55,214 nt of DNA, taken from NCBI GenBank assembly GCA_938075565.1, contig CALJGU010000069.1:1-55214 (forward strand), given 5' to 3'. This DNA comes from an uncultured Opitutales bacterium (GTDB taxonomy: Bacteria; Verrucomicrobiota; Verrucomicrobiia; Opitutales; UBA2995). Made by a program: the position numbers and the translations under genes. This document shows, one piece after another, positions 1 through 55,214 of the stretch. The notes below the pieces were generated by a model. The model saw only the letters and a program-made list of their open reading frames with translations, was not told where the DNA came from and ran no database searches. The stretch's first letter is position 1. Each line of letters starts with the position of its first letter.

Positions 1-1409
1 TCATCCCACGATCCGAACTCAGCCTCATAGGAACGTTTCTTACGTCGTTCGATGAAGCCGCCTACAATGATAGCCGCCTCATAGAGAAGGATCATAGGAC
101 CTGCCATCAAACCTTGCGTTATCGGATCTGCCGTCGGCGTAATAAACGCGGCCAGAATAAAGATAATTACAATAGCATACCGCCTGAACTGTTTGAGCAT
201 AGCGACGGATAAAATGCCGACATAGACCAAGATAGTAATAACCAGGGGAAACTCAAAGCTGAGCCCGATTCCAAGTACCATCCAGATTAACAAGCTCATG
301 TAGCGGTCCGCAGCCCAAACAAGGCTGAAACCGAGAAGCTCGTTCAGGTAGATCGATACATTCAGAGCTGAAGGCACCAGCACCATATAGCTAAATACGC
401 AACCGACGCTGAAAAGCATCAATGCGACAAAAGCTCCCGGCAATAGGGTTCGCCGTTCTTTTTTGTTTAAACCGGGTGCAATAAAGGAGGATGCAAAATA
501 CAGAATAAAAGGAGACGCCAAAGCAATCCCTCCCAAAAATCCCAGTTGAAGCAAAAATGAGAAAACCCCGAAAGGCGAAGTCGTTACCAGCGCTTCTGTA
601 ACACCATGGTTCGCCATGGCTTTTTCTACTGGGGTTCTAAGCAAACTGGTAATCTGTTGGAAAAATACCGCTACGAGAATAAAGGCTGCTAAGAATGCTG
701 CAGCAGATTTAAATAGTACGACTCGGAGCTCCTCAAGGTGCTCAAGAAAGGTCATGTGCCCTTGCTCAATCGCATCATCCAATGCGGCAACATCTTCATC
801 TTCGTGCACCTCAAGTTCGGTCACACTTTTTTCTACCTGACTGGCAAGCGCTGTCTCTTCTTCACCATGGTAGTACTCATCGTGGTATCCATCGCCATGA
901 TAATCATGATCGTCGTCCCAATGACTGTAGCCGTCATCTCCATCATGGTGGTAATCTGAGCCATCTTGCCCGGAAGCAGCATCCTCGTCCTTAGATTCTT
1001 TCTGATCCTCTTCAGAGTCAGCCTCATCCGTGGTGTCATTTTCCTCCTCAGAGCCCAACTCTGGCTCTTCGCCGGATTCGGCATCCTTCGCCTCTTCACT
1101 CCTAGGCTCGAGACCATCTTCTTGGCCTACATCCTCGGTATCTTCAGGTATAAACTCCGATTCTTCATCCTCGTCAGGCTCAACAGATTCGTCCTCCAAA
1201 TCCTCAGCAGGATCGGAATCTTCAGCCTCCACTGTCTCACCTTCCTCAGAAGCATCCGCACCATCTTGCGGTACAAGCTCACCTTCTAAGGAAAACTCCT
1301 CCTGCTCTGAATGCGATGACTCATCACCCATCTTAGAGGGCTCCTCAGGGCCTTCATCCGGGGTCAAATCTTCGTCCTCATCGGGACTCTTTTTTCCGTC
1401 GTCTTCCAT
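1..1409 (-). CDS. tatC: Sec-independent protein translocase TatC with long acidic N-terminal extension (3' end cut by window edge)
   Basis: TatC is the multispanning inner-membrane receptor that recognises twin-arginine signal peptides. 469 codons are visible and no stop is reached before base 1. The family signature MTFLEHLEELR starts at residue 219, followed by several hydrophobic helices and the conserved ITPTADPITQ segment before the last helices (PMILLYEAAIIVG). Residues 1-218 are not part of the usual TatC. They are almost all Glu/Asp/Ser/Pro, followed near residues 160-190 by a stretch rich in His, Tyr, Asp and Gly. The ATG at 1409 is the first in the open frame. A start at residue 219 (base 755) would give a normal-length TatC, so the extension rests on the open frame and its strong composition. 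A Tat substrate, the exported adenosine deaminase at 15752-17362, is in this window. Confidence 0.9.
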   Translation of the reverse strand, partial: MEDDGKKSPDEDEDLTPDEGPEEPSKMGDESSHSEQEEFSLEGELVPQDGADASEEGETVEAEDSDPAEDLEDESVEPDEDEESEFIPEDTEDVGQEDGLEPRSEEAKDAESGEEPELGSEEENDTTDEADSEEDQKESKDEDAASGQDGSDYHHDGDDGYSHWDDDHDYHGDGYHDEYYHGEEETALASQVEKSVTELEVHEDEDVAALDDAIEQGHMTFLEHLEELRVVLFKSAAAFLAAFILVAVFFQQITSLLRTPVEKAMANHGVTEALVTTSPFGVFSFLLQLGFLGGIALASPFILYFASSFIAPGLNKKERRTLLPGAFVALMLFSVGCVFSYMVLVPSALNVSIYLNELLGFSLVWAADRYMSLLIWMVLGIGLSFEFPLVITILVYVGILSVAMLKQFRRYAIVIIFILAAFITPTADPITQGLMAGPMILLYEAAIIVGGFIERRKKRSYEAEFGSWD

Positions 1410-1500
1410 TTAAAAACGAACCAGAAAACAGTTTGAAATGAAAACGGCAACCCCCGAGTTGCTAGGGACATACATTACTCTCACCATGCTTCCTTAACCG

Positions 1501-1529
1501 TTGACAGAAAAACTTCCATTGGTTCAATT
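1501..1529 (+). promoter_or_regulatory. Candidate promoter of ppdK
   Basis: A perfect TTGACA (1501-1506) is followed after 17 bases by TCAATT (1524-1529), which matches the -10 consensus at only three positions. A 7-bp stem (TCTCGGA/TCCGAGA) lies downstream in the leader. The -35 box is the only strong part. Confidence 0.3.
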
Positions 1530-1595
1530 GCGCCCTTTCTCTCGGACTTGGAGGTTCTCCGAGAAACGCTTTCAACACTAAAATACATATACGAC

Positions 1596-4382
1596 ATGGC
1601 TAAAAAAGTCAGTAAGAAGCAAGTTAGAAAACCTAAACGCGCAACCAAAACTGCAAGAAAACCAAAAGCAGCCAAATACGTCTACTCTTGGGGCGGCGGC
1701 AAAGCGGATGGTAACGGCTCTATGAAAGCCCTCTTGGGCGGTAAAGGTGCCAACCTAGCAGAGATGGACCGTATAGGTCTCCCTGTTCCTGCCGGATTTA
1801 CCGTTACGACGGAAGTCTGCACCTCCTACTACGATAACAATCGTCAGTACCCAGCCGGTCTCCAAGACCAGATAGTGCAGGGCATCAAAAAGATTGAGAG
1901 AGTCATGGGCACCAAGTTTGGTGACTCTAAGAAATTCCCACTGCTTGTGGCTGTTCGTTCCGGAGCACGTGACTCCATGCCGGGTATGATGGATACCATC
2001 CTCAACCTAGGCTTGAATGACGAAACTGTTCAGTCACTGGAGAATGCAACCGGCAACCCACGCTTTGCCTGGGATTGTTACCGTCGCTTTATTCAAATGT
2101 ATGGTGACGTTGTTATGGGAGTTCAAAAACTTCCAAGCGAAGACCATGATCCATTTGAACTGATCATTGAGCACGCTAAGGCAGACCTTCTCGGAGATTC
2201 CGACGCAGAAGACACCGAATTTACAGCTGATCACCTGAAAGAAGTGATCGCTCGTATGAAGAAGCTCGTAAAGGACCGCACCGGACAAGATTTCCCAAGC
2301 GACCCATGGGAGCAGCTTGATGGAGCTGTTAGCGCTGTATTCGGTTCCTGGATGAATGACCGTGCGATTGTTTATCGCCGCAAGTACAACATCCCTGCCG
2401 AATGGGGCACCGCGGTTAACGTTCAAGCCATGGTATTTGGTAACACTGGAGAAAACTCTGGATCAGGTGTATCTTTCACCCGCGACCCTGCCACCGGTGA
2501 GAAGGTTCTCTACGGTGAGTTCCTCATGAACGCTCAAGGTGAAGACGTAGTAGCCGGTGTTCGCACACCAGACGCTGTTGCAGAACTTGAAAAAGTACAG
2601 CCTGCTTCCCTGAAAGAACTGAAACGCATCTGCAAAGTGCTCGAAAAGCACTTCAGCGATATGCAGGATTTCGAGTTCACCATCCAGGAAGGCAAGGTCT
2701 TCATGCTGCAAACACGTAACGGTAAGCGCACAGGTGTAGCTGCTGTTCGTATCGCATGCGAAATGGTGAAAGAAAGACTCATCAACTGGAAGACTGCTGT
2801 TACTCGCGTTCCAGCTGACCAGCTCGAACAAGTGCTTGCACCTATTTTCGATACCGCTGCCGTTAAAGCTGCTACGCAAATCGCTAAGGGGCTTCCTGCA
2901 GGTCCAGGTGCTGCAACCGGACGCATTTACTTCAATGCTGAAAGAGCGGTTGAAGCAGCTGAAAAAGGACACCGCGTCCTACTCGTTCGTGTTGAGACTT
3001 CTCCGGAAGATCTACGCGGAATGATCGCTGCTGACGGTATCCTAACCGCACGTGGTGGTGTATCTTCACACGCTGCACTCGTTGCCCGCCAAATGGGTAA
3101 GATCTGCGTTTGTGGAGCCGCCGAACTTCATATCGATTATGAAGATCGTACTTTGAAGGTTGGAAAGAGAACTTATCATGAAGATGATTTCCTTTCAATC
3201 GACGGAACTGCCGGGACGGTTTACGATGGAGAAGTAAGCACAGCTCCTTCCGAAGTCGTTCAAGGCCTCCTGAAGAATAACAAGAAGGCACAGAAGAGTG
3301 GCACTTACCAAAACTACACCAAGCTCATGGGCTGGTGCAAGAAGGTGACTCGCATGAGCGTTCGCACCAATGCGGATACTCCTGAGCAAACCACTCAAGC
3401 GATCGCATTCGGCGCAGAAGGTATCGGACTCACCCGCACAGAGCACATGTTCTTCGAAGGTGACCGTATCGACGCCATGCGAGAAATGATTCTTGCTGAA
3501 AACCTGAAAGCCCGTGAAAAGGCGCTCAAGAAGCTTCTCTCGCATCAGCGCAAGGACTTCTATGGCATCTTCAAGGCACTCAATGGCTTCCCCGCAACTA
3601 TCCGCCTACTGGACCCACCTTTGCACGAGTTCCTACCTCACACCAAGGAGCAGCAACTCGACCTTGCACACAAGCTAGGTATTCCTGTGGAAAAGATCAT
3701 GACACGCGTTCACGATCTCCACGAGTTCAACCCAATGCTTGGTTTCCGCGGCTGTCGTCTCGGAGTTATGTATCCCGAGATCACTCGTATGCAGGCCACT
3801 GCGATCCTCGAAGCTGCTGCACAAGCGCAGAAGCGAGGAATTAAGACCAAGCCCGAAATCATGATTCCGCTCGTAGGATTCAAGAAGGAGCTCGATCTGC
3901 AGGTAGCCATCGTTCACGAAGTCGCTGCTGATGTGAAGAAGCGCAAGAAACTACGCAAACTCGACTATCAAGTCGGAACCATGATCGAAGTACCACGTGG
4001 TGCATTGACCGCCGACGAGATTGCCAAAACAGCAGAGTTCTTCAGCTTCGGAACCAACGACTTGACCCAAACAACCATGGGTATGTCTCGCGATGATTCC
4101 GGTTCATTCCTCGGTGCCTACCAGGAAGAAGACATCATGTCGAAGAACCCGTTTGCTTCCATCGACCAGACCGGTGTTGGACAGCTTATGGAAATCGCCA
4201 TTGAGAAGGGCCGCTCCACCAACCCCGATATCAAACTCGGTATCTGCGGTGAACACGGTGGTGATCCTGACTCGGTTGCATACTGCCACAGAATCGGTCT
4301 GGCTTATGTATCCTGCTCGCCTTACCGCGTGCCGGTTGCTCGCCTAGCCGCTGCTCAGGCTGCACTCGAAGACGAAGCTTAA
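1596..4382 (+). CDS. ppdK: Pyruvate, phosphate dikinase
   Basis: This cytosolic enzyme interconverts pyruvate, ATP and phosphate with PEP, AMP and pyrophosphate. The 928-residue product has the full family order: an N-terminal ATP-grasp domain beginning [17 protein letters not shown], a central phosphohistidine domain with [12 protein letters not shown] (His about 492), and a C-terminal PEP/pyruvate barrel with [11 protein letters not shown] and [10 protein letters not shown] (Cys about 884). The catalytic residues are therefore present. The ATG at 1596 is chosen because the 16 residues of open frame upstream are unlike the family. It leaves a Lys/Arg-rich N-terminal tail of about 27 residues before the conserved start, which is unusual and could be a flexible nucleic-acid- or polyphosphate-contacting tail (inference). 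The gene stands alone, closed by a strong terminator. Confidence 0.97.
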
Positions 4383-4401
4383 TCGCAAGCGTCTCAATTT
4401 C

Positions 4402-4437
4402 AAAAAGCCCTTCCCAATTCGGGAAGGGCTTTTTTCT
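4402..4437 (+). terminator. Intrinsic terminator after ppdK
   Basis: A 14-bp stem, left arm 4402-4415 and right arm from 4421, closes a 5-base AATTC loop and runs into a T tract. The core is AGCCCTTCCC/GGGAAGGGCT. It sits 20 bases after the ppdK stop. Confidence 0.92.
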
Positions 4438-4498
4438 TTACGGCTTTGACTCTAACATCCATTTCATACGATTCAAACGGCACTGTGAGGACGCAGTT

Positions 4499-4547
4499 GC
4501 CCTACCTACTTTTCCCGAGATGGTAGGGCCATCGCATCCCTGCGATG
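4499..4547. repeat. Two adjacent hairpins upstream of hflX (REP-like)
   Basis: The first inverted repeat is GCCCTACC (4499-4506) with GGTAGGGC (4522-4529), 8 bp around a 15-base loop. It is followed directly by CATCGCA (4530-4536) and TGCGATG (4541-4547), 7 bp around TCCC. Neither is followed by a T run, so they are not terminators. I see no second copy in the window. They could be a REP-type element or structure in the hflX leader. Confidence 0.5.
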
Positions 4548-4582
4548 CCGCCGAATGACTCAAGAGATTCATTATTAGTCTG

Positions 4583-5866
4583 ATGTTTGACGTTAGAGAA
4601 AAGCCCAAGATGGTAGAGCGCGCGCTGTTGATCGGCGTGCGCATTGCTGGCAAGACGGAAGACAACACCGACAATCTCCTGATAGAATTGGCCGACCTGG
4701 TAAACACCTTGGAGATCAGTGCCATGGAATCCATGGTTATTACCATCAGGAAACCGCATCCTCATTTCTTTATCGGGAAAGGTAAGGCCTACGAGATCAT
4801 GGAGCACTGCAAAGAACAGGGTTATGACTGTATCGTGTTCGACGACGCATTGACTCCTGCTCAGCAACGCAATTGGGAAAGAGAATCCAAGCTCTGCGTC
4901 ATTGATCGCCAGGAAGTCATTCTGGATATTTTTGCCAACCGCGCTCAAACCAAGGAAGCCGTTCTTCAGGTTGGGCTTGCCAGAATGGTCTACAGCTTAC
5001 CTCGCCTCACACGCGCCTGGACTCACTTAAGCAGGCAACGTGGTGGTGGCACGAATATGCGTGGTCAGGGTGAGACTCAATTGGAGGCCGACCACCGAAT
5101 TGTCCACGATCGAATCGCGACTTTAAAAAAGAAACTCGTAGTCGTGCGTGCTCAACGTGAGACGCAGCGTAAGCGACGGATGAAAAAGCCAGTCCCGTCA
5201 GCCGCTATCGTCGGCTACACAAACGCCGGCAAGAGTTCACTCCTCAACTTGATCACAGGAGCCAACATTTTAGCGGAGGACAAACTTTTCGCCACCCTCG
5301 ATCCGACGACTCGACAGGTAATTTTACCCTCGGGTTTAAAACTCCTTCTCACAGATACGGTTGGATTTGTCCGCAAGCTTCCTCACAATTTAGTCGAGGC
5401 ATTCAAAGCCACACTCGAAGAAGCAGTTGTCGCGGACTTTCTTATCCACGTGCTAGATGTGTCCAGTCCAGAGGTAGAGAAACACGCAGAGACCACTCTC
5501 GACGTCCTCAAAGAATTAGGGGCCGATGAAAAACGAATCCTTACTGTTTTTAACAAGGTCGACATCTGCGACGACTCATTCGCCCTACAGAGATTGCAGG
5601 CACAATTTCCCGATGCGGAGTTCATCAGCGTTTTAGAAAATACAGGTACCGAGCAACTTATCCGCCGGATGGATGAAGCTTTGGAAACGGATTCCACCTT
5701 TGGCGAATACCTATTCCCCTTCGATCGCTACGACTTAATCTCCCAACTACACCAAGCAGGTTGCGTGAAGGAAGAAACTACCCGGGACGACGGCATCTAC
5801 ATCAGCGGGTTCATTTCCCCTGCCCTGGAACCACGTGTCTTGGAGTTCAAGTTGAGCGGGAAATAA
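4583..5866 (+). CDS. hflX: GTPase HflX
   Basis: HflX binds the 50S subunit and splits stalled or heat-damaged ribosomes in a GTP-dependent way. The 427-residue protein has the N-terminal HflX domain (VERALLIGVRI and IGKGKAYEI), the Gly-rich linker RQRGGGTNMRGQGETQLE (about residues 151-168) and a GTPase domain with GYTNAGKSS (211-219), DTVGF and NKVD. Length and domain order are normal. It follows a separate leader with two hairpins and is followed by the feo operon after about 80 bases, so it is probably transcribed on its own. The ATG at 4583 gives the expected family N-terminus. Confidence 0.95.
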   Translation: MFDVREKPKMVERALLIGVRIAGKTEDNTDNLLIELADLVNTLEISAMESMVITIRKPHPHFFIGKGKAYEIMEHCKEQGYDCIVFDDALTPAQQRNWERESKLCVIDRQEVILDIFANRAQTKEAVLQVGLARMVYSLPRLTRAWTHLSRQRGGGTNMRGQGETQLEADHRIVHDRIATLKKKLVVVRAQRETQRKRRMKKPVPSAAIVGYTNAGKSSLLNLITGANILAEDKLFATLDPTTRQVILPSGLKLLLTDTVGFVRKLPHNLVEAFKATLEEAVVADFLIHVLDVSSPEVEKHAETTLDVLKELGADEKRILTVFNKVDICDDSFALQRLQAQFPDAEFISVLENTGTEQLIRRMDEALETDSTFGEYLFPFDRYDLISQLHQAGCVKEETTRDDGIYISGFISPALEPRVLEFKLSGK

Positions 5867-5923
5867 GTAAAATCCGGATCTTTTAATTATTTCTTTCGGT
5901 CGTTCTTGACAAAACTTCATTCT

Positions 5924-5938
5924 TGAGAGTCATTCTCA
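5924..5938. promoter_or_regulatory. Fur-box-like palindrome before feoA
   Basis: TGAGAGT-C-ATTCTCA is a 7-1-7 inverted repeat with 6 of 7 arm positions paired, resembling the Fur core TGATAAT-N-ATTATCA. A TTGACA lies just upstream (5906-5911), so a bound repressor would cover the promoter. Iron-responsive control of feoAB fits the family's usual regulation. Confidence 0.6.
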
Positions 5939-5947
5939 ACTAGAATT

Positions 5948-6175
5948 GTGGCTAATTTACTTTCATTAAAGATCGGTCAGTCTGCACGGGTAACCCAAAT
6001 CCGTGCGGTAAACCATATAGACCAACGCATCCTGTCTCTGGGAATCGGAGCCGACGTGATTGTGAAAGTGTGTAAAGTGGCTCCACTGGGCGATCCTATC
6101 GCAGTGGAAGTGGACGGCGCTCAGATCGTCCTGCGCAAATCGGAAGCGCAAGGAATTCTGGTCGAGCCAGTATAA
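5948..6175 (+). CDS. feoA: Ferrous iron transport protein A
   Basis: FeoA is a small SH3-like cytosolic protein that associates with the FeoB iron pore. The 75-residue product shows the family pattern: an opening LLSLKIGQSARVTQI, a central LSLGIGADVIVKV, and an ending IVLRKSEAQGILVE. The start is a GTG; there is no ATG at the proper N-terminus. It is 11 bases upstream of feoB and directly behind a Fur-like palindrome, so the two are one iron-regulated operon. Confidence 0.9.
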   Translation: MANLLSLKIGQSARVTQIRAVNHIDQRILSLGIGADVIVKVCKVAPLGDPIAVEVDGAQIVLRKSEAQGILVEPV

Positions 6176-6186
6176 GTTTATACGCC

Positions 6187-8415
6187 ATGGAATCCGCCGT
6201 TTCACCAGCGCCTAAGCGCACCGTCCGCATCGCCCTAATCGGCAACCCAAACACAGGGAAGAGTACTCTTTTTAATAATTTGACCGGGCTTCGGCAGAGA
6301 ACCGGTAACTATCCCGGCGTAACCGTAAGCCGAAAGGCCGGGACCATGAAGCTAAGCAACAGCACGGCAGAGCTCATTGATTTGCCTGGCACATATAGCT
6401 TATCGGCACACTCGCCCGATGAACGCGTTGTTATCGACGTCCTGAACGGCCGCTTCACAGAAATAGGAAAACCAGACATCATACTCTTCGTCGCCGACGC
6501 GGCCAATCTTCGCCGAAACCTGTTTCTGGCATCCCAAATTGCCACTTTAAAGATCCCCATGGTCATGATCCTGAACCAGTGGGATTCAGTAGCACCATCG
6601 GGACAACAGATAGATCTCAACCTTTTAAAGGGACGCCTGAAAGTTCCAGTGATTCCAACCATTGGAACCAAGAACAAGGGTACCCTGGAGATCATCGAAG
6701 CAATCGAAAGACTTCTTGAAGAACCACAATTTCTTCCCGAAATTCATTGGCCCAAATCCATGGCATCGGCAGTCGATCACCTGAAAGCCAGTTTGCCCTG
6801 TGTTGGAAATGAATTACTCAGTGAAAGCGAAACCCATCGCCTACTATTTGACACGCACTCTGCAGAAGTCAGTCGACTCAAAGTAAGCGCAGACAAAGCC
6901 CGCAAAGAAGTTAAGACCGCGCGCGAATTTCTGCGTAAAGATGGAATGAACCCGTTGGTCGCTGAAGCCATGTTGCACTACCGCCATATCGATGGACTCA
7001 TCGGCGGCGTCGTATTAAAGGACGCACAGCTCGCCCATGGCGCAACAGAATCGATTGACCGTTTACTCCTACACCGAGGCTGGGGACTAGCTGCATTTGT
7101 CGGCATGATGTATGTGGTCTTCCAGGCTGTGTATTCCTGGGCAGGTCCCGTGATGGACATCATCGAAATGGGAAAAGTCTGGATTCAAGATCTTATTGGC
7201 CCTGCACTCGCAGGAACCCCGATGCTACAAAGCCTGATACTGGATGGAGTCATCGAAGGGGTCGGTGCCTTCCTGGTGTTTCTTCCCCAGATCCTCATTC
7301 TATTCGCATTTATCTCTCTACTCGAAGATAGCGGCTACATGGCACGCGCTGCGTTCATCATGGACAAACTGTTCAGTTGGTGCGGCCTGAATGGAAAAAG
7401 TTTTGTCCCTCTCCTTTCGAGCTACGCCTGCGCCATTCCGGGCATCATGGCGACTCGCACGATCGAGGATCCTAAGTCGCGATTGGCAACCGTGTTTGTT
7501 GCACCCTTCATGAGTTGTTCTGCTCGATTGCCCGTCTACATACTTTGCATAGGAGCATTCATCGAACCGGTGTACGGCCCATGGTGGGCTGGGTTCACCC
7601 TATTCGCCATGCACTTCCTCGGGCTCGCAGTAGCGGTCCCAACAGCTTGGGTAGTGACGCGCTTTGTTTTAAAAACAAAATCCCAGCCATTCGTCATGGA
7701 GCTGCCTAAGTACCGGGCTCCTCGCATGAAGGATGTTTTGTATCGCATGTGGCAGGCAGGTTGGGAGTTTATCCAAAAAGCAGGCACCATCATTTTCCTG
7801 ATAACCATCATCATCTGGGCCAGTCTTTACTTCCCTCGCTCGGACGACAAAGCAGCGGATTTCCAAGCTAGTTTTGTGGCAGAAAAAGTGACCGAAGGAA
7901 TCGGTAATGAAGCACAGGTGTTAGCCCTTCTAGAGGATGCCGATTCAGAGCTGGCTCATGAGTTCAATCTGTTCCTGGGTAGCTCACAAATCAACCAGAG
8001 CTACATGGGTCGCATCGGAAAAGCGATTCAACCAATTTTCGAACCAGCAGGATTCGACTGGAGAATTTCCATCAGCGTTCTGGCAAGTTATCCCGCTCGA
8101 GAAGTCATCATATCAACGCTAGGAATTATCTATAGCTTGGGTGGCGATGTTGACGAAGAAGACGGAAGCTTGCGCGCTGCATTGAAAAACAGTGAGTGGC
8201 AAGAGGGAGAAAAATCCAGCACCCCAATCTATACCGTTCCAGTCGTAATTGGGCTCATGGTATTTTTTGCCCTATGCTCTCAGTGCGGAGCAACCACCTC
8301 CATCATCGTCAAAGAAGCGGGATGGAAATGGGCGATCATTTCTTTTGTCTACATGACAGCTCTTGCCTGGATCGGCGCGGTGCTGTGTTACCAAGTCGGA
8401 ACCAATCTCTTTTAG
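6187..8415 (+). CDS. feoB: Ferrous iron transport protein B
   Basis: FeoB is the inner-membrane Fe(II) transporter gated by an N-terminal GTPase domain. The 742-residue protein starts with GNPNTGKST (G1, residues 19-27) and DLPGTYSL (G3). A helical spacer follows, then two Gate regions. The first has GYMARAAFIMD and the Ser/Cys-containing stretch around LLSSYACAIPG; the second has ASYPAREVI. A Cys pair (CSQCGATTS) precedes the last membrane helices. Length is typical for the FeoB family. It is preceded by feoA and followed 2 bases later by a small Cys-rich membrane protein, giving a three-gene feo operon. Confidence 0.97.
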   Translation: MESAVSPAPKRTVRIALIGNPNTGKSTLFNNLTGLRQRTGNYPGVTVSRKAGTMKLSNSTAELIDLPGTYSLSAHSPDERVVIDVLNGRFTEIGKPDIILFVADAANLRRNLFLASQIATLKIPMVMILNQWDSVAPSGQQIDLNLLKGRLKVPVIPTIGTKNKGTLEIIEAIERLLEEPQFLPEIHWPKSMASAVDHLKASLPCVGNELLSESETHRLLFDTHSAEVSRLKVSADKARKEVKTAREFLRKDGMNPLVAEAMLHYRHIDGLIGGVVLKDAQLAHGATESIDRLLLHRGWGLAAFVGMMYVVFQAVYSWAGPVMDIIEMGKVWIQDLIGPALAGTPMLQSLILDGVIEGVGAFLVFLPQILILFAFISLLEDSGYMARAAFIMDKLFSWCGLNGKSFVPLLSSYACAIPGIMATRTIEDPKSRLATVFVAPFMSCSARLPVYILCIGAFIEPVYGPWWAGFTLFAMHFLGLAVAVPTAWVVTRFVLKTKSQPFVMELPKYRAPRMKDVLYRMWQAGWEFIQKAGTIIFLITIIIWASLYFPRSDDKAADFQASFVAEKVTEGIGNEAQVLALLEDADSELAHEFNLFLGSSQINQSYMGRIGKAIQPIFEPAGFDWRISISVLASYPAREVIISTLGIIYSLGGDVDEEDGSLRAALKNSEWQEGEKSSTPIYTVPVVIGLMVFFALCSQCGATTSIIVKEAGWKWAIISFVYMTALAWIGAVLCYQVGTNLF

Positions 8416-8417
8416 CG

Positions 8418-8585
8418 ATGCTTACCTGGGATGCCATAATAGTTAGCTTGTTAGTACTTGGCGCAGCCACGTACTTGGGAATGCACTATTTCAAGAAATG
8501 GAAGTCACCGAAAGCTTGCGGCTCCGGAAGCTGTGGCTGCAGCCAACCCAATTCCAAACTGTTTTCCAAAAAGAAATCGCTTTAA
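8418..8585 (+). CDS. FeoB-associated small Cys-rich membrane protein
   Basis: This 55-residue protein has one membrane segment (AIIVSLLVLGAATYLGMHYF) and a Cys-containing tail, ACGSGSCGCSQ, matching the family of small Cys-rich proteins encoded after feoB. The start ATG is 2 bases after the feoB stop. Its role is not established; the Cys cluster may handle Fe(II) or sense redox state. Its 3' half overlaps the convergent rhombosortase-like gene by 95 bases. Family membership rests on position and layout. Confidence 0.8.
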   Translation: MLTWDAIIVSLLVLGAATYLGMHYFKKWKSPKACGSGSCGCSQPNSKLFSKKKSL

Positions 8586-9162
8586 AGAGCGCCACCGCAA
8601 CAAGGACTCCCAAGAGGTGAGAAAGCGGACTGGCTTCGACCCCTTCTCCAAAGTGAGATACGAAAAAGGTACCTCCCAAAACAGTCTCCATCACCGGCTT
8701 TAGAACACTCGTGACGAAGGCGAATCCCCACATTAGCAACAACGCGCTTTTCTTTTTTAAACGGCAGAAGCTCATAGCTTGCAAACAGATCGCCGCAAAC
8801 AAACTCATATCCAGGGCACTTAGTCCTCGATAGTAGTTCATGTCCGGCTGCAGAACCAACAAGGCCAGTGATATGGTCACCGGAGCCAATATAAGAACGC
8901 TTACCCATAAGCTTCTGCGCACCCATTCAAGAAACAGACCGCAGGCGAAAAAAACAACCACGTCCCACAAAAGATGCGCGGAGTTCCAATGAACAAAGTG
9001 CCCAGTAAACAAGCGCCAGTACTCTCCCTCAAGAATTAGCTCCCGGTCATACTGGAGTGCTGATGCAAAGGTATCGGGAAACAAAGCCAAAAAGCAGGCA
9101 GCTACCCCGATAACTCCACTTATCCAGGGTAGCTGCTTTGATTTATCTGCGACCTTTGACAT
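8491..9162 (-). CDS. rrtA: Rhombosortase-like rhomboid-family intramembrane serine protease
   Basis: Rhombosortases are rhomboid-type intramembrane proteases thought to cleave GlyGly-CTERM tails of surface proteins. The 223-residue product has several membrane segments and the landmarks YDRELILEGEYWRLFTGH (38-55), HWNSAHLLWD (58-67), YRGLSALD with likely nucleophile Ser115, and SHLLG with likely catalytic His182. The start ATG lies 20 bases inside the preceding gene, which suggests translational coupling. It is the last gene of a minus-strand run whose first member ends in a GlyGly-CTERM-like tail, a probable substrate. The GLSA box differs from the GLSG usual in the family, so an ordinary rhomboid remains possible. 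The 3' end overlaps the feo operon. Confidence 0.75.
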   Translation of the reverse strand: MSKVADKSKQLPWISGVIGVAACFLALFPDTFASALQYDRELILEGEYWRLFTGHFVHWNSAHLLWDVVVFFACGLFLEWVRRSLWVSVLILAPVTISLALLVLQPDMNYYRGLSALDMSLFAAICLQAMSFCRLKKKSALLLMWGFAFVTSVLKPVMETVLGGTFFVSHFGEGVEASPLSHLLGVLVAVALFKAISFWKTVWNWVGCSHSFRSRKLSVTSIS

Positions 9163-9556
9163 TATCAGAGCTGTCAGTGGTCACACTGCCATGAACAAAA
9201 TCGATGATCGGAATCGCATTGAATAAGTTGATCCCAAAGTAGCCTCGACGTTCACGTGTATTGCGATCCTGCTTTACCTCCATCGAGTGACTGGAACGCG
9301 GAACGGAACAAGAAGGAGTCGAAACAGTTGCACGAGGCGCGAAGCTTCTCACCGGCTCGTCCGCGAGCTTAATATTCCAAAATTGCTCGATAGTATTATC
9401 CAGAGAAGACCTCTGTTGAGCCAGAGGTGGATTACTCAATCCACGATCTGTCCAACTGATACGGTCCATTCTATTAGTCGCATTGGCGACATTGATTAAG
9501 CCAATTAACGCGACAACGATACAGGCTTTCTTCATTAGATTATTATATTTTTTCAT
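9143..9556 (-). CDS. Small secreted protein of unknown function
   Basis: I do not recognise this 137-residue protein. It has an N-terminal signal peptide (KKACIVVALIGLINVANA, residues about 9-26). The mature part is polar, with two Cys-free thirds flanking a PSCSVP segment, and it ends in a basic DNVKGRR. A well-spaced AAGGA-type ribosome site precedes the ATG. It lies between the lipoprotein gene (15 bases upstream) and the rhombosortase-like gene (20-base overlap), so it is probably made with them. A role as partner or cargo of the surface system is only inference from position. Confidence 0.7.
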   Translation of the reverse strand: MKKYNNLMKKACIVVALIGLINVANATNRMDRISWTDRGLSNPPLAQQRSSLDNTIEQFWNIKLADEPVRSFAPRATVSTPSCSVPRSSHSMEVKQDRNTRERRGYFGINLFNAIPIIDFVHGSVTTDSSDNVKGRR

Positions 9557-9571
9557 GGTCCTTAATCCTTT

Positions 9572-10144
9572 TTATTTATTTGCATCCCGCTTTATCGTGA
9601 CGTCATCGACCCAGAAGCTCCCGGGTTTAAGAACGTTGAGCTCAAAACGGATTTGTTTAAACTTACTGGGCACCGTGTATTTATATGAATAACGTTTCCA
9701 ATTTGAGATCTGCTCATCGGAGCGAATGATTGTTTCCATCCGGCCATCAAATTCAGTCACAGCCCCAAAGTTCACAATAAACTCAGCCCCTTCATTCATA
9801 ACCCAAAATTCAATCGTATAGGTCTCACCAGGAATTGCATCCCACTGTTGACTTAATCCAGGGGAATGCCATCCACCGACCGAGGAGCATTCACGAACGA
9901 AAAACTTCAACGATTGTTTCCCCGATTTGAATTCGGACGTGTCGACGATCAAATCATAGTCTCCCTCAGGAATTGTTTTAGGAGAATAGATCAACCAATT
10001 CACAGGCAATCCAGATTCGGTGACTTCAAAGCTACCGTTTACGCCAACAGTGTCATCCTCGATGGTTTCGCTAAATTTACCACATGCAACTAGCGAGATG
10101 CCACAAAGCGCAATTGTGATCGTGCTACAGAACCTGGAAGTCAT
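9572..10144 (-). CDS. Lipoprotein with carbohydrate-binding-like jelly-roll domain
   Basis: The 190-residue product begins with a lipoprotein signal ending SLVACGK, so Cys would be lipidated. The remainder resembles the CBM4/9-type galactose-binding-like beta sandwich: an opening NGSFEVTESGLPVNW, a middle GETYTIEFWVMNEG, and an ending KQIRFELNVLKPGSFWVDD, the usual strand pattern. No catalytic domain is present, so it probably binds a ligand such as a polysaccharide. The ATG at 10144 is chosen because AGGAGG lies 9 bases upstream and the signal peptide begins there; the longer open frame reads into the previous gene. It is second in the operon behind the VIT/VWA gene. Confidence 0.75.
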   Translation of the reverse strand: MTSRFCSTITIALCGISLVACGKFSETIEDDTVGVNGSFEVTESGLPVNWLIYSPKTIPEGDYDLIVDTSEFKSGKQSLKFFVRECSSVGGWHSPGLSQQWDAIPGETYTIEFWVMNEGAEFIVNFGAVTEFDGRMETIIRSDEQISNWKRYSYKYTVPSKFKQIRFELNVLKPGSFWVDDVTIKRDANK

Positions 10145-10218
10145 CCTATTGCCCCTCCTAGAACAGCGACTGTTTTTTCGATGATCATAATCATGTCTTC
10201 TATTGATTGAATTAAAAC

Positions 10219-12273
10219 TTAAGCAGCGAATGTTCGACGAGCAACCAGCGCTAGCAGTGCGACTATAAATACAGCCACCCATTCTGAGATGGAACCTGCG
10301 CCTCCTCCTACACCTCCATTGTAAGTGGGCGCAGGCGCATTCTCACTAAAAGCAGGCTTATTATTATCCACCCGGTAGTTGATTGTCGGTTGCTGAGCCC
10401 GCTGCATTTGCGCAATTTGTTCGATGTCAGTTCGAGCGAGGTTTCGTCGATCGATTCCATACTGCTCAAACTGCTCATCTGACAGCACCAACATAGAGGT
10501 GTAATCCGTTACCAGCTGATACTGTAGAGATAGATCCGAAATCGCGGACTCCGATTCAGAGGCATCGGTCAGTCCCAACCTCTTCTGCTGCTCAAGGAAC
10601 TGAATTCGATTAAGCGCCCACAATCTCTCCAGCTCGGGATTATCGGTATCCAATTCGGGGAACTGAAAACGAGTCGTATAAAGTTTATCCTGCCCTGAGA
10701 TTCGAGCAGAGATCTCCAAATCCGCTTCACCTCCGTCAGCATAGCGGCCAAAGAAAACCAACTGCTGACCACGGAATACTTTCTTTATCTGAGTCGGTGA
10801 AACATCGAAGGCATCAACACCACGGATCTTAAGGTCAAAATCATGAATGCTTTCGTGAAGCACTTTGCTTTTCGCCAACAAGATTTGCCCGATGATATCG
10901 TCACTATTTGAAACAGCCTTATAGTGACCACCTGTCGCATTGCAGACAGTCTCCATCAACGGCCAGTTACTTTGATTCCCTATAAGAAACCCGAAGAACC
11001 GTATATCCGATTGACTCATCAAGGCATCAAAATCTTTTGCATCAACAATCCCTTTATTGGTTACTCCATCCGTCACCAGGATCATACTGGTCACACGATC
11101 GCTATCCAAGGAATCCAAACCGCGCTTCAATCCGGAATAGAGATTGGTACCTCCTCCGGATTGAGCACGGTCAAGCAACTCGACTGCATGGTCTACTTGC
11201 TCAGGGGTGGCGGGCAACCAGGTCTTTGTCAGTTCGCGACTTTCATCATTAAACACTACGATCCGGAACCTGTCTTGAGGCCTAAAGGTTTTGATAGTCT
11301 GCTTCACTCCAGCAACCAAAGTCCCCAGCTTTCCACTCATGCTACCGGAGACATCGAGCACAAATATGTAGTCACTTCCCTGATCCAGCGGTTTCAGATC
11401 AACTCCGGGAGTTACCACCATCATAAACGTACCCGGTAATTCGGTACTAGCCTTAAAGAGGACAACTTCAATTCGTCCAGGCAGGTTATCCTGGAGGCGA
11501 TAATACAAAACAAAGTCTTTATTCAAATCCCCACCCGCAGATTCAAACCGAGTGAATCGGCTTTGCTCCGATTCCCACTGAGTGGTATTAAACCCGGGAG
11601 TTCGAATGTCAGCGACTGGCCAAGCTGACTTAAATTCGACTTCGATACTTAAGCTATTTTGCACAGAACTGTTTCTCGACCAGAACTGAGGAATCACTTC
11701 TTCAGTTCCTCCTTCTTCCAAGGTGTACAAATAGCGACCGATACCATGGTCCAATTCCAGCGGCTCGTAGTAAGTGAATTGCAGTTTCACTTCACTGTTC
11801 GCAGGGATTGGGGCTACCCAAAATTCGAAATCACGGTATCCATCCTTCTGGGTCAAGCCAGCTTGGTTGCCCCTGGAGGTTTCCGCTTCGTAAATCTGCT
11901 CAGCCCTATCCTTCTCAACGACCTCCCCTTTCATCTCGTTGTCTCCAGCAAGAATAGTTACCTCAGAAAGGCTTCCCTGCTTCGGAACCGGAAAGGTATA
12001 AAGACCCTCAACGGAACGAGGATTACTATTGTAGAAGACCTGACTAACTGACGTTCGAGCAAAGCCATTCTGGATGGTCACGGATACCTGATGGTCGCGT
12101 ATCTCCAAAGGAAGATCACCCGCTGCATTCAGGCTCAATGTGCCGGCAGCCCGGCTCTCATTTACGAATACGACCCCAATGACCAATAAGGCCAAAAGAG
12201 AGATTATCCGGGGAATGTTTGAAGTAAAAGTAGAGCTCTCTGGAGCCCCATTAGTGTTACTTTGATTTTTCAT
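10219..12273 (-). CDS. VIT and VWA domain surface protein with GlyGly-CTERM-like tail
   Basis: The 684-residue protein has, in order, a signal peptide or anchor (about 21-43), a VIT domain (about 50-170), and a VWA domain (about 300-470) with an intact metal site: DVSGSMS (307-313), Thr in GGGTN (376) and Asp in VTDG (402). The tail is NGGVGGGAGS, then a hydrophobic segment (EWVAVFIVALLALVA) and ARR. That tail fits GlyGly-CTERM sorting signals, which rhombosortases are believed to process; a rhombosortase-like gene is three genes downstream. The domain layout recalls the VIT/VWA sortase targets of marine proteobacteria, with a different anchor. The ATG at 12273 is preferred to the GTG at 12294 because a sigma-54 promoter at 12301-12316 places the transcription start near 12290. 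Confidence 0.88.
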   Translation of the reverse strand: MKNQSNTNGAPESSTFTSNIPRIISLLALLVIGVVFVNESRAAGTLSLNAAGDLPLEIRDHQVSVTIQNGFARTSVSQVFYNSNPRSVEGLYTFPVPKQGSLSEVTILAGDNEMKGEVVEKDRAEQIYEAETSRGNQAGLTQKDGYRDFEFWVAPIPANSEVKLQFTYYEPLELDHGIGRYLYTLEEGGTEEVIPQFWSRNSSVQNSLSIEVEFKSAWPVADIRTPGFNTTQWESEQSRFTRFESAGGDLNKDFVLYYRLQDNLPGRIEVVLFKASTELPGTFMMVVTPGVDLKPLDQGSDYIFVLDVSGSMSGKLGTLVAGVKQTIKTFRPQDRFRIVVFNDESRELTKTWLPATPEQVDHAVELLDRAQSGGGTNLYSGLKRGLDSLDSDRVTSMILVTDGVTNKGIVDAKDFDALMSQSDIRFFGFLIGNQSNWPLMETVCNATGGHYKAVSNSDDIIGQILLAKSKVLHESIHDFDLKIRGVDAFDVSPTQIKKVFRGQQLVFFGRYADGGEADLEISARISGQDKLYTTRFQFPELDTDNPELERLWALNRIQFLEQQKRLGLTDASESESAISDLSLQYQLVTDYTSMLVLSDEQFEQYGIDRRNLARTDIEQIAQMQRAQQPTINYRVDNNKPAFSENAPAPTYNGGVGGGAGSISEWVAVFIVALLALVARRTFAA

Positions 12274-12300
12274 GGTGTGTTTTGATTCGAACACACCTAT

Positions 12301-12316
12301 TGCACAAGCGATGCCA
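12301..12316 (-). promoter_or_regulatory. Sigma-54 (-24/-12) promoter of the VIT/VWA operon
   Basis: Read on the minus strand, the site is TGGCATCGCTTGTGCA: GG and GC separated by exactly 10 bases, with TGGCA and TGCA matching the consensus TGGCACG-N4-TTGCA. It ends 28 bases before the VIT/VWA ATG. The divergent neighbour encodes a sigma-54 activator with an intact GAFTGA motif, which strongly supports function. Confidence 0.75.
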
Positions 12317-12424
12317 GTCTTAATTATTCATCCCTAAACCATTGTCCTATAACAATATAAAATATTGCCCTTTAAATATGATGCTTTCTAAGGCTATATT
12401 TAATAGACATATAATGATCTTCGC

Positions 12425-13945
12425 ATGACATTTTATGTAATCCAAGAGTCTATGTATACTCAATCCCAATCCAAACTTGCTGAAAAATTAGTCCACATTA
12501 TCTACTGCAATCCCTTCGGACCCGAGCGACAGGAACTAACGAAGGAGATTCTGGGCGACGATGCTCTCAATCGGAAACAGCAAGGAGCTGCCGCCTTTGA
12601 GCACCCGTCAATCATTGAGCAACTCCTCAATCTTAGCGACGGCCTCTTGAAATTGGGTCGAGAATCCATTGGCAAGGTAGTCAATCCATCGACTGACCCC
12701 AGCTGCAAGCTCTACGAACACCTCCTCTACTTCGATCTGTATCATCGCCTGGGCCCTTCCATGGATCTGTTCATCGCCAACTGCATCGACCAACCCGACA
12801 AGAACCTTGCATGGAATGATTATCGGATACTTGAAGATACCTATGATCACTTTCTTTCGGCACCAAATAGAAAACTAAAGCCGGATTACTCAAAAGAAGA
12901 GTTCGCTAGCTTCGTTTACCAAATTCGCAGGGCGTTTTATCATACTCAAAATTCTTTGGTCGGACGCTCGGAAGCCATGACCCAACTTCGCATTCGAGTT
13001 TGGAATTCGGTCTTCACTCATAACATGAAGCGCTACTTGCGTTCTCTATACCATCGTATGGAAAATGTGGTTACCCTCATAGAAGGACCATCCGGTTCAG
13101 GAAAAGAACTGGTAGCTCGAGCGATCGGTTTCTCACGCTTTATTCCATTCGATGCCACAACCAAGAAGTTCAGCGCAAACTATCGTCAGGTATTTTTTCC
13201 GATCAATTTGTCGGCTCTTTCAGAAACGCTGATCGAGTCAGAATTGTTTGGTCATCAAAAAGGGGCCTTTACCGGTGCACTTCAAAACCGTGCTGGTTAC
13301 TTCGAGAGTTGCGGTCCTTATGGAACTGTTTTTCTTGATGAGATTGGTGAAACCGATGAGTCCATCCAGGTGAAGCTACTTCGTGTGCTTCAGACCCGGC
13401 AATTCCAGCGACTGGGCGATACAACCCCTTTGCGTTTTCAGGGCAAAGCGATGGCAGCAACTAATCGCAATCTGGAAGAGGAAATGCAAAAAGGACATTT
13501 CCGAACCGACTTCTATTATCGGCTCTGTGCAGACCGGATCGAAACACCGGCACTAATCTCCATGCTCGGCAACAAAAAGGAATTAGAGCTTCTTGTCTCG
13601 TTCGTTGCTGAACGAATAGCAGGCCCTCAGGAAAAGAAAACGCTGACCGAAGAAGTCACGACCTGGATAAACAAATCCATGCCATCCGATTACTCATGGC
13701 CCGGAAACTTTCGCGAGCTGGAGCAATGCGTGAGGAATGTGATGGTCAATGGAGAATACCGTGGACAACAAGGACACACGACCTCGAGTGCGGAAACAAG
13801 CTACACCCGAACCCCCACCTTAAACCAATGGATCCAGACACTCGTTAATCGCGAGTACACTAAAACAGCAAATCTAGCTCAAGTAGCCGAACGCCTACAA
13901 GTAGACCGACGTACGGTGAAGAAGTATCTGGATCTTAAAACCTAA
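12425..13945 (+). CDS. Sigma-54-dependent transcriptional activator (AAA+), divergent from the VIT/VWA operon
   Basis: The 506-residue protein has an N-terminal region of about 175 residues that I do not recognise. It shows no obvious receiver, GAF or PAS signature. The AAA+ domain (about 178-440) has Walker A GPSGSGKE (221-228), the sigma-54-contacting GAFTGA (280-285), Walker B TVFLDEIGE (301-309) and arginine-finger region FRTDFYYRL. A helix-turn-helix (NLAQVAERLQVDRRTVKKYL, 483-502) ends the protein. It probably switches on the divergent surface-protein operon, which has a -24/-12 promoter. Two starts are possible. The ATG at 12425 gives the longest frame. The ATG at 12452 has an AAGAG just upstream and fits better with a TATAAT at 12410-12415, whose start point would be near 12422. 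Confidence 0.9.
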   Translation: MTFYVIQESMYTQSQSKLAEKLVHIIYCNPFGPERQELTKEILGDDALNRKQQGAAAFEHPSIIEQLLNLSDGLLKLGRESIGKVVNPSTDPSCKLYEHLLYFDLYHRLGPSMDLFIANCIDQPDKNLAWNDYRILEDTYDHFLSAPNRKLKPDYSKEEFASFVYQIRRAFYHTQNSLVGRSEAMTQLRIRVWNSVFTHNMKRYLRSLYHRMENVVTLIEGPSGSGKELVARAIGFSRFIPFDATTKKFSANYRQVFFPINLSALSETLIESELFGHQKGAFTGALQNRAGYFESCGPYGTVFLDEIGETDESIQVKLLRVLQTRQFQRLGDTTPLRFQGKAMAATNRNLEEEMQKGHFRTDFYYRLCADRIETPALISMLGNKKELELLVSFVAERIAGPQEKKTLTEEVTTWINKSMPSDYSWPGNFRELEQCVRNVMVNGEYRGQQGHTTSSAETSYTRTPTLNQWIQTLVNREYTKTANLAQVAERLQVDRRTVKKYLDLKT

Positions 13946-13952
13946 TCTTGAG

Positions 13953-15746
13953 CTAGAGCGCTTTGAACAACGGCTCTATTTCCATCTCCGGAACTTTGAC
14001 CAGTCCCTTGTCCGTCAGACGAATCTCAGGTATCACTGACAGCGGCAGTAAGTTGAAGCCCATGTAGGGTAAAGTGCATCCAGCTGCTACCCAGACTTCC
14101 TTAACCTTAGAAGCGGCCTCAGCTACCTCAGGAGCGCGTAGATCAGATATCAATCCTGCAATAGGCAGCGGAATAAACGCTTCCACTTCCCCACCCTGCA
14201 CAACTGCAACCCCACCATGGGAGTTTCGAATTGTTTCAACCGCGAGAGACATGGACGCTTCATCGTGACCCGCGACAATAACGTTGTGCGCATCATGCCC
14301 GACACTACTTGCCACAGCCCCTTCCCGCAGACCAAAGTTCTGCAAAAAGCCATAAGCGATATTCCCCTCCACACCATAGCGCTCGATCACCGCCATGTGG
14401 CAGCAGTCATTATCTTTAACGAATGCTCCCCAATCAGTGGAGCCTCGGTCCAAGTTAGCTTTTCTGTGAAGGGTTACGATACCAGGTAACTCCGTTCTTA
14501 ATACGGTTACCTCGGTGGCAACTTCAGGAACGTCAGGAATTAATTTAGGCTCAGCAGGCATATTGACCGTCTGGTATGCCTTTTTCGGATACTGGTAACG
14601 ATGATTGCTCAATTGCTCATCTAAAACGGTAGTCACTTTGCTATCCTCAACAGCCAGTTCTCCACCATACCAGGTATTGATTACTTTCAGATCATCGTTC
14701 AGCAAAACCATATCAGCTCGCCGCCCATGACCCAATGCACCAAAATCACCATCCATGGAATAACGAGTCGCCGGGTGCAATGACCCCATCGACCAAGCAG
14801 TAGGGATATCGATCCCTGCTTTGATCGCCTCGGTCACGACCCAGTCCATACCAAAGGTAAATAGGTCGTCCGCATCGCGGTCATCGGTGCACACACAAAC
14901 CCGTTTGGTGCTAGCTCCAAGCTCGGTCACTGCCTTGATGGCCTCAGGCAAACTGTGCCAAGGCGTGGTTGGAGGACCACCGCGCAGGAACACCCAGATG
15001 CCCGCCTCTAAAAAGTCATCCGCAATATCGCGATCGATCGCTTCGTGCGTATCGGTTACTCCGCTCGCGGCATAGGCAGCCACAAACTCGCGACCGTAGA
15101 TATGCCCACTGACGGGCCTACCTCGCTTCAAGGCTTCCTGGATCACTCCATGCGAACGATCGTCTCCGAAACATACAGGCACAAAGTCCATCTTCTCACC
15201 TAAGGCCACAATCTCGGGCCAGGCATCGAACATGGCACCCGCTTTGTGAGGAGTCAGATCCCCGCCGCAGGTTTCCATTTCAGCACTGGTAGCAGGAATA
15301 GTACTCGGCAGTGTGAGGAAAATATTTAGAGGAGCAACTCGAGCATCCTCCAGCATCCATTCAATACCTTCCGTATCACTCACATTACCAATTTCGTGGC
15401 TATCGCAAAATATAGTCGTGGTTCCGTTCAACAAAGCAGCTTCCGCATAAGCACAAGCCGTCATCATGCTGCTTTCGATATGGATGTGTGGATCCACCAA
15501 CCCCGGAGCGAGGATACCGCCGGCTACGTCGACTTTCCTGGCGGAGCCTTGATGACTACCGGCCGGCTTGACGGCTGCTATTCGTCCATTGGAAATCCAA
15601 ACTTCCTTTTCCGACAACATGCGCTCGGTATAGGTGGACAGAATACGTGCACCGGTCACAACCAGATCCGGTTCGATCGTTCCCGATGCAACACCGGCCA
15701 ACGTTTGAGTTAATGAATGAAGTGGAGCGACGCTAAATCGATTCAT
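13953..15746 (-). CDS. ade: Adenine deaminase
   Basis: This cytosolic metal-dependent amidohydrolase converts adenine to hypoxanthine and ammonia. The 597-residue protein matches the family end to end: an amidohydrolase opening ([10 protein letters not shown]), the metal-site region [28 protein letters not shown], and the C-terminal region with [12 protein letters not shown]. It is the last gene of a minus-strand trio, 5 bases after the adenosine deaminase-like gene. Its product hypoxanthine can enter the nucleotide pool through hpt at 45372. Confidence 0.95.
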
Positions 15747-15751
15747 GAGTA

Positions 15752-17362
15752 TTAGCTAAGATTGAGATTCAGATATGTTTTCCCGTAGTCATAAGTCACG
15801 GCTTGGCTCGAACGAGCGACCGACTTCCAGCCATCGTTTTCAAGTTTGTTTTGGAATGCCATGACATCAGCGTAGTATTCCGAGAGAAGTCTATCCTTTG
15901 TTTGATCATCCAGGAATGAGTGCTTCAGGCTGTTTTCCCCGAGAGTGATCATCTCTTTCCACGTCAGATTAAAACGACTAACTGCGACAAAGTACTCATC
16001 GGTCATATTGGAATGCCACATGCCACGATCATCTGTATTCAAGCAGCAAGGAATTCCCTGCCGCATGTAGATGGGGAATGGATGCTGATCCAAGTCAGGC
16101 GTATAGCCGAGCAGGTGATTACTGATTAGATTGATTTCGATGAGGAAATTTTCACCCCGCATCATCTGCATGGTCGGAGGATCTCGAAACAGATTGATAC
16201 CGTGACCAATACGAGTCGCTCCCAAACGAAGCGTATCAAATATGTGCGTATCCTTTTTCTCAGCTTCACCGGCATGAATGGAGATACCCACACCAGGAAA
16301 CTTTCTGATCATACGGTCAAATACGTCGGTGAACTTACTGGGGTAGCCGCGGTTATCATCCTCTCGACCGGCCATATTAATTCCGAGCCATAGTTCAGGA
16401 TGATTGTAGGTGTATTCGAAATACTCTTCGACTCCCTGGATCGCATCCGGGGAAAAGCGTAATACAATTGTTTGAAAGCGCACTAATACACCCGTCGCCT
16501 TTGCATCGGGCTGATCAAAACGGTCCAGCCACATTTTTGTGGCCTCATCCATGGTGATCACATTCCCCTTGGAATCATACCAACCACGAAAGCGCGATTG
16601 AATCTCCATGTAGCGGACACCTTCAGCACCAAACCGTTTCATATTCTCCACGGTCAGTTCCATCATTACCTCGATCGAGACCAAGACGTCACCCAGGCGA
16701 TTCCAGATGTATTCAAAGAACTCATCACGTCCTTCGCCTTCATGATCGAGAAACATGGCGTTCATCCAGGCCCGCTTTTCTTTGTCATTAAGATCCGCCA
16801 GGGGCTTAAAGTCGTTTTGCAAAGAAGTAGTCAACTTGTCATAAGAATGCCCTGCAATAGTCACCCACCCGGCTAAACTCCTTGAGTCGGTATGGTGGCC
16901 CACTTCAGCGAGATTCAAAGTCGAAATGCGCACGCGCGTATAAAACGTCTGTCCACCGTTTCGCTTGGAATCAGTGGTAATATCCCAAATCATTTCCGGC
17001 AACATACCACCACCCAGGTGATGGTGAATGTCTCCGCCCTTAGGTAGCGCATAGAGCACACGGTAAAGATCCTCCTCGGATGCCTCCTCTTTCACCTTTT
17101 TCCAAGCAGCCTCGATCCCGCCTGAGTACCGTAACCTTGCAGAAGCATTTCTGCGTCTACCTTCGATCATCATTCCTGAGGCCGGTGATTGGGACGTCTC
17201 CTGTGCGGTTGCTCCACGAGACCCTGCGAATAAACTACCCCCTAATGCGGCAAGAAAGCCATGCCCGAGGAATCGCCGACGGCTGGAAGATATCTGATCT
17301 TTGTTTCCGGTTACTTTCTTGTTTTCCCCGAAAATCCTTTGTTTCAATTTTTCTAATCTCAT
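15752..17362 (-). CDS. Tat-exported adenosine deaminase family protein
   Basis: The 536-residue protein carries a twin-arginine signal (SRRRFL, residues 27-32, then a hydrophobic segment ending ATAQ), so it is predicted to be exported folded. The mature part is an adenosine/AMP deaminase barrel: metal-binding DIHHHLGGG, the substrate-site region [17 protein letters not shown] and [11 protein letters not shown]. All main metal and catalytic motif positions appear present. It is longer than cytosolic adenosine deaminases and closer to the secreted growth-factor-like (ADGF) type. It probably deaminates adenosine in the periplasm. It lies 23 bases after the purine permease gene and 5 bases before ade. 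Confidence 0.85.
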
Positions 17363-17385
17363 TCGTATAAGTATCCAAAGTTTGA

Positions 17386-18705
17386 CTACTTCAATCCGTA
17401 ATACACCAGGAACAAGGCTGCTACCAGATAGCTGAATATCGGCACCTCCTTCATACGGTTGAGTAATATCATGACAAAAACAAATACAACCAGTCCTATC
17501 CCGATACCTTCCGTGATACTAAAGGTAAGAGGAATCATCAGCATCGTGATAAATGCCGGTGCCACTTCGGACAGGTCGTCAAAATTCAATTCCTTGAGCC
17601 CTTGAGCCATAAATACACCCACCATGACCAGAGCCGGCGCAGTCGCAACAGCAGGGACAATGGTTAGAATCGGAGTGAATATAAGCGCCAAAAGGAAACA
17701 GATTCCGCAAGCCACCGCAGTCAGCCCGGTTTTTCCACCAGACTCAATACCCACTGCTGATTCAACGTAAGAAGTCGTCGTTGAAGTTCCGAGTAAGGCT
17801 CCTCCCATGGTTGCAATAGAGTCGGCAGTAAGCGCTTTACCCATGCCCGGCATATTTCCATTCTCGTCGAGAAGTTTGGCCCTGCGGGAAAGCCCGACCA
17901 AGGTGCCAATACTATCGAAGAGATCGAGAATCAGGAGGGTTAAGATGATCGGAAGCGCGGCCGCTAAATTTTGAAACGGGAACAGAATATTCAACTGCAT
18001 AAAGGTTTCGCCGATTCCAGCTGGCGCTGAGACCACTCCAGAGGGCGTGGCTGTAATGGCCGATCCCCCACTCGTAACGAAAAAGCCGAGGGCGGTGATT
18101 CCTAAAATTGAAAAAAGGATAGCACCTGGAAACTTTTTCACCGAAAGCACAGTCATGAGAATGACACCGATAACGACAAGGATCGATGCAGGGGACTTCA
18201 AACTACCCACTGCTACTAGTGTGGCATCGTGGTTCACTACAATGCCCACATTCTTGAGCCCGATAAAGGCGATAAAAAATCCGATCCCAACTTGGATTCC
18301 CACCTTCAGTCCATTCGGCAGTGATGCTGCTATTTTTTTCCGAAGCCCCGTGACCGAGAGTATCAGAAAGACCAGGCCGTTCCAGAATGTCAGGGCCAAG
18401 GCGTCCTGCCACCGAACCCCCATGCCAAGACAGATCACGAAGGCAAAGTAGCTATTCGTGCCCATCCCTGGCGCCAAGGCGATTGGGTAATTCGTCATTG
18501 CTGCCATGAGAAAGCACCCAAAAGCTGCAGCGATTGCGGTTACAGTTATGAGAGCTTCTCGCGGCATTCCAGCCTCACCCAGAATAGAGGGATTCACCAC
18601 AAGGATGTAAGACATTGCCGCAAAGGTAGCGATTCCTGCGAGTAGTTCTTTACGAACCGTACTGCCTTGAGAACTGATGTTAAAGAGTTGATCGAGCCAT
18701 TTCAC
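17386..18705 (-). CDS. AzgA-family purine (adenine/hypoxanthine/guanine) permease
   Basis: This is an inner-membrane proton-coupled nucleobase importer of the NCS2/AzgA type. The 439-residue product has about a dozen hydrophobic segments and the family start WLDQLFNISSQGSTVRKELL, the motif ALAPGMGTNSYFAF, and the loop TTSYVESAVGIESGGKTG. The GTG at 18705 is chosen because the family N-terminus starts exactly there. The longer open frame up to 18774 would overlap the divergent NUP gene and adds residues foreign to the family. It is first in the operon with adenosine deaminase and ade, so its likely cargo is adenine or hypoxanthine. Confidence 0.9.
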   Translation of the reverse strand: MKWLDQLFNISSQGSTVRKELLAGIATFAAMSYILVVNPSILGEAGMPREALITVTAIAAAFGCFLMAAMTNYPIALAPGMGTNSYFAFVICLGMGVRWQDALALTFWNGLVFLILSVTGLRKKIAASLPNGLKVGIQVGIGFFIAFIGLKNVGIVVNHDATLVAVGSLKSPASILVVIGVILMTVLSVKKFPGAILFSILGITALGFFVTSGGSAITATPSGVVSAPAGIGETFMQLNILFPFQNLAAALPIILTLLILDLFDSIGTLVGLSRRAKLLDENGNMPGMGKALTADSIATMGGALLGTSTTTSYVESAVGIESGGKTGLTAVACGICFLLALIFTPILTIVPAVATAPALVMVGVFMAQGLKELNFDDLSEVAPAFITMLMIPLTFSITEGIGIGLVVFVFVMILLNRMKEVPIFSYLVAALFLVYYGLK

Positions 18706-18772
18706 AATTAGATTAGAGCAAATAAAATGCCGGGGTTGCAAGTGCGGCATGGAATCTGCCAATATTTTTCTC

Positions 18773-19846
18773 ATGCGTCATATTTTATGCTTATGCCTAC
18801 TCCTATCAGCACTGGTTTACTCAGCTTGCTCAAACTCATCCACCCAAGATGCCCCGATCCCCATCAAGGTGGTTGTGGTAGCCATGTTTGAAATCGGCGA
18901 AGTCGAAGGAGATCGACCAGGAGAGTTTCAATACTGGGTAGAACGATTGCCGCTTCATGAAACCCTCGACTTCCCACAAGGCTACTCACCACTCCGCTAC
19001 AATGCAGAGAAAGGGATCCTGGGTGTCACCACCGGCATAGGCACTCAATTTTCGACGGCCACCATCATGGGACTGGGCATGGATCCGCGTTTCGACCTAT
19101 CCAATGCCTACTGGCTCGTTGCGGGTATCGCCGGAGGAGACCCAGAAGACACCTCACCGGCGGATGCCGTGTGGACCGATTGGGCCATTGATGGCGACAT
19201 CGGTCATGAGATTGATCCCCGTGAAGCACCTGAAGATTGGCCGACCGGATACATTCCGTTCCGCAATAAATCTCCCTACCAAATGCCATTGCCCGCAGAG
19301 GATCAGCATTGGGGCGTGCGCTATAAGCTGAATCCAGGACTACTCAACTGGGCCTATGAACTGACCAAGGACATTGAATTAACTACCAGTGAAGGAGCAG
19401 AAAACCTAAGACTCAAATTCAAGGATTTTGATGGTGCGCAGCATACACCCCGTGTTCGCGTCGGAGCCCACCTGGCCGCCGCGACTTACTGGCATGGTGC
19501 GCTGTTGAACGACTGGGCTAACGGCTGGGTGGATTACTGGACCGAAGGTGAAGGAGACTACTTCACATCCGCCATGGAAGATACCGGAACCTTGCAGTCA
19601 CTTACTCGCCTAGACAAAGCAGGTAAAGCAGACCTGGAGCGAGTCATGGTTCTAAGAGGTGTCACCAATTACACACGCCCCATCGACAGTGTTTCTGCCT
19701 ACGAAAGCTTAAAAGGCGAAACCGTAGGGCACTACTCCGCTTACATGCCTACTATGGAAAACGTATTTCGAACTGGTAATCCGATCGTCCAGGAAATCGT
19801 GGAGAATTGGGAAAGCTACAAAGATACAGTTCCTTCAGGTAAATAG
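18773..19846 (+). CDS. NUP-family purine nucleoside protein (secreted lipoprotein)
   Basis: The 357-residue product belongs to the family named purine nucleoside permease (NUP): KVVVVAMFEIGEVEGDRPGEF (split around 860-920 of the local reading), TTGIGTQFSTATIMGLG and YWLVAGIAGGDPEDTSPADA. It begins with a lipoprotein signal (LLLSALVYSAC). It has no further membrane helices and cannot itself form a channel. The family is related to nucleoside phosphorylases, so a nucleoside-binding or nucleoside-cleaving role outside the cytoplasm is more likely (inference). The ATG at 18773 is chosen for the signal peptide. It diverges from the purine permease gene with only 67 bases between, and is followed by a deaminase gene. 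Confidence 0.85.
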   Translation: MRHILCLCLLLSALVYSACSNSSTQDAPIPIKVVVVAMFEIGEVEGDRPGEFQYWVERLPLHETLDFPQGYSPLRYNAEKGILGVTTGIGTQFSTATIMGLGMDPRFDLSNAYWLVAGIAGGDPEDTSPADAVWTDWAIDGDIGHEIDPREAPEDWPTGYIPFRNKSPYQMPLPAEDQHWGVRYKLNPGLLNWAYELTKDIELTTSEGAENLRLKFKDFDGAQHTPRVRVGAHLAAATYWHGALLNDWANGWVDYWTEGEGDYFTSAMEDTGTLQSLTRLDKAGKADLERVMVLRGVTNYTRPIDSVSAYESLKGETVGHYSAYMPTMENVFRTGNPIVQEIVENWESYKDTVPSGK

Positions 19847-19860
19847 GTTTCGATCACACA

Positions 19861-20388
19861 ATGACTCACGATCAAATGCTCGCCCATCTAAGGGCGGCCA
19901 ACACCGAGGCTTTAAACGCGCTACAAGAAGGACATATGCCGTTTGGGGCTCTCCTCATTGCCCCTGACAAAGAAACAGTCCTACTACGCCAGGGAAACAT
20001 AGATACTGTTCGCCACGCTGAAAACGAGTTAGCTCGACGGGCTTCCAAACTTTATGAGGAAGACTTCCTGTGGGATTGCACCCTGGTGACCACCATCGAG
20101 CCCTGTGCCATGTGTGCTGCTACACAATACTGGGCCCACATCGGTCGCCTAGTGTATGGAGCCTCGGAAGAGGCGTTAAAATCGATGACAGGGAACCATC
20201 CCGACAACCCTACGATGAGCCTGCCTTGTCGCGCCGTATTTGAAGCGGGTCAGAAAGACATCCAGATCCACGGACCATTCGAGGAGCTGAACGATGAAAT
20301 TCTAGAACCGCATAAAACCTGCTGGAGCTATGAAACTAGTCAGCTGGTTTATCCTCCAGGTCTCCTTTCGAAGTCCAATTTCCGGTAA
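19861..20388 (+). CDS. Nucleoside/nucleobase deaminase (CDA fold)
   Basis: The 175-residue cytosolic protein has the zinc-deaminase signature: RHAENELAR with His52 and Glu54, and EPCAMCAA with Cys82 and Cys85. This is the arrangement of the guanine/cytosine/tRNA-adenosine deaminase group. It lies 14 bases after the NUP gene, so a role on a nucleobase or nucleoside released there is plausible. The last 53 bases overlap the convergent YhhQ-type gene, beyond the catalytic part. The exact substrate cannot be read from the sequence; tRNA wobble deamination (TadA) is less likely because the C-terminal half differs. Confidence 0.85.
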   Translation: MTHDQMLAHLRAANTEALNALQEGHMPFGALLIAPDKETVLLRQGNIDTVRHAENELARRASKLYEEDFLWDCTLVTTIEPCAMCAATQYWAHIGRLVYGASEEALKSMTGNHPDNPTMSLPCRAVFEAGQKDIQIHGPFEELNDEILEPHKTCWSYETSQLVYPPGLLSKSNFR

Positions 20389-21016
20389 TCCAATATACGA
20401 CCAGGTAAACGATAGGAGTATCGATCAAAGCAACCAACAGTTTTAACAGGTAGCTGCCCAAAATCAATTTCGGTAGCACGTCGTTCGGAATGACTCCGTA
20501 GAATGCGATAATGAAAAAGATCGACGTATCCATGAGCTGGGAACCGAGAGTGGATACATTGTTTCGGAGCCACAAATAACGAGGGCCTGTCTTTTTCTTC
20601 ACCCACTCAAAAACATAGACGTCCCACAACTGCGCGCAAACCGTTGCGACAAGCGAACCTGCCACAATACGAGGAGCACCGCTGAAGAGTGCACGATAAG
20701 CTTCATTGTGCTCCCAGCCAGTAGCAGGAGGCAGCTTCACTCCGATATATAATAAGAGGGTGGCTAGAAGGTATACCGCAATACCGACATACACCATCAT
20801 CCGTGCCCGCTTCGCGCCCCACACTTCTGCCACTGCATCGGTACAAGGAAACGTGAAGGCATGAGCGAAGCTACCAAATCCAAATGCCAGCACTCCCAGC
20901 CCCAGCCAGGACAGATCCAATGGGACCAACTTCACGGTCAACACCTGCAAGATTCCCCAGAACCCTACATACAGGCCAAAGAGAATTAAAAATTTCTGCT
21001 CTTTAGGATCTTTCAA
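20336..21016 (-). CDS. YhhQ-type (VUT family) transporter, probable queuosine precursor importer
   Basis: The 226-residue protein has about six membrane segments and the family marks LAFGFGSFAHAFTFPCTDAVAEVWG and SLVATVCAQLWDVYVFEW (each in two parts across helices), ending with LVYWITGNW. E. coli YhhQ imports queuosine precursors; others in the family are annotated as vitamin or 7-deazapurine transporters. The start appears to be a TTG, because a stop lies 11 codons upstream and no ATG is available. It is 34 bases after the RidA gene on the same strand. In a purine-salvage setting the cargo may be a purine-like base (inference). Confidence 0.82.
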   Translation of the reverse strand: MKDPKEQKFLILFGLYVGFWGILQVLTVKLVPLDLSWLGLGVLAFGFGSFAHAFTFPCTDAVAEVWGAKRARMMVYVGIAVYLLATLLLYIGVKLPPATGWEHNEAYRALFSGAPRIVAGSLVATVCAQLWDVYVFEWVKKKTGPRYLWLRNNVSTLGSQLMDTSIFFIIAFYGVIPNDVLPKLILGSYLLKLLVALIDTPIVYLVVYWITGNWTSKGDLEDKPAD

Positions 21017-21049
21017 TGGCGGTGAAGAAGAAATGTGATTCGAGAACCT

Positions 21050-21520
21050 TCAGAATAAATCTTTGAAGGCCAAAGTGATCTGAACCTCAGTGGAGGTGTC
21101 TAGCGGAAGTCCCGAAGTCGATACCGCTACCCGAGCGTGTTTGCCCGCTTCACCGAAAATTTCTACCAACATGTCACTGGCCCCATTGATTACAGCCGGA
21201 GCTTGAGTAAACCCATCCACCGCATTCACAAAGCCGGATAGGAGCAATATTTTGTCCACACGGTCCAAGTCACCCAAGGCAGCTTTCATGACAGCGATGG
21301 CGTTCAAGGTGCAAACCCGGGCAGCTTCATAGCCATCCTCCACCGTTTGAACATCCCCGACTTTTCCTGTGTGAGTAAGGACTCCATTTACCATGGTAAT
21401 GGCACCTGCAATGTAGAGCGTATCGCCATGCATACGATAAGGCAGGTAGTTTCCTGCTGCTGCAGGGGCGTCGGGTAGTTCTAATCCTAGTTCTTTTATT
21501 TTGTTTTCGATATCACTCAT
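21050..21520 (-). CDS. RidA/YjgF family protein
   Basis: RidA proteins hydrolyse reactive enamine/imine intermediates. Relatives act in pyrimidine, creatinine and other nitrogen pathways. The 156-residue product shows the subgroup with N-terminal MSDIENKIKELGLELP, LYIAGAITMVNG, and the C-terminal ARVAVSTSGLPLDTSTEVQITLAF, in which the Arg and Glu of the active site are present. It is slightly longer than classical RidA. It precedes the YhhQ-type gene on the same strand and faces the amidase gene across a 63-base gap. Confidence 0.88.
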   Translation of the reverse strand: MSDIENKIKELGLELPDAPAAAGNYLPYRMHGDTLYIAGAITMVNGVLTHTGKVGDVQTVEDGYEAARVCTLNAIAVMKAALGDLDRVDKILLLSGFVNAVDGFTQAPAVINGASDMLVEIFGEAGKHARVAVSTSGLPLDTSTEVQITLAFKDLF

Positions 21521-21583
21521 GGTTCTCTAATAGAACTACACAATTAGGAATCGGCGACAAAGAATCCACCGAAAATAAAACAC

Positions 21584-22864
21584 ATGAACTCCCAAAGCTA
21601 TTGGTCCATTTCCGAATGGTCGACAAACAGCCGCGAAAACCCGCAGGCGGCCGCCGAGCATTTCTTTTCGCACCTGGACCAACAGCCGAAGGACCAGCGA
21701 GCGGCGGCGATTGCAAAGACACTCTCAAAAGAGCAGTTGGTAACCGCCTTTGAGAAATCAGCCCAAGATGACGGACCTCTTTCCGGAGTACCCTATCTAC
21801 TGAAAGACCTATACGACGTAGCTGGCTGGGAAACCAACGCCTCTTCCCTCTTTCTCAATGAACTGCGCGGTACCCCGACTCAATCCAGCGCGCTAGCCAG
21901 GTCGTTGGACCAAGCGGGCGGTGTATTTACCGGGAAAACCCACCTGGTTGAATTTGCCTATGGCATGGAAGGCAGCAATTGCCATTTCGGTGACGGAGTT
22001 CATCCCCATTTCCCAACCAGGATCTCGGGCGGCTCAAGCAGCGGATCGGTCTGGGCAGTGGCCAACGGCCTGGTAGCACTCGCATCAGGATCGGACACCG
22101 GTGGATCTGTTCGTGTCCCTGCAGCCTATAACGGTCTCTATGGCATTCGAGTCACTCCCGATCATGCCTGGTCGAAAGATGGCTGCTTCCCCCTGAGCCC
22201 CAGTTTCGATACGGCTGGCTGGTTCACACGCTCGGCTGAAGATCTGCTGATCACGCTGGAAGCGCTGTTTCCCAATTTTCCCAAAGATGCTGCTGCGCCC
22301 AAAGGTCTAGAGCTACTCACCAACTACTCGTTTATTGACCAGCATCTGTCTACCCCACACGAGAAAGCCATTTCCGGACTGCCACTCGAATCAAACAGCG
22401 AAGCAACTGATCGGCTGCTTTCCCTTCCCGACCTGGTGAACGCCTACCTCGTCACCTCCAGTCACGAAGCGTTTGATGTTCATAAAGAATGGCACGAGGC
22501 AAAGAAGGAGCACTACGATCCGCAAACCTGGGAACGAGTAGCCAAAGGGAACACCTGGAAGCCTTCAGAACTTGAAGAGGCCGCAGGAATCAAATCCCAA
22601 GTGCATACATTTTTTGCTGACGTATTCGCAGACTACGATTTTGCAGTACTACCCGTCGCTCCCTGTCCGGCTCCTCTCCTGGGTGAGGCAACCGAACTCC
22701 GTGAAGCTCACCTGCGCCTGACCACTCCTGGCAGTCTGGGTCAATTGCCTATACTCACCGTTCCCTATTTCTTGGAATCGGGTCTGAGTGGCGGCCTACA
22801 GATCATCGTCCCGGATCTAAGCGAAAAGTCCCTGTCCATCTGGAGGCATGTTTTGAATGGTTGA
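21584..22864 (+). CDS. Amidase signature family hydrolase
   Basis: The 426-residue protein has the Ser-cisSer-Lys triad: Lys74 in GVPYLLKD, the GGSSSGS loop (149-155) and the likely nucleophile Ser175 in GSDTGGSVR. The upstream fold and C-terminal region are those of AtzE/GatA-like amidases, though it is shorter than GatA. It overlaps the next gene, an ABC ATPase, by 8 bases, so hydrolysis is coupled to uptake of whatever the transporter brings in. The substrate is unknown: a small amide, ureido acid or formamide is likely. Confidence 0.9.
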   Translation: MNSQSYWSISEWSTNSRENPQAAAEHFFSHLDQQPKDQRAAAIAKTLSKEQLVTAFEKSAQDDGPLSGVPYLLKDLYDVAGWETNASSLFLNELRGTPTQSSALARSLDQAGGVFTGKTHLVEFAYGMEGSNCHFGDGVHPHFPTRISGGSSSGSVWAVANGLVALASGSDTGGSVRVPAAYNGLYGIRVTPDHAWSKDGCFPLSPSFDTAGWFTRSAEDLLITLEALFPNFPKDAAAPKGLELLTNYSFIDQHLSTPHEKAISGLPLESNSEATDRLLSLPDLVNAYLVTSSHEAFDVHKEWHEAKKEHYDPQTWERVAKGNTWKPSELEEAAGIKSQVHTFFADVFADYDFAVLPVAPCPAPLLGEATELREAHLRLTTPGSLGQLPILTVPYFLESGLSGGLQIIVPDLSEKSLSIWRHVLNG

Positions 22865-23630
22865 AGAAAACGCTATTGTTCAGCTCAAGAAACTGAGCAA
22901 ACGCTTCGACCAGGATCAAGACGTTCTAAGCGACATTGATCTCGAGGTGAAGGAGGGAGAGTTCATTTCCTTCGTAGGACCTAGCGGTTGCGGAAAAAGT
23001 ACTCTATTGCGAATGCTAGCCGGTCTCACCTCTGTATCCGAAGGGGCATTACTCATCGATGGCGCAACACCAACCGAACCACGGGACGACCTCTATTTAG
23101 TATTTCAAGAAGCCAACCTGCTACCCTGGGCCCGGGTAAGAGAAAACGTAGAACTGCCCATGAAGCTTCAGGGGAAGCCCAAGATTACTCGACAAGCCGT
23201 AGCGGATGCCATAGTTGAACTCGTGGGGCTTCAAGATGCTGCTGATCGTTTCCCACGACAACTTTCCGGTGGCATGAAAATGCGTGTATCGATCGCACGC
23301 GCGCTTTCGGTATCGCCTAGAATCTTATTGCTCGATGAACCTTTTGGAGCATTGGACGCAATCACCCGCAATCAACTCAACGAAGACCTGTTGAAAATCC
23401 GTGAGAAGGATCCTTTTACCGCCTTCTTCGTCACTCACTCAGTTGCGGAGGCCGTATTCCTGTCCACGCGCATCGTCGTGCTTGAAAGTAATCCCGGACG
23501 AATCGCCGACATCATAGACGTCCCCCACTCCTATCCGAGAACAGTAGAGTTCAGAGAGAGCCCTGAGTATTTCGACCTACTCGCCCGAACGAGCAAATCG
23601 CTCCGTCAACAGAAAGGCGAAAGTGAATAG
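22857..23630 (+). CDS. ABC transporter ATP-binding protein (TauB/SsuB/ThiZ type)
   Basis: This is the cytosolic ATPase of an importer of the nitrate/sulfonate/pyrimidine group. The 257 residues include Walker A GPSGCGKST, Q-loop VFQEANLLPW, signature LSGGMKMR, Walker B LLLDEPFGALD and the switch His in FFVTHS. The gene overlaps the amidase upstream by 8 bases and the permease downstream by 8 bases, so the four genes 21584-25460 form a translationally coupled unit. Confidence 0.95.
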   Translation: MVEENAIVQLKKLSKRFDQDQDVLSDIDLEVKEGEFISFVGPSGCGKSTLLRMLAGLTSVSEGALLIDGATPTEPRDDLYLVFQEANLLPWARVRENVELPMKLQGKPKITRQAVADAIVELVGLQDAADRFPRQLSGGMKMRVSIARALSVSPRILLLDEPFGALDAITRNQLNEDLLKIREKDPFTAFFVTHSVAEAVFLSTRIVVLESNPGRIADIIDVPHSYPRTVEFRESPEYFDLLARTSKSLRQQKGESE

Positions 23631-24456
23631 TTCCGTATTCAAATCCTGGATATACCCTGCAATTTCGGGAGGCGTGCTCCTTTTGATCTGGATGCTTGCT
23701 GGAGAGATTATCAAACACAACAAAACCGGCAGCCTCAGCGAAGAGCAGGCAGATAACATTCGAAGAGTCATTCTCCCTTATCCGACTGAAATCTGGCAGG
23801 CTACAGTTCAAGAAAGATCCAATTTATTTCCAGCAGCATATAATACACTTAAAGCAGCAATCATTGGATTTTTATCCGCAATTGGAATTGGACTGGGACT
23901 CGCGATACTCCTTTCTTCGTCAAAAGCGCTGAAGAGATCCCTCTATCCTTGGATACTCGTTATTCAAACTATTCCCATAATCATCCTGGCACCCATCATA
24001 GCTATTTGGCTTAAGCAAGGGGCTCATAGCGTGGCAGTTGTTTCCTTTTTGATAAGCTTCTTTCCCATTGTCGCAAACACCACAATGGGACTGACAAGTA
24101 CAGATAAGAATCTCCTAGAACTATTTGCCGTTAGCAAAGCCTCTATGTTACAAGAAATTTTATTTCTCAGATTTCCATATGCGCTTCCTCACTTTTTATC
24201 CGGAGTTAAGATAGCGGCTGTTTTAGCACCTATAGGAGCGATTGCTGGCGACATCTTTGTAGGGACTTCGGCTGGTGGACAGGGAGGGATTGGTTTTCTT
24301 GCTATTCTGTACAAGGGAGATGTTAACACACCGGCATTATATGCTTGTGCGGCATTGGCATGCCTTATGGGCTTTCTTTTCGTGGGACTCGTCAACTATG
24401 TGCAATGGCTTTTATTGCACAATTGGCACGAATCGTCCTTAGATGGCGAAGCATGA
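23623..24456 (+). CDS. ABC transporter permease (TauC/SsuC/ThiX type)
   Basis: The 277-residue inner-membrane protein has about six hydrophobic segments. The cytosolic coupling loop has the pattern ELFAVSKASMLQEILFLRFPYALPHFLSG (read in two parts), typical of this family. A GTG start overlaps the ATPase stop (GTGAATAG). Its stop overlaps the ATG of the binding-protein gene (ATGA). Codon choice between about 23820 and 24420 is noticeably more AT-rich than in the neighbouring genes. Confidence 0.92.
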   Translation: MNSSVFKSWIYPAISGGVLLLIWMLAGEIIKHNKTGSLSEEQADNIRRVILPYPTEIWQATVQERSNLFPAAYNTLKAAIIGFLSAIGIGLGLAILLSSSKALKRSLYPWILVIQTIPIIILAPIIAIWLKQGAHSVAVVSFLISFFPIVANTTMGLTSTDKNLLELFAVSKASMLQEILFLRFPYALPHFLSGVKIAAVLAPIGAIAGDIFVGTSAGGQGGIGFLAILYKGDVNTPALYACAALACLMGFLFVGLVNYVQWLLLHNWHESSLDGEA

Positions 24457-25460
24457 AGCGACCATACTTTTTTATAAAGCACCTATTCTGGCCAACACTG
24501 ACAGTGATTGGCGTAGGGATGATAGGTGGCTGTGGGAAACAAGAAAACACTCAAGGAAGCTCCCTCACCAAGATCGTATTTCAAACCGACTGGTATCCTC
24601 AACCTGAACACGGAGGTTTCTACCAAGCCCTGGTGGAAGGTTATTATGAAGAGGAAGGCCTGGAGGTAGAAATCCTGCCCGGAGGCCCCAATACGGTGAG
24701 CGCAGAAAAGGTGGCCCTCGGCCAAGTGCAGTTCGCCATGGGTAAGACCAACGATATCATGATGTATATTTCCCGGGGAGTACCGCTGGTCATGGTCGGT
24801 GCTCTTCTGCAACACGACCCGCAGGCGCTGTTGTATCATCAGGAAAACCCAATCAACGATTTTAGAGACCTAGATGGGAAACGCATCATGGTCGGTCCGG
24901 GTAGTGCCTTCATCGATCTGATCCGAGAAAAGTACCAGATCGATTTCGATATCATCCCGCTCGATTACAGCATAGCTCAATACCTTTTGGATAAGACCTT
25001 CATCCAACAATGCTACATCACCAGCGAGCCATACTTCGCCAGGAAACAGGGCGCCAATCCAGGCGCACTACTCATCAAGGAAAGCGGTTTCGATCCTTAC
25101 CATGTGTGGTATGCACGTACCGACTACGCGTTGAGTAATCCCGAGATTATGGAGGCGTTCAGCCGCGCCAGTATCAAGGGGTGGAAGAACTACCTGTTTG
25201 GTGATGCAAATAGAGCGAACCAACTACTTAAGTCACTTAATCCCAAACTAGACGATGAATTCATAAGGTACTCAATTAACGCGATGATTGAATACAACCT
25301 CGTAACAGGATCCACAAAAGATCCAGAGATGATCGGTCACATAGACCCTGCTCGTATTGAAAGAGAAATTGATCAGTTGATCAAACTTGGACTTCTATCC
25401 ACGCAACTCAAAGCAGAAAACATCATCCATCAGAGCTCGCTAAATCATCCAACTCCTTAA
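24453..25460 (+). CDS. NMT1/THI5-like ABC transporter substrate-binding lipoprotein
   Basis: The 335-residue product has a lipoprotein signal (VIGVGMIGGCGK) and the binding-protein fold: FQTDWYPQPEHGGFYQAL, then QVQFAMGKTNDIMMY and DGKRIMVGPGSAF. This group binds pyrimidine thiamin precursors, nitrate, sulfonates or similar small anions and heterocycles. The ATG at 24453 gives the signal peptide directly and overlaps the permease stop. With a coupled amidase, uptake and deamidation or deformylation of a heterocyclic precursor is a reasonable guess. No TPP riboswitch fits in the short leader before the amidase gene, so thiamin control is not supported. Confidence 0.9.
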   Translation: MKRPYFFIKHLFWPTLTVIGVGMIGGCGKQENTQGSSLTKIVFQTDWYPQPEHGGFYQALVEGYYEEEGLEVEILPGGPNTVSAEKVALGQVQFAMGKTNDIMMYISRGVPLVMVGALLQHDPQALLYHQENPINDFRDLDGKRIMVGPGSAFIDLIREKYQIDFDIIPLDYSIAQYLLDKTFIQQCYITSEPYFARKQGANPGALLIKESGFDPYHVWYARTDYALSNPEIMEAFSRASIKGWKNYLFGDANRANQLLKSLNPKLDDEFIRYSINAMIEYNLVTGSTKDPEMIGHIDPARIEREIDQLIKLGLLSTQLKAENIIHQSSLNHPTP

Positions 25461-25517
25461 ACGAGTTAAACATAGACATTAGTAAGTACCTCGAAACTAT
25501 AGATTGGTTATCAGTAC

Positions 25518-25865
25518 ATGCTTAGAAAACTAAGACAATTATTCAGATCCTCCGGGTCATCCAAACCAAAATCCTCGAAGCCAAAACTAGAGGGCTATTT
25601 GTATGATGAGATCCAATTCCTAGTAGACCCATTGAATAATGCTACTATTAATTATTCAATAAATGTCAGCCTACAGCATAAACACATCTATGTAGAAACC
25701 CCTAAAGTTGCGTGCTCGAGCATCAAAACCACGCTGCAAAAACTTGAATTAAATCAGCCAGACATAAAAGGATACTCTGAGAGCTTCGTGTCATTTTTGG
25801 GGTTCGGGGAAGATGGCGTGCCATCCGAAGCCTTGGCGAAGGATGGCAGCCCGACAAGGACTTGA
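25518..25865 (+). pseudogene. Truncated sulfotransferase-like gene ending in a tRNA-linked repeat
   Basis: About 95 codons encode the start of a carbohydrate-type sulfotransferase. HIYVETPKVACSSIKTTLQ contains the loop that binds the 5'-phosphosulfate of PAPS. Such enzymes are normally 200-300 residues or more; here the frame meets a structured repeat at 25810 and then reads antisense through the end of tRNA-Gln to a chance stop. The catalytic core and 3'-phosphate site are missing, so it is almost certainly dead. The upstream gene ends 57 bases before. The rest of the original gene is not in the window. Confidence 0.75.
25810..25846. repeat. Structured repeat abutting the CCA end of tRNA-Gln (copy 1)
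   Basis: 37 bases: AAGATGGCGTGCCAT, then CC-GAA-GCC-TT-GGC-GAA-GG and ATGG. CCATCC pairs with GGATGG, a symmetric GAA/GAA internal loop follows, then a short GCC/GGC stem. The first 15 bases contain ATGGC-GT-GCCAT, itself an inverted repeat. The final TGG is the encoded CCA of tRNA-Gln. A second copy occurs at 32507-32553, in the same position next to tRNA-Leu. Confidence 0.8.
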
Positions 25866-25918
25866 ACCTTGAATGCCTGGACCAAAACCAGGTGTGTTAC
25901 CAATTACACCATCGGGCT
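25844..25918 (-). tRNA. tRNA-Gln (anticodon TTG)
   Basis: 75 bases including an encoded CCA. The acceptor AGCCCGA (25918-25912) pairs with TCGGGCT, the discriminator is G, and the 7-base anticodon loop TTTTGGT gives TTG, reading CAA. The T arm has GGTTCAAGTCC. It is oriented away from pyrH. The truncated sulfotransferase frame ends inside it on the other strand. Confidence 0.95.
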
Positions 25919-26089
25919 ACAATAATGGCAGGTAAGGTGGTAAGATTTTTTTGGCACGTCAAGTACTGAAAGCAGGCGAATATGAGGACTCACTTCTGCT
26001 CACAAACCAGCGATTCCGAGGGATAAGTTAGAATCTTTCCTTTTCAACCATTGACGACCCACCAGGGATTCACCTACAAGAGGGCTTTA

Positions 26090-26830
26090 ATGCAAACAGA
26101 CTCTTCTGCGACCCACGAACTGAAGTATAAACGCATCATTCTCAAGCTGAGTGGTGAGGTATTAAAAAATCCCGATTCCGGTGATCCTATCGATCCCGAG
26201 ATCCTGCTGAGAATTTGTAAACAGCTGAAAGAAATCTGGGAATATGGGATGGAAATCGGCGTCGTGGTGGGCGGCGGAAATATTTTCCGCGGGCTCCAAG
26301 GCGAAGGCAAAGGCGTTGCCCGAACCACCGGCGATTACATGGGAATGCTGGCCACGGTAATAAACTCCATGGCCTTGATGGACTGCCTGGAAAAGTTGGG
26401 CGTGGTCACCCGAGTGCTTTCAGCCATCCGTATGGATGCGGTGGCAGAACCCTACATTCTCCGCCGAGCGACCCGACACTTGGAACGCGGACGCTTGGTC
26501 ATCTTTGGTGCCGGAACCGGAAATCCGTATTTTTCCACGGATACAACGGCTGCGCTCCGAGCCAATGAGGTGCAGGCTGAGATCATTTTGAAAGCGACCA
26601 AGGTAGACGGTATTTACGATAAGGACCCCATGAAGTACGACGATGCGGTCAAATACGATACGCTGAGCTACATGGAATGCTTGAATCAGCGTCTCAAAGT
26701 CATGGATTCCACCGCATTTTCTCTCTGCATGGATAATCAGGTTCCGATTCTCGTAATTGACTTGAACGATCCAGAAGCCATTAAAAAAGCTGTATCAGGA
26801 GAAACAATCGGGACTTTAGTACACGGATAA
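26090..26830 (+). CDS. pyrH: Uridylate kinase
   Basis: This enzyme phosphorylates UMP to UDP in the cytosol and supplies pyrimidine nucleotides. The 246-residue product starts with [14 protein letters not shown], then has the Gly-rich [11 protein letters not shown] and [19 protein letters not shown]. The ATG at 26090 is chosen because AGAGGG lies a few bases upstream; the longer frame uses a TTG. It is followed 22 bases later by frr, the usual bacterial order. Confidence 0.96.
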
Positions 26831-26852
26831 GATCACCCAATCACACCCATTT

Positions 26853-27410
26853 ATGAGCCAAGATATTATTAACGATACCAAGCAAAGCATGGGCAAGGCT
26901 GTGGAACATACCTTGCACGATTTCTCCACCCTACACACTGGGAAGGCATCCCCTTCCATGGTGGAAAATGTCATGGTCGACGCCTACGGAAGCAACATGC
27001 GCTTGCGCGATATGGCAGCAATCACCACGCCTGATTCCAGAACGATCCAAATTCAGCCTTGGGATAAGTCAGTGATGCAGCCCATCGAAAAATCAATCAT
27101 GACGGCCAATCTGGGACTCAACCCGTCGATTGACGGAGCGATCATTCGAATTCCTATTCCTGAACTCAGCGGTGACCGCCGCCAGGAGCTGGTTAAAGTA
27201 GCCCACCGGATGGCCGAGGATGGCCGGATCAGTGTGCGCCACGCACGCAAAGACGGACTCGATCTTCTCAAAGAAGCCAAAAAGGACGGTGACATTTCGG
27301 AGGATGACTTCAAACGCTGGGAAAAAGAAGTGGAGAAAATCACACACGACCATGTGGAGGACATCGACAACCACATGAAGAGTAAGGAACAAGAGCTCCA
27401 AGCAATGTAA
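26853..27410 (+). CDS. frr: Ribosome recycling factor
   Basis: This factor releases the 50S subunit after termination together with EF-G. The 185 residues match the family: LHTGKASPSMVENVMVDAYG near the N-terminus, QPWDKSVMQPIEKSI, and the C-terminal LTGDRR-type region, here LSGDRRQELVKVAHRMAEDG. Length is normal. It is cotranscribed with pyrH and closed by a strong terminator. Confidence 0.97.
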   Translation: MSQDIINDTKQSMGKAVEHTLHDFSTLHTGKASPSMVENVMVDAYGSNMRLRDMAAITTPDSRTIQIQPWDKSVMQPIEKSIMTANLGLNPSIDGAIIRIPIPELSGDRRQELVKVAHRMAEDGRISVRHARKDGLDLLKEAKKDGDISEDDFKRWEKEVEKITHDHVEDIDNHMKSKEQELQAM

Positions 27411-27430
27411 GCCAGTTCTCATCCAATTTC

Positions 27431-27457
27431 AAAGCGCCGTTCTTACGGCGCTTTTTT
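27431..27457 (+). terminator. Intrinsic terminator after frr
   Basis: A perfect 10-bp stem (AAAGCGCCGT, loop TCTT, ACGGCGCTTT) is followed by a run of T, 20 bases after the frr stop. Confidence 0.93.
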
Positions 27458-27509
27458 ATTGGCGTTTTTAGGAGAAATCTAATCCCATCCGCCAAATAAC
27501 CCACTTGAT

Positions 27510-28637
27510 TTGAACGAAGAGACCTCATTAAAGCATTTTTCAGACGCACGCCGCATGGTTGTGAAAGTGGGGACGAATGTACTTACGTCTGGAAACGGCG
27601 AAATGAACGAGTCGTATGTCCGCTTATTTTGTGAGCAAATCGCCAGCCTGAGAGAAAAAGGCATTCAGGTCATTCTGGTCAGCTCTGGAGCGGTAGGGCT
27701 GGGAATGGGAAAACTGGGATTGGAGAAACGTCCCAAGGCCATTGAAAAGCTTCAGGCCTGCGCCGCGGTAGGACAGAGTATTTTGACCCAAACCTGGCAA
27801 AAGTATTTCGAGCCATTTGGTATTGTCGTAGGACAAATTCTACTAACCCGAGACGATGTTCACGGCCGGAGGCGCCACCTGGCCATTATGCACACGATAG
27901 AAACACTGCTTGGAGAAGGCGTGGTTCCTATTATCAATGAAAACGACTCAGTGAGTGCAGAGGAGCTGGAAATCAAATTCGGGGATAACGACATACTCTC
28001 GGCCTTGGTAGCCAGTATTACCAAATCCCAGGTGCTTTCCATCCTGACTACGGTTCCAGGACTGCTGGACCTAGACGATGGCGGCAGACTGATTCCAGTC
28101 GTTGAAAATATCACACCCGAAATTGAAGCGCTCGCCAAAGGCACGAGCAGCGAGACTTCCATCGGCGGAATGACTTCCAAGATCGAGGCGGCCAAGGTCG
28201 CTACACGGTCAGAGTGTGGTGTATTTCTCGGAGCTGGGGATGCGCCTCATATTCTTACTGATCTTTTCAAGGGCAGTGCGGAAGGGACTTACTTCATCCC
28301 ATCTGACATACCCCTTGAGAGCCGAAAGCGCTGGTTGGCCTTTTTTGCCAAACCTCAGGGAAGAATCATGGTCGATGAAGGCGCCGCCACGGCATTGGTT
28401 GAAGAAGGCTGCAGCTTGCTTGCTCTTGGAATTCATAGCTGCGAATCGGATTTTCCAACCGACTCGCTCATCGAAGTCGTAGATCAAAATCACAATCTGA
28501 TCGCCCGCGGGCTCGTCCGCTTCAGCAGCGAGGAACTGCAGACAATTTTGGGGAAATCGAAAGAGGATATCGAACAATCATTTCCTCAAAGAAGCAAGTG
28601 GGACGTCATCCATCGTGACGACCTCGTGCTTGTCTAG
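27510..28637 (+). CDS. proB: Glutamate 5-kinase
   Basis: This enzyme catalyses the first step of proline synthesis. The 375-residue protein has an amino-acid kinase domain (MVVKVGTNVLTSGNGEMN, SSGAVGLG, ENDSVS, FGDNDILSALVA) and a C-terminal PUA domain (from about residue 280, GRIMVDEGAATALVEEGCSLL). The start drawn here is a TTG that gives the short N-terminal lead usual in the family. The ATG at 27555 would begin right at the first beta strand and is the alternative. proA is not in the window. Confidence 0.93.
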   Translation: MNEETSLKHFSDARRMVVKVGTNVLTSGNGEMNESYVRLFCEQIASLREKGIQVILVSSGAVGLGMGKLGLEKRPKAIEKLQACAAVGQSILTQTWQKYFEPFGIVVGQILLTRDDVHGRRRHLAIMHTIETLLGEGVVPIINENDSVSAEELEIKFGDNDILSALVASITKSQVLSILTTVPGLLDLDDGGRLIPVVENITPEIEALAKGTSSETSIGGMTSKIEAAKVATRSECGVFLGAGDAPHILTDLFKGSAEGTYFIPSDIPLESRKRWLAFFAKPQGRIMVDEGAATALVEEGCSLLALGIHSCESDFPTDSLIEVVDQNHNLIARGLVRFSSEELQTILGKSKEDIEQSFPQRSKWDVIHRDDLVLV

Positions 28638-28718
28638 GCCGAGCTGGTCCCTGCGAATTATTCACAATTGGGAGAATTTGTTTCCCTCAACAAGGTCGAT
28701 CCCTAACGTCGGCTCTTT

Positions 28719-30725
28719 ATGGATATGGATAGCTGGACATCATCACCTCAGCAAATGGGGTACCCACCGATTGATTTTCGGGCCGAGTTGAACGACGAAC
28801 AATACGCCGCTGTCACGGCACCGGAGGGTCCAGCGCTGGTCTTGGCAGGAGCTGGTTCGGGGAAAACTCGCACCCTCACTTACCGGGTGGCCTATTTATT
28901 AGAACAGGGTGTTCATCCTGGAAACATATTGCTGCTCACCTTCACCAACAAAGCTGCACGCGAAATGCTGGCTCGGGTTGAAGAGCTAACCGGAGTGCAG
29001 AGGCGTGCTTTCTGGGGAGGGACTTTTCACTCGATCGGTCAGAGGATGCTTCGAATGCATGGAGAGCCAATCGGAATCAAATCCAACTACACCATCATGG
29101 ATCAGTCGGATGCCGAGTCGCTATTGACGACGGTCATCCGCAGTAAAGACGCTTTGTTCCTCAAGGATAAAAATAACCCCAAGGCCAAAGTTATTTCCAA
29201 CACCCTCAGTCTGGCTCGTAACACCTGCCAATCGATCGAGGATTCTGTAAATCAATTCTCTCCCTACTTCCATGAGTACATCCCTGACTTCGAGAAGTTC
29301 GCAGAAGGCTACAAGGAGAGAAAGAAGATTCAACAGGTTGCCGACTACGATGATCTGCTCGTCTATTGGTTAGAAATTTTAAAGACCCAGGAGCAGGTTG
29401 CGAAATATTACCAGGATCGATTCCAGCACATACTCGTAGACGAGTATCAGGACACCAATAAGATCCAGGCCCAAATCATCGACTTGATCGGCAGCCGGAA
29501 TCAGATCATGGCGGTGGGAGACGATGCCCAGAGCATTTACTCCTGGCGCGGGGCCAACTACGAAAATATCCTGCACTTCCCGGACAATCACGAAGGCACA
29601 GAAATGTACCGGATTGAAACGAATTACCGAAGCACCCCTGAGATTTTGTCCTTTGCGAATGACATCATCAACCAGTTCGACTCCGGTCATGGCTTCCATA
29701 AAGAACTACGACCCGTTAGAGATTCTCACATTGCGCCCATGATGATTCAGGCAATGGATGGACGGGAAGAAGCCTCTGTGGTTATTCGAAGAATCCAAGC
29801 ACTTCTCGAAGAAGGGCGATCGCTTAGCGATATCACTGTGCTCTACCGTGCACACTACCAAGCGGTGGATCTACAAATGGAGCTCACGCGTCAGCACATG
29901 CCTTTTCAAATTACGAGTGGAGTCCAGTTCTTCGAACAAGCCCACATCAAGGATTTGGTGGCTCAGATCAAATTTGCCTATAACTCAAATGACTCAAGAG
30001 CCTTCCACCGCTTCTGCGGATTGCTCCCGAAGGTGGGTGAGAAAACGGCTGAAAAAATTTTCATGACCGCCTATGAGGAAGCTCAAACGACCGGCGAGCA
30101 CATAGCCGACATGTTTCTGACGAAGCCAGTCATAGCCAAAGTCCCCAAAGGTGCACGTGATCATTGGGAATCATTGGCAGCTACTATTCAGTCGATTGTG
30201 AAAGCAGCTACCTCCGAGTCACCGAGCGAAGTCGTGGCTCTGGCTGTAGAAGGCTGGTATGCCGACTTTATCAAGACCCTCTACCCCAATTATCTGCAAA
30301 GGATGGATGATCTGCAGAGTTTGATCGGTTTCGCACAGCGCTTCACCGATCTACAGGAGCTCTTGTCACAACTCGTGCTGATGAATTCGGAGACCTCCCA
30401 GAAGTCCATCGACCCCGATGAAGATCAATTGCGCCTGACGACGGTTCACCAAGCCAAAGGATTGGAGTTTCCGGTGGTATTCCTCCTCGGTTGTTCCGAA
30501 GGCTTGTTTCCTCTCAAACGGGCAATTGATCGAGGAGATCTAGATGAAGAACGTCGCCTTTTCTACGTAGCGGTTACCCGGGCTATGGACGAACTCTATA
30601 TGACCTCGCCACGGATGACTCAGTTTGGAGGCAACACGAACTTTATGAATCCGAGTCGATTTATCCAGCGGGTAAATCCCGATCTTTATGAGGTGGTGCG
30701 ACTCAAGAGGTACAGTTCGTGGTAA
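28719..30725 (+). CDS. UvrD/PcrA-family ATP-dependent DNA helicase
   Basis: This is a superfamily 1 3'-to-5' helicase for DNA repair or replication restart. The 668 residues include Q-motif LNDEQYAAV, Walker A LAGAGSGKTRT, DEYQDTNKIQ, GDDAQSIYSWRGA, NYRSTPEIL, TVHQAKGLEF and VAVTRAMDELY. It is a little shorter than UvrD and lacks a long C-terminal extension. The upstream gap holds only a short leader. Confidence 0.92.
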   Translation: MDMDSWTSSPQQMGYPPIDFRAELNDEQYAAVTAPEGPALVLAGAGSGKTRTLTYRVAYLLEQGVHPGNILLLTFTNKAAREMLARVEELTGVQRRAFWGGTFHSIGQRMLRMHGEPIGIKSNYTIMDQSDAESLLTTVIRSKDALFLKDKNNPKAKVISNTLSLARNTCQSIEDSVNQFSPYFHEYIPDFEKFAEGYKERKKIQQVADYDDLLVYWLEILKTQEQVAKYYQDRFQHILVDEYQDTNKIQAQIIDLIGSRNQIMAVGDDAQSIYSWRGANYENILHFPDNHEGTEMYRIETNYRSTPEILSFANDIINQFDSGHGFHKELRPVRDSHIAPMMIQAMDGREEASVVIRRIQALLEEGRSLSDITVLYRAHYQAVDLQMELTRQHMPFQITSGVQFFEQAHIKDLVAQIKFAYNSNDSRAFHRFCGLLPKVGEKTAEKIFMTAYEEAQTTGEHIADMFLTKPVIAKVPKGARDHWESLAATIQSIVKAATSESPSEVVALAVEGWYADFIKTLYPNYLQRMDDLQSLIGFAQRFTDLQELLSQLVLMNSETSQKSIDPDEDQLRLTTVHQAKGLEFPVVFLLGCSEGLFPLKRAIDRGDLDEERRLFYVAVTRAMDELYMTSPRMTQFGGNTNFMNPSRFIQRVNPDLYEVVRLKRYSSW

Positions 30726-30820
30726 AACTTGCCTCATACTCACACTTTCATCGATTTTTTCAGGCCTTCTCCCTTTAGCCGTGAACCACAATCGCTACTT
30801 TTTAGTTCTGCCAATCCTCT

Positions 30821-30877
30821 CCATGGTCTCACGACCATGGCTACAAAAGAAATGTAGCATTGGTCGTGAGACCAATG
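30821..30877. repeat. REPIN-like inverted repeat (nested cruciform)
   Basis: Two 25-base arms (30821-30845 and 30853-30877) match at 21 of 25 positions around a 7-base loop AAAGAAA. Each arm is itself a small hairpin (TGGTC-TCAC-GACCA and TGGTC-GTGA-GACCA), with a GCTACA/TGTAGC inner stem. That nested design is the layout of a REPIN (two REPs facing each other). There is no T run. It lies between the helicase gene and a secreted-protein gene. No RAYT transposase is in the window. Confidence 0.75.
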
Positions 30878-30931
30878 ACCATCATCACGGAACATTGACT
30901 CCATTCTCGTTTTCCTAATCGTCTTACAACC

Positions 30932-31384
30932 ATGCCGCTGATTCGATCCATTATCACTTTGCTAGCGCTCACCTATTCTGTGGGCTTTGCTTCTATCGAT
31001 TATCTGGAGCAACGCTACTACTCAGAGGAATCCTTCACTCGCATCTCAGAATATTTCAATGGAGTCGAAGTGGCCGGAAACAGAACGATCCTGAGATCAG
31101 ATTCAGAAGCGAGGACGGGTCATTATGTTACGTTCCAATTGTCCACTTCCGATGCAGTCGGTCACTTCAAGCTGGAAGTGTATGAACCGGGCTCTCCAGA
31201 GGTCAAAGAGTACACCTTTAAGGCAAGCTCGTCGATTGAACCATCGAAGCCTATCTACCTGGGGCTGACTGGAGAAAAGTGGGCAGACAAGGCTCGCCCA
31301 CCGGTGGCGTATAAATTATCGGTGATCGGCAAGGATGGTGCTACGCTAGACTCAGCATCGAGTTTTTTGTGGGGAGATGATTGA
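30932..31384 (+). CDS. Small secreted protein of unknown function
   Basis: I do not recognise this 150-residue protein. It begins with a signal peptide (IRSIITLLALTYSVGFA). The mature part is beta-rich and polar, and may form one beta-sandwich domain, judging by alternating strands such as FKLEVYEPGSPEVKEYTF. It contains no Cys. The last 8 bases overlap the start of the glycosylase gene, so the two are cotranscribed, though no functional link is obvious. Confidence 0.78.
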   Translation: MPLIRSIITLLALTYSVGFASIDYLEQRYYSEESFTRISEYFNGVEVAGNRTILRSDSEARTGHYVTFQLSTSDAVGHFKLEVYEPGSPEVKEYTFKASSSIEPSKPIYLGLTGEKWADKARPPVAYKLSVIGKDGATLDSASSFLWGDD

Positions 31385-32252
31385 TTCTTGGTCTCCCTGG
31401 CAAATCTACACCGATTGGCAGCCAGACCTAAATTCGTTTAAGGAGACGTTAGATGGAGGGCAGGCCTTTTGCTGGAACTCGATCGACGAATATTCCTATC
31501 AAGGAGTCGTATTGAATTTTCCGTTACGACTTCGCTGGCTAGAGAATAAGCAAGTCGAGTGGAGTTGTATCCCAGGACAAAATGAAGGAGCGGAGAAATT
31601 GCTAAGCACCTACCTGGGAACGAACAAAGATTATCGAGCTTACTACGACACACTGCCCTGGCGTAGTGATTCGCATTTGAAACGCTGTATTGAGGCCTAC
31701 CCAGATTTACGAATCCTGGGACAACCCGATGGCGAGACACTCTTGGGCTTCCTTTGCAGCGCCACCAAACAGATCGTGCAAATCAAAGAGATGATCCAAC
31801 TGGTGCGCAGCCGCTTCGGACGTCCGCTGGAAGATCAGATGAATCAGCTTCCAACTTGGGCAGATCTAACAACGATTGAGGAATCGGCCTTACGAGCGTG
31901 TAAGTTCGGATTCCGCGCTGCCAACATTCACAAGGCGGCTATCAAAATTGCCGAAGAGGACATCGACCTGAGCGCACTGAGCTCGCAGCCCTACGAAGAG
32001 GCTAAAGATGCCCTTTGCCAGTTTCCCGGCGTGGGTGAAAAGGTGGCCGATTGTACACTCTTATTCGGCTACCATAAGCTGGAAGCCTTTCCTGTAGATA
32101 CCTGGATCCTGAAAGTCATGAATCGCCACTATGGACTCGATGATTGGTCTCCCAAACAAGTGGCTCACTTTGGTCGAATCCACTTCGGTTCTTATGCCGG
32201 GCTTGCGCAGCAATTCCTCTTTGCCTGGGAAAGAAGTTTCGGAAGTAAGTAG
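31377..32252 (+). CDS. OGG1-like 8-oxoguanine DNA glycosylase/lyase
   Basis: This cytosolic base-excision repair enzyme removes oxidised guanine. The 291-residue product has the N-terminal OGG domain (TLDGGQAFCWN, like GGQSFRW in eukaryotes) and the HhH-GPD core LCQFPGVGEKVADC with catalytic Lys222, Cys226 and Asp241 (PVDTWI). The position of human Arg204 is kept (GFRAANI). The positions of Asn149 and Arg154, which read the opposite cytosine, are changed (CSATKQIVQ). OGG1-type enzymes are less common in bacteria than MutM. It overlaps the secreted-protein gene before it. Confidence 0.88.
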   Translation: MIDSWSPWQIYTDWQPDLNSFKETLDGGQAFCWNSIDEYSYQGVVLNFPLRLRWLENKQVEWSCIPGQNEGAEKLLSTYLGTNKDYRAYYDTLPWRSDSHLKRCIEAYPDLRILGQPDGETLLGFLCSATKQIVQIKEMIQLVRSRFGRPLEDQMNQLPTWADLTTIEESALRACKFGFRAANIHKAAIKIAEEDIDLSALSSQPYEEAKDALCQFPGVGEKVADCTLLFGYHKLEAFPVDTWILKVMNRHYGLDDWSPKQVAHFGRIHFGSYAGLAQQFLFAWERSFGSK

Positions 32253-32550
32253 TGAATCATGCGCTCATGGAGCGATGATCAACTGCGAAATACAAGGAAG
32301 CCCCACTTCAAACTGAGGGACTCAGGACAATAAAGAATTTCCATGAACGCAGATCTCTGAACTGCAAATGGTACCTGGGAGGGGGGTCGTTCCGAGGGAG
32401 TTTCAACGACCGACAAGACCGGGGCCGAAGGCAACCGGAACACGCCGCATGGGTTGAGACCTACAACTAGGAAAGTAGGAGGAAGAGTATGAGGAGGAGA
32501 AAGATAAAGATGGCGTGCCATACGAAGCTATCAAACTTTGATAGCGAAAA
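32253..32550. other. Gene-poor stretch between the OGG1-like gene and tRNA-Leu
   Basis: 298 bases without a credible gene. It contains a duplicated piece of the tRNA-Leu 3' end (32366-32389), a purine-rich AGGAGG-type tract (32474-32503) and the second tRNA-linked repeat (from 32507). The short open frames here show no recognisable protein. The layout suggests the scar of an element that used the tRNA as its target. Confidence 0.6.
32366..32389. repeat. Duplicated 3' end of tRNA-Leu (candidate attachment-site copy)
   Basis: 24 bases, from AAATGGTACC to GGGGGGTCG, are identical to 32548-32571. That segment is the CCA, acceptor strand and half of the T arm of tRNA-Leu plus 3 flanking bases. 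The copies are direct and 182 bases apart. Identity ends abruptly on both sides. This is the usual footprint of integration into the 3' end of a tRNA gene. No integrase gene lies between the copies. Confidence 0.8.
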
Positions 32551-32553
32551 TGG
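32507..32553. repeat. Structured repeat abutting the CCA end of tRNA-Leu (copy 2)
   Basis: 47 bases: the AAGATGGCGTGCCAT lead is identical to the tRNA-Gln copy. Then come A-CGAA and a 9-bp perfect inner stem (GCTATCAAA/TTTGATAGC), GCGAA, and a closing ATGG. The inner stem is different from copy 1 while both ends are conserved, as expected for a structured element. The final TGG is the encoded CCA of tRNA-Leu. Confidence 0.8.
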
Positions 32554-32635
32554 TACCTGGGAGGGGGGTCGAACCCCTACGCCTCGCGGCACTGGATCCT
32601 AAATCCAGCGTGTCTACCAATTCCACCACCCAGGC
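32551..32635 (-). tRNA. tRNA-Leu (anticodon TAG)
   Basis: 85 bases with encoded CCA and a long variable arm typical of tRNA-Leu. The acceptor GCCTGGG pairs with CCCAGGT (one G-T pair). The anticodon loop TTTAGGA gives TAG, reading CUA. The T arm is GGGGTTCGACCCC. Part of its 3' end is repeated at 32366-32389. Confidence 0.96.
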
Positions 32636-32796
32636 ATTTTTAACTCCGAAGAGTTATGAAAATTCTAAACTGTCAATTAACGCCTGAGTGTTTCGTGGTA
32701 GCGCTTGAAACGTTACCATCACCCAGGTATGAATGAGGGAGGAAAGCTAAGTGGAGGTTTGATGAATGCAAGCCCTTTTTAGCATGCTTCTCTACC

Positions 32797-33699
32797 TCAA
32801 CGACATACCGCAAATGGTCTCCCCATTTGGTCGTAGGATTCAACGCCTTCCTGCGATTGTGAGGCAAGGCTTTCATCAAGCTCCACATATCCTGGAGGCA
32901 AGATGGTTGCTACACAGGAACCCCCAAAGAGGAAGTAGCCGAGCTCTTGCCCCTTTTCAACGAAGCCAGGCTCAAACGTAAACTCTGCACTCCCGACAAA
33001 GGTAGCACCGATCACAACCACAACCGCAATCTTTCCATCCTTCAATTTGAAAGGGATTATCCAACGGCGGTTTTCAGTTAGATACTCCAGCTTTTGAGAA
33101 AGAGCCAGCGGACTGACTGAATACAAAGATTTTCCAACCATTTGCGGAGTCATGGCCGTACCTGAAAACGGAGCATGAAACCGGTGGTAATCCACGGGAC
33201 ACAATCGCGAGATAAGGACGGTGCCGCCTTCCAATCCATGGACAAGAGACATCTCCCCTAGGAATTGCTCGAGGTTAAATACCTGACCTTTTGCATAGAT
33301 CGTATCCGCTTTCTGAATATTCGGGAAGGCGAGGTGTCGTCCATCGGCAGGAAACACGATGACCTCTTCTCCTTCATCAATGGGGCGACTCTCAGGCTTT
33401 AGCTCCCGATAGAAGAAATCATTGAAGTGACGGAAAGATTCAGGGGACTCGAGGAACTCATCAGGGTTCACTCGGTACTGTTCGATAAAAGGCCCGATCT
33501 TTTTGCGGCTACTTGATCGGCTCATCAGCCAGCCATAGAAACGTGATAAGATGGGATTCTTTACAATCAGCTTAGTAACAAATATCCCGATTGAATTGTA
33601 GTAGGCCCATCGAAGAGAAGCTTCACCGTAAATATTTTCCTCTTCGAGCTTACCGGATAATCGGTTGTAGAATTTAACCTTTTGAATCGCTTCTGACAT
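32797..33699 (-). CDS. psd: Phosphatidylserine decarboxylase
   Basis: This membrane-associated enzyme makes phosphatidylethanolamine. The 300-residue proenzyme has FFYRELKPESRPI, PADGRHLAFP, SRLCPVDYHRFHAPFSG and the self-cleavage region FGGS near the C-terminus. Cleavage there produces the pyruvoyl group; the family usually has LGST or GGS. The ATG at 33699 is chosen because a purine-rich ribosome site precedes it and the longer frame reads through the end of the upstream gene. It is last in the operon trpD-glmM-TPR gene-psd. Confidence 0.94.
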   Translation of the reverse strand: MSEAIQKVKFYNRLSGKLEEENIYGEASLRWAYYNSIGIFVTKLIVKNPILSRFYGWLMSRSSSRKKIGPFIEQYRVNPDEFLESPESFRHFNDFFYRELKPESRPIDEGEEVIVFPADGRHLAFPNIQKADTIYAKGQVFNLEQFLGEMSLVHGLEGGTVLISRLCPVDYHRFHAPFSGTAMTPQMVGKSLYSVSPLALSQKLEYLTENRRWIIPFKLKDGKIAVVVVIGATFVGSAEFTFEPGFVEKGQELGYFLFGGSCVATILPPGYVELDESLASQSQEGVESYDQMGRPFAVCR

Positions 33700-33706
33700 G
33701 CCTTTT

Positions 33707-34339
33707 CTAGGACTGTTTTTTTGAATGAAAGGAAGTTCCCGTATCTTCCCAATTTCCTCGCTGCAAGGTTTCCGCAACAGAGGCATTTTTAAGAAGCGTT
33801 TGAGCACTCGCATTGGAAGGCTCTTTCGATAGCACCCATTCTAAAGATTCAATAGCCTGCTGAGGTCGACCTACTTCTATTAACACTTCGGCCAATGCAA
33901 GCCGGGGAGCTACTTTCTCGGATTCCAATTCAGATAATTCTTTGCAGGCAACCACCCGGGACTCCATCCAGCCCAGGGCCTCCGCGGCTTTGTCCATAGT
34001 AACAAACAGCTCCGTAAATATCTGCTTTGCCCGGAGTTGCTCATCACATTTGAGCAACAGGTCTAAAGGATTAGTTTTTAATAATGATCGGGTCGACAGC
34101 TTGAATTGGAAGCCACTCGACTTGTTGCTAAGCCAGGACAACCCGGATGAATTTTGAATTTCTGAGTAGAGAGCCTTCCAGAGTAAGTCTCGAACTTCAA
34201 ATGCACCTGGATGGTGCTTCAACAGCTCCCCACAAATTTGGACAATATAATCAACGCCTCCTCTGCCTAGTGCTTCACGAGCTGAATGCACCTGCTTCTG
34301 CAGACGGTCGTCTAAATCAGAAATTTTCAGTTCATCCAT
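33707..34339 (-). CDS. TPR-like protein of unknown function
   Basis: The 210-residue protein has no signal peptide and is helical throughout, with TPR-like pairs (a clear one is LALAEVLIEVGRPQQAIESLEWVLSKEP, read in two parts, about residues 147-175). TPR proteins hold partners together. The gene lies 3 bases after glmM and 7 bases before psd, so it is part of an envelope-precursor operon, but its partner cannot be inferred. Confidence 0.75.
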   Translation of the reverse strand: MDELKISDLDDRLQKQVHSAREALGRGGVDYIVQICGELLKHHPGAFEVRDLLWKALYSEIQNSSGLSWLSNKSSGFQFKLSTRSLLKTNPLDLLLKCDEQLRAKQIFTELFVTMDKAAEALGWMESRVVACKELSELESEKVAPRLALAEVLIEVGRPQQAIESLEWVLSKEPSNASAQTLLKNASVAETLQRGNWEDTGTSFHSKKQS

Positions 34340-34342
34340 AGG

Positions 34343-35683
34343 TCAGGTAAGGTGATCACGGACTACTTTTTCAAGCCGTTGATACCAAGTTTCAACAGAA
34401 CCGGCATCCTCTCCCTCAACAAGGAGACGAATCTTGTTCTCAGTGCCAGAATAACGCAACAACACTCGCCCCGCTTCACCCATCTCAGATTCCAACTCGC
34501 CAAGGATGGACTGTATGTCTTCTAGATCCTCCAATGGTTTCTTTTCGACAACCTCAATGGCCGTGGAAACCTGTGGGAATAAAGTCACTCGAGATTGCAG
34601 CTCCGAAAGTGGCTTCCATTCTTCCACCAAAATAGCGAGGAGTTTCAATGCAGCTGCCAATCCATCTCCCGTAGTATTGATATCGGACACAATAACATGA
34701 CCGGAGCTTTCTCCACCAAGGTTGTAGCCCGACTTCGACATTTCTTCTAAAACATAGCGATCTCCAATCGATGTCCTGACGACTGAGATGCCCGCTTTCC
34801 CCAAGGTATAGTCTAATCCAATATTGCTCTGCTGAGTAGCTACTAATGTGTTCTTCTCCAGTCGACCGTGCTTGGACTCCTGTAACGCAAGTAACCCGAG
34901 CAGGGTATCTCCTGAAACCACTTTTCCGGACTCATCACAAATGAGTAGTCGATCGGCATCTCCATCGTGAGCAATCCCCACATGAGCCTGATGCTCGAGG
35001 ACTTTTTCACTGAGATGCTTTGGATACTGGCTTCCAACACCTTCGTTAATGTTCAAGCCATTCGGCTCATTGCCATATACAAACAACTCAGCGCCCAACG
35101 CTTTCAATAAAGCGGGCGTAGTATTACAGGCCGCCCCATTCGCTGTGTCTACCACGATGCGAAAGCCTTTAAGCGATCCTTCAGGCAAGGTGGGGTAAAG
35201 GAGATCTAGATACGCCGATTCGCCTGCGGAGCTAACTTCAATCTGAGGGGTTTCAACCGTATCAGACGTATCAATACGATCAACCAAGGACTCGATCTCA
35301 AGCTCCTGACTATCGGTCAATTTCTTACCAAGCGAATTGAAAAACTTGATTCCGTTGTCTTGGGCCGGGTTGTGCGATGCGGTGATAGCAACTCCTAGAG
35401 TCGCGCCTACGTTTCTCACGCAAACGGCTATTGCAGGAGTGGGAAGTACGCCTAGGTCGATGACGCGAATATTGCTTCCCGACTGAAAACCACGAGCAAA
35501 GGCAATCAACAAAGCTGGACCTGAAGCTCGAGTATCGCGACCTATCGCAACGGTGAGGGCCTCCCCTTCCTCCCCAATCCATTGAGAAACGGCCCTGCCT
35601 AAACGAGTAGCAAACTCATCCGTCAGTACAGACTCACCGTAGGCACCTCGGATGCCATCCGTTCCAAAATATTTCCGATTCAT
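34343..35683 (-). CDS. glmM: Phosphoglucosamine mutase
   Basis: This enzyme converts glucosamine-6-phosphate to the 1-phosphate for UDP-GlcNAc, which feeds both peptidoglycan and lipid A. The 446-residue product starts KYFGTDGIRG and has the phosphoserine loop ITASHNP (Ser103), the metal loop DGDADR and the C-terminal RYSGTENKIR. Length is normal. Its ATG overlaps the trpD stop by 4 bases. Confidence 0.96.
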   Translation of the reverse strand: MNRKYFGTDGIRGAYGESVLTDEFATRLGRAVSQWIGEEGEALTVAIGRDTRASGPALLIAFARGFQSGSNIRVIDLGVLPTPAIAVCVRNVGATLGVAITASHNPAQDNGIKFFNSLGKKLTDSQELEIESLVDRIDTSDTVETPQIEVSSAGESAYLDLLYPTLPEGSLKGFRIVVDTANGAACNTTPALLKALGAELFVYGNEPNGLNINEGVGSQYPKHLSEKVLEHQAHVGIAHDGDADRLLICDESGKVVSGDTLLGLLALQESKHGRLEKNTLVATQQSNIGLDYTLGKAGISVVRTSIGDRYVLEEMSKSGYNLGGESSGHVIVSDINTTGDGLAAALKLLAILVEEWKPLSELQSRVTLFPQVSTAIEVVEKKPLEDLEDIQSILGELESEMGEAGRVLLRYSGTENKIRLLVEGEDAGSVETWYQRLEKVVRDHLT

Positions 35684-36726
35684 GCAGTAAAATAGTCTCG
35701 AATCTTCACGAGATGGTCGGCCACGGCTCCTCCGAGCATTTGCTCGCGTGCAAGGGCAATACCTTCCTTAACAGAACTCGATTTACCAACGACTGAGAAG
35801 GCCACTCCTGCATTGAGCGCCACGGTATCTTCGAGCCCCTTAGGTGCATTACCAGCCAACAATACATCTAACAAATTCCTATTAAATTCCAAGTCGCCTC
35901 CCTTGAGATCCTCTTCCGAGCATGCAGCCAAGCCGAGGTTATCCCAGTTCCAATCGATCGACTGTTCCCAAGAAGCACCGAATCCGGCGCTGACAGGATT
36001 ACCACAGCAGGCGAGCTCATCCATGCCCCGCATTTCATCGAGTACAGTGTGGACAACAACTCCATTCTTCAGACCTAGCGTGTGAAAGGCCTCAGCCATC
36101 GGTTCCACCCAGTCTTTGGAAAATACACCGGTTAATTGATGAGAGGGAGATCCCGGATTAATCATCGGTCCTAGGATATTGAATATGGTTCGCTTACCTT
36201 CCTGAGCTAACTGCTGGCGGACCGGCATGATCTCCTTGAAGGCAGGATGATAATTAGGAGCAAAGAAAAACACAAAGTTCAGGGCCTCCATCGCCTTTCG
36301 AAGCTGCTTAGGATCTGTCAGGAACTGAACGCCAAGGGCTTCAAGCAATTCGGCAGAGCCACATTTTGAAGTGATCGAACGATTGCCGTGCTTAAATACC
36401 TTCACTCCAGCAGAAGCGACAATCAGCGTTACGGCGGTGGAGATATTAAAACTGTGAGATTTGTCCCCACCGGTGCCACAGACATCCACCGCTTCATCAG
36501 CAAAGTCTTCTAAGCGAGGTTTCACAGCCAGACGTCTGAACGCGGAGGCAAAGCCAGCTGTTTCGGCGGGTGTTTCTCCTTTTTCATTCAAGGCGATTAA
36601 GAAGCTTTTTTTCACTTCAGGGGAGATCTCAGCCGAGGCCAGTTCATTAGCAGCTGCTTCGGCTTGGATCAGTTCGAGGGCAATGCCTGATTTAAGATCA
36701 GACAGCGATGTTTCAAGAACGCTCAT
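35680..36726 (-). CDS. trpD: Anthranilate phosphoribosyltransferase
   Basis: This enzyme joins anthranilate and PRPP in tryptophan synthesis. The 348 residues contain DVCGTGGDKSHSFNIST, KHGNRSITSKCGSAE, and FAPNYHPAFKEIMPVRQQL, all family marks. It is the first gene of the minus-strand run and overlaps glmM by 4 bases. No other trp gene is in the window, so the pathway is scattered. Confidence 0.95.
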   Translation of the reverse strand: MSVLETSLSDLKSGIALELIQAEAAANELASAEISPEVKKSFLIALNEKGETPAETAGFASAFRRLAVKPRLEDFADEAVDVCGTGGDKSHSFNISTAVTLIVASAGVKVFKHGNRSITSKCGSAELLEALGVQFLTDPKQLRKAMEALNFVFFFAPNYHPAFKEIMPVRQQLAQEGKRTIFNILGPMINPGSPSHQLTGVFSKDWVEPMAEAFHTLGLKNGVVVHTVLDEMRGMDELACCGNPVSAGFGASWEQSIDWNWDNLGLAACSEEDLKGGDLEFNRNLLDVLLAGNAPKGLEDTVALNAGVAFSVVGKSSSVKEGIALAREQMLGGAVADHLVKIRDYFTA

Positions 36727-36797
36727 AATATCGTGAGGATTGGCAATTTACCCTTGCGGGTCAGATAATCAGAGCCTCAAGCTGCCAAACGGTTTCT

Positions 36798-37841
36798 TTG
36801 AACTCAAGTCCTGCTTTGAAAAATACCACCCAACGATTCTTTTGCTGCCTAATCATTTCCATTTTCGGCCTCCTTTCAGAGGTCAACGGACAAGACACAG
36901 ACCTGGTGGAAGCTCCAGCTCCTCCAGCCGAAGCGATAGAGCTATCGCTATTTGAAACCGTTGTTTTAGGTGTGGTGGAAGGACTCACCGAGTATCTACC
37001 CGTTTCTTCTACCGGGCACTTGATTCTCGCAGCCCAATTCATGGGATTATCCGAAGAGACCATGCTAGTAGATCAACAGGGTTCGGTCGTATTGATGGAA
37101 AAACCCTCACCAGAAAACCCAAGTGGCACGCCGCTGACTCTTAAAGCGGGGATAGATGCCTATGTGATCATCATCCAGTTTGGCGCTATTGCCGCCGTTG
37201 TCCTCCTCTACTGGCAGCGATTGATGGGCATTCTACAAGGAATGATGGGCAAAAACCCAAATGGATTGCGTTTACTGAGAAACCTAATTTTTGCCTTCCT
37301 GCCAGCCGCGGTTATCGGCCTCCTTTTTGAAAGCTTGATCGACCAATATCTTTTTGGGCCTGGACCTGTCATTGCAGCGTTGTTCATTGGCGGAATCGGC
37401 ATTTTAATCGTCGATCGTTGGCACGACAAAAACATCAACGATGAAAAGTCTCCTGAACTCCATGAGCTCTCGATAGCCAACAGCCTGTTTATTGGATTTC
37501 TCCAATGTGTCGCTATGTGGCCAGGGACCAGTCGCTCCATGATGACGATCATCGGTGGATATCTGGTTCGCCTCTCACCCACCAGAGCCGCAGAATTCAG
37601 CTTTTTGCTGGGATTAGTCACCCTGACAGCCGCTTCGGTTTATAAAGGATATAAAGAAGGGCCCCCTATAATAGAAGCCTTCGGTTTGGGTATGCCGCTA
37701 CTGGGTTGCCTGATCGCTGCAATCTCTGCCGCCATAGCCGTAAAATGGATGGTTACCTTCCTGGGAAAGCATGGCTTAGCTCTATTTGGCTACTATAGAA
37801 TCATCATCGCTACGATTCTCGTTTTCGTTTTCTACTTTTAA
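36798..37841 (+). CDS. uppP: Undecaprenyl-diphosphatase (BacA/UppP)
   Basis: This membrane enzyme recycles undecaprenyl pyrophosphate, the carrier for cell-wall and LPS sugars. The 347-residue product contains VVEGLTEYLPVSSTGHLIL and, near the middle, WPGTSRSMMTIIGG, the two catalytic motifs, with about eight membrane segments. It has an extra N-terminal segment resembling a signal sequence (FFCCLIISIFGLLSEVNG) and an insert of about 30 residues after MGLSEE. The frame begins with a TTG because no ATG precedes the first motif. It faces trpD across 71 bases. Confidence 0.92.
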   Translation: MNSSPALKNTTQRFFCCLIISIFGLLSEVNGQDTDLVEAPAPPAEAIELSLFETVVLGVVEGLTEYLPVSSTGHLILAAQFMGLSEETMLVDQQGSVVLMEKPSPENPSGTPLTLKAGIDAYVIIIQFGAIAAVVLLYWQRLMGILQGMMGKNPNGLRLLRNLIFAFLPAAVIGLLFESLIDQYLFGPGPVIAALFIGGIGILIVDRWHDKNINDEKSPELHELSIANSLFIGFLQCVAMWPGTSRSMMTIIGGYLVRLSPTRAAEFSFLLGLVTLTAASVYKGYKEGPPIIEAFGLGMPLLGCLIAAISAAIAVKWMVTFLGKHGLALFGYYRIIIATILVFVFYF

Positions 37842-37868
37842 GAGCTTCGAATAATATCCAAAGCGTAC

Positions 37869-37897
37869 TTGACCCGCAGAAAACCGACCCCTATTTA
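37869..37897 (+). promoter_or_regulatory. Candidate promoter of the rpmF operon
   Basis: TTGACC (37869-37874) and TATTTA (37892-37897) are separated by 17 bases, about 55 bases before the rpmF ATG. The -10 match is only partial. Confidence 0.35.
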
Positions 37898-37952
37898 GAT
37901 GCGTTTCCCAATACTCGAGGAATAGATAAAACACTTCAATTTTTGCAAAAAC

Positions 37953-38132
37953 ATGGCCAATCCAAAACGCAAACAGTCCAAGCAACGTAGCCGTCTACGC
38001 CGCGGTGCTAATCGTTTTAAAGCACCCGAATTGTCAAAGGATTCAACCGATGGCACACTATTTCGCCCACACAGAGTGAATCCTGCCAACGGCATGTATC
38101 GTGGTCGTCAGGTAACGGATATCGACGTATAA
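37953..38132 (+). CDS. rpmF: 50S ribosomal protein L32
   Basis: The 59-residue product MANPKRKQSKQRSRLRRG... is L32, followed by the family's HRVNP motif. It lacks the four Cys of the zinc-binding form, so it is the zinc-independent type. It stands directly before plsX, the classic bacterial order linking ribosome and fatty-acid/phospholipid supply. Confidence 0.95.
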   Translation: MANPKRKQSKQRSRLRRGANRFKAPELSKDSTDGTLFRPHRVNPANGMYRGRQVTDIDV

Positions 38133-38169
38133 TTCAGGAGGCCTGCCACTTCCCTTTTTTAGTTCCGCG

Positions 38170-39234
38170 ATGGCAGACCAACCGAGTGTATCCAAAGCTT
38201 CGGTAGCGGTCGATGTCATGGGCTCAGACATGGGTCCAGGAGAAGTGATTTCTGGGGTTGCGCTTGCAATTAAAAGCCTGAGGCATCTTCCCAAGGATTT
38301 CATCCTGGTCGGCGACGAGGCACGAATCAAAGCCGCCCTCAAAGAGGAGGCGATTGATAATCATCCCCATATTCGGACCTTTCACGCATCAGAGGTCATC
38401 CAAATGGATGAAAAACCTCTCAAGTCTCTCAAGTCCAAGAAGGACTCCTCCATGGTTCGAGCCATTGAGTTGGTAAAAGAAGGACATGCCCAAGTTGTTC
38501 TCAGCTGTGGCAACACAGGTAGCCTCATGGCAGGAGGCACCCTCAAACTTCGAACTATTCCCGGCATTGCCAGGCCTGCTCTTGGAGTAATCATTCCCAA
38601 CCAGACAAAACACTGGGTACTCATTGACGCCGGAGCCAATCCGAGCCCATCCCCAGAGAATATGGTTGGAAACGCCATTTTGGGCAAAAACTACTGCAGA
38701 GTCGCCCTAGGTATCGAAAACCCAAGAGTCGGACTGATTTCAATTGGCACGGAAGAAGGAAAAGGCACGGATTTCATTAATGAATCCAATCAACTTCTGA
38801 AACAGCTGGGGGGATTAATCAACTACCAGGGTCCCATAGAAGGAACCCAACTATTTAATAACACAGTGGACGTTGTGGTTTGCGACGGGTTTGTAGGCAA
38901 CGTGCTATTGAAGGCCTGTGAAGGATTACTCTCCACGCTTTCAGGGTTCCTAAAGCAAGAGCTCACAGCGACCCCGATTCGCAAAGCAGGTGCCTTTATG
39001 AGCCAGGGAGCTTATAAAACCATGAAGGCACAACTAAGCCCGGAACGCTACAGTGGTGCGCCGCTTCTAGGCCTGAATGGCGATGTGCTCAAGGCACACG
39101 GATCCAGTGACCGATTTGCGATTGAAGGAGCACTCACCATTGCCATGCAATTTATCGAGCAGGATATCGATCATCTTATCCGAGATGATGTCACCAAGAG
39201 CGTGGCCCTCCTCAACGAGGCAGCGGAGGCATAA
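38170..39234 (+). CDS. plsX: Phosphate acyltransferase PlsX
   Basis: This enzyme makes acyl-phosphate from acyl-ACP for phospholipid synthesis. The 354-residue protein has VAVDVMGSDMGPGE, SCGNTGSLMAGG, LIDAGANPSP and VVCDGFVGNVLLKACEG. Length is normal. It sits between rpmF and fabH in one operon. Confidence 0.96.
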   Translation: MADQPSVSKASVAVDVMGSDMGPGEVISGVALAIKSLRHLPKDFILVGDEARIKAALKEEAIDNHPHIRTFHASEVIQMDEKPLKSLKSKKDSSMVRAIELVKEGHAQVVLSCGNTGSLMAGGTLKLRTIPGIARPALGVIIPNQTKHWVLIDAGANPSPSPENMVGNAILGKNYCRVALGIENPRVGLISIGTEEGKGTDFINESNQLLKQLGGLINYQGPIEGTQLFNNTVDVVVCDGFVGNVLLKACEGLLSTLSGFLKQELTATPIRKAGAFMSQGAYKTMKAQLSPERYSGAPLLGLNGDVLKAHGSSDRFAIEGALTIAMQFIEQDIDHLIRDDVTKSVALLNEAAEA

Positions 39235-39289
39235 ATAGCCCTCGATTGCTCTAGACAGCCATTCTCTCAATCTATCTAGTTTCCAGCTT

Positions 39290-40288
39290 ATGACTCGATC
39301 AGCACCTGGAGTTTTCATTGCAGGGACCGGATCCTATGCGCCTTCCAGAGTTGTTTCAAACGACGAAATCTCAACGTACGTGGAAACCTCAGATGAGTGG
39401 ATACGTTCACGTACCGGCATTCGGGAACGACGGTTTGCCGAAGAGGGAGAAACGGCCTCCACGATGGGTGCAAAAGCAGCCGAGGTGGCTATGGAATCTG
39501 CAAACGTGCCGGCTTCCGAAATCGACCTGATCATCGTGGCTACTTTGAGCCCCGACATGTTCTTCCCATCCACCGCATCACTCATTCAAACCCAGCTGGG
39601 AATAAACAAAGTAACCAGCTTCGATCTTTCTGCCGCTTGCTCCGGATTTATTTACGGCATTGAGGTGGCATCCAATATGATGAGAAGTGGTGCGTTTCGC
39701 AATGCACTAGTAATCGGCTCTGAAAAAATATCATCCATTCTGGACTGGGAAGATCGAACTACCTGCGTCCTATTTGGAGACGGAGCGGGCGCCGTGGTTC
39801 TGAGTAACACAGATACAGAAAATACCGGAATTATCGACTCCTACACAGGTAACGACGGATCAAAAGCCCAACTCCTTTGCTTGCCTGGAGGCGGCAGTGC
39901 GATTCCACCCAGCCACGACTCACTCGAACAGCGCCAACATTTTCTCAAAATGAATGGCCGGGAGGTTTTTAAAATTGCTGTACGGTGGATGGAACAATCG
40001 GCGCGTATCATGCTCGAAAGACATGGATTGAAACCTGAGGACATCAACCTCATTATTCCACATCAGGCTAATCTACGAATTATCGATGCTCTGGCACGCA
40101 CAACAAAAATCCCAAAAGACAAGTTTTTCGTGAATCTTGACCGCTACGGCAATACCTCCGCTGCTTCAATTCCTATTGCCCTGCATGAAGCCCGGCAAAA
40201 AGGTTGCATTCAATCTGGAGACTATGTCCTATTAGTGGCTTTTGGAGCTGGATTAACTTGGGGCTCAACTCTTATTAAATGGCATTAA
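39290..40288 (+). CDS. fabH: 3-oxoacyl-ACP synthase III
   Basis: FabH starts fatty acid chains from acetyl-CoA and malonyl-ACP. The 332 residues carry the triad: Cys117 in DLSAACSGF, His in IIPHQANLRI and Asn in RYGNTSAAS. It is 55 bases downstream of plsX. Its end reaches a few bases short of the bamD ATG (40291). Confidence 0.96.
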   Translation: MTRSAPGVFIAGTGSYAPSRVVSNDEISTYVETSDEWIRSRTGIRERRFAEEGETASTMGAKAAEVAMESANVPASEIDLIIVATLSPDMFFPSTASLIQTQLGINKVTSFDLSAACSGFIYGIEVASNMMRSGAFRNALVIGSEKISSILDWEDRTTCVLFGDGAGAVVLSNTDTENTGIIDSYTGNDGSKAQLLCLPGGGSAIPPSHDSLEQRQHFLKMNGREVFKIAVRWMEQSARIMLERHGLKPEDINLIIPHQANLRIIDALARTTKIPKDKFFVNLDRYGNTSAASIPIALHEARQKGCIQSGDYVLLVAFGAGLTWGSTLIKWH

Positions 40289-40290
40289 TT

Positions 40291-41376
40291 ATGCGAAAAT
40301 TGATTTGGCTATTTCTAGCAGGGCTACTGGCCCTCTCTCAAGGTTCACTACAAGCCTCCCTCGTGTGGAGTCCAGTGGAGGGATGGGAGTATAAAGGAGA
40401 CATGTCGAGATTGTTCATCGGGGACCCCGAAGAGCATGAGATGATCCGCGACATGATGAATGTTGCACGCGAGGCACAGGAACGCGGGAAACACAAAAAA
40501 GCGATTAAGATGTATCGCCGGGTTTGGGACCGTTACCCAGGAACCATTTTTGCCCCTGAAGCTCTTTATCAGACCGCCTTGGTTGAATATGACCGCAGTT
40601 CTTTCCGTCGTGGTTTCAACGCTTTAACAACCGTTATTCTAGGGTATCCGGATTACGAAAGATACGATGAAGTCGTACGACTTCAGTTCAGTATCGCAAC
40701 GGATCTCTACGATGGGAAACGGGCAAAGTATTTCTGGGGTCTACTACCTGGCTTCAAAGGTTATGACCGTGCCATTGTCATGTATGAGACCATGGTCTCC
40801 AACGCCCCCTTTAGCGACTATGCGCCGATGGCTTTGATGAAGGCGGCAGAACTCCACATCGGCCTTAAGAATGACTTTTACGCGCTCGATTCATTAGACC
40901 GCCTGATCAACAATTACCCTGAAAGCATGTTGGCCGGAGATGCTTACTTGATGCTTGCTCAGACATTTGCACGCCTGGTTGATGGTCCAGAATACGACCA
41001 AGGAGCCACTCGTGAAGCGATCAGTTATTTCGAAGACTTTCTAATCCTCTTTCCACAACACCCAAATGTGAAAGCAGGGGAAGATGGCCTAAGTAGAATG
41101 AAAAGTGTGGAAGCACAAAGCCAGATGGTGAAAGGAGACTTTTACTACTACAAGTGGAAGGACTTCAGGGCCGCCAAAGTATTCTATAATGAGGCAATCA
41201 CCACCGCACCGGAATCTCCAGAGGCTGAAAGAGCCAAGGAAATGATCGAGGTAGTAGATGCAAAGATTAAATCACTGGCTGAGAAAGCAGGAGTCAAGGT
41301 GGATACTCTTGTGCCAACTTCCGATGACGAAGGGGTGAAGGATCCGACTAAATTCGAAGCATTCTATGACAACTAA
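40291..41376 (+). CDS. Outer membrane assembly lipoprotein family protein (BamD-like)
   Basis: BamD is the TPR partner of BamA in outer-membrane protein insertion. The 361-residue product has a signal peptide (LIWLFLAGLLALSQGSLQA) and tandem TPR-like repeats (KAIKMYRRVWDRYPGTIFAPEALYQTAL and similar, in parts). The YainG/F spacing matches BamD. No Cys is found at the signal-peptide end, so it may not be lipidated, and it is longer than the usual 245 residues. The ATG at 40291 is chosen over 40279 for the signal peptide. It is followed by lptE with a 11-base overlap. Confidence 0.82.
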   Translation: MRKLIWLFLAGLLALSQGSLQASLVWSPVEGWEYKGDMSRLFIGDPEEHEMIRDMMNVAREAQERGKHKKAIKMYRRVWDRYPGTIFAPEALYQTALVEYDRSSFRRGFNALTTVILGYPDYERYDEVVRLQFSIATDLYDGKRAKYFWGLLPGFKGYDRAIVMYETMVSNAPFSDYAPMALMKAAELHIGLKNDFYALDSLDRLINNYPESMLAGDAYLMLAQTFARLVDGPEYDQGATREAISYFEDFLILFPQHPNVKAGEDGLSRMKSVEAQSQMVKGDFYYYKWKDFRAAKVFYNEAITTAPESPEAERAKEMIEVVDAKIKSLAEKAGVKVDTLVPTSDDEGVKDPTKFEAFYDN

Positions 41377-41881
41377 GATCCAGCTTTGGATCTTACCCTT
41401 AGTGGCTGCCTGGGGCCTATTCTCACAAAGCTGCACCCACTATCAAGCGGGCGATCGATCGTCCGTCCCGTTCAGTTCCATTCAGATTAATCCGGTTAAA
41501 AACCAAAGCCAGGCTCCTCAAATCACCCAGGTTTTGAATCACGATTTGAGACAGGCATTTCTTCAGAGTGGAAAAGTGATTGTTGAAAGCAGCGGAGCTG
41601 GTGCCCAACTCAATGTGACACTTACTCGTTATGAACGTGAAAACATTGCCACCAATTCCCAAGACACCGGCCTCGCTAGAAAATATGCATTAACTTTGGT
41701 CGCCACCTGCGATCTTACGAATGTGGGAGAGGACTCAGCCTACTTCAGCAATCGAACCGTGAGCACGACGCTGGATATCTTTCTAGATTCCGGACAAACA
41801 AGAGCTGAAACAAACGCCATTCCTCTTTTGAGCAAAAAGTTGGCCGACACCATCGCCAACGAAGTTCTGCAAACTTGGTAA
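41366..41881 (+). CDS. lptE: LPS-assembly lipoprotein LptE-like
   Basis: LptE plugs the LptD barrel that inserts LPS in the outer membrane. The 171-residue product has a lipoprotein signal (LWILPLVAAWGLFSQSCTHY), then the short mixed alpha/beta pattern of the family (SIQINPVKNQSQAPQITQVL, then LRQAFLQSGKV). It overlaps bamD and is followed 4 bases later by rpe. Assignment is by signal, length, pattern and neighbours. Confidence 0.78.
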   Translation: MTTKIQLWILPLVAAWGLFSQSCTHYQAGDRSSVPFSSIQINPVKNQSQAPQITQVLNHDLRQAFLQSGKVIVESSGAGAQLNVTLTRYERENIATNSQDTGLARKYALTLVATCDLTNVGEDSAYFSNRTVSTTLDIFLDSGQTRAETNAIPLLSKKLADTIANEVLQTW

Positions 41882-41885
41882 TTCC

Positions 41886-42536
41886 ATGAATTCACCGCTT
41901 CTTGCCCCCTCCGTACTTGCGAGCGATCACGCCAGACTGGCCGAAGGCGTTGCAACCATTAAGTCCAGCGGACTGGAATGGGCACACATTGATATCATGG
42001 ACGGCCACTTCGTGCCGAATCTCACTTTCGGTCCCGAGATCGTTGCCGCGTTAAGAAAAGATTCCGATCTGTTTTTCGACGTCCATCTGATGCTCGATAA
42101 TCCGCACCTCTACGTGGAGGCCTTCGCAAAGGCTGGAGCCAACTTAATTAGTATTCACGTCGAGCCAGACTACCCAATTGAGGAAACGCTCGATACCATT
42201 CATAGCTTAGGCTGCCAAAACGGCGTTGTCTTCAACCCAGGCACACCGACAGAAGCAGTGGCGCCTTATCTGGATAAAGTTGATCTCGTATTGGCCATGA
42301 CGGTCCAGCCAGGATTTGGAGGCCAATCGTTCCAGACGCCGGTTCTGGAAAAAGTTGCTGAGCTTGTCGAATTACGAGAACAAAAAGGACTATCATTCCG
42401 GATTGAAGTCGATGGCGGTATCGATCCGGATACCCTGCCCCTCTGCAGAGATGCAGGAGTGGATACCTTTGTTGCAGGAACCGCGTTTTTCAAAGCAGAA
42501 GACAAACAAGCGTTGATCGACTTGGCACAAGCGTAG
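41886..42536 (+). CDS. rpe: Ribulose-phosphate 3-epimerase
   Basis: This enzyme interconverts ribulose-5- and xylulose-5-phosphate in the pentose phosphate pathway. The 216-residue TIM barrel has LAPSVLASDHARL, HIDIMDGHFVPNLTFG, FDVHLML, VQPGFGGQSF and EVDGGIDPDT. It follows lptE closely, so it is last in the rpmF operon. Confidence 0.96.
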   Translation: MNSPLLAPSVLASDHARLAEGVATIKSSGLEWAHIDIMDGHFVPNLTFGPEIVAALRKDSDLFFDVHLMLDNPHLYVEAFAKAGANLISIHVEPDYPIEETLDTIHSLGCQNGVVFNPGTPTEAVAPYLDKVDLVLAMTVQPGFGGQSFQTPVLEKVAELVELREQKGLSFRIEVDGGIDPDTLPLCRDAGVDTFVAGTAFFKAEDKQALIDLAQA

Positions 42537-42548
42537 GCCTGCTTCGGA

Positions 42549-44168
42549 CTACTGGTTCGCAAGAGACAGAACTTCTTCATACTGCTCCCTGAAAGTCGCT
42601 CCTAACTTTCTAGCCAAGGCAACTTCTGCTTCAGGATCTCCTGAACCGATCACCGAAGCGTATTCCTCGTGAACGAGATCGTAGCCCAGAATGGAAACAT
42701 CATCGAAAAGCTCGGTCGCCTGCTGAGGAAAATCGTTTTCGACTAAGGCCTTCCAGGCAGCTTTCAATTCCGGGTGAAGATCCAGACACATCACACGAAT
42801 CAGGAATCGAATTTCGCTAAACAGCGGCCCAGTCCACTCTGCGTGATAATAAAAATCGGCCGCACGATCGTAAGGCTGATAATCAGGATCCGACATGTGT
42901 GGTTGAAAGTCAGGAGTATACAGGTCTGGGCGGATAGCCGTTCTTCGCAGCGAGAATCTTTCCGGCGCTCCTTCAACAGAAGGGTCTGCTTTAAAGCTCC
43001 ATAATTTTTGCCCTTCTTGAGACATAACGTATTCAATGAAGGCCTCAGCCAATTCTCGATTTGGAGCCCCTCGTAATAAAGAAATAGGATCAGCTGAGAT
43101 AGTCGTTCCACCAACGGGCGTTACAAAACCAAGTCTCTGTCTATTAGATCTGTTTTCGATACTTTCGACTTGGAATTGCCCATAAAAATCAATGGTCATA
43201 CCGACCGCCGCTTGACCAAGCGATACATCGATAGAGGGCTTCATCGATGAATCCGTAAAGTAGCGCGCGTTTCCTGAAATCCTTTTGATTAGACGCATTC
43301 CCGATGCCCATCCGTTTCTGATGGCCTGTCCCTCAGCCTGCTCAGTAGTCATCCCTTGGGCCTTCAAACGATTAAACTCCAACTGCATTTGCTGTTGGAT
43401 GATCATTTCGAACGCCTGAGTTATAGAACCACTTTTTGTCGGGTCACAAACAGCTACCTCCCCCAACAAACGAGGATCCATCAATTCCCACCAATGCTCC
43501 GGGGGGTTCGAAATCCCCAACCGCTCAAGCGAATCCATGTTATAGATCATCCCATACGAGGATAGCACCGCACCCAGCCATCGACCTTGCTCATCCCAAT
43601 ACTGTTCACCGGAAACCAACATGGGGATACCTTGATCTCCAAACCATTCAGGGCGCTTTTGCAGTAATTGGTTGGCTATCGTATTTCCGATCTGGGCCTG
43701 GCGACCATGATCGTAGGTACCTCCTCCAAAGAACACATCTATTCCAGAGGAAACTTCTGACTCTAAAAACGCTCGTCTTGCTCCTTCTGCTTCCGAGTCA
43801 TCTTCTGGCGAATCATCGAGCGCTAGTCTTCGATTCGAAAAATTGACCAACACCTCGGAACTCCAGGCTCTATTCAGTCCATTGACCCAGTGACTCCGAA
43901 AAGCCGCTGTGTATTCTCCCTGCAAATAACGTGCAATCTCGCTGGTCCCTCCCAAGACACGCCAATCCACATAAACTTCTTTTCCGGTTTTTTCTCGGTA
44001 CCACTCTTGGAATCCGCGACCAAATTCATGGCGAATGGATTCATTGTGCGGTGAGACAATCACAACAGATTCCGCCTGCACGGCATGTACCTGTTTCTCG
44101 TTGCGAAATAAAAACGGTAGCCCGACCACTAAGGCTAGTAAGACGAGAATGGACAGGTTTCTGATCAT
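42549..44168 (-). CDS. ABC transporter solute-binding protein (iron(III)/thiamin-like, long form)
   Basis: The 539-residue product has an N-terminal membrane/signal segment (LSILVLLALVVGLPFLF) and a binding-protein fold (VVIVSPHNESIRHEFGRGF, and VDVFFGGGTYDHGRQAQIG-like region with FFGGGTYDHGRQ). It is much longer than the usual 330-350 residues, as in some planctomycete/verrucomicrobial members. It is 14 bases downstream of the ATPase gene. No permease is adjacent. The ligand is unknown; Fe(III), thiamin or similar are the closest groups. Confidence 0.82.
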   Translation of the reverse strand: MIRNLSILVLLALVVGLPFLFRNEKQVHAVQAESVVIVSPHNESIRHEFGRGFQEWYREKTGKEVYVDWRVLGGTSEIARYLQGEYTAAFRSHWVNGLNRAWSSEVLVNFSNRRLALDDSPEDDSEAEGARRAFLESEVSSGIDVFFGGGTYDHGRQAQIGNTIANQLLQKRPEWFGDQGIPMLVSGEQYWDEQGRWLGAVLSSYGMIYNMDSLERLGISNPPEHWWELMDPRLLGEVAVCDPTKSGSITQAFEMIIQQQMQLEFNRLKAQGMTTEQAEGQAIRNGWASGMRLIKRISGNARYFTDSSMKPSIDVSLGQAAVGMTIDFYGQFQVESIENRSNRQRLGFVTPVGGTTISADPISLLRGAPNRELAEAFIEYVMSQEGQKLWSFKADPSVEGAPERFSLRRTAIRPDLYTPDFQPHMSDPDYQPYDRAADFYYHAEWTGPLFSEIRFLIRVMCLDLHPELKAAWKALVENDFPQQATELFDDVSILGYDLVHEEYASVIGSGDPEAEVALARKLGATFREQYEEVLSLANQ

Positions 44169-44182
44169 TGGATTCTCAGGAT

Positions 44183-45253
44183 CTAGTCCTTTAAGATAAC
44201 GACATCCTCCGCATCAGCCCATAGATAGAGGTCCTGCTCTCTTTGCCCCCACATAAAACGGGGGTTCAACTCGAAGACCTTCAACTCCACGCCGCCACTC
44301 TGAAAATGATATTGGGCTACTTCACCAAAATAGGTCGCATCTCCTACCTTACCCTGGAAGCAATTTTCTTCTGATTGAAAGGTCTCGATCTTCAAGCTTT
44401 CCGGACGAATCACCGCAGTCGCTGTCATACCCGCCTCCAAACTCTTTGATGATTCAGCCAGTGTCCCTATAATAACGCCCAGCTCAGTCTCAATCGAAGC
44501 CATGGCACCCGCAGCATGCAAGACCGTTCCCTTCACAAAGTTCGCTTCGCCAATAAAGTTTGCGACAAACTTGCTTTGAGGTCGGCGGTATACTTCCTGT
44601 GGAGAACCCACTTGTAGGACTTTGCCCTGATCAAGAATCGCAAGTCGATCAGCTACCGAAAGCGCCTCCTTCTGATCATGGGTCACATAAACAGTAGTCA
44701 GTTTGAAATCTTTACAGACTCGGCGAATCTCAAGCCGCATCTCATTTCGCAATTTTGCGTCCAAATTCGATAGAGGTTCATCGAGCAACAAACAGCGTGG
44801 CCGAACAACTAACGCTCGGGCCAATGCGATACGTTGCTGCTGCCCCCCGGATAATTGATTAGGCTTCCGCTCGGCGTATTCCGCCATTCTTACTGCCTCA
44901 AGCGCCTCAGCAGTTCTCAATTTCACTTCATCCTTCGGAAGCTTCTGCTCCTTGAGCCCAAAGGCCACATTCTCATGTACCGTCATGTGCGGCCACAGAG
45001 CATAACTCTGAAACACCATACCGGTATTGCGCTTATGAGGTGGGACCGCATTGACCCTATCAGAGCCAAAAAGAATATCTCCTTTCTCTGGAACATTGAA
45101 TCCAGCAAGACTTCTGAGGAGGGTTGTTTTTCCACAACCACTCGGTCCCAATAAGAAAAACAACTCACCCGGTTCAATCTTAAGATCCACATCGTCCAAT
45201 GCGATGGTTTCACCAAATGACTTCGTTAATTTTGCGACCTCAATAGATATCAT
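44183..45253 (-). CDS. ABC transporter ATP-binding protein (FbpC/PotA type)
   Basis: This is the ATPase of an importer for iron(III), spermidine or related ligands. The 356 residues have Walker A GPSGCGKTT, signature LSGGQQQR, Walker B CLLLDEPLSNLD and switch His YVTHDQKEAL, then a C-terminal TOBE domain (about 245-350). It is the first of two minus-strand genes with the binding protein. The permease must be elsewhere or absent. Confidence 0.92.
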   Translation of the reverse strand: MISIEVAKLTKSFGETIALDDVDLKIEPGELFFLLGPSGCGKTTLLRSLAGFNVPEKGDILFGSDRVNAVPPHKRNTGMVFQSYALWPHMTVHENVAFGLKEQKLPKDEVKLRTAEALEAVRMAEYAERKPNQLSGGQQQRIALARALVVRPRCLLLDEPLSNLDAKLRNEMRLEIRRVCKDFKLTTVYVTHDQKEALSVADRLAILDQGKVLQVGSPQEVYRRPQSKFVANFIGEANFVKGTVLHAAGAMASIETELGVIIGTLAESSKSLEAGMTATAVIRPESLKIETFQSEENCFQGKVGDATYFGEVAQYHFQSGGVELKVFELNPRFMWGQREQDLYLWADAEDVVILKD

Positions 45254-45371
45254 ACTATGGGAAAAACCTTAGGCTAAAGCTTCGCTTGCAACTGAAAAGA
45301 CAAAACTTATTCACAATGCCAAGAGAGTCATTGTCCTGCTCCACTAAAGTTGTCACAACAGCCCTTCTATC

Positions 45372-45917
45372 ATGTATAAAGAACTCGACGAAATCCTGGT
45401 TACTGAACAGCAAATCCGCATGCGCACGCACGAGCTCGGAAAAGAAATTTCCGATACTTACGGCGACGAAGAGATATCCGTTATCTCCATTGTGAACGGA
45501 GCAATTATTTTCACTGCGGACCTTCTTAGGACCATCACTAGCCCAGTCCGACTCGACTGCATCCGTGTAAGCAGTTATGGAAATTCAACGACTCCGGAAA
45601 CGGCGCCTGAGATTTTAGACAATATGAGACTCGATCTTGCTGGTCGCCATGTCCTGATTGTCGATGACATCCTTGATACAGGAAAAACCATTTCCAAGGT
45701 GGTAGATGTTATCACCAAGCAAAACCCTGCCAGTATTCGCTCGTGTATGCTTTTGGAAAAGATTGGTACCCGGGAAGTTGTCTATCAGTCTGATTTTGTC
45801 GGTTTCTCGATCCCAAACAAATTTGTCGTTGGCTACGGTCTGGACTTTGCTGGTCGCTACCGAAACATTCCTGTCATCGGTGTATTAAAGGAAAAGCTAC
45901 AAACTGTAGCGGTATAA
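45372..45917 (+). CDS. hpt: Hypoxanthine phosphoribosyltransferase
   Basis: This enzyme makes IMP from hypoxanthine and PRPP. The 181-residue product has VISIVNGAIIFTADLLR, the PRPP loop VLIVDDILDTGKT and the C-terminal VGYGLDFAGRYRNIPVIGVL. It fits the salvage role of the adenine deaminase and AzgA-type permease genes, though it is transcribed separately, 20 kb away. Confidence 0.95.
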   Translation: MYKELDEILVTEQQIRMRTHELGKEISDTYGDEEISVISIVNGAIIFTADLLRTITSPVRLDCIRVSSYGNSTTPETAPEILDNMRLDLAGRHVLIVDDILDTGKTISKVVDVITKQNPASIRSCMLLEKIGTREVVYQSDFVGFSIPNKFVVGYGLDFAGRYRNIPVIGVLKEKLQTVAV

Positions 45918-45939
45918 CTAGCTCGTTAGCTACCAGGTT

Positions 45940-48900
45940 TCATACCGCCCTCGCGAGGGCTTTGTCTACATCTTGGATTCCCGCACGACCTTCGATCAAA
46001 GCAACTCCCTGAATACTCACTGAGCTCTCGGTCTTGTCCCACTCGATCTTCACCCGAACACGTATGGCTCGAGATCGGGATACTAAGTACCCCATACGTT
46101 TGTAAGCTCCAGGAAACAGCGTCACCTCCGCGACTCCCGTTTCGTCTGCAATAGAAACGAACTTCATAGGCTTCCCGTTTACCGCTATGAAATTGCGCAC
46201 CGCAACAATGACCCCGACGATCTCAACCTCGCGGCCCACGTAATCCAAAAGCTTGCGGATCGACACCGAGCTTATTCGATCGATTCCCTCGAGCCAAAGG
46301 CTAAACGGAGACACCGTAATGGGATAACCGAGTAAGTCCGACTCCCAACGCCCAAACACTTCGAGATCTTCTGCCTGAAACGGGAAAGGCTCCTGAGTTG
46401 GCTCAGGCTCGAGCAGGCACTCACTTCGTTCTGCATACGACTCCCGCCGGTAGTGTTTCGCTCTCCATATCGCCTCGTAGCGATTTTCGAAGAAAGGGTG
46501 CAGGGCTCCCGACCTGGCCAAAAGCAGCAAATCAGCCTGATCGGGAAGCACCCGCACCAAAAAATCATCCCAGTCCTTGAAAGGTCGTTCTTCCAATTCC
46601 GGTTTCCAAATATCCAAGAATTTCCTACTCAACCCTTTGATACGAGAAACGGGATACAACACCGTGTCGTCGCGAAACCAGAATGTGAAGATGGGGCGTG
46701 TCACATCGGGCAAGGCGAATTGATACCCCCACCGTAACAACTCCAGCATATAGACCAAGGCACTGTAGAAGCCCCGCCCACTCTGCAATACGGCCGTCAG
46801 GAGATACCCAACGTAATGTTTTTTCAGGTACGCACCCTGAAAAGCCTCCACCGCATAGGCGGCTCCATGAGCCTTATTAAACATGTAACCCGAGAAACCA
46901 ACCAATAGCTTCCACACCGTTTCGATCGAAGCATCGTCTCTCCCCTTCCCTTCCGCACAGTGACGAAACTCTTCTTCCAAATCCCGCAGGTCACGCCCTT
47001 TGAGTTTCTTGATGAGGATTCGTCTTAGTAAATCAGCTCGACCCAAGTCCATCCCTGCCCAGTGATGCGCAACCAAAAGAATATGCTCTTCATACACCAT
47101 TAAGCCAAAGCAGTCCTTCAACACTGGCTCCAGATCGGGATGCACGTAGCTCGGTTCTTCCAATCCCAGATAACGTCGGGCAAACAAGGTCTTCTTATCT
47201 TCATTCCCCGCACCCGGACGGATGACCGAAACCACACCCACCAGACAATCAATGTCGGCACAACGACACATCTTGAGCAAACTCGTCATCGCAGGAGACT
47301 CGATGTGGAATACCCCCCTCGCCTCCCCGCTAGCCATAAGCTCAAAGATCTCCGGGTCGTAGTAGTTGATTCCTTTTAAGGGTTCATACACCTCCAACTC
47401 CTGAGCAAGATTCTCGCAGGTGTCACGAATCACACTCAACCCAGCTTGCCCGAGTAGATCCAACTTGAGCAGACCCAGGTCTTCCACAGGTTGCATCGAC
47501 ATCTGGGTCATCATAAACCCTTTCTTAGAAGGCATAAGCGGCATGAAATCCGTCAATGACCGGTCAGCGATCACGATCCCGCACGGATGCATCATCGGAT
47601 GGCGTGGTAAGCCATCCAGGCACAGGGCAAACTTCAGGATCTCTTCGAATCGCTCCTCATGTTGCAGATGTTTGTTCTCCTGATGATCCTTTCGCTTATA
47701 CATCATATCGGCCATCCCGTTATAGGGCATGTGCCGTGTCATCCGGCGGGCGTCGTTTTCCGAAATCCCCATCGCCTTAGCCACATCGGCAATGGCGGCC
47801 CGGCTTTTAAAGGTGCTGAAACCGCCGATCATCGCGACATGGTCTGCGCCGTACCGATTGTAGACGTATTCGATCACTTCGTCCCGACGGTCCCAGGGCA
47901 AATCCAGGTCGATATCCGGCAACTTCGAGTGCTTCAATCGCTCACGGTTTAAGAAGCGCTCAAAATTCAACTCAAAACGGAACGGACATACATTGCTCAC
48001 TCCCAGGCTATAGCAAACCAGACTCCCAGCCGCACTTCCCCGAGCGAGCAGCGGAATGTTCCGCTCCTCGCAGGCGAGTACGATGTCATAAAAAATAAGA
48101 AAGTATCCCGCATAGCCCGTCTCGCGAATGATGGCTAACTCGCGCTGGATACGCTTCAACAAAGCTTTGCGCGCTGGCTTATCTTTCCACGGGTATTCCT
48201 CTTTCACATAGCGAAGTATGATCCCTCTCAAGCACAGGTACCGGAGCTTACGAAAGTCGCATTCTTTGCGAACGTCGATTGATTGTGTTGAATCACTTCC
48301 GTAAACACTCGCTTCTTCAGCAGCCACGAGTAGTTCGTCATTGTCCTTCTGCTCGAAACGGCGCCCTCGGCGAGGCCGCCCTACCTTTTCTTCAAGACCA
48401 TCGCCCCTCGTCCTGCGCCCCTCGTCCCACTCTCCCTGCTCCACACTCGGTAACCACAATTGGTCGAACACAAAATCAAAGTCACAGTCCTCTACAAATT
48501 TCTGGGTCTGCTTAAGCACTCGCGGGACTTTCCCAAATCGGTGACGTAAGGCTTCCGCTGCAATGAATGAATAATCTCCCGGAATGAGTTTATCCGGGTG
48601 AGCCTGACTCACCCGCGTTAAGGTGCCAATCGATTGCAGCACACGGAGCACCTTCCACTGCTCTCGCGCAACACAACGAGCGCTACTCATCACCACCCAA
48701 CGATCCGTCAACAAGGAGAGCTCGCGGTAAACACGACGTTGTAATTCCTGCTCCCTCGTATTGCTCCATTGTAATTCAATCCACAACTCCGGCCCGAGTG
48801 CCTCGATACAGGCATCCCAGGTTCGTTTCCAGACGATCCAGTCACTGGTCTGTGGAGACACGTTCCGCGGTGGAACCGGCCGCACCGACAAATGGAAGTG

Positions 48901-49251
48901 CCCTCCAAACTCTCTCCAGAAAAACTGGAACGCGGCCAGCGGGATCCGCTCGCCCTGCATTCTCCACAAAGACAGGTAGCGCGACAGCACCTGGTAGCCA
49001 TCCGTGTTCTTAATCGTCAGTTGCAACCAACCGAGCCGTTCTATCTCTAAGCGGCAGCCAAAGACCGGCTGTATTTCCATCCGCCGACAAGCCTGGGAAA
49101 ACTCCACCGTGCCCCAAAGTCCGCCCACATCGGAGATTCCCACCGTGCGGTAACCCAGGTGGTGAGCCAGTTCAGCTAACTCCTCCGGCGACAACAATGA
49201 GCCGTAGAAGGAATGAAAGCCGTAATTTCCCAAACTCTCCATAGTATACAT
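45940..49251 (-). CDS. dnaE2: DnaE2-like error-prone DNA polymerase III alpha subunit
   Basis: The 1103-residue product has the C-family polymerase layout. There is an N-terminal PHP-like domain, an insert of about 60 low-complexity charged residues (about 270-330), then the polymerase core with PDIDLDLPWD (two catalytic Asp) and KLDLLGQAGLS (third Asp), followed by thumb, fingers and an OB fold (EIVGVIVAVRNFI...). The PHP metal motifs are degraded: where relatives have LHxHS it reads GFHSFYG, and TDH is SDV. Length and lack of the C-terminal tail fit DnaE2, normally SOS-induced with imuA and imuB, which are absent here. The ATG at 49251 or 49242 may be the start; a partial palindrome (GTATACATATGTTCAC) overlaps it. 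Confidence 0.8.
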   Translation of the reverse strand: MYTMESLGNYGFHSFYGSLLSPEELAELAHHLGYRTVGISDVGGLWGTVEFSQACRRMEIQPVFGCRLEIERLGWLQLTIKNTDGYQVLSRYLSLWRMQGERIPLAAFQFFWREFGGHFHLSVRPVPPRNVSPQTSDWIVWKRTWDACIEALGPELWIELQWSNTREQELQRRVYRELSLLTDRWVVMSSARCVAREQWKVLRVLQSIGTLTRVSQAHPDKLIPGDYSFIAAEALRHRFGKVPRVLKQTQKFVEDCDFDFVFDQLWLPSVEQGEWDEGRRTRGDGLEEKVGRPRRGRRFEQKDNDELLVAAEEASVYGSDSTQSIDVRKECDFRKLRYLCLRGIILRYVKEEYPWKDKPARKALLKRIQRELAIIRETGYAGYFLIFYDIVLACEERNIPLLARGSAAGSLVCYSLGVSNVCPFRFELNFERFLNRERLKHSKLPDIDLDLPWDRRDEVIEYVYNRYGADHVAMIGGFSTFKSRAAIADVAKAMGISENDARRMTRHMPYNGMADMMYKRKDHQENKHLQHEERFEEILKFALCLDGLPRHPMMHPCGIVIADRSLTDFMPLMPSKKGFMMTQMSMQPVEDLGLLKLDLLGQAGLSVIRDTCENLAQELEVYEPLKGINYYDPEIFELMASGEARGVFHIESPAMTSLLKMCRCADIDCLVGVVSVIRPGAGNEDKKTLFARRYLGLEEPSYVHPDLEPVLKDCFGLMVYEEHILLVAHHWAGMDLGRADLLRRILIKKLKGRDLRDLEEEFRHCAEGKGRDDASIETVWKLLVGFSGYMFNKAHGAAYAVEAFQGAYLKKHYVGYLLTAVLQSGRGFYSALVYMLELLRWGYQFALPDVTRPIFTFWFRDDTVLYPVSRIKGLSRKFLDIWKPELEERPFKDWDDFLVRVLPDQADLLLLARSGALHPFFENRYEAIWRAKHYRRESYAERSECLLEPEPTQEPFPFQAEDLEVFGRWESDLLGYPITVSPFSLWLEGIDRISSVSIRKLLDYVGREVEIVGVIVAVRNFIAVNGKPMKFVSIADETGVAEVTLFPGAYKRMGYLVSRSRAIRVRVKIEWDKTESSVSIQGVALIEGRAGIQDVDKALARAV

Positions 49252-49279
49252 ATGTTCACTATATTTAACCCCATGAAGT

Positions 49280-49338
49280 CAAGCCCAAGATTTCAATAAG
49301 GGCTTGTTGGTCACTTTAGAACCAGGTCAGACCAACAA
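49280..49338. promoter_or_regulatory. Two mutually exclusive hairpins between dnaE2 and the radical SAM gene
   Basis: CAAGCCC (49280-49286) pairs with GGGCTTG (49300-49306), and TTGTTGGTC (49304-49312) pairs with GACCAACAA (49330-49338), both perfectly. They share bases 49304-49306 and cannot form together. The stretch is about 60-120 bases before the radical SAM ATG, so it could sit in its leader. No T run follows. Confidence 0.4.
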
Positions 49339-49401
49339 TCGTTTGCGCGGAAGTACAATGGGATAGACAAGCCGCAATAGCATGCGTAAACCCACACGCT
49401 G

Positions 49402-51126
49402 ATGATCACTTTAATCCGTCCACCTGCCACCGACGTGCTGCGTTTTGCAACCACGTCGATCAGCCCGCCTATCGGCTTGGCCTACATTGCAGGTGCCCTA
49501 GAATCCAAGGGCTACAAGGTGGACATCGTCGACGCCGTAGGGGAAGACCCCAAACAAACGACCCGGTCCTTCAAAGGCTTCCTAGTTGGACTGCGAATCG
49601 ATGACATTGTCGCACGGATCCATGAGGATACGGAGGTGATCGGCATCAGCACCATTTTTACCCACGAATGGCCAGTCGTGGTCATGATCATTCGGGCCAT
49701 CCGTAAACGCATGCCGGAAGTCCCCATCATGGTGGGAGGAGAGCATGTCACATCGATGCCCGAGTTTTGCCTCAATTCTTCAGATGCCGATTTCATGGTT
49801 CTGGGAGAAGGGGAAGAAACCTGCCTTGAGTTAACCGATGCAGTAGTCAACGGATCCTCCCACAAAGACATCCACGGCATCGCCTACCGGGATGGAGACT
49901 CTGTAGTGGTAAATCCACGACGTCAGCGAAACGCGAAAGTCGATGATATTCCCCGACCTTCCTGGCATCTGTTTGATATCGATAACTACAAGAAGCATGG
50001 ATTGATCGGTGGCATCGACACGGATGGAGTAACGATACCCATGCTCGCGACGCGCGGTTGTCCCTACCAGTGCACCTACTGTTCCTCTCCCAACATGTGG
50101 ACTACTCGCTGGGTGGCACGCACACCGATGGATGTCATCGAGGAGATGGAACACTACATGCGTGAGTTTGGTGCGAGCAATTTCCCGTTTCAAGATCTCA
50201 CAGCCATCATCCAAAAAGATTGGATCGTAGAATTCTGCCAGCTCATCGTAGACCGGGGATTGGACATCACCTGGCAACTACCTACCGGGACACGGGCAGA
50301 AGCCATCGACAAAGAAGTAGCCGAGCTCCTGAAAAAGAGTGGCATGGTCACCATGGCCTATGCACCAGAATCCGGCTCCGATGAAATTCGCGAACTGATC
50401 AAAAAGCGTATTCACAAACCCAAGCTGCTTGAAAGTATGAGGGCTGCGGTGAAGCACGATCTTCACGTAAGCTGTTTCTTCGTTCTCGGTTTTCCTCAGG
50501 ATACCAAACAACATTTCCAGGACTCGCTGGCCTTTGTTCGCCAACTCGCAGAAACGGGAGCCCAGGATGTCGCCATCGCCTTCTACATGGCACTTCCAGG
50601 AACGGAGCTGTTTCGCCGGCTCTATAACAAGGGCAAGATCGACTTCGACCGACGCTACTTTCGCCACATTCTGGACAGCCAGACCTTGGTCCCCTCCAAC
50701 CTCTATATGGAGCAAGGTTCTCGACTGATGCTCATTTACTGGAAGCTGCGCATCTACTTTGAGTTCTACGGAGCCAAGTCGCACAAGAACACATTCCTGG
50801 GCGTAATGCTAACGCTACTCAGCGTCATTCCAGGCAGCTTTAAAAAGAAGCATGTTACGCGTCTGGAAACCGTATTTAAAAACTTTGTCGTAAATTGTTT
50901 CCGCATGCTGAAGTCCCAATTCGGCCAACGATGGATTCCCAAACAGGAAGAGAAGGACATGTTCAAAACCTGGCCCGAACTCTTTGCTACGACCATGGAC
51001 AAAAAGTCCGCCGGAGCACCCGAGCTCCAGCAAGATGGGAAGATCAATTTCATGAAGGTGCTCAAAGCGGAACACGCGGAACGCGTTGAGTATTCCACCA
51101 AGAACGAGGCAGAGGTTTCACAATAA
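49402..51126 (+). CDS. B12-binding-domain radical SAM protein
   Basis: The 574-residue product has an N-terminal cobalamin-binding-like domain (SPPIGLAYIAGALESKGY, IMVGGEHVT, FMVLGEGEET) and a radical SAM barrel with the [4Fe-4S] motif CPYQCTYC (Cys220, 224, 227). A C-terminal part of about 150 residues follows, with no motif I recognise. Members of this class methylate, cyclise or rearrange lipids, pigments and other metabolites. The product here cannot be named. It diverges from dnaE2 and is followed by a DUF971 gene. Confidence 0.92.
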   Translation: MITLIRPPATDVLRFATTSISPPIGLAYIAGALESKGYKVDIVDAVGEDPKQTTRSFKGFLVGLRIDDIVARIHEDTEVIGISTIFTHEWPVVVMIIRAIRKRMPEVPIMVGGEHVTSMPEFCLNSSDADFMVLGEGEETCLELTDAVVNGSSHKDIHGIAYRDGDSVVVNPRRQRNAKVDDIPRPSWHLFDIDNYKKHGLIGGIDTDGVTIPMLATRGCPYQCTYCSSPNMWTTRWVARTPMDVIEEMEHYMREFGASNFPFQDLTAIIQKDWIVEFCQLIVDRGLDITWQLPTGTRAEAIDKEVAELLKKSGMVTMAYAPESGSDEIRELIKKRIHKPKLLESMRAAVKHDLHVSCFFVLGFPQDTKQHFQDSLAFVRQLAETGAQDVAIAFYMALPGTELFRRLYNKGKIDFDRRYFRHILDSQTLVPSNLYMEQGSRLMLIYWKLRIYFEFYGAKSHKNTFLGVMLTLLSVIPGSFKKKHVTRLETVFKNFVVNCFRMLKSQFGQRWIPKQEEKDMFKTWPELFATTMDKKSAGAPELQQDGKINFMKVLKAEHAERVEYSTKNEAEVSQ

Positions 51127-51172
51127 GATTGGTGCTTGTAGAAATCTATGAAGCAACCTTCATTGAAGTAGC

Positions 51173-51499
51173 ATGAAACGACCGAAGGACGTACAAATCA
51201 TCGGCAATGAAATCGCCATCCTCTGGGATAATGGTGAGGAAGATTATTTTCCCATGGCCTTTCTCAGGGAATTTTCACCCAGTGCCGAAAACATGGGGGA
51301 GATGGATGTACTAGGCAACGTCCATGGCGGCACCGGCCCCATGAAATATCCCGACATCCAAGTCGTTGGCTGGGGATTCATGGGCAACTACGCCATTCGC
51401 TTCGACTTCGACGACGGTCATGACACCGGCTTGTTCAGTTACGACTACCTGGAAAAACTACGCGATCCACTGAAGACCTGGTCGGTGAAGGAAGACTAG
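51173..51499 (+). CDS. DUF971 (gamma-butyrobetaine hydroxylase N-terminal-like) protein
   Basis: The 108-residue product is a single DUF971 domain: KDVQIIGNEIAILWDNGEEDYF, FLREFSPSAE, YAIRFDFDDGHDTGLFSYDYL. Elsewhere this domain is fused to iron-sulfur carriers of the Mrp/ApbC family or to hydroxylases, and may bind metal or Fe-S partners. It is 46 bases after the radical SAM gene, so a link to that Fe-S enzyme is possible. Confidence 0.85.
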   Translation: MKRPKDVQIIGNEIAILWDNGEEDYFPMAFLREFSPSAENMGEMDVLGNVHGGTGPMKYPDIQVVGWGFMGNYAIRFDFDDGHDTGLFSYDYLEKLRDPLKTWSVKED

Positions 51500-51806
51500 G
51501 GCCTGTTTTCAGTGGTCAGTGCCAGTGATGGCAAACCTGTCGCTGAGCATTGAGTCCAACCTTGACTCGGGAAACGCCCGCGACTTGAAGCAGGGCTTTG
51601 ACGGGATCGAGATGTGGGGATTGACGATTGAGAGGCGAGGGCACGCACTGAATGTGCGTAACCGAGACAAGAAAGAGGAACACGCCGCATGTCGGCCCGA
51701 GGAAGGGAATGAATAGGAATACCCTCGATCTGCAGTTTCAACGAAAGGGCGCAAATAGCTATCTAATGTTAAATGCTATTCAATCCCTTCCGCTCAAAGC
51801 CCTGCT
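51500..51806. other. Gene-poor stretch between the DUF971 gene and lpxA
   Basis: 307 bases without a credible gene. A short hairpin ACGCAC/GTGCGT lies near 51640-51660. A 15-base word, GGAACACGCCGCATG (51676-51690 area), is shared with the other gene-poor stretch near 32435. Open frames on both strands are low in information and match nothing I know. It may be decayed DNA or an RNA. Confidence 0.5.
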
Positions 51807-52577
51807 TCAGTAGACGCCGCGTTCGCTGGACTCCATAAAGTCCAAAAAGAGCTTCGCTCGTGGGTGGCTGGCATAGTCGGAAGCCATAGCTGTTTCCATA
51901 GCTTGCTTCCGATTGAGGCCTTCACGGTAGAATATCTTATATAGATACTTCACTACCGACATGTCCTCCTTGGTGAAGCCATGACGCTCCAACCCTACTT
52001 TGTTGAAAAACTTCACCTCAGGATCACGCCCATCGATGAGCATATATGGAGGAACGTCCTTCACCGTCTTCGACATACCACCGACGAAACAGTAGTCGCC
52101 GAATCGACAGAACTGATGTCCTGCAGCTCCCCAGGAAATGATCACGTGGTTGCCAACGGTGCAATGACCCGCCAAGGCATTCTGACCGCTCATGATGAGG
52201 TGGTCGCCAATGATGCAATCGTGAGCTACGTGCGCATAGGCGAGGAACACATTGTGGTTTCCGATGGTGGTAAAGGTGTCGTCTTTAGTTCCGCCATGGA
52301 TGGAGGCAAATTCTCGAAAGACATTCTGATTACCGACTTTGAGACCGGGTTTACCACCGTCGTATTTGAGGTCCTGAGTTTTGGTCCCCACACAGGCGTA
52401 AGGGAAGACCTCATTGTCTTCTCCTAAAAAAGTATAGCCCTCAACAGTGGCGTGATGATGCACCGTGGTGTTTTTGCCAATCGTTACATCGTTTCCAATG
52501 AATGCGTAAGCGCCTACTTCGGCACTCTCGTCAATCTGGGCTCCGGACTCAACAACAGCCGTCGGATGAATACTCAT
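51807..52577 (-). CDS. lpxA: Acyl-ACP--UDP-N-acetylglucosamine O-acyltransferase
   Basis: This enzyme adds the first acyl chain in lipid A synthesis. The 256-residue product is a left-handed beta helix of hexapeptide repeats (SAEVGAYAFIGNDVTIGKNT), with the catalytic region LAYAHVAHDC and a helical C-terminus. It follows lpxC-fabZ with a 12-base gap, so both are in one lipid A operon. Confidence 0.96.
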   Translation of the reverse strand: MSIHPTAVVESGAQIDESAEVGAYAFIGNDVTIGKNTTVHHHATVEGYTFLGEDNEVFPYACVGTKTQDLKYDGGKPGLKVGNQNVFREFASIHGGTKDDTFTTIGNHNVFLAYAHVAHDCIIGDHLIMSGQNALAGHCTVGNHVIISWGAAGHQFCRFGDYCFVGGMSKTVKDVPPYMLIDGRDPEVKFFNKVGLERHGFTKEDMSVVKYLYKIFYREGLNRKQAMETAMASDYASHPRAKLFLDFMESSERGVY

Positions 52578-52589
52578 AAAATCTGTTCT

Positions 52590-53933
52590 TTAAGAATCCT
52601 CTTCGTCGACGAGAGCAAACATCATCTCCATAGAGGAAACAACCGCTCCGTTGACTTTGCACCTGGCCTCGGCACTTCCAATTTTATTTCCGCGAAGCTT
52701 AAGAATCTTGGCTTCAATGATCAATTGATCTCCAGGAGTCACAATCTTGCGGAGTTTAACTTTATCAGCATTTATAAAGAGAGGTATTTTCCCTTCTCCT
52801 CCACAGCGTAACAGCATAAGGACGCCCGCGACCTGGGCCATCGCTTCAATCTGCAAGACACCTGGCATAATGGGATTCCCCGGATAGTGCCCTGTAAAGT
52901 GTGGCTCATTGACCGTAACATTCTTAACTGCGGTCAGCTCAGTATTGTCGTCCTTAATTTCAATCACACGATCCACCATCAGGAATGGATAGCGGTGCGG
53001 CAATAGGTTAAGAAGCTGCTGAATGTTTAGCTCGGTGAAATCAGAAATATCGACTTTTGCTGAGGCCTTTTTCTCGGTAGCCTTTTTCTTGGGCGGCTCA
53101 GCTTCCTCAGTCATCTTCTCATAAAGCGCCTGTGTCAGCTTTGCATTCAATGCATGACCGGGGATCAGAGCAACGATGTGGGCCTTGATCGGTTTGCCCA
53201 GAAGGAATATATCTCCGATGATATCGAGAATCTTGTGGCGAACCATCTCATCAGGAAACCGAAGAGGTTCTTTGGAGAGAATCTTATCCCCCTTAATAAC
53301 CACCGCGCAGTCGAGGCTACCACCTTTGATTTTGCCCATTTTAAGGAGGGGCTCGATCTCTTCATAAATGGTAAAAGTCCGTGCGGCAGCAACCTGCGTC
53401 GCATAGGTATCTGGATCGATATCGATCGACAAATGTTGGGTATGGACTGCTTTTTGGTCCGTAGAGGTGCAGGTTACTTTAAATCCGTCGTAGGGCAAAG
53501 CCACCAGTGAGCGATTCCCATTGGAAACAGAGATAGGCTCTTTGAGCACATAATACTCACGATCTTTGTCCTGCTCAACCGGCTCAGCCTCCTGAATCAT
53601 ATTCAGGTACTCCTTCGCGGAGCCATCAAAGACGGGCAACTCATTGCCATCGACCTCAACCAGGACGTTGTCGACACCCATGCCGTTGAGCACGCTCAAA
53701 AGGTGCTCAGTCATCTCGACCTTGGTGTAGCCATCAGAAACGGTGGTGCTACGAACGACTTCGGAAACACTGCCGATAGAGGCTTTCACTTCTGGTTTGC
53801 CATAGAGGTCAATCCGCCGAAATACCACACCGTGATCCACTGGAGCCGGTTTGATTGTCAGGGAAACCTCTTCCCCCGTATGAACTGCTTTACCCTTGGC
53901 GGTCACTTCTCTGAGAATGGACCTTTGCTTCAT
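52590..53933 (-). CDS. lpxC-fabZ: Bifunctional UDP-3-O-acyl-N-acetylglucosamine deacetylase / 3-hydroxyacyl-ACP dehydratase
   Basis: One 447-residue chain fuses two enzymes. LpxC (about 1-295) has the zinc region VEMTEHLLS (His77) and [17 protein letters not shown] Lys/Glu-rich linker (about 280-300) leads to FabZ, with [11 protein letters not shown] and [20 protein letters not shown] carrying the catalytic His and Glu. LpxC commits to lipid A; FabZ makes unsaturated acyl-ACP. Such fusions are known in Bacteroidetes and related phyla. The ATG at 53933 is chosen because it gives the LpxC start; the frame upstream (to 54002) is foreign. Confidence 0.96.
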
Positions 53934-54046
53934 GGGTGGGTATCCTTGGCAATCTCTTTGAAAAGGGAAGCCCGAATTTTCCAGCTTTTGGGCGGTTGAC
54001 AAGCCGCTGGGTGGAATCTACGAAACCGATTAAACTTCAATTACAT

Positions 54047-54604
54047 ATGGCATCACCAACGGATATTCGCAAAGGACGCGTCATGGATTACCAGGGCTCG
54101 CCACACCTTGTATTAGAAATGCTTCACCGCACTCAGGGTCGCGGCTCTGGATGGGTTCAAGCCACCTTGAGGAATCTTAAGAGCGGTAGTAGTTCCACCG
54201 TCAAGTTTCGCTCCAGCGAAAACGTAGAATTCATGCACACCGAAGTGCATAAATTGGAATTTAGCTACGATGATCCGTCAGGGTATTTCTTCATGGACCT
54301 GGAAACCTATGAAACGATTGAAATTTCTGCAGACATAGCGGCCGCTCATAAAGAGTATCTGGTGGCCGGAAATATGTATGACATCCTTTACGTGGACGAC
54401 AAACCAATCGACGTCACGCTGCCAACATCCGTGGAAATGGAAATCACCGTAGCACCGGAAGGTCTCCGAGGCGATACGGCAAGTGCTGCCACCAAGGCAG
54501 CCACCACAGAATCTGGCCTGGTCCTGCAAGTTCCGCTTTTTATAAAAGTCGGAGATCGAATTAAGATCAATACGGCGGACAAGTCCTATCAGGGACGGGT
54601 TTAG
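54047..54604 (+). CDS. efp: Elongation factor P
   Basis: EF-P relieves ribosome stalling at polyproline. The 185-residue product has three beta-barrel domains: the N-terminal KOW-like domain, the OB domains, and VGDRIKINTADKSYQGRV at the end. The tip loop reads RTQGRGSG, so residue 32 is Arg where E. coli has Lys34. The ATG at 54047 is chosen because family homology starts there. It diverges from lpxC-fabZ and is followed by a bidirectional terminator. Confidence 0.96.
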   Translation: MASPTDIRKGRVMDYQGSPHLVLEMLHRTQGRGSGWVQATLRNLKSGSSSTVKFRSSENVEFMHTEVHKLEFSYDDPSGYFFMDLETYETIEISADIAAAHKEYLVAGNMYDILYVDDKPIDVTLPTSVEMEITVAPEGLRGDTASAATKAATTESGLVLQVPLFIKVGDRIKINTADKSYQGRV

Positions 54605-54627
54605 AAACCTACCGAATTTTAGATACT

Positions 54628-54659
54628 AAAAAGCCGCTCTCTTTCGAGAGCGGCTTTTT
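54628..54659. terminator. Bidirectional terminator between efp and the nucleoside phosphorylase gene
   Basis: A perfect 14-bp stem (AAAAAGCCGCTCTC / GAGAGCGGCTTTTT) around a TTTC loop, with A and T tracts on the two sides. It can end transcription from efp and from the convergent gene. Confidence 0.95.
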
Positions 54660-54681
54660 GCTAAATGGATTTCGCGAATCC

Positions 54682-55214
54682 TTAGGCCACGCGCTCAACA
54701 ATGAGCTGTGGGGGATTCGGACGCTTGGGTGCAAGACGGTAAGCTTGCTTGAAGTATTCAAGCGTGCTTTCCAGCTTCGCTTCATCGTTGTAGTGGATCA
54801 TCATAAGCGGCTCACCCTGTTTAACCTGGGTGCCTACTTTCTTGATCTCGGAAACTCCGACGGATGGATCAACATGCTTACGACGACCTTCACGGTTCGC
54901 CCCGAGCATTTGAACACCACGGGCAATCATACCTGCATTGATGGTGTGAACGTATCCACGCTTCGGCGCTGGCAGCTTGCGTATGTGTTTAGCTGTTGGG
55001 AATTTTTCAGGATCATCGATATAGCTGGAGTCTCCTCCTTGCGCTTCGATGAGTTCCTTGAATTTCTTAAGAGCAGAACCATCAGCCAAGTGACGTTGAA
55101 CGGTTTGCTTCGCGGATAGAGTCGATCCGGCAACTCCTGCGAGGCGAACGATTTCCATACCGAGCTTAAGAACCAATTCTTGTAAGTCCTCTGGACCTTC
55201 ACCCTTCAGCAGTT
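54682..55214 (-). CDS. Pyrimidine-nucleoside phosphorylase, C-terminal part (5' end beyond window)
   Basis: The visible 177 codons encode the end of a thymidine/pyrimidine-nucleoside phosphorylase. KGEGPEDLQELVLKLG enters at the right edge, followed by the C-terminal PYNP domain (RGYVHTINAG, VDPSVGVSEIKKVGTQVKQGEPLMMIH in parts). It cleaves uridine or thymidine with phosphate. The catalytic N-terminal part is not visible. It faces efp and shares a terminator with it. Confidence 0.88.
   Translation of the reverse strand, partial: LLKGEGPEDLQELVLKLGMEIVRLAGVAGSTLSAKQTVQRHLADGSALKKFKELIEAQGGDSSYIDDPEKFPTAKHIRKLPAPKRGYVHTINAGMIARGVQMLGANREGRRKHVDPSVGVSEIKKVGTQVKQGEPLMMIHYNDEAKLESTLEYFKQAYRLAPKRPNPPQLIVERVA

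What the first reader, a model, noticed from the sequence alone, without database searches (positions are those of the whole stretch)
8491..13945. Sigma-54-controlled surface island: VIT/VWA protein with GlyGly tail, two secreted partners and a rhombosortase-like protease
Seen in the sequence: a divergent activator with an intact GAFTGA motif, a minus-strand operon starting with a VIT/VWA protein whose tail is Gly-rich, hydrophobic and Arg-ended, then a lipoprotein, a small secreted protein and a rhombosortase-like protease. Known: rhombosortases are paired with GlyGly-CTERM tails; VIT/VWA proteins paired with a sortase exist in marine proteobacteria; PEP-CTERM systems often use sigma-54 regulators. 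Inference: this is a dedicated surface-display unit in which the protease processes the VIT/VWA adhesin-like protein, switched on by its own activator. The combination of these four parts is new to me.
Basis: partly seen in the sequence, partly recalled or inferred. Interest (0 to 1): 0.78.

Follow-up and report, generated by a model that had tools for sequence, protein, structure and literature searches.

The report
Dedicated rhombosortase unit for VIT/VWA protein
A bacterial cell-surface protein resembling a human blood-matrix protein is encoded beside what looks like its own private membrane protease and its own genetic switch, and the protein-protease pair recurs side by side in bacteria of about ten phyla, which points to a widespread and experimentally untested surface-display system.

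Summary
The window carries a divergent sigma-54 activator with an intact GAFTGA motif, then VIT/VWA protein, lipoprotein, small secreted protein and rhombosortase on the minus strand. The rhombosortase passes TIGR03902 (105.9 bits, cut-off 84). In an evenly drawn sample of 241 genomes of the phylum, all 24 with the VIT/VWA orthologue have a rhombosortase, 23 directly downstream (P = 5e-22). Of the 80 best relatives in a genome collection, 71 have a rhombosortase downstream; 42 have the divergent activator. In the quick tree these rhombosortases separate from gammaproteobacterial and rhombotarget-lipoprotein ones; none of the 71 has the diagnostic His at Ser+4, most having YRGLSG[IL]D. The promoter region carries a conserved -24/-12 site and paired palindromes (RCATNNNATGY, 21-22 bp apart). 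The lipoprotein and small protein are accessories. VIT/VWA proteins with GlyGly tails, and single-target rhombosortases beside their target, were described in 2011; the subfamily, tail form and sigma-54 circuit were not found described. Processing, lipid attachment, surface localisation and signal are inferred.

The parts
8491..9162 (-). Rhombosortase (223 aa); Ser115 in YRGLSALDM (codon starts at 8820), His182 (codon starts at 8619); Met at Ser+4, Asp at Ser+3
   Evidence: TIGR03902 105.9 bits, cut-off 84; Ser and His invariant in 18 aligned rhombosortases; coordinates
9143..9556 (-). Small secreted protein with signal peptide (137 aa), overlaps the protease start; accessory
   Evidence: No family; homologues between VIT/VWA and protease in other genomes of the genus and in family f4; fused behind the VIT/VWA tail in a Pelagicoccus MAG, L096
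9572..10144 (-). Lipoprotein with lipobox LVAC and CBM_4_9-like domain; accessory
   Evidence: CBM_4_9 29.6 bits against 25.9; elsewhere only a fragment in G004
10219..12273 (-). VIT/VWA surface protein; MIDAS residues present (A1 positions D302, S304, S306, T371, D397)
   Evidence: VIT 95.7 bits, VWA; the five MIDAS positions invariant in 12 orthologues; PDB profile relatives ITIH4, ITIH1, PARP4
10222..10317 (-). C-terminal tripartite tail GGVGGGAGSISEW-TM-RRTFAA, predicted rhombosortase signal
   Evidence: Conserved in 74 aligned tails; single match of the tail profile in this genome; no NCBIfam GlyGly model matched
12301..12316 (-). Sigma-54 -24/-12 promoter TGGCATCGCTTGTGCA, 27 nt before the VIT/VWA start
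   Evidence: Score 19.5 of 22.7, 0.6% of mononucleotide shuffles as good; pattern in 35 of 42 loci with the divergent activator against 5% of shuffles
12407..12417 (-). Activator-site palindrome 2, TCATTATATGT
   Evidence: Paired palindromes 21-22 bp apart conserved across loci
12428..12438 (-). Activator-site palindrome 1, ACATAAAATGT, 21 bp from palindrome 2
   Evidence: Pair score 15 of 16, 0 of 100 shuffles as good
12452..13945 (+). Sigma-54 activator: all-helical N-terminal domain with NPF motif, AAA+ domain with GAFTGA (13262-13279), C-terminal HTH; ORF as called starts at 12425
   Evidence: Sigma54_activat 157 bits; model pLDDT 90.6; N-terminal domain has no PDB match at E<=0.001

Best explanation
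This is a dedicated rhombosortase unit. The VIT/VWA protein is exported through its signal peptide and held in the inner membrane by its C-terminal helix. The neighbouring rhombosortase cuts in or just behind the glycine run and, by analogy with VesB of Vibrio cholerae, probably moves the protein onto a phosphoethanolamine-type lipid, after which it goes to the outer surface, perhaps by a type II-like system. There the VWA metal site and VIT domain bind an unknown partner. The divergent activator binds two palindromes and drives the operon from a sigma-54 promoter in response to a signal read by its N-terminal domain. Shown by sequence: the genes, the conserved pairing, the tail, the promoter and site motifs, the separate protease branch in the quick tree. 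Inferred: cleavage, lipid attachment, surface location, activator binding to the palindromes, ligand, signal.
For: Phylum sample of 241 genomes: 24 of 24 VIT/VWA genomes have a rhombosortase, 23 directly downstream, the 24th at a contig end. Order sample: 11 of 11 adjacent, most with the divergent activator. Genome collection: 71 of the 80 best relatives have the protease downstream, usually within 100 bp or overlapping, and 42 the divergent activator; 7 of 9 exceptions hold a rhombosortase over cut-off elsewhere. Tail motif in 71 of 78 relatives by pattern, one place in this genome. In the quick tree VIT-linked proteases separate from gammaproteobacterial and rhombotarget-lipoprotein ones. 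Promoter and paired sites with a sharp 21-22 bp peak. Catalytic Ser and His invariant. Biochemistry by analogy: PMC6219818, PMC13393428.
Against: No experiment. The tail matches no curated GlyGly-CTERM model. The protease lacks the His at Ser+4 described as nearly universal in rhombosortases (PMC3237569), so the chemistry could differ. A type II secretin at the curated level was not found in this genome (best 320 bits against 351). One sister species (G004) has lost the VIT/VWA gene and keeps the protease. The -12 element is weak in several loci of the order: 4 of 10 match the strict pattern. The 80 relatives were chosen by similarity, and most are MAGs whose organism names are the depositors'. 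The tree is the quick search; the careful one did not finish.
Confidence: 0.8

Rival explanations
1. The protease only cuts the VIT/VWA protein off the membrane (sheddase); the product is released or becomes periplasmic, with no lipid attached.
For: Rhomboids are hydrolases; the residue at Ser+4 differs from classical rhombosortases; no type II secretin at the curated level in this genome.
Against: Passes the rhombosortase model; the tripartite tail has the form whose Vibrio counterpart is cut and then modified (PMC6219818, PMC13393428).
Confidence: 0.2
2. The tail is an ordinary C-terminal membrane anchor and the rhomboid is a general quality-control protease that sits nearby by operon habit.
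For: Tail matches no GlyGly-CTERM model; G004 keeps the protease without its target.
Against: Pairing 23 of 24 across the phylum, P = 5e-22 for co-occurrence; separate protease branch; shared tail motif in distant phyla.
Confidence: 0.05
3. The activator does not control this operon; the sites belong to autoregulation or to a wider envelope regulon.
For: The activator family occurs in 27 of 87 genomes of the order, many of them without this VIT/VWA gene, and outward sigma-54-like sites lie next to it there too.
Against: The -24/-12 site points at the VIT/VWA gene and is present in 35 of 42 loci with the activator against 13 of 33 without. In G027 the activator lies next to a rhombotarget lipoprotein-rhombosortase pair.
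Confidence: 0.12

Closest known systems
Rhombosortase/GlyGly-CTERM (RssP-VesB of Vibrio cholerae; TIGR03902/TIGR03501)
   Same: Protease passes TIGR03902; Gly-rich motif, hydrophobic helix, basic end; single-target systems are often adjacent (PMC3237569: 16 of 21).
   Different: Tail outside TIGR03501; consensus GGGGA[ILF]DP; protease YRGLSG[IL]D with Asp at Ser+3 and no His at Ser+4, where 21 of 29 gammaproteobacterial ones have it; separate branch in the quick tree; sigma-54 circuit.
VIT/VWA proteins with GlyGly-CTERM, LPXTG or PEP-CTERM tails (PMC3237569, Fig. 3C)
   Same: Same protein kind; the 2011 paper shows members with GlyGly-CTERM tails.
   Different: That paper shows a few examples; it does not describe the protease branch, the multi-phylum spread or the regulator.
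Proteobacterial dedicated sortase system (TIGR03788 target with sortase TIGR03784)
   Same: One VIT/VWA target beside its own sorting enzyme and, from memory, its own regulator.
   Different: Sortase and LPXTG instead of rhombosortase and Gly tail; TIGR03788 score 217.9 against a cut-off of 551.65; regulator here is a sigma-54 activator.
Rhombotarget lipoprotein units (TIGR04179)
   Same: Target plus adjacent rhombosortase in the same order; in G027 beside the same activator family.
   Different: Lipoprotein target with a GYTGSG-type tail; protease on another branch.
Inter-alpha-trypsin inhibitor heavy chains (ITIH1, ITIH4)
   Same: VIT-VWA architecture; ITIH chains are the best PDB profile matches.
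   Different: Bacterial protein ends in a sorting tail.

Membership tests
Rhombosortase (TIGR03902) | Score over the curated cut-off of 84 bits | tested here: met
   105.9 bits. Of the 24 VIT/VWA genomes in the phylum sample, 13 have a paired protease under the cut-off
Rhombosortase (TIGR03902) | Catalytic Ser in TM4 and His in TM6 | tested here: met
   Ser115 and His182 invariant in 18 aligned sequences
Rhombosortase (TIGR03902) | His at Ser+4, described as present in virtually all rhombosortases (PMC3237569) | tested here: not met
   Met in the window; no His among 69 VIT-linked proteases read by pattern, and the two not read by it have A and T; 21 of 29 gammaproteobacterial ones have His
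Rhombosortase (TIGR03902) | Cleaves a GlyGly tail | not testable with these tools
   Needs a mutant and mass spectrometry
GlyGly-CTERM (TIGR03501) | Score over 15.5 bits | tested here: not met
   No hit for the window tail; 4 of 74 related tails match at E<=1, 22 match the GlyGly-form MprA_tail model
GlyGly-CTERM (TIGR03501) | Tripartite form: Gly motif, hydrophobic helix, basic end, at the C-terminus of a protein with a signal peptide | tested here: met
   Read directly; conserved in 74 tails
GlyGly-CTERM (TIGR03501) | No Cys in the motif (separates it from MYXO-CTERM) | tested here: met
   No Cys in the window tail; MYXO-CTERM 14.9 bits against 20
Type II secretion dependence | GspD at the curated level | tested here: inconclusive
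   Secretin at 320 bits against 351.35
Sigma-54 activator | AAA+ domain with GAFTGA and a C-terminal HTH | tested here: met
Sigma-54-dependent promoter | TGGC[AC]-N8-GC before the target gene | tested here: met
   12316-12301; use by RpoN not testable, and rpoN was not searched
Proteobacterial dedicated sortase target (TIGR03788) | Score over 551.65 bits | tested here: not met
   217.9 bits

The most novel reading that the evidence does not exclude
A second, separate class of rhombosortase, devoted to one VIT/VWA protein, with its own active-site signature (Arg before GLS, Asp at Ser+3, no His at Ser+4) and tail code (GGGGA[ILF]DP), inducible through sigma-54 and an unknown helical sensor domain, and spread over about ten phyla.
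Probability: 0.5. Interest if true: 0.72.

Novelty: new variant of a known kind. Interest (0 to 1): 0.6.

Why it matters
Rhombosortase biochemistry is known mainly from Vibrio, where one enzyme serves six substrates. A one-enzyme, one-substrate unit with its own regulator, found as a block in many phyla, gives a clean test of substrate recognition and of what the modification is for. About half of the paired proteases in the phylum sample fall under the curated rhombosortase cut-off, so part of the system is invisible to standard annotation. The regulatory motif gives a way to find what signal calls for this surface protein.

Tried and rejected
Curated CTERM models on the window tail: only a sub-threshold MYXO-CTERM match. 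My first sigma-54 pattern had the wrong spacing and found nothing (1 of 42); corrected. Fold search of the activator's N-terminal domain: no PDB match at E<=0.001, best 0.68. The full-length model's best matches are other sigma-54 activators. Relaxed selection in G004: the protease has dN/dS 0.30 against 0.01-0.04 in flanking genes, but dS in the island (0.19-0.23) is well under that of the flanks (0.49-0.63), so recombination confounds it. The idea that the activator belongs only to this unit was rejected. The careful tree search did not finish in the 300 s call and was not continued. Papers naming rhombosortase with VIT domain, sigma-54 or inter-alpha-trypsin: none in the open library; subscription papers are not held.
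Full report
Observation. The protease 8491-9162(-) passes the curated rhombosortase model TIGR03902 with 105.9 bits against 84. The VIT/VWA protein has VIT at 95.7 bits and a VWA domain; the five MIDAS positions are invariant in 12 orthologues; its profile finds ITIH4, ITIH1 and PARP4 in the PDB. The activator has an intact GAFTGA at 13262-13279. The lipoprotein carries a weak CBM_4_9 match and the small protein has no family. The tail matches no GlyGly-CTERM model; its only NCBIfam hit is MYXO-CTERM at 14.9 bits against 20.

Conservation in the order. Eighty-seven genomes of the order were searched with the VIT/VWA protein and with TIGR03902. Eleven have a VIT/VWA orthologue above 600 bits; all eleven have a rhombosortase beside it, against 17 of 87 overall. 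In the fetched stretches, which include one further genome of the genus (G005), the divergent activator stands upstream in most; it is missing in G085, whose activator lies elsewhere, and in G079, whose contig starts inside the VIT/VWA gene. The small protein sits between target and protease in G005, G006, G051 and G079. The lipoprotein is otherwise only a fragment in G004. So the conserved core is activator, VIT/VWA protein and rhombosortase.

Conservation in the phylum. In an evenly drawn sample of 241 genomes, 24 have a VIT/VWA match at E<=1e-150 and 42 a rhombosortase match at E<=1e-15. All 24 are among the 42 (hypergeometric P = 5e-22), and in 23 the protease lies on the same strand within 1.2 kb; in the last the VIT/VWA gene is at a contig end. 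Thirteen of these 24 genomes have their paired protease under the curated cut-off, so annotation by that model misses about half. The hypergeometric P treats genomes as independent, which related genomes are not.

Conservation beyond. The one scan of genome contigs returned the 80 best of 379 relatives. Seventy-one have a rhombosortase downstream. By record titles they come from Verrucomicrobiota, Lentisphaerota, Kiritimatiellota, Planctomycetota, Acidobacteriota, Thermodesulfobacteriota, Pseudomonadota, Spirochaetota, Elusimicrobiota and a few candidate phyla; these names are the depositors' and most records are MAGs. Of nine loci without a protease beside the gene, seven genomes hold one over cut-off elsewhere, and an eighth a weak match.

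Tail. Of 78 relatives, 71 fit the pattern G[GS]G-[AVF]-[ILFVM], usually GGGGA[IL]DP. A profile of 74 tails finds one place in this genome, the VIT/VWA protein itself, and a single strong match in each of the other VIT/VWA genomes searched. This supports one enzyme, one target. Its limit is that a profile made from VIT/VWA tails favours such tails.

Protease branch. Among 69 VIT-linked proteases read by pattern, 58 have Arg before GLS and 58 have Asp at Ser+3; none has His at Ser+4. In the gammaproteobacterial set 21 of 29 have that His, as the 2011 paper says of virtually all rhombosortases (PMC3237569). In a quick tree all VIT-linked proteases fall on one side of the midpoint root, together with five from VIT/VWA genomes whose protease was found away from the gene; gammaproteobacterial and rhombotarget-lipoprotein-linked ones fall on the other (support 93, below the tool's starred level). 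The careful tree search did not finish in that call, so the tree result is provisional.

Regulation. A -24/-12 site TGGCATCGCTTGTGCA lies at 12316-12301, 27 nt before the VIT/VWA start. The pattern TGGC[AC]-N8-GC is present in 35 of 42 loci with the divergent activator, against 5% of shuffles, and in 13 of 33 without it; in this order only 4 of 10 meet the strict pattern. Two palindromes RCATNNNATGY lie upstream, with a sharp excess of good pairs at 21 and 22 bp (16 and 11 loci, against 0 to 4 at other spacings); in the window they are 12438-12428 and 12417-12407. The consensus was drawn from the loci of the order before it was scored, so the within-order scores are partly circular; the loci of other phyla are the fairer test. 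The same kind of activator occurs in 27 of 87 genomes of the order and has other neighbours in many; in G027 it stands beside a rhombotarget lipoprotein and its rhombosortase. Its N-terminal domain is all-helical and confidently modelled and has no PDB match at E<=0.001. Whether this genome has rpoN was not searched.

Mechanism. In V. [quoted passage not shown] the GlyGly tail and processing suffice for membrane association, but a second signal is needed for outer-membrane passage (PMC13393428). By analogy the VIT/VWA protein is processed here. The analogy is limited: the tail is not a curated GlyGly-CTERM, the protease lacks the His at Ser+4, and the secretins found in this genome are under the GspD cut-off.

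Known and new. The 2011 paper already shows VIT/VWA proteins with GlyGly-CTERM, LPXTG and PEP-CTERM tails, and reports that 16 of 21 single-target rhombosortases lie no more than one gene from their target. I found no paper in the open library that describes the VIT-linked protease branch or the sigma-54 circuit. The finding is therefore a new variant of a known kind. VIT/VWA paralogues with PEP-CTERM-like tails occur in the same order.

Noticed in passing
L096:5995-8376: In a Pelagicoccus MAG the VIT/VWA protein, with its Gly tail, runs on in one open frame into the small secreted protein, so the tail is internal; the rhombosortase lies elsewhere in that genome. A like arrangement might explain Verrucomicrobiae bacterium DG1235, reported in 2011 with a rhombosortase but no recognised target; not tested.
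   Followed up: partly
L032:6686-8336: In sister species G004 a deletion joins the C-terminal parts of the activator and lipoprotein genes and removes the VIT/VWA gene; small protein and protease remain.
   Followed up: partly
window:8491-9556 against L032: dS of the small protein and protease genes (0.19, 0.23) is far under that of the flanking genes (0.49-0.63), which suggests the island has recombined between the two species.
   Followed up: no
L081:4960-9030: The same activator family stands near a rhombotarget lipoprotein (TIGR04179) and its rhombosortase, so the regulator goes with more than one rhombosortase target.
   Followed up: partly
L047, L048, L049, L050: VIT/VWA paralogues of the same order (about 25-28% identity) end in PEP-CTERM-like tails; G054 and G046 hold both kinds.
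   Followed up: no
L215:3158-3949, L216:3148-3924: The activator family stands beside an unnamed lipoprotein without a sorting tail (no NCBIfam match).
   Followed up: no
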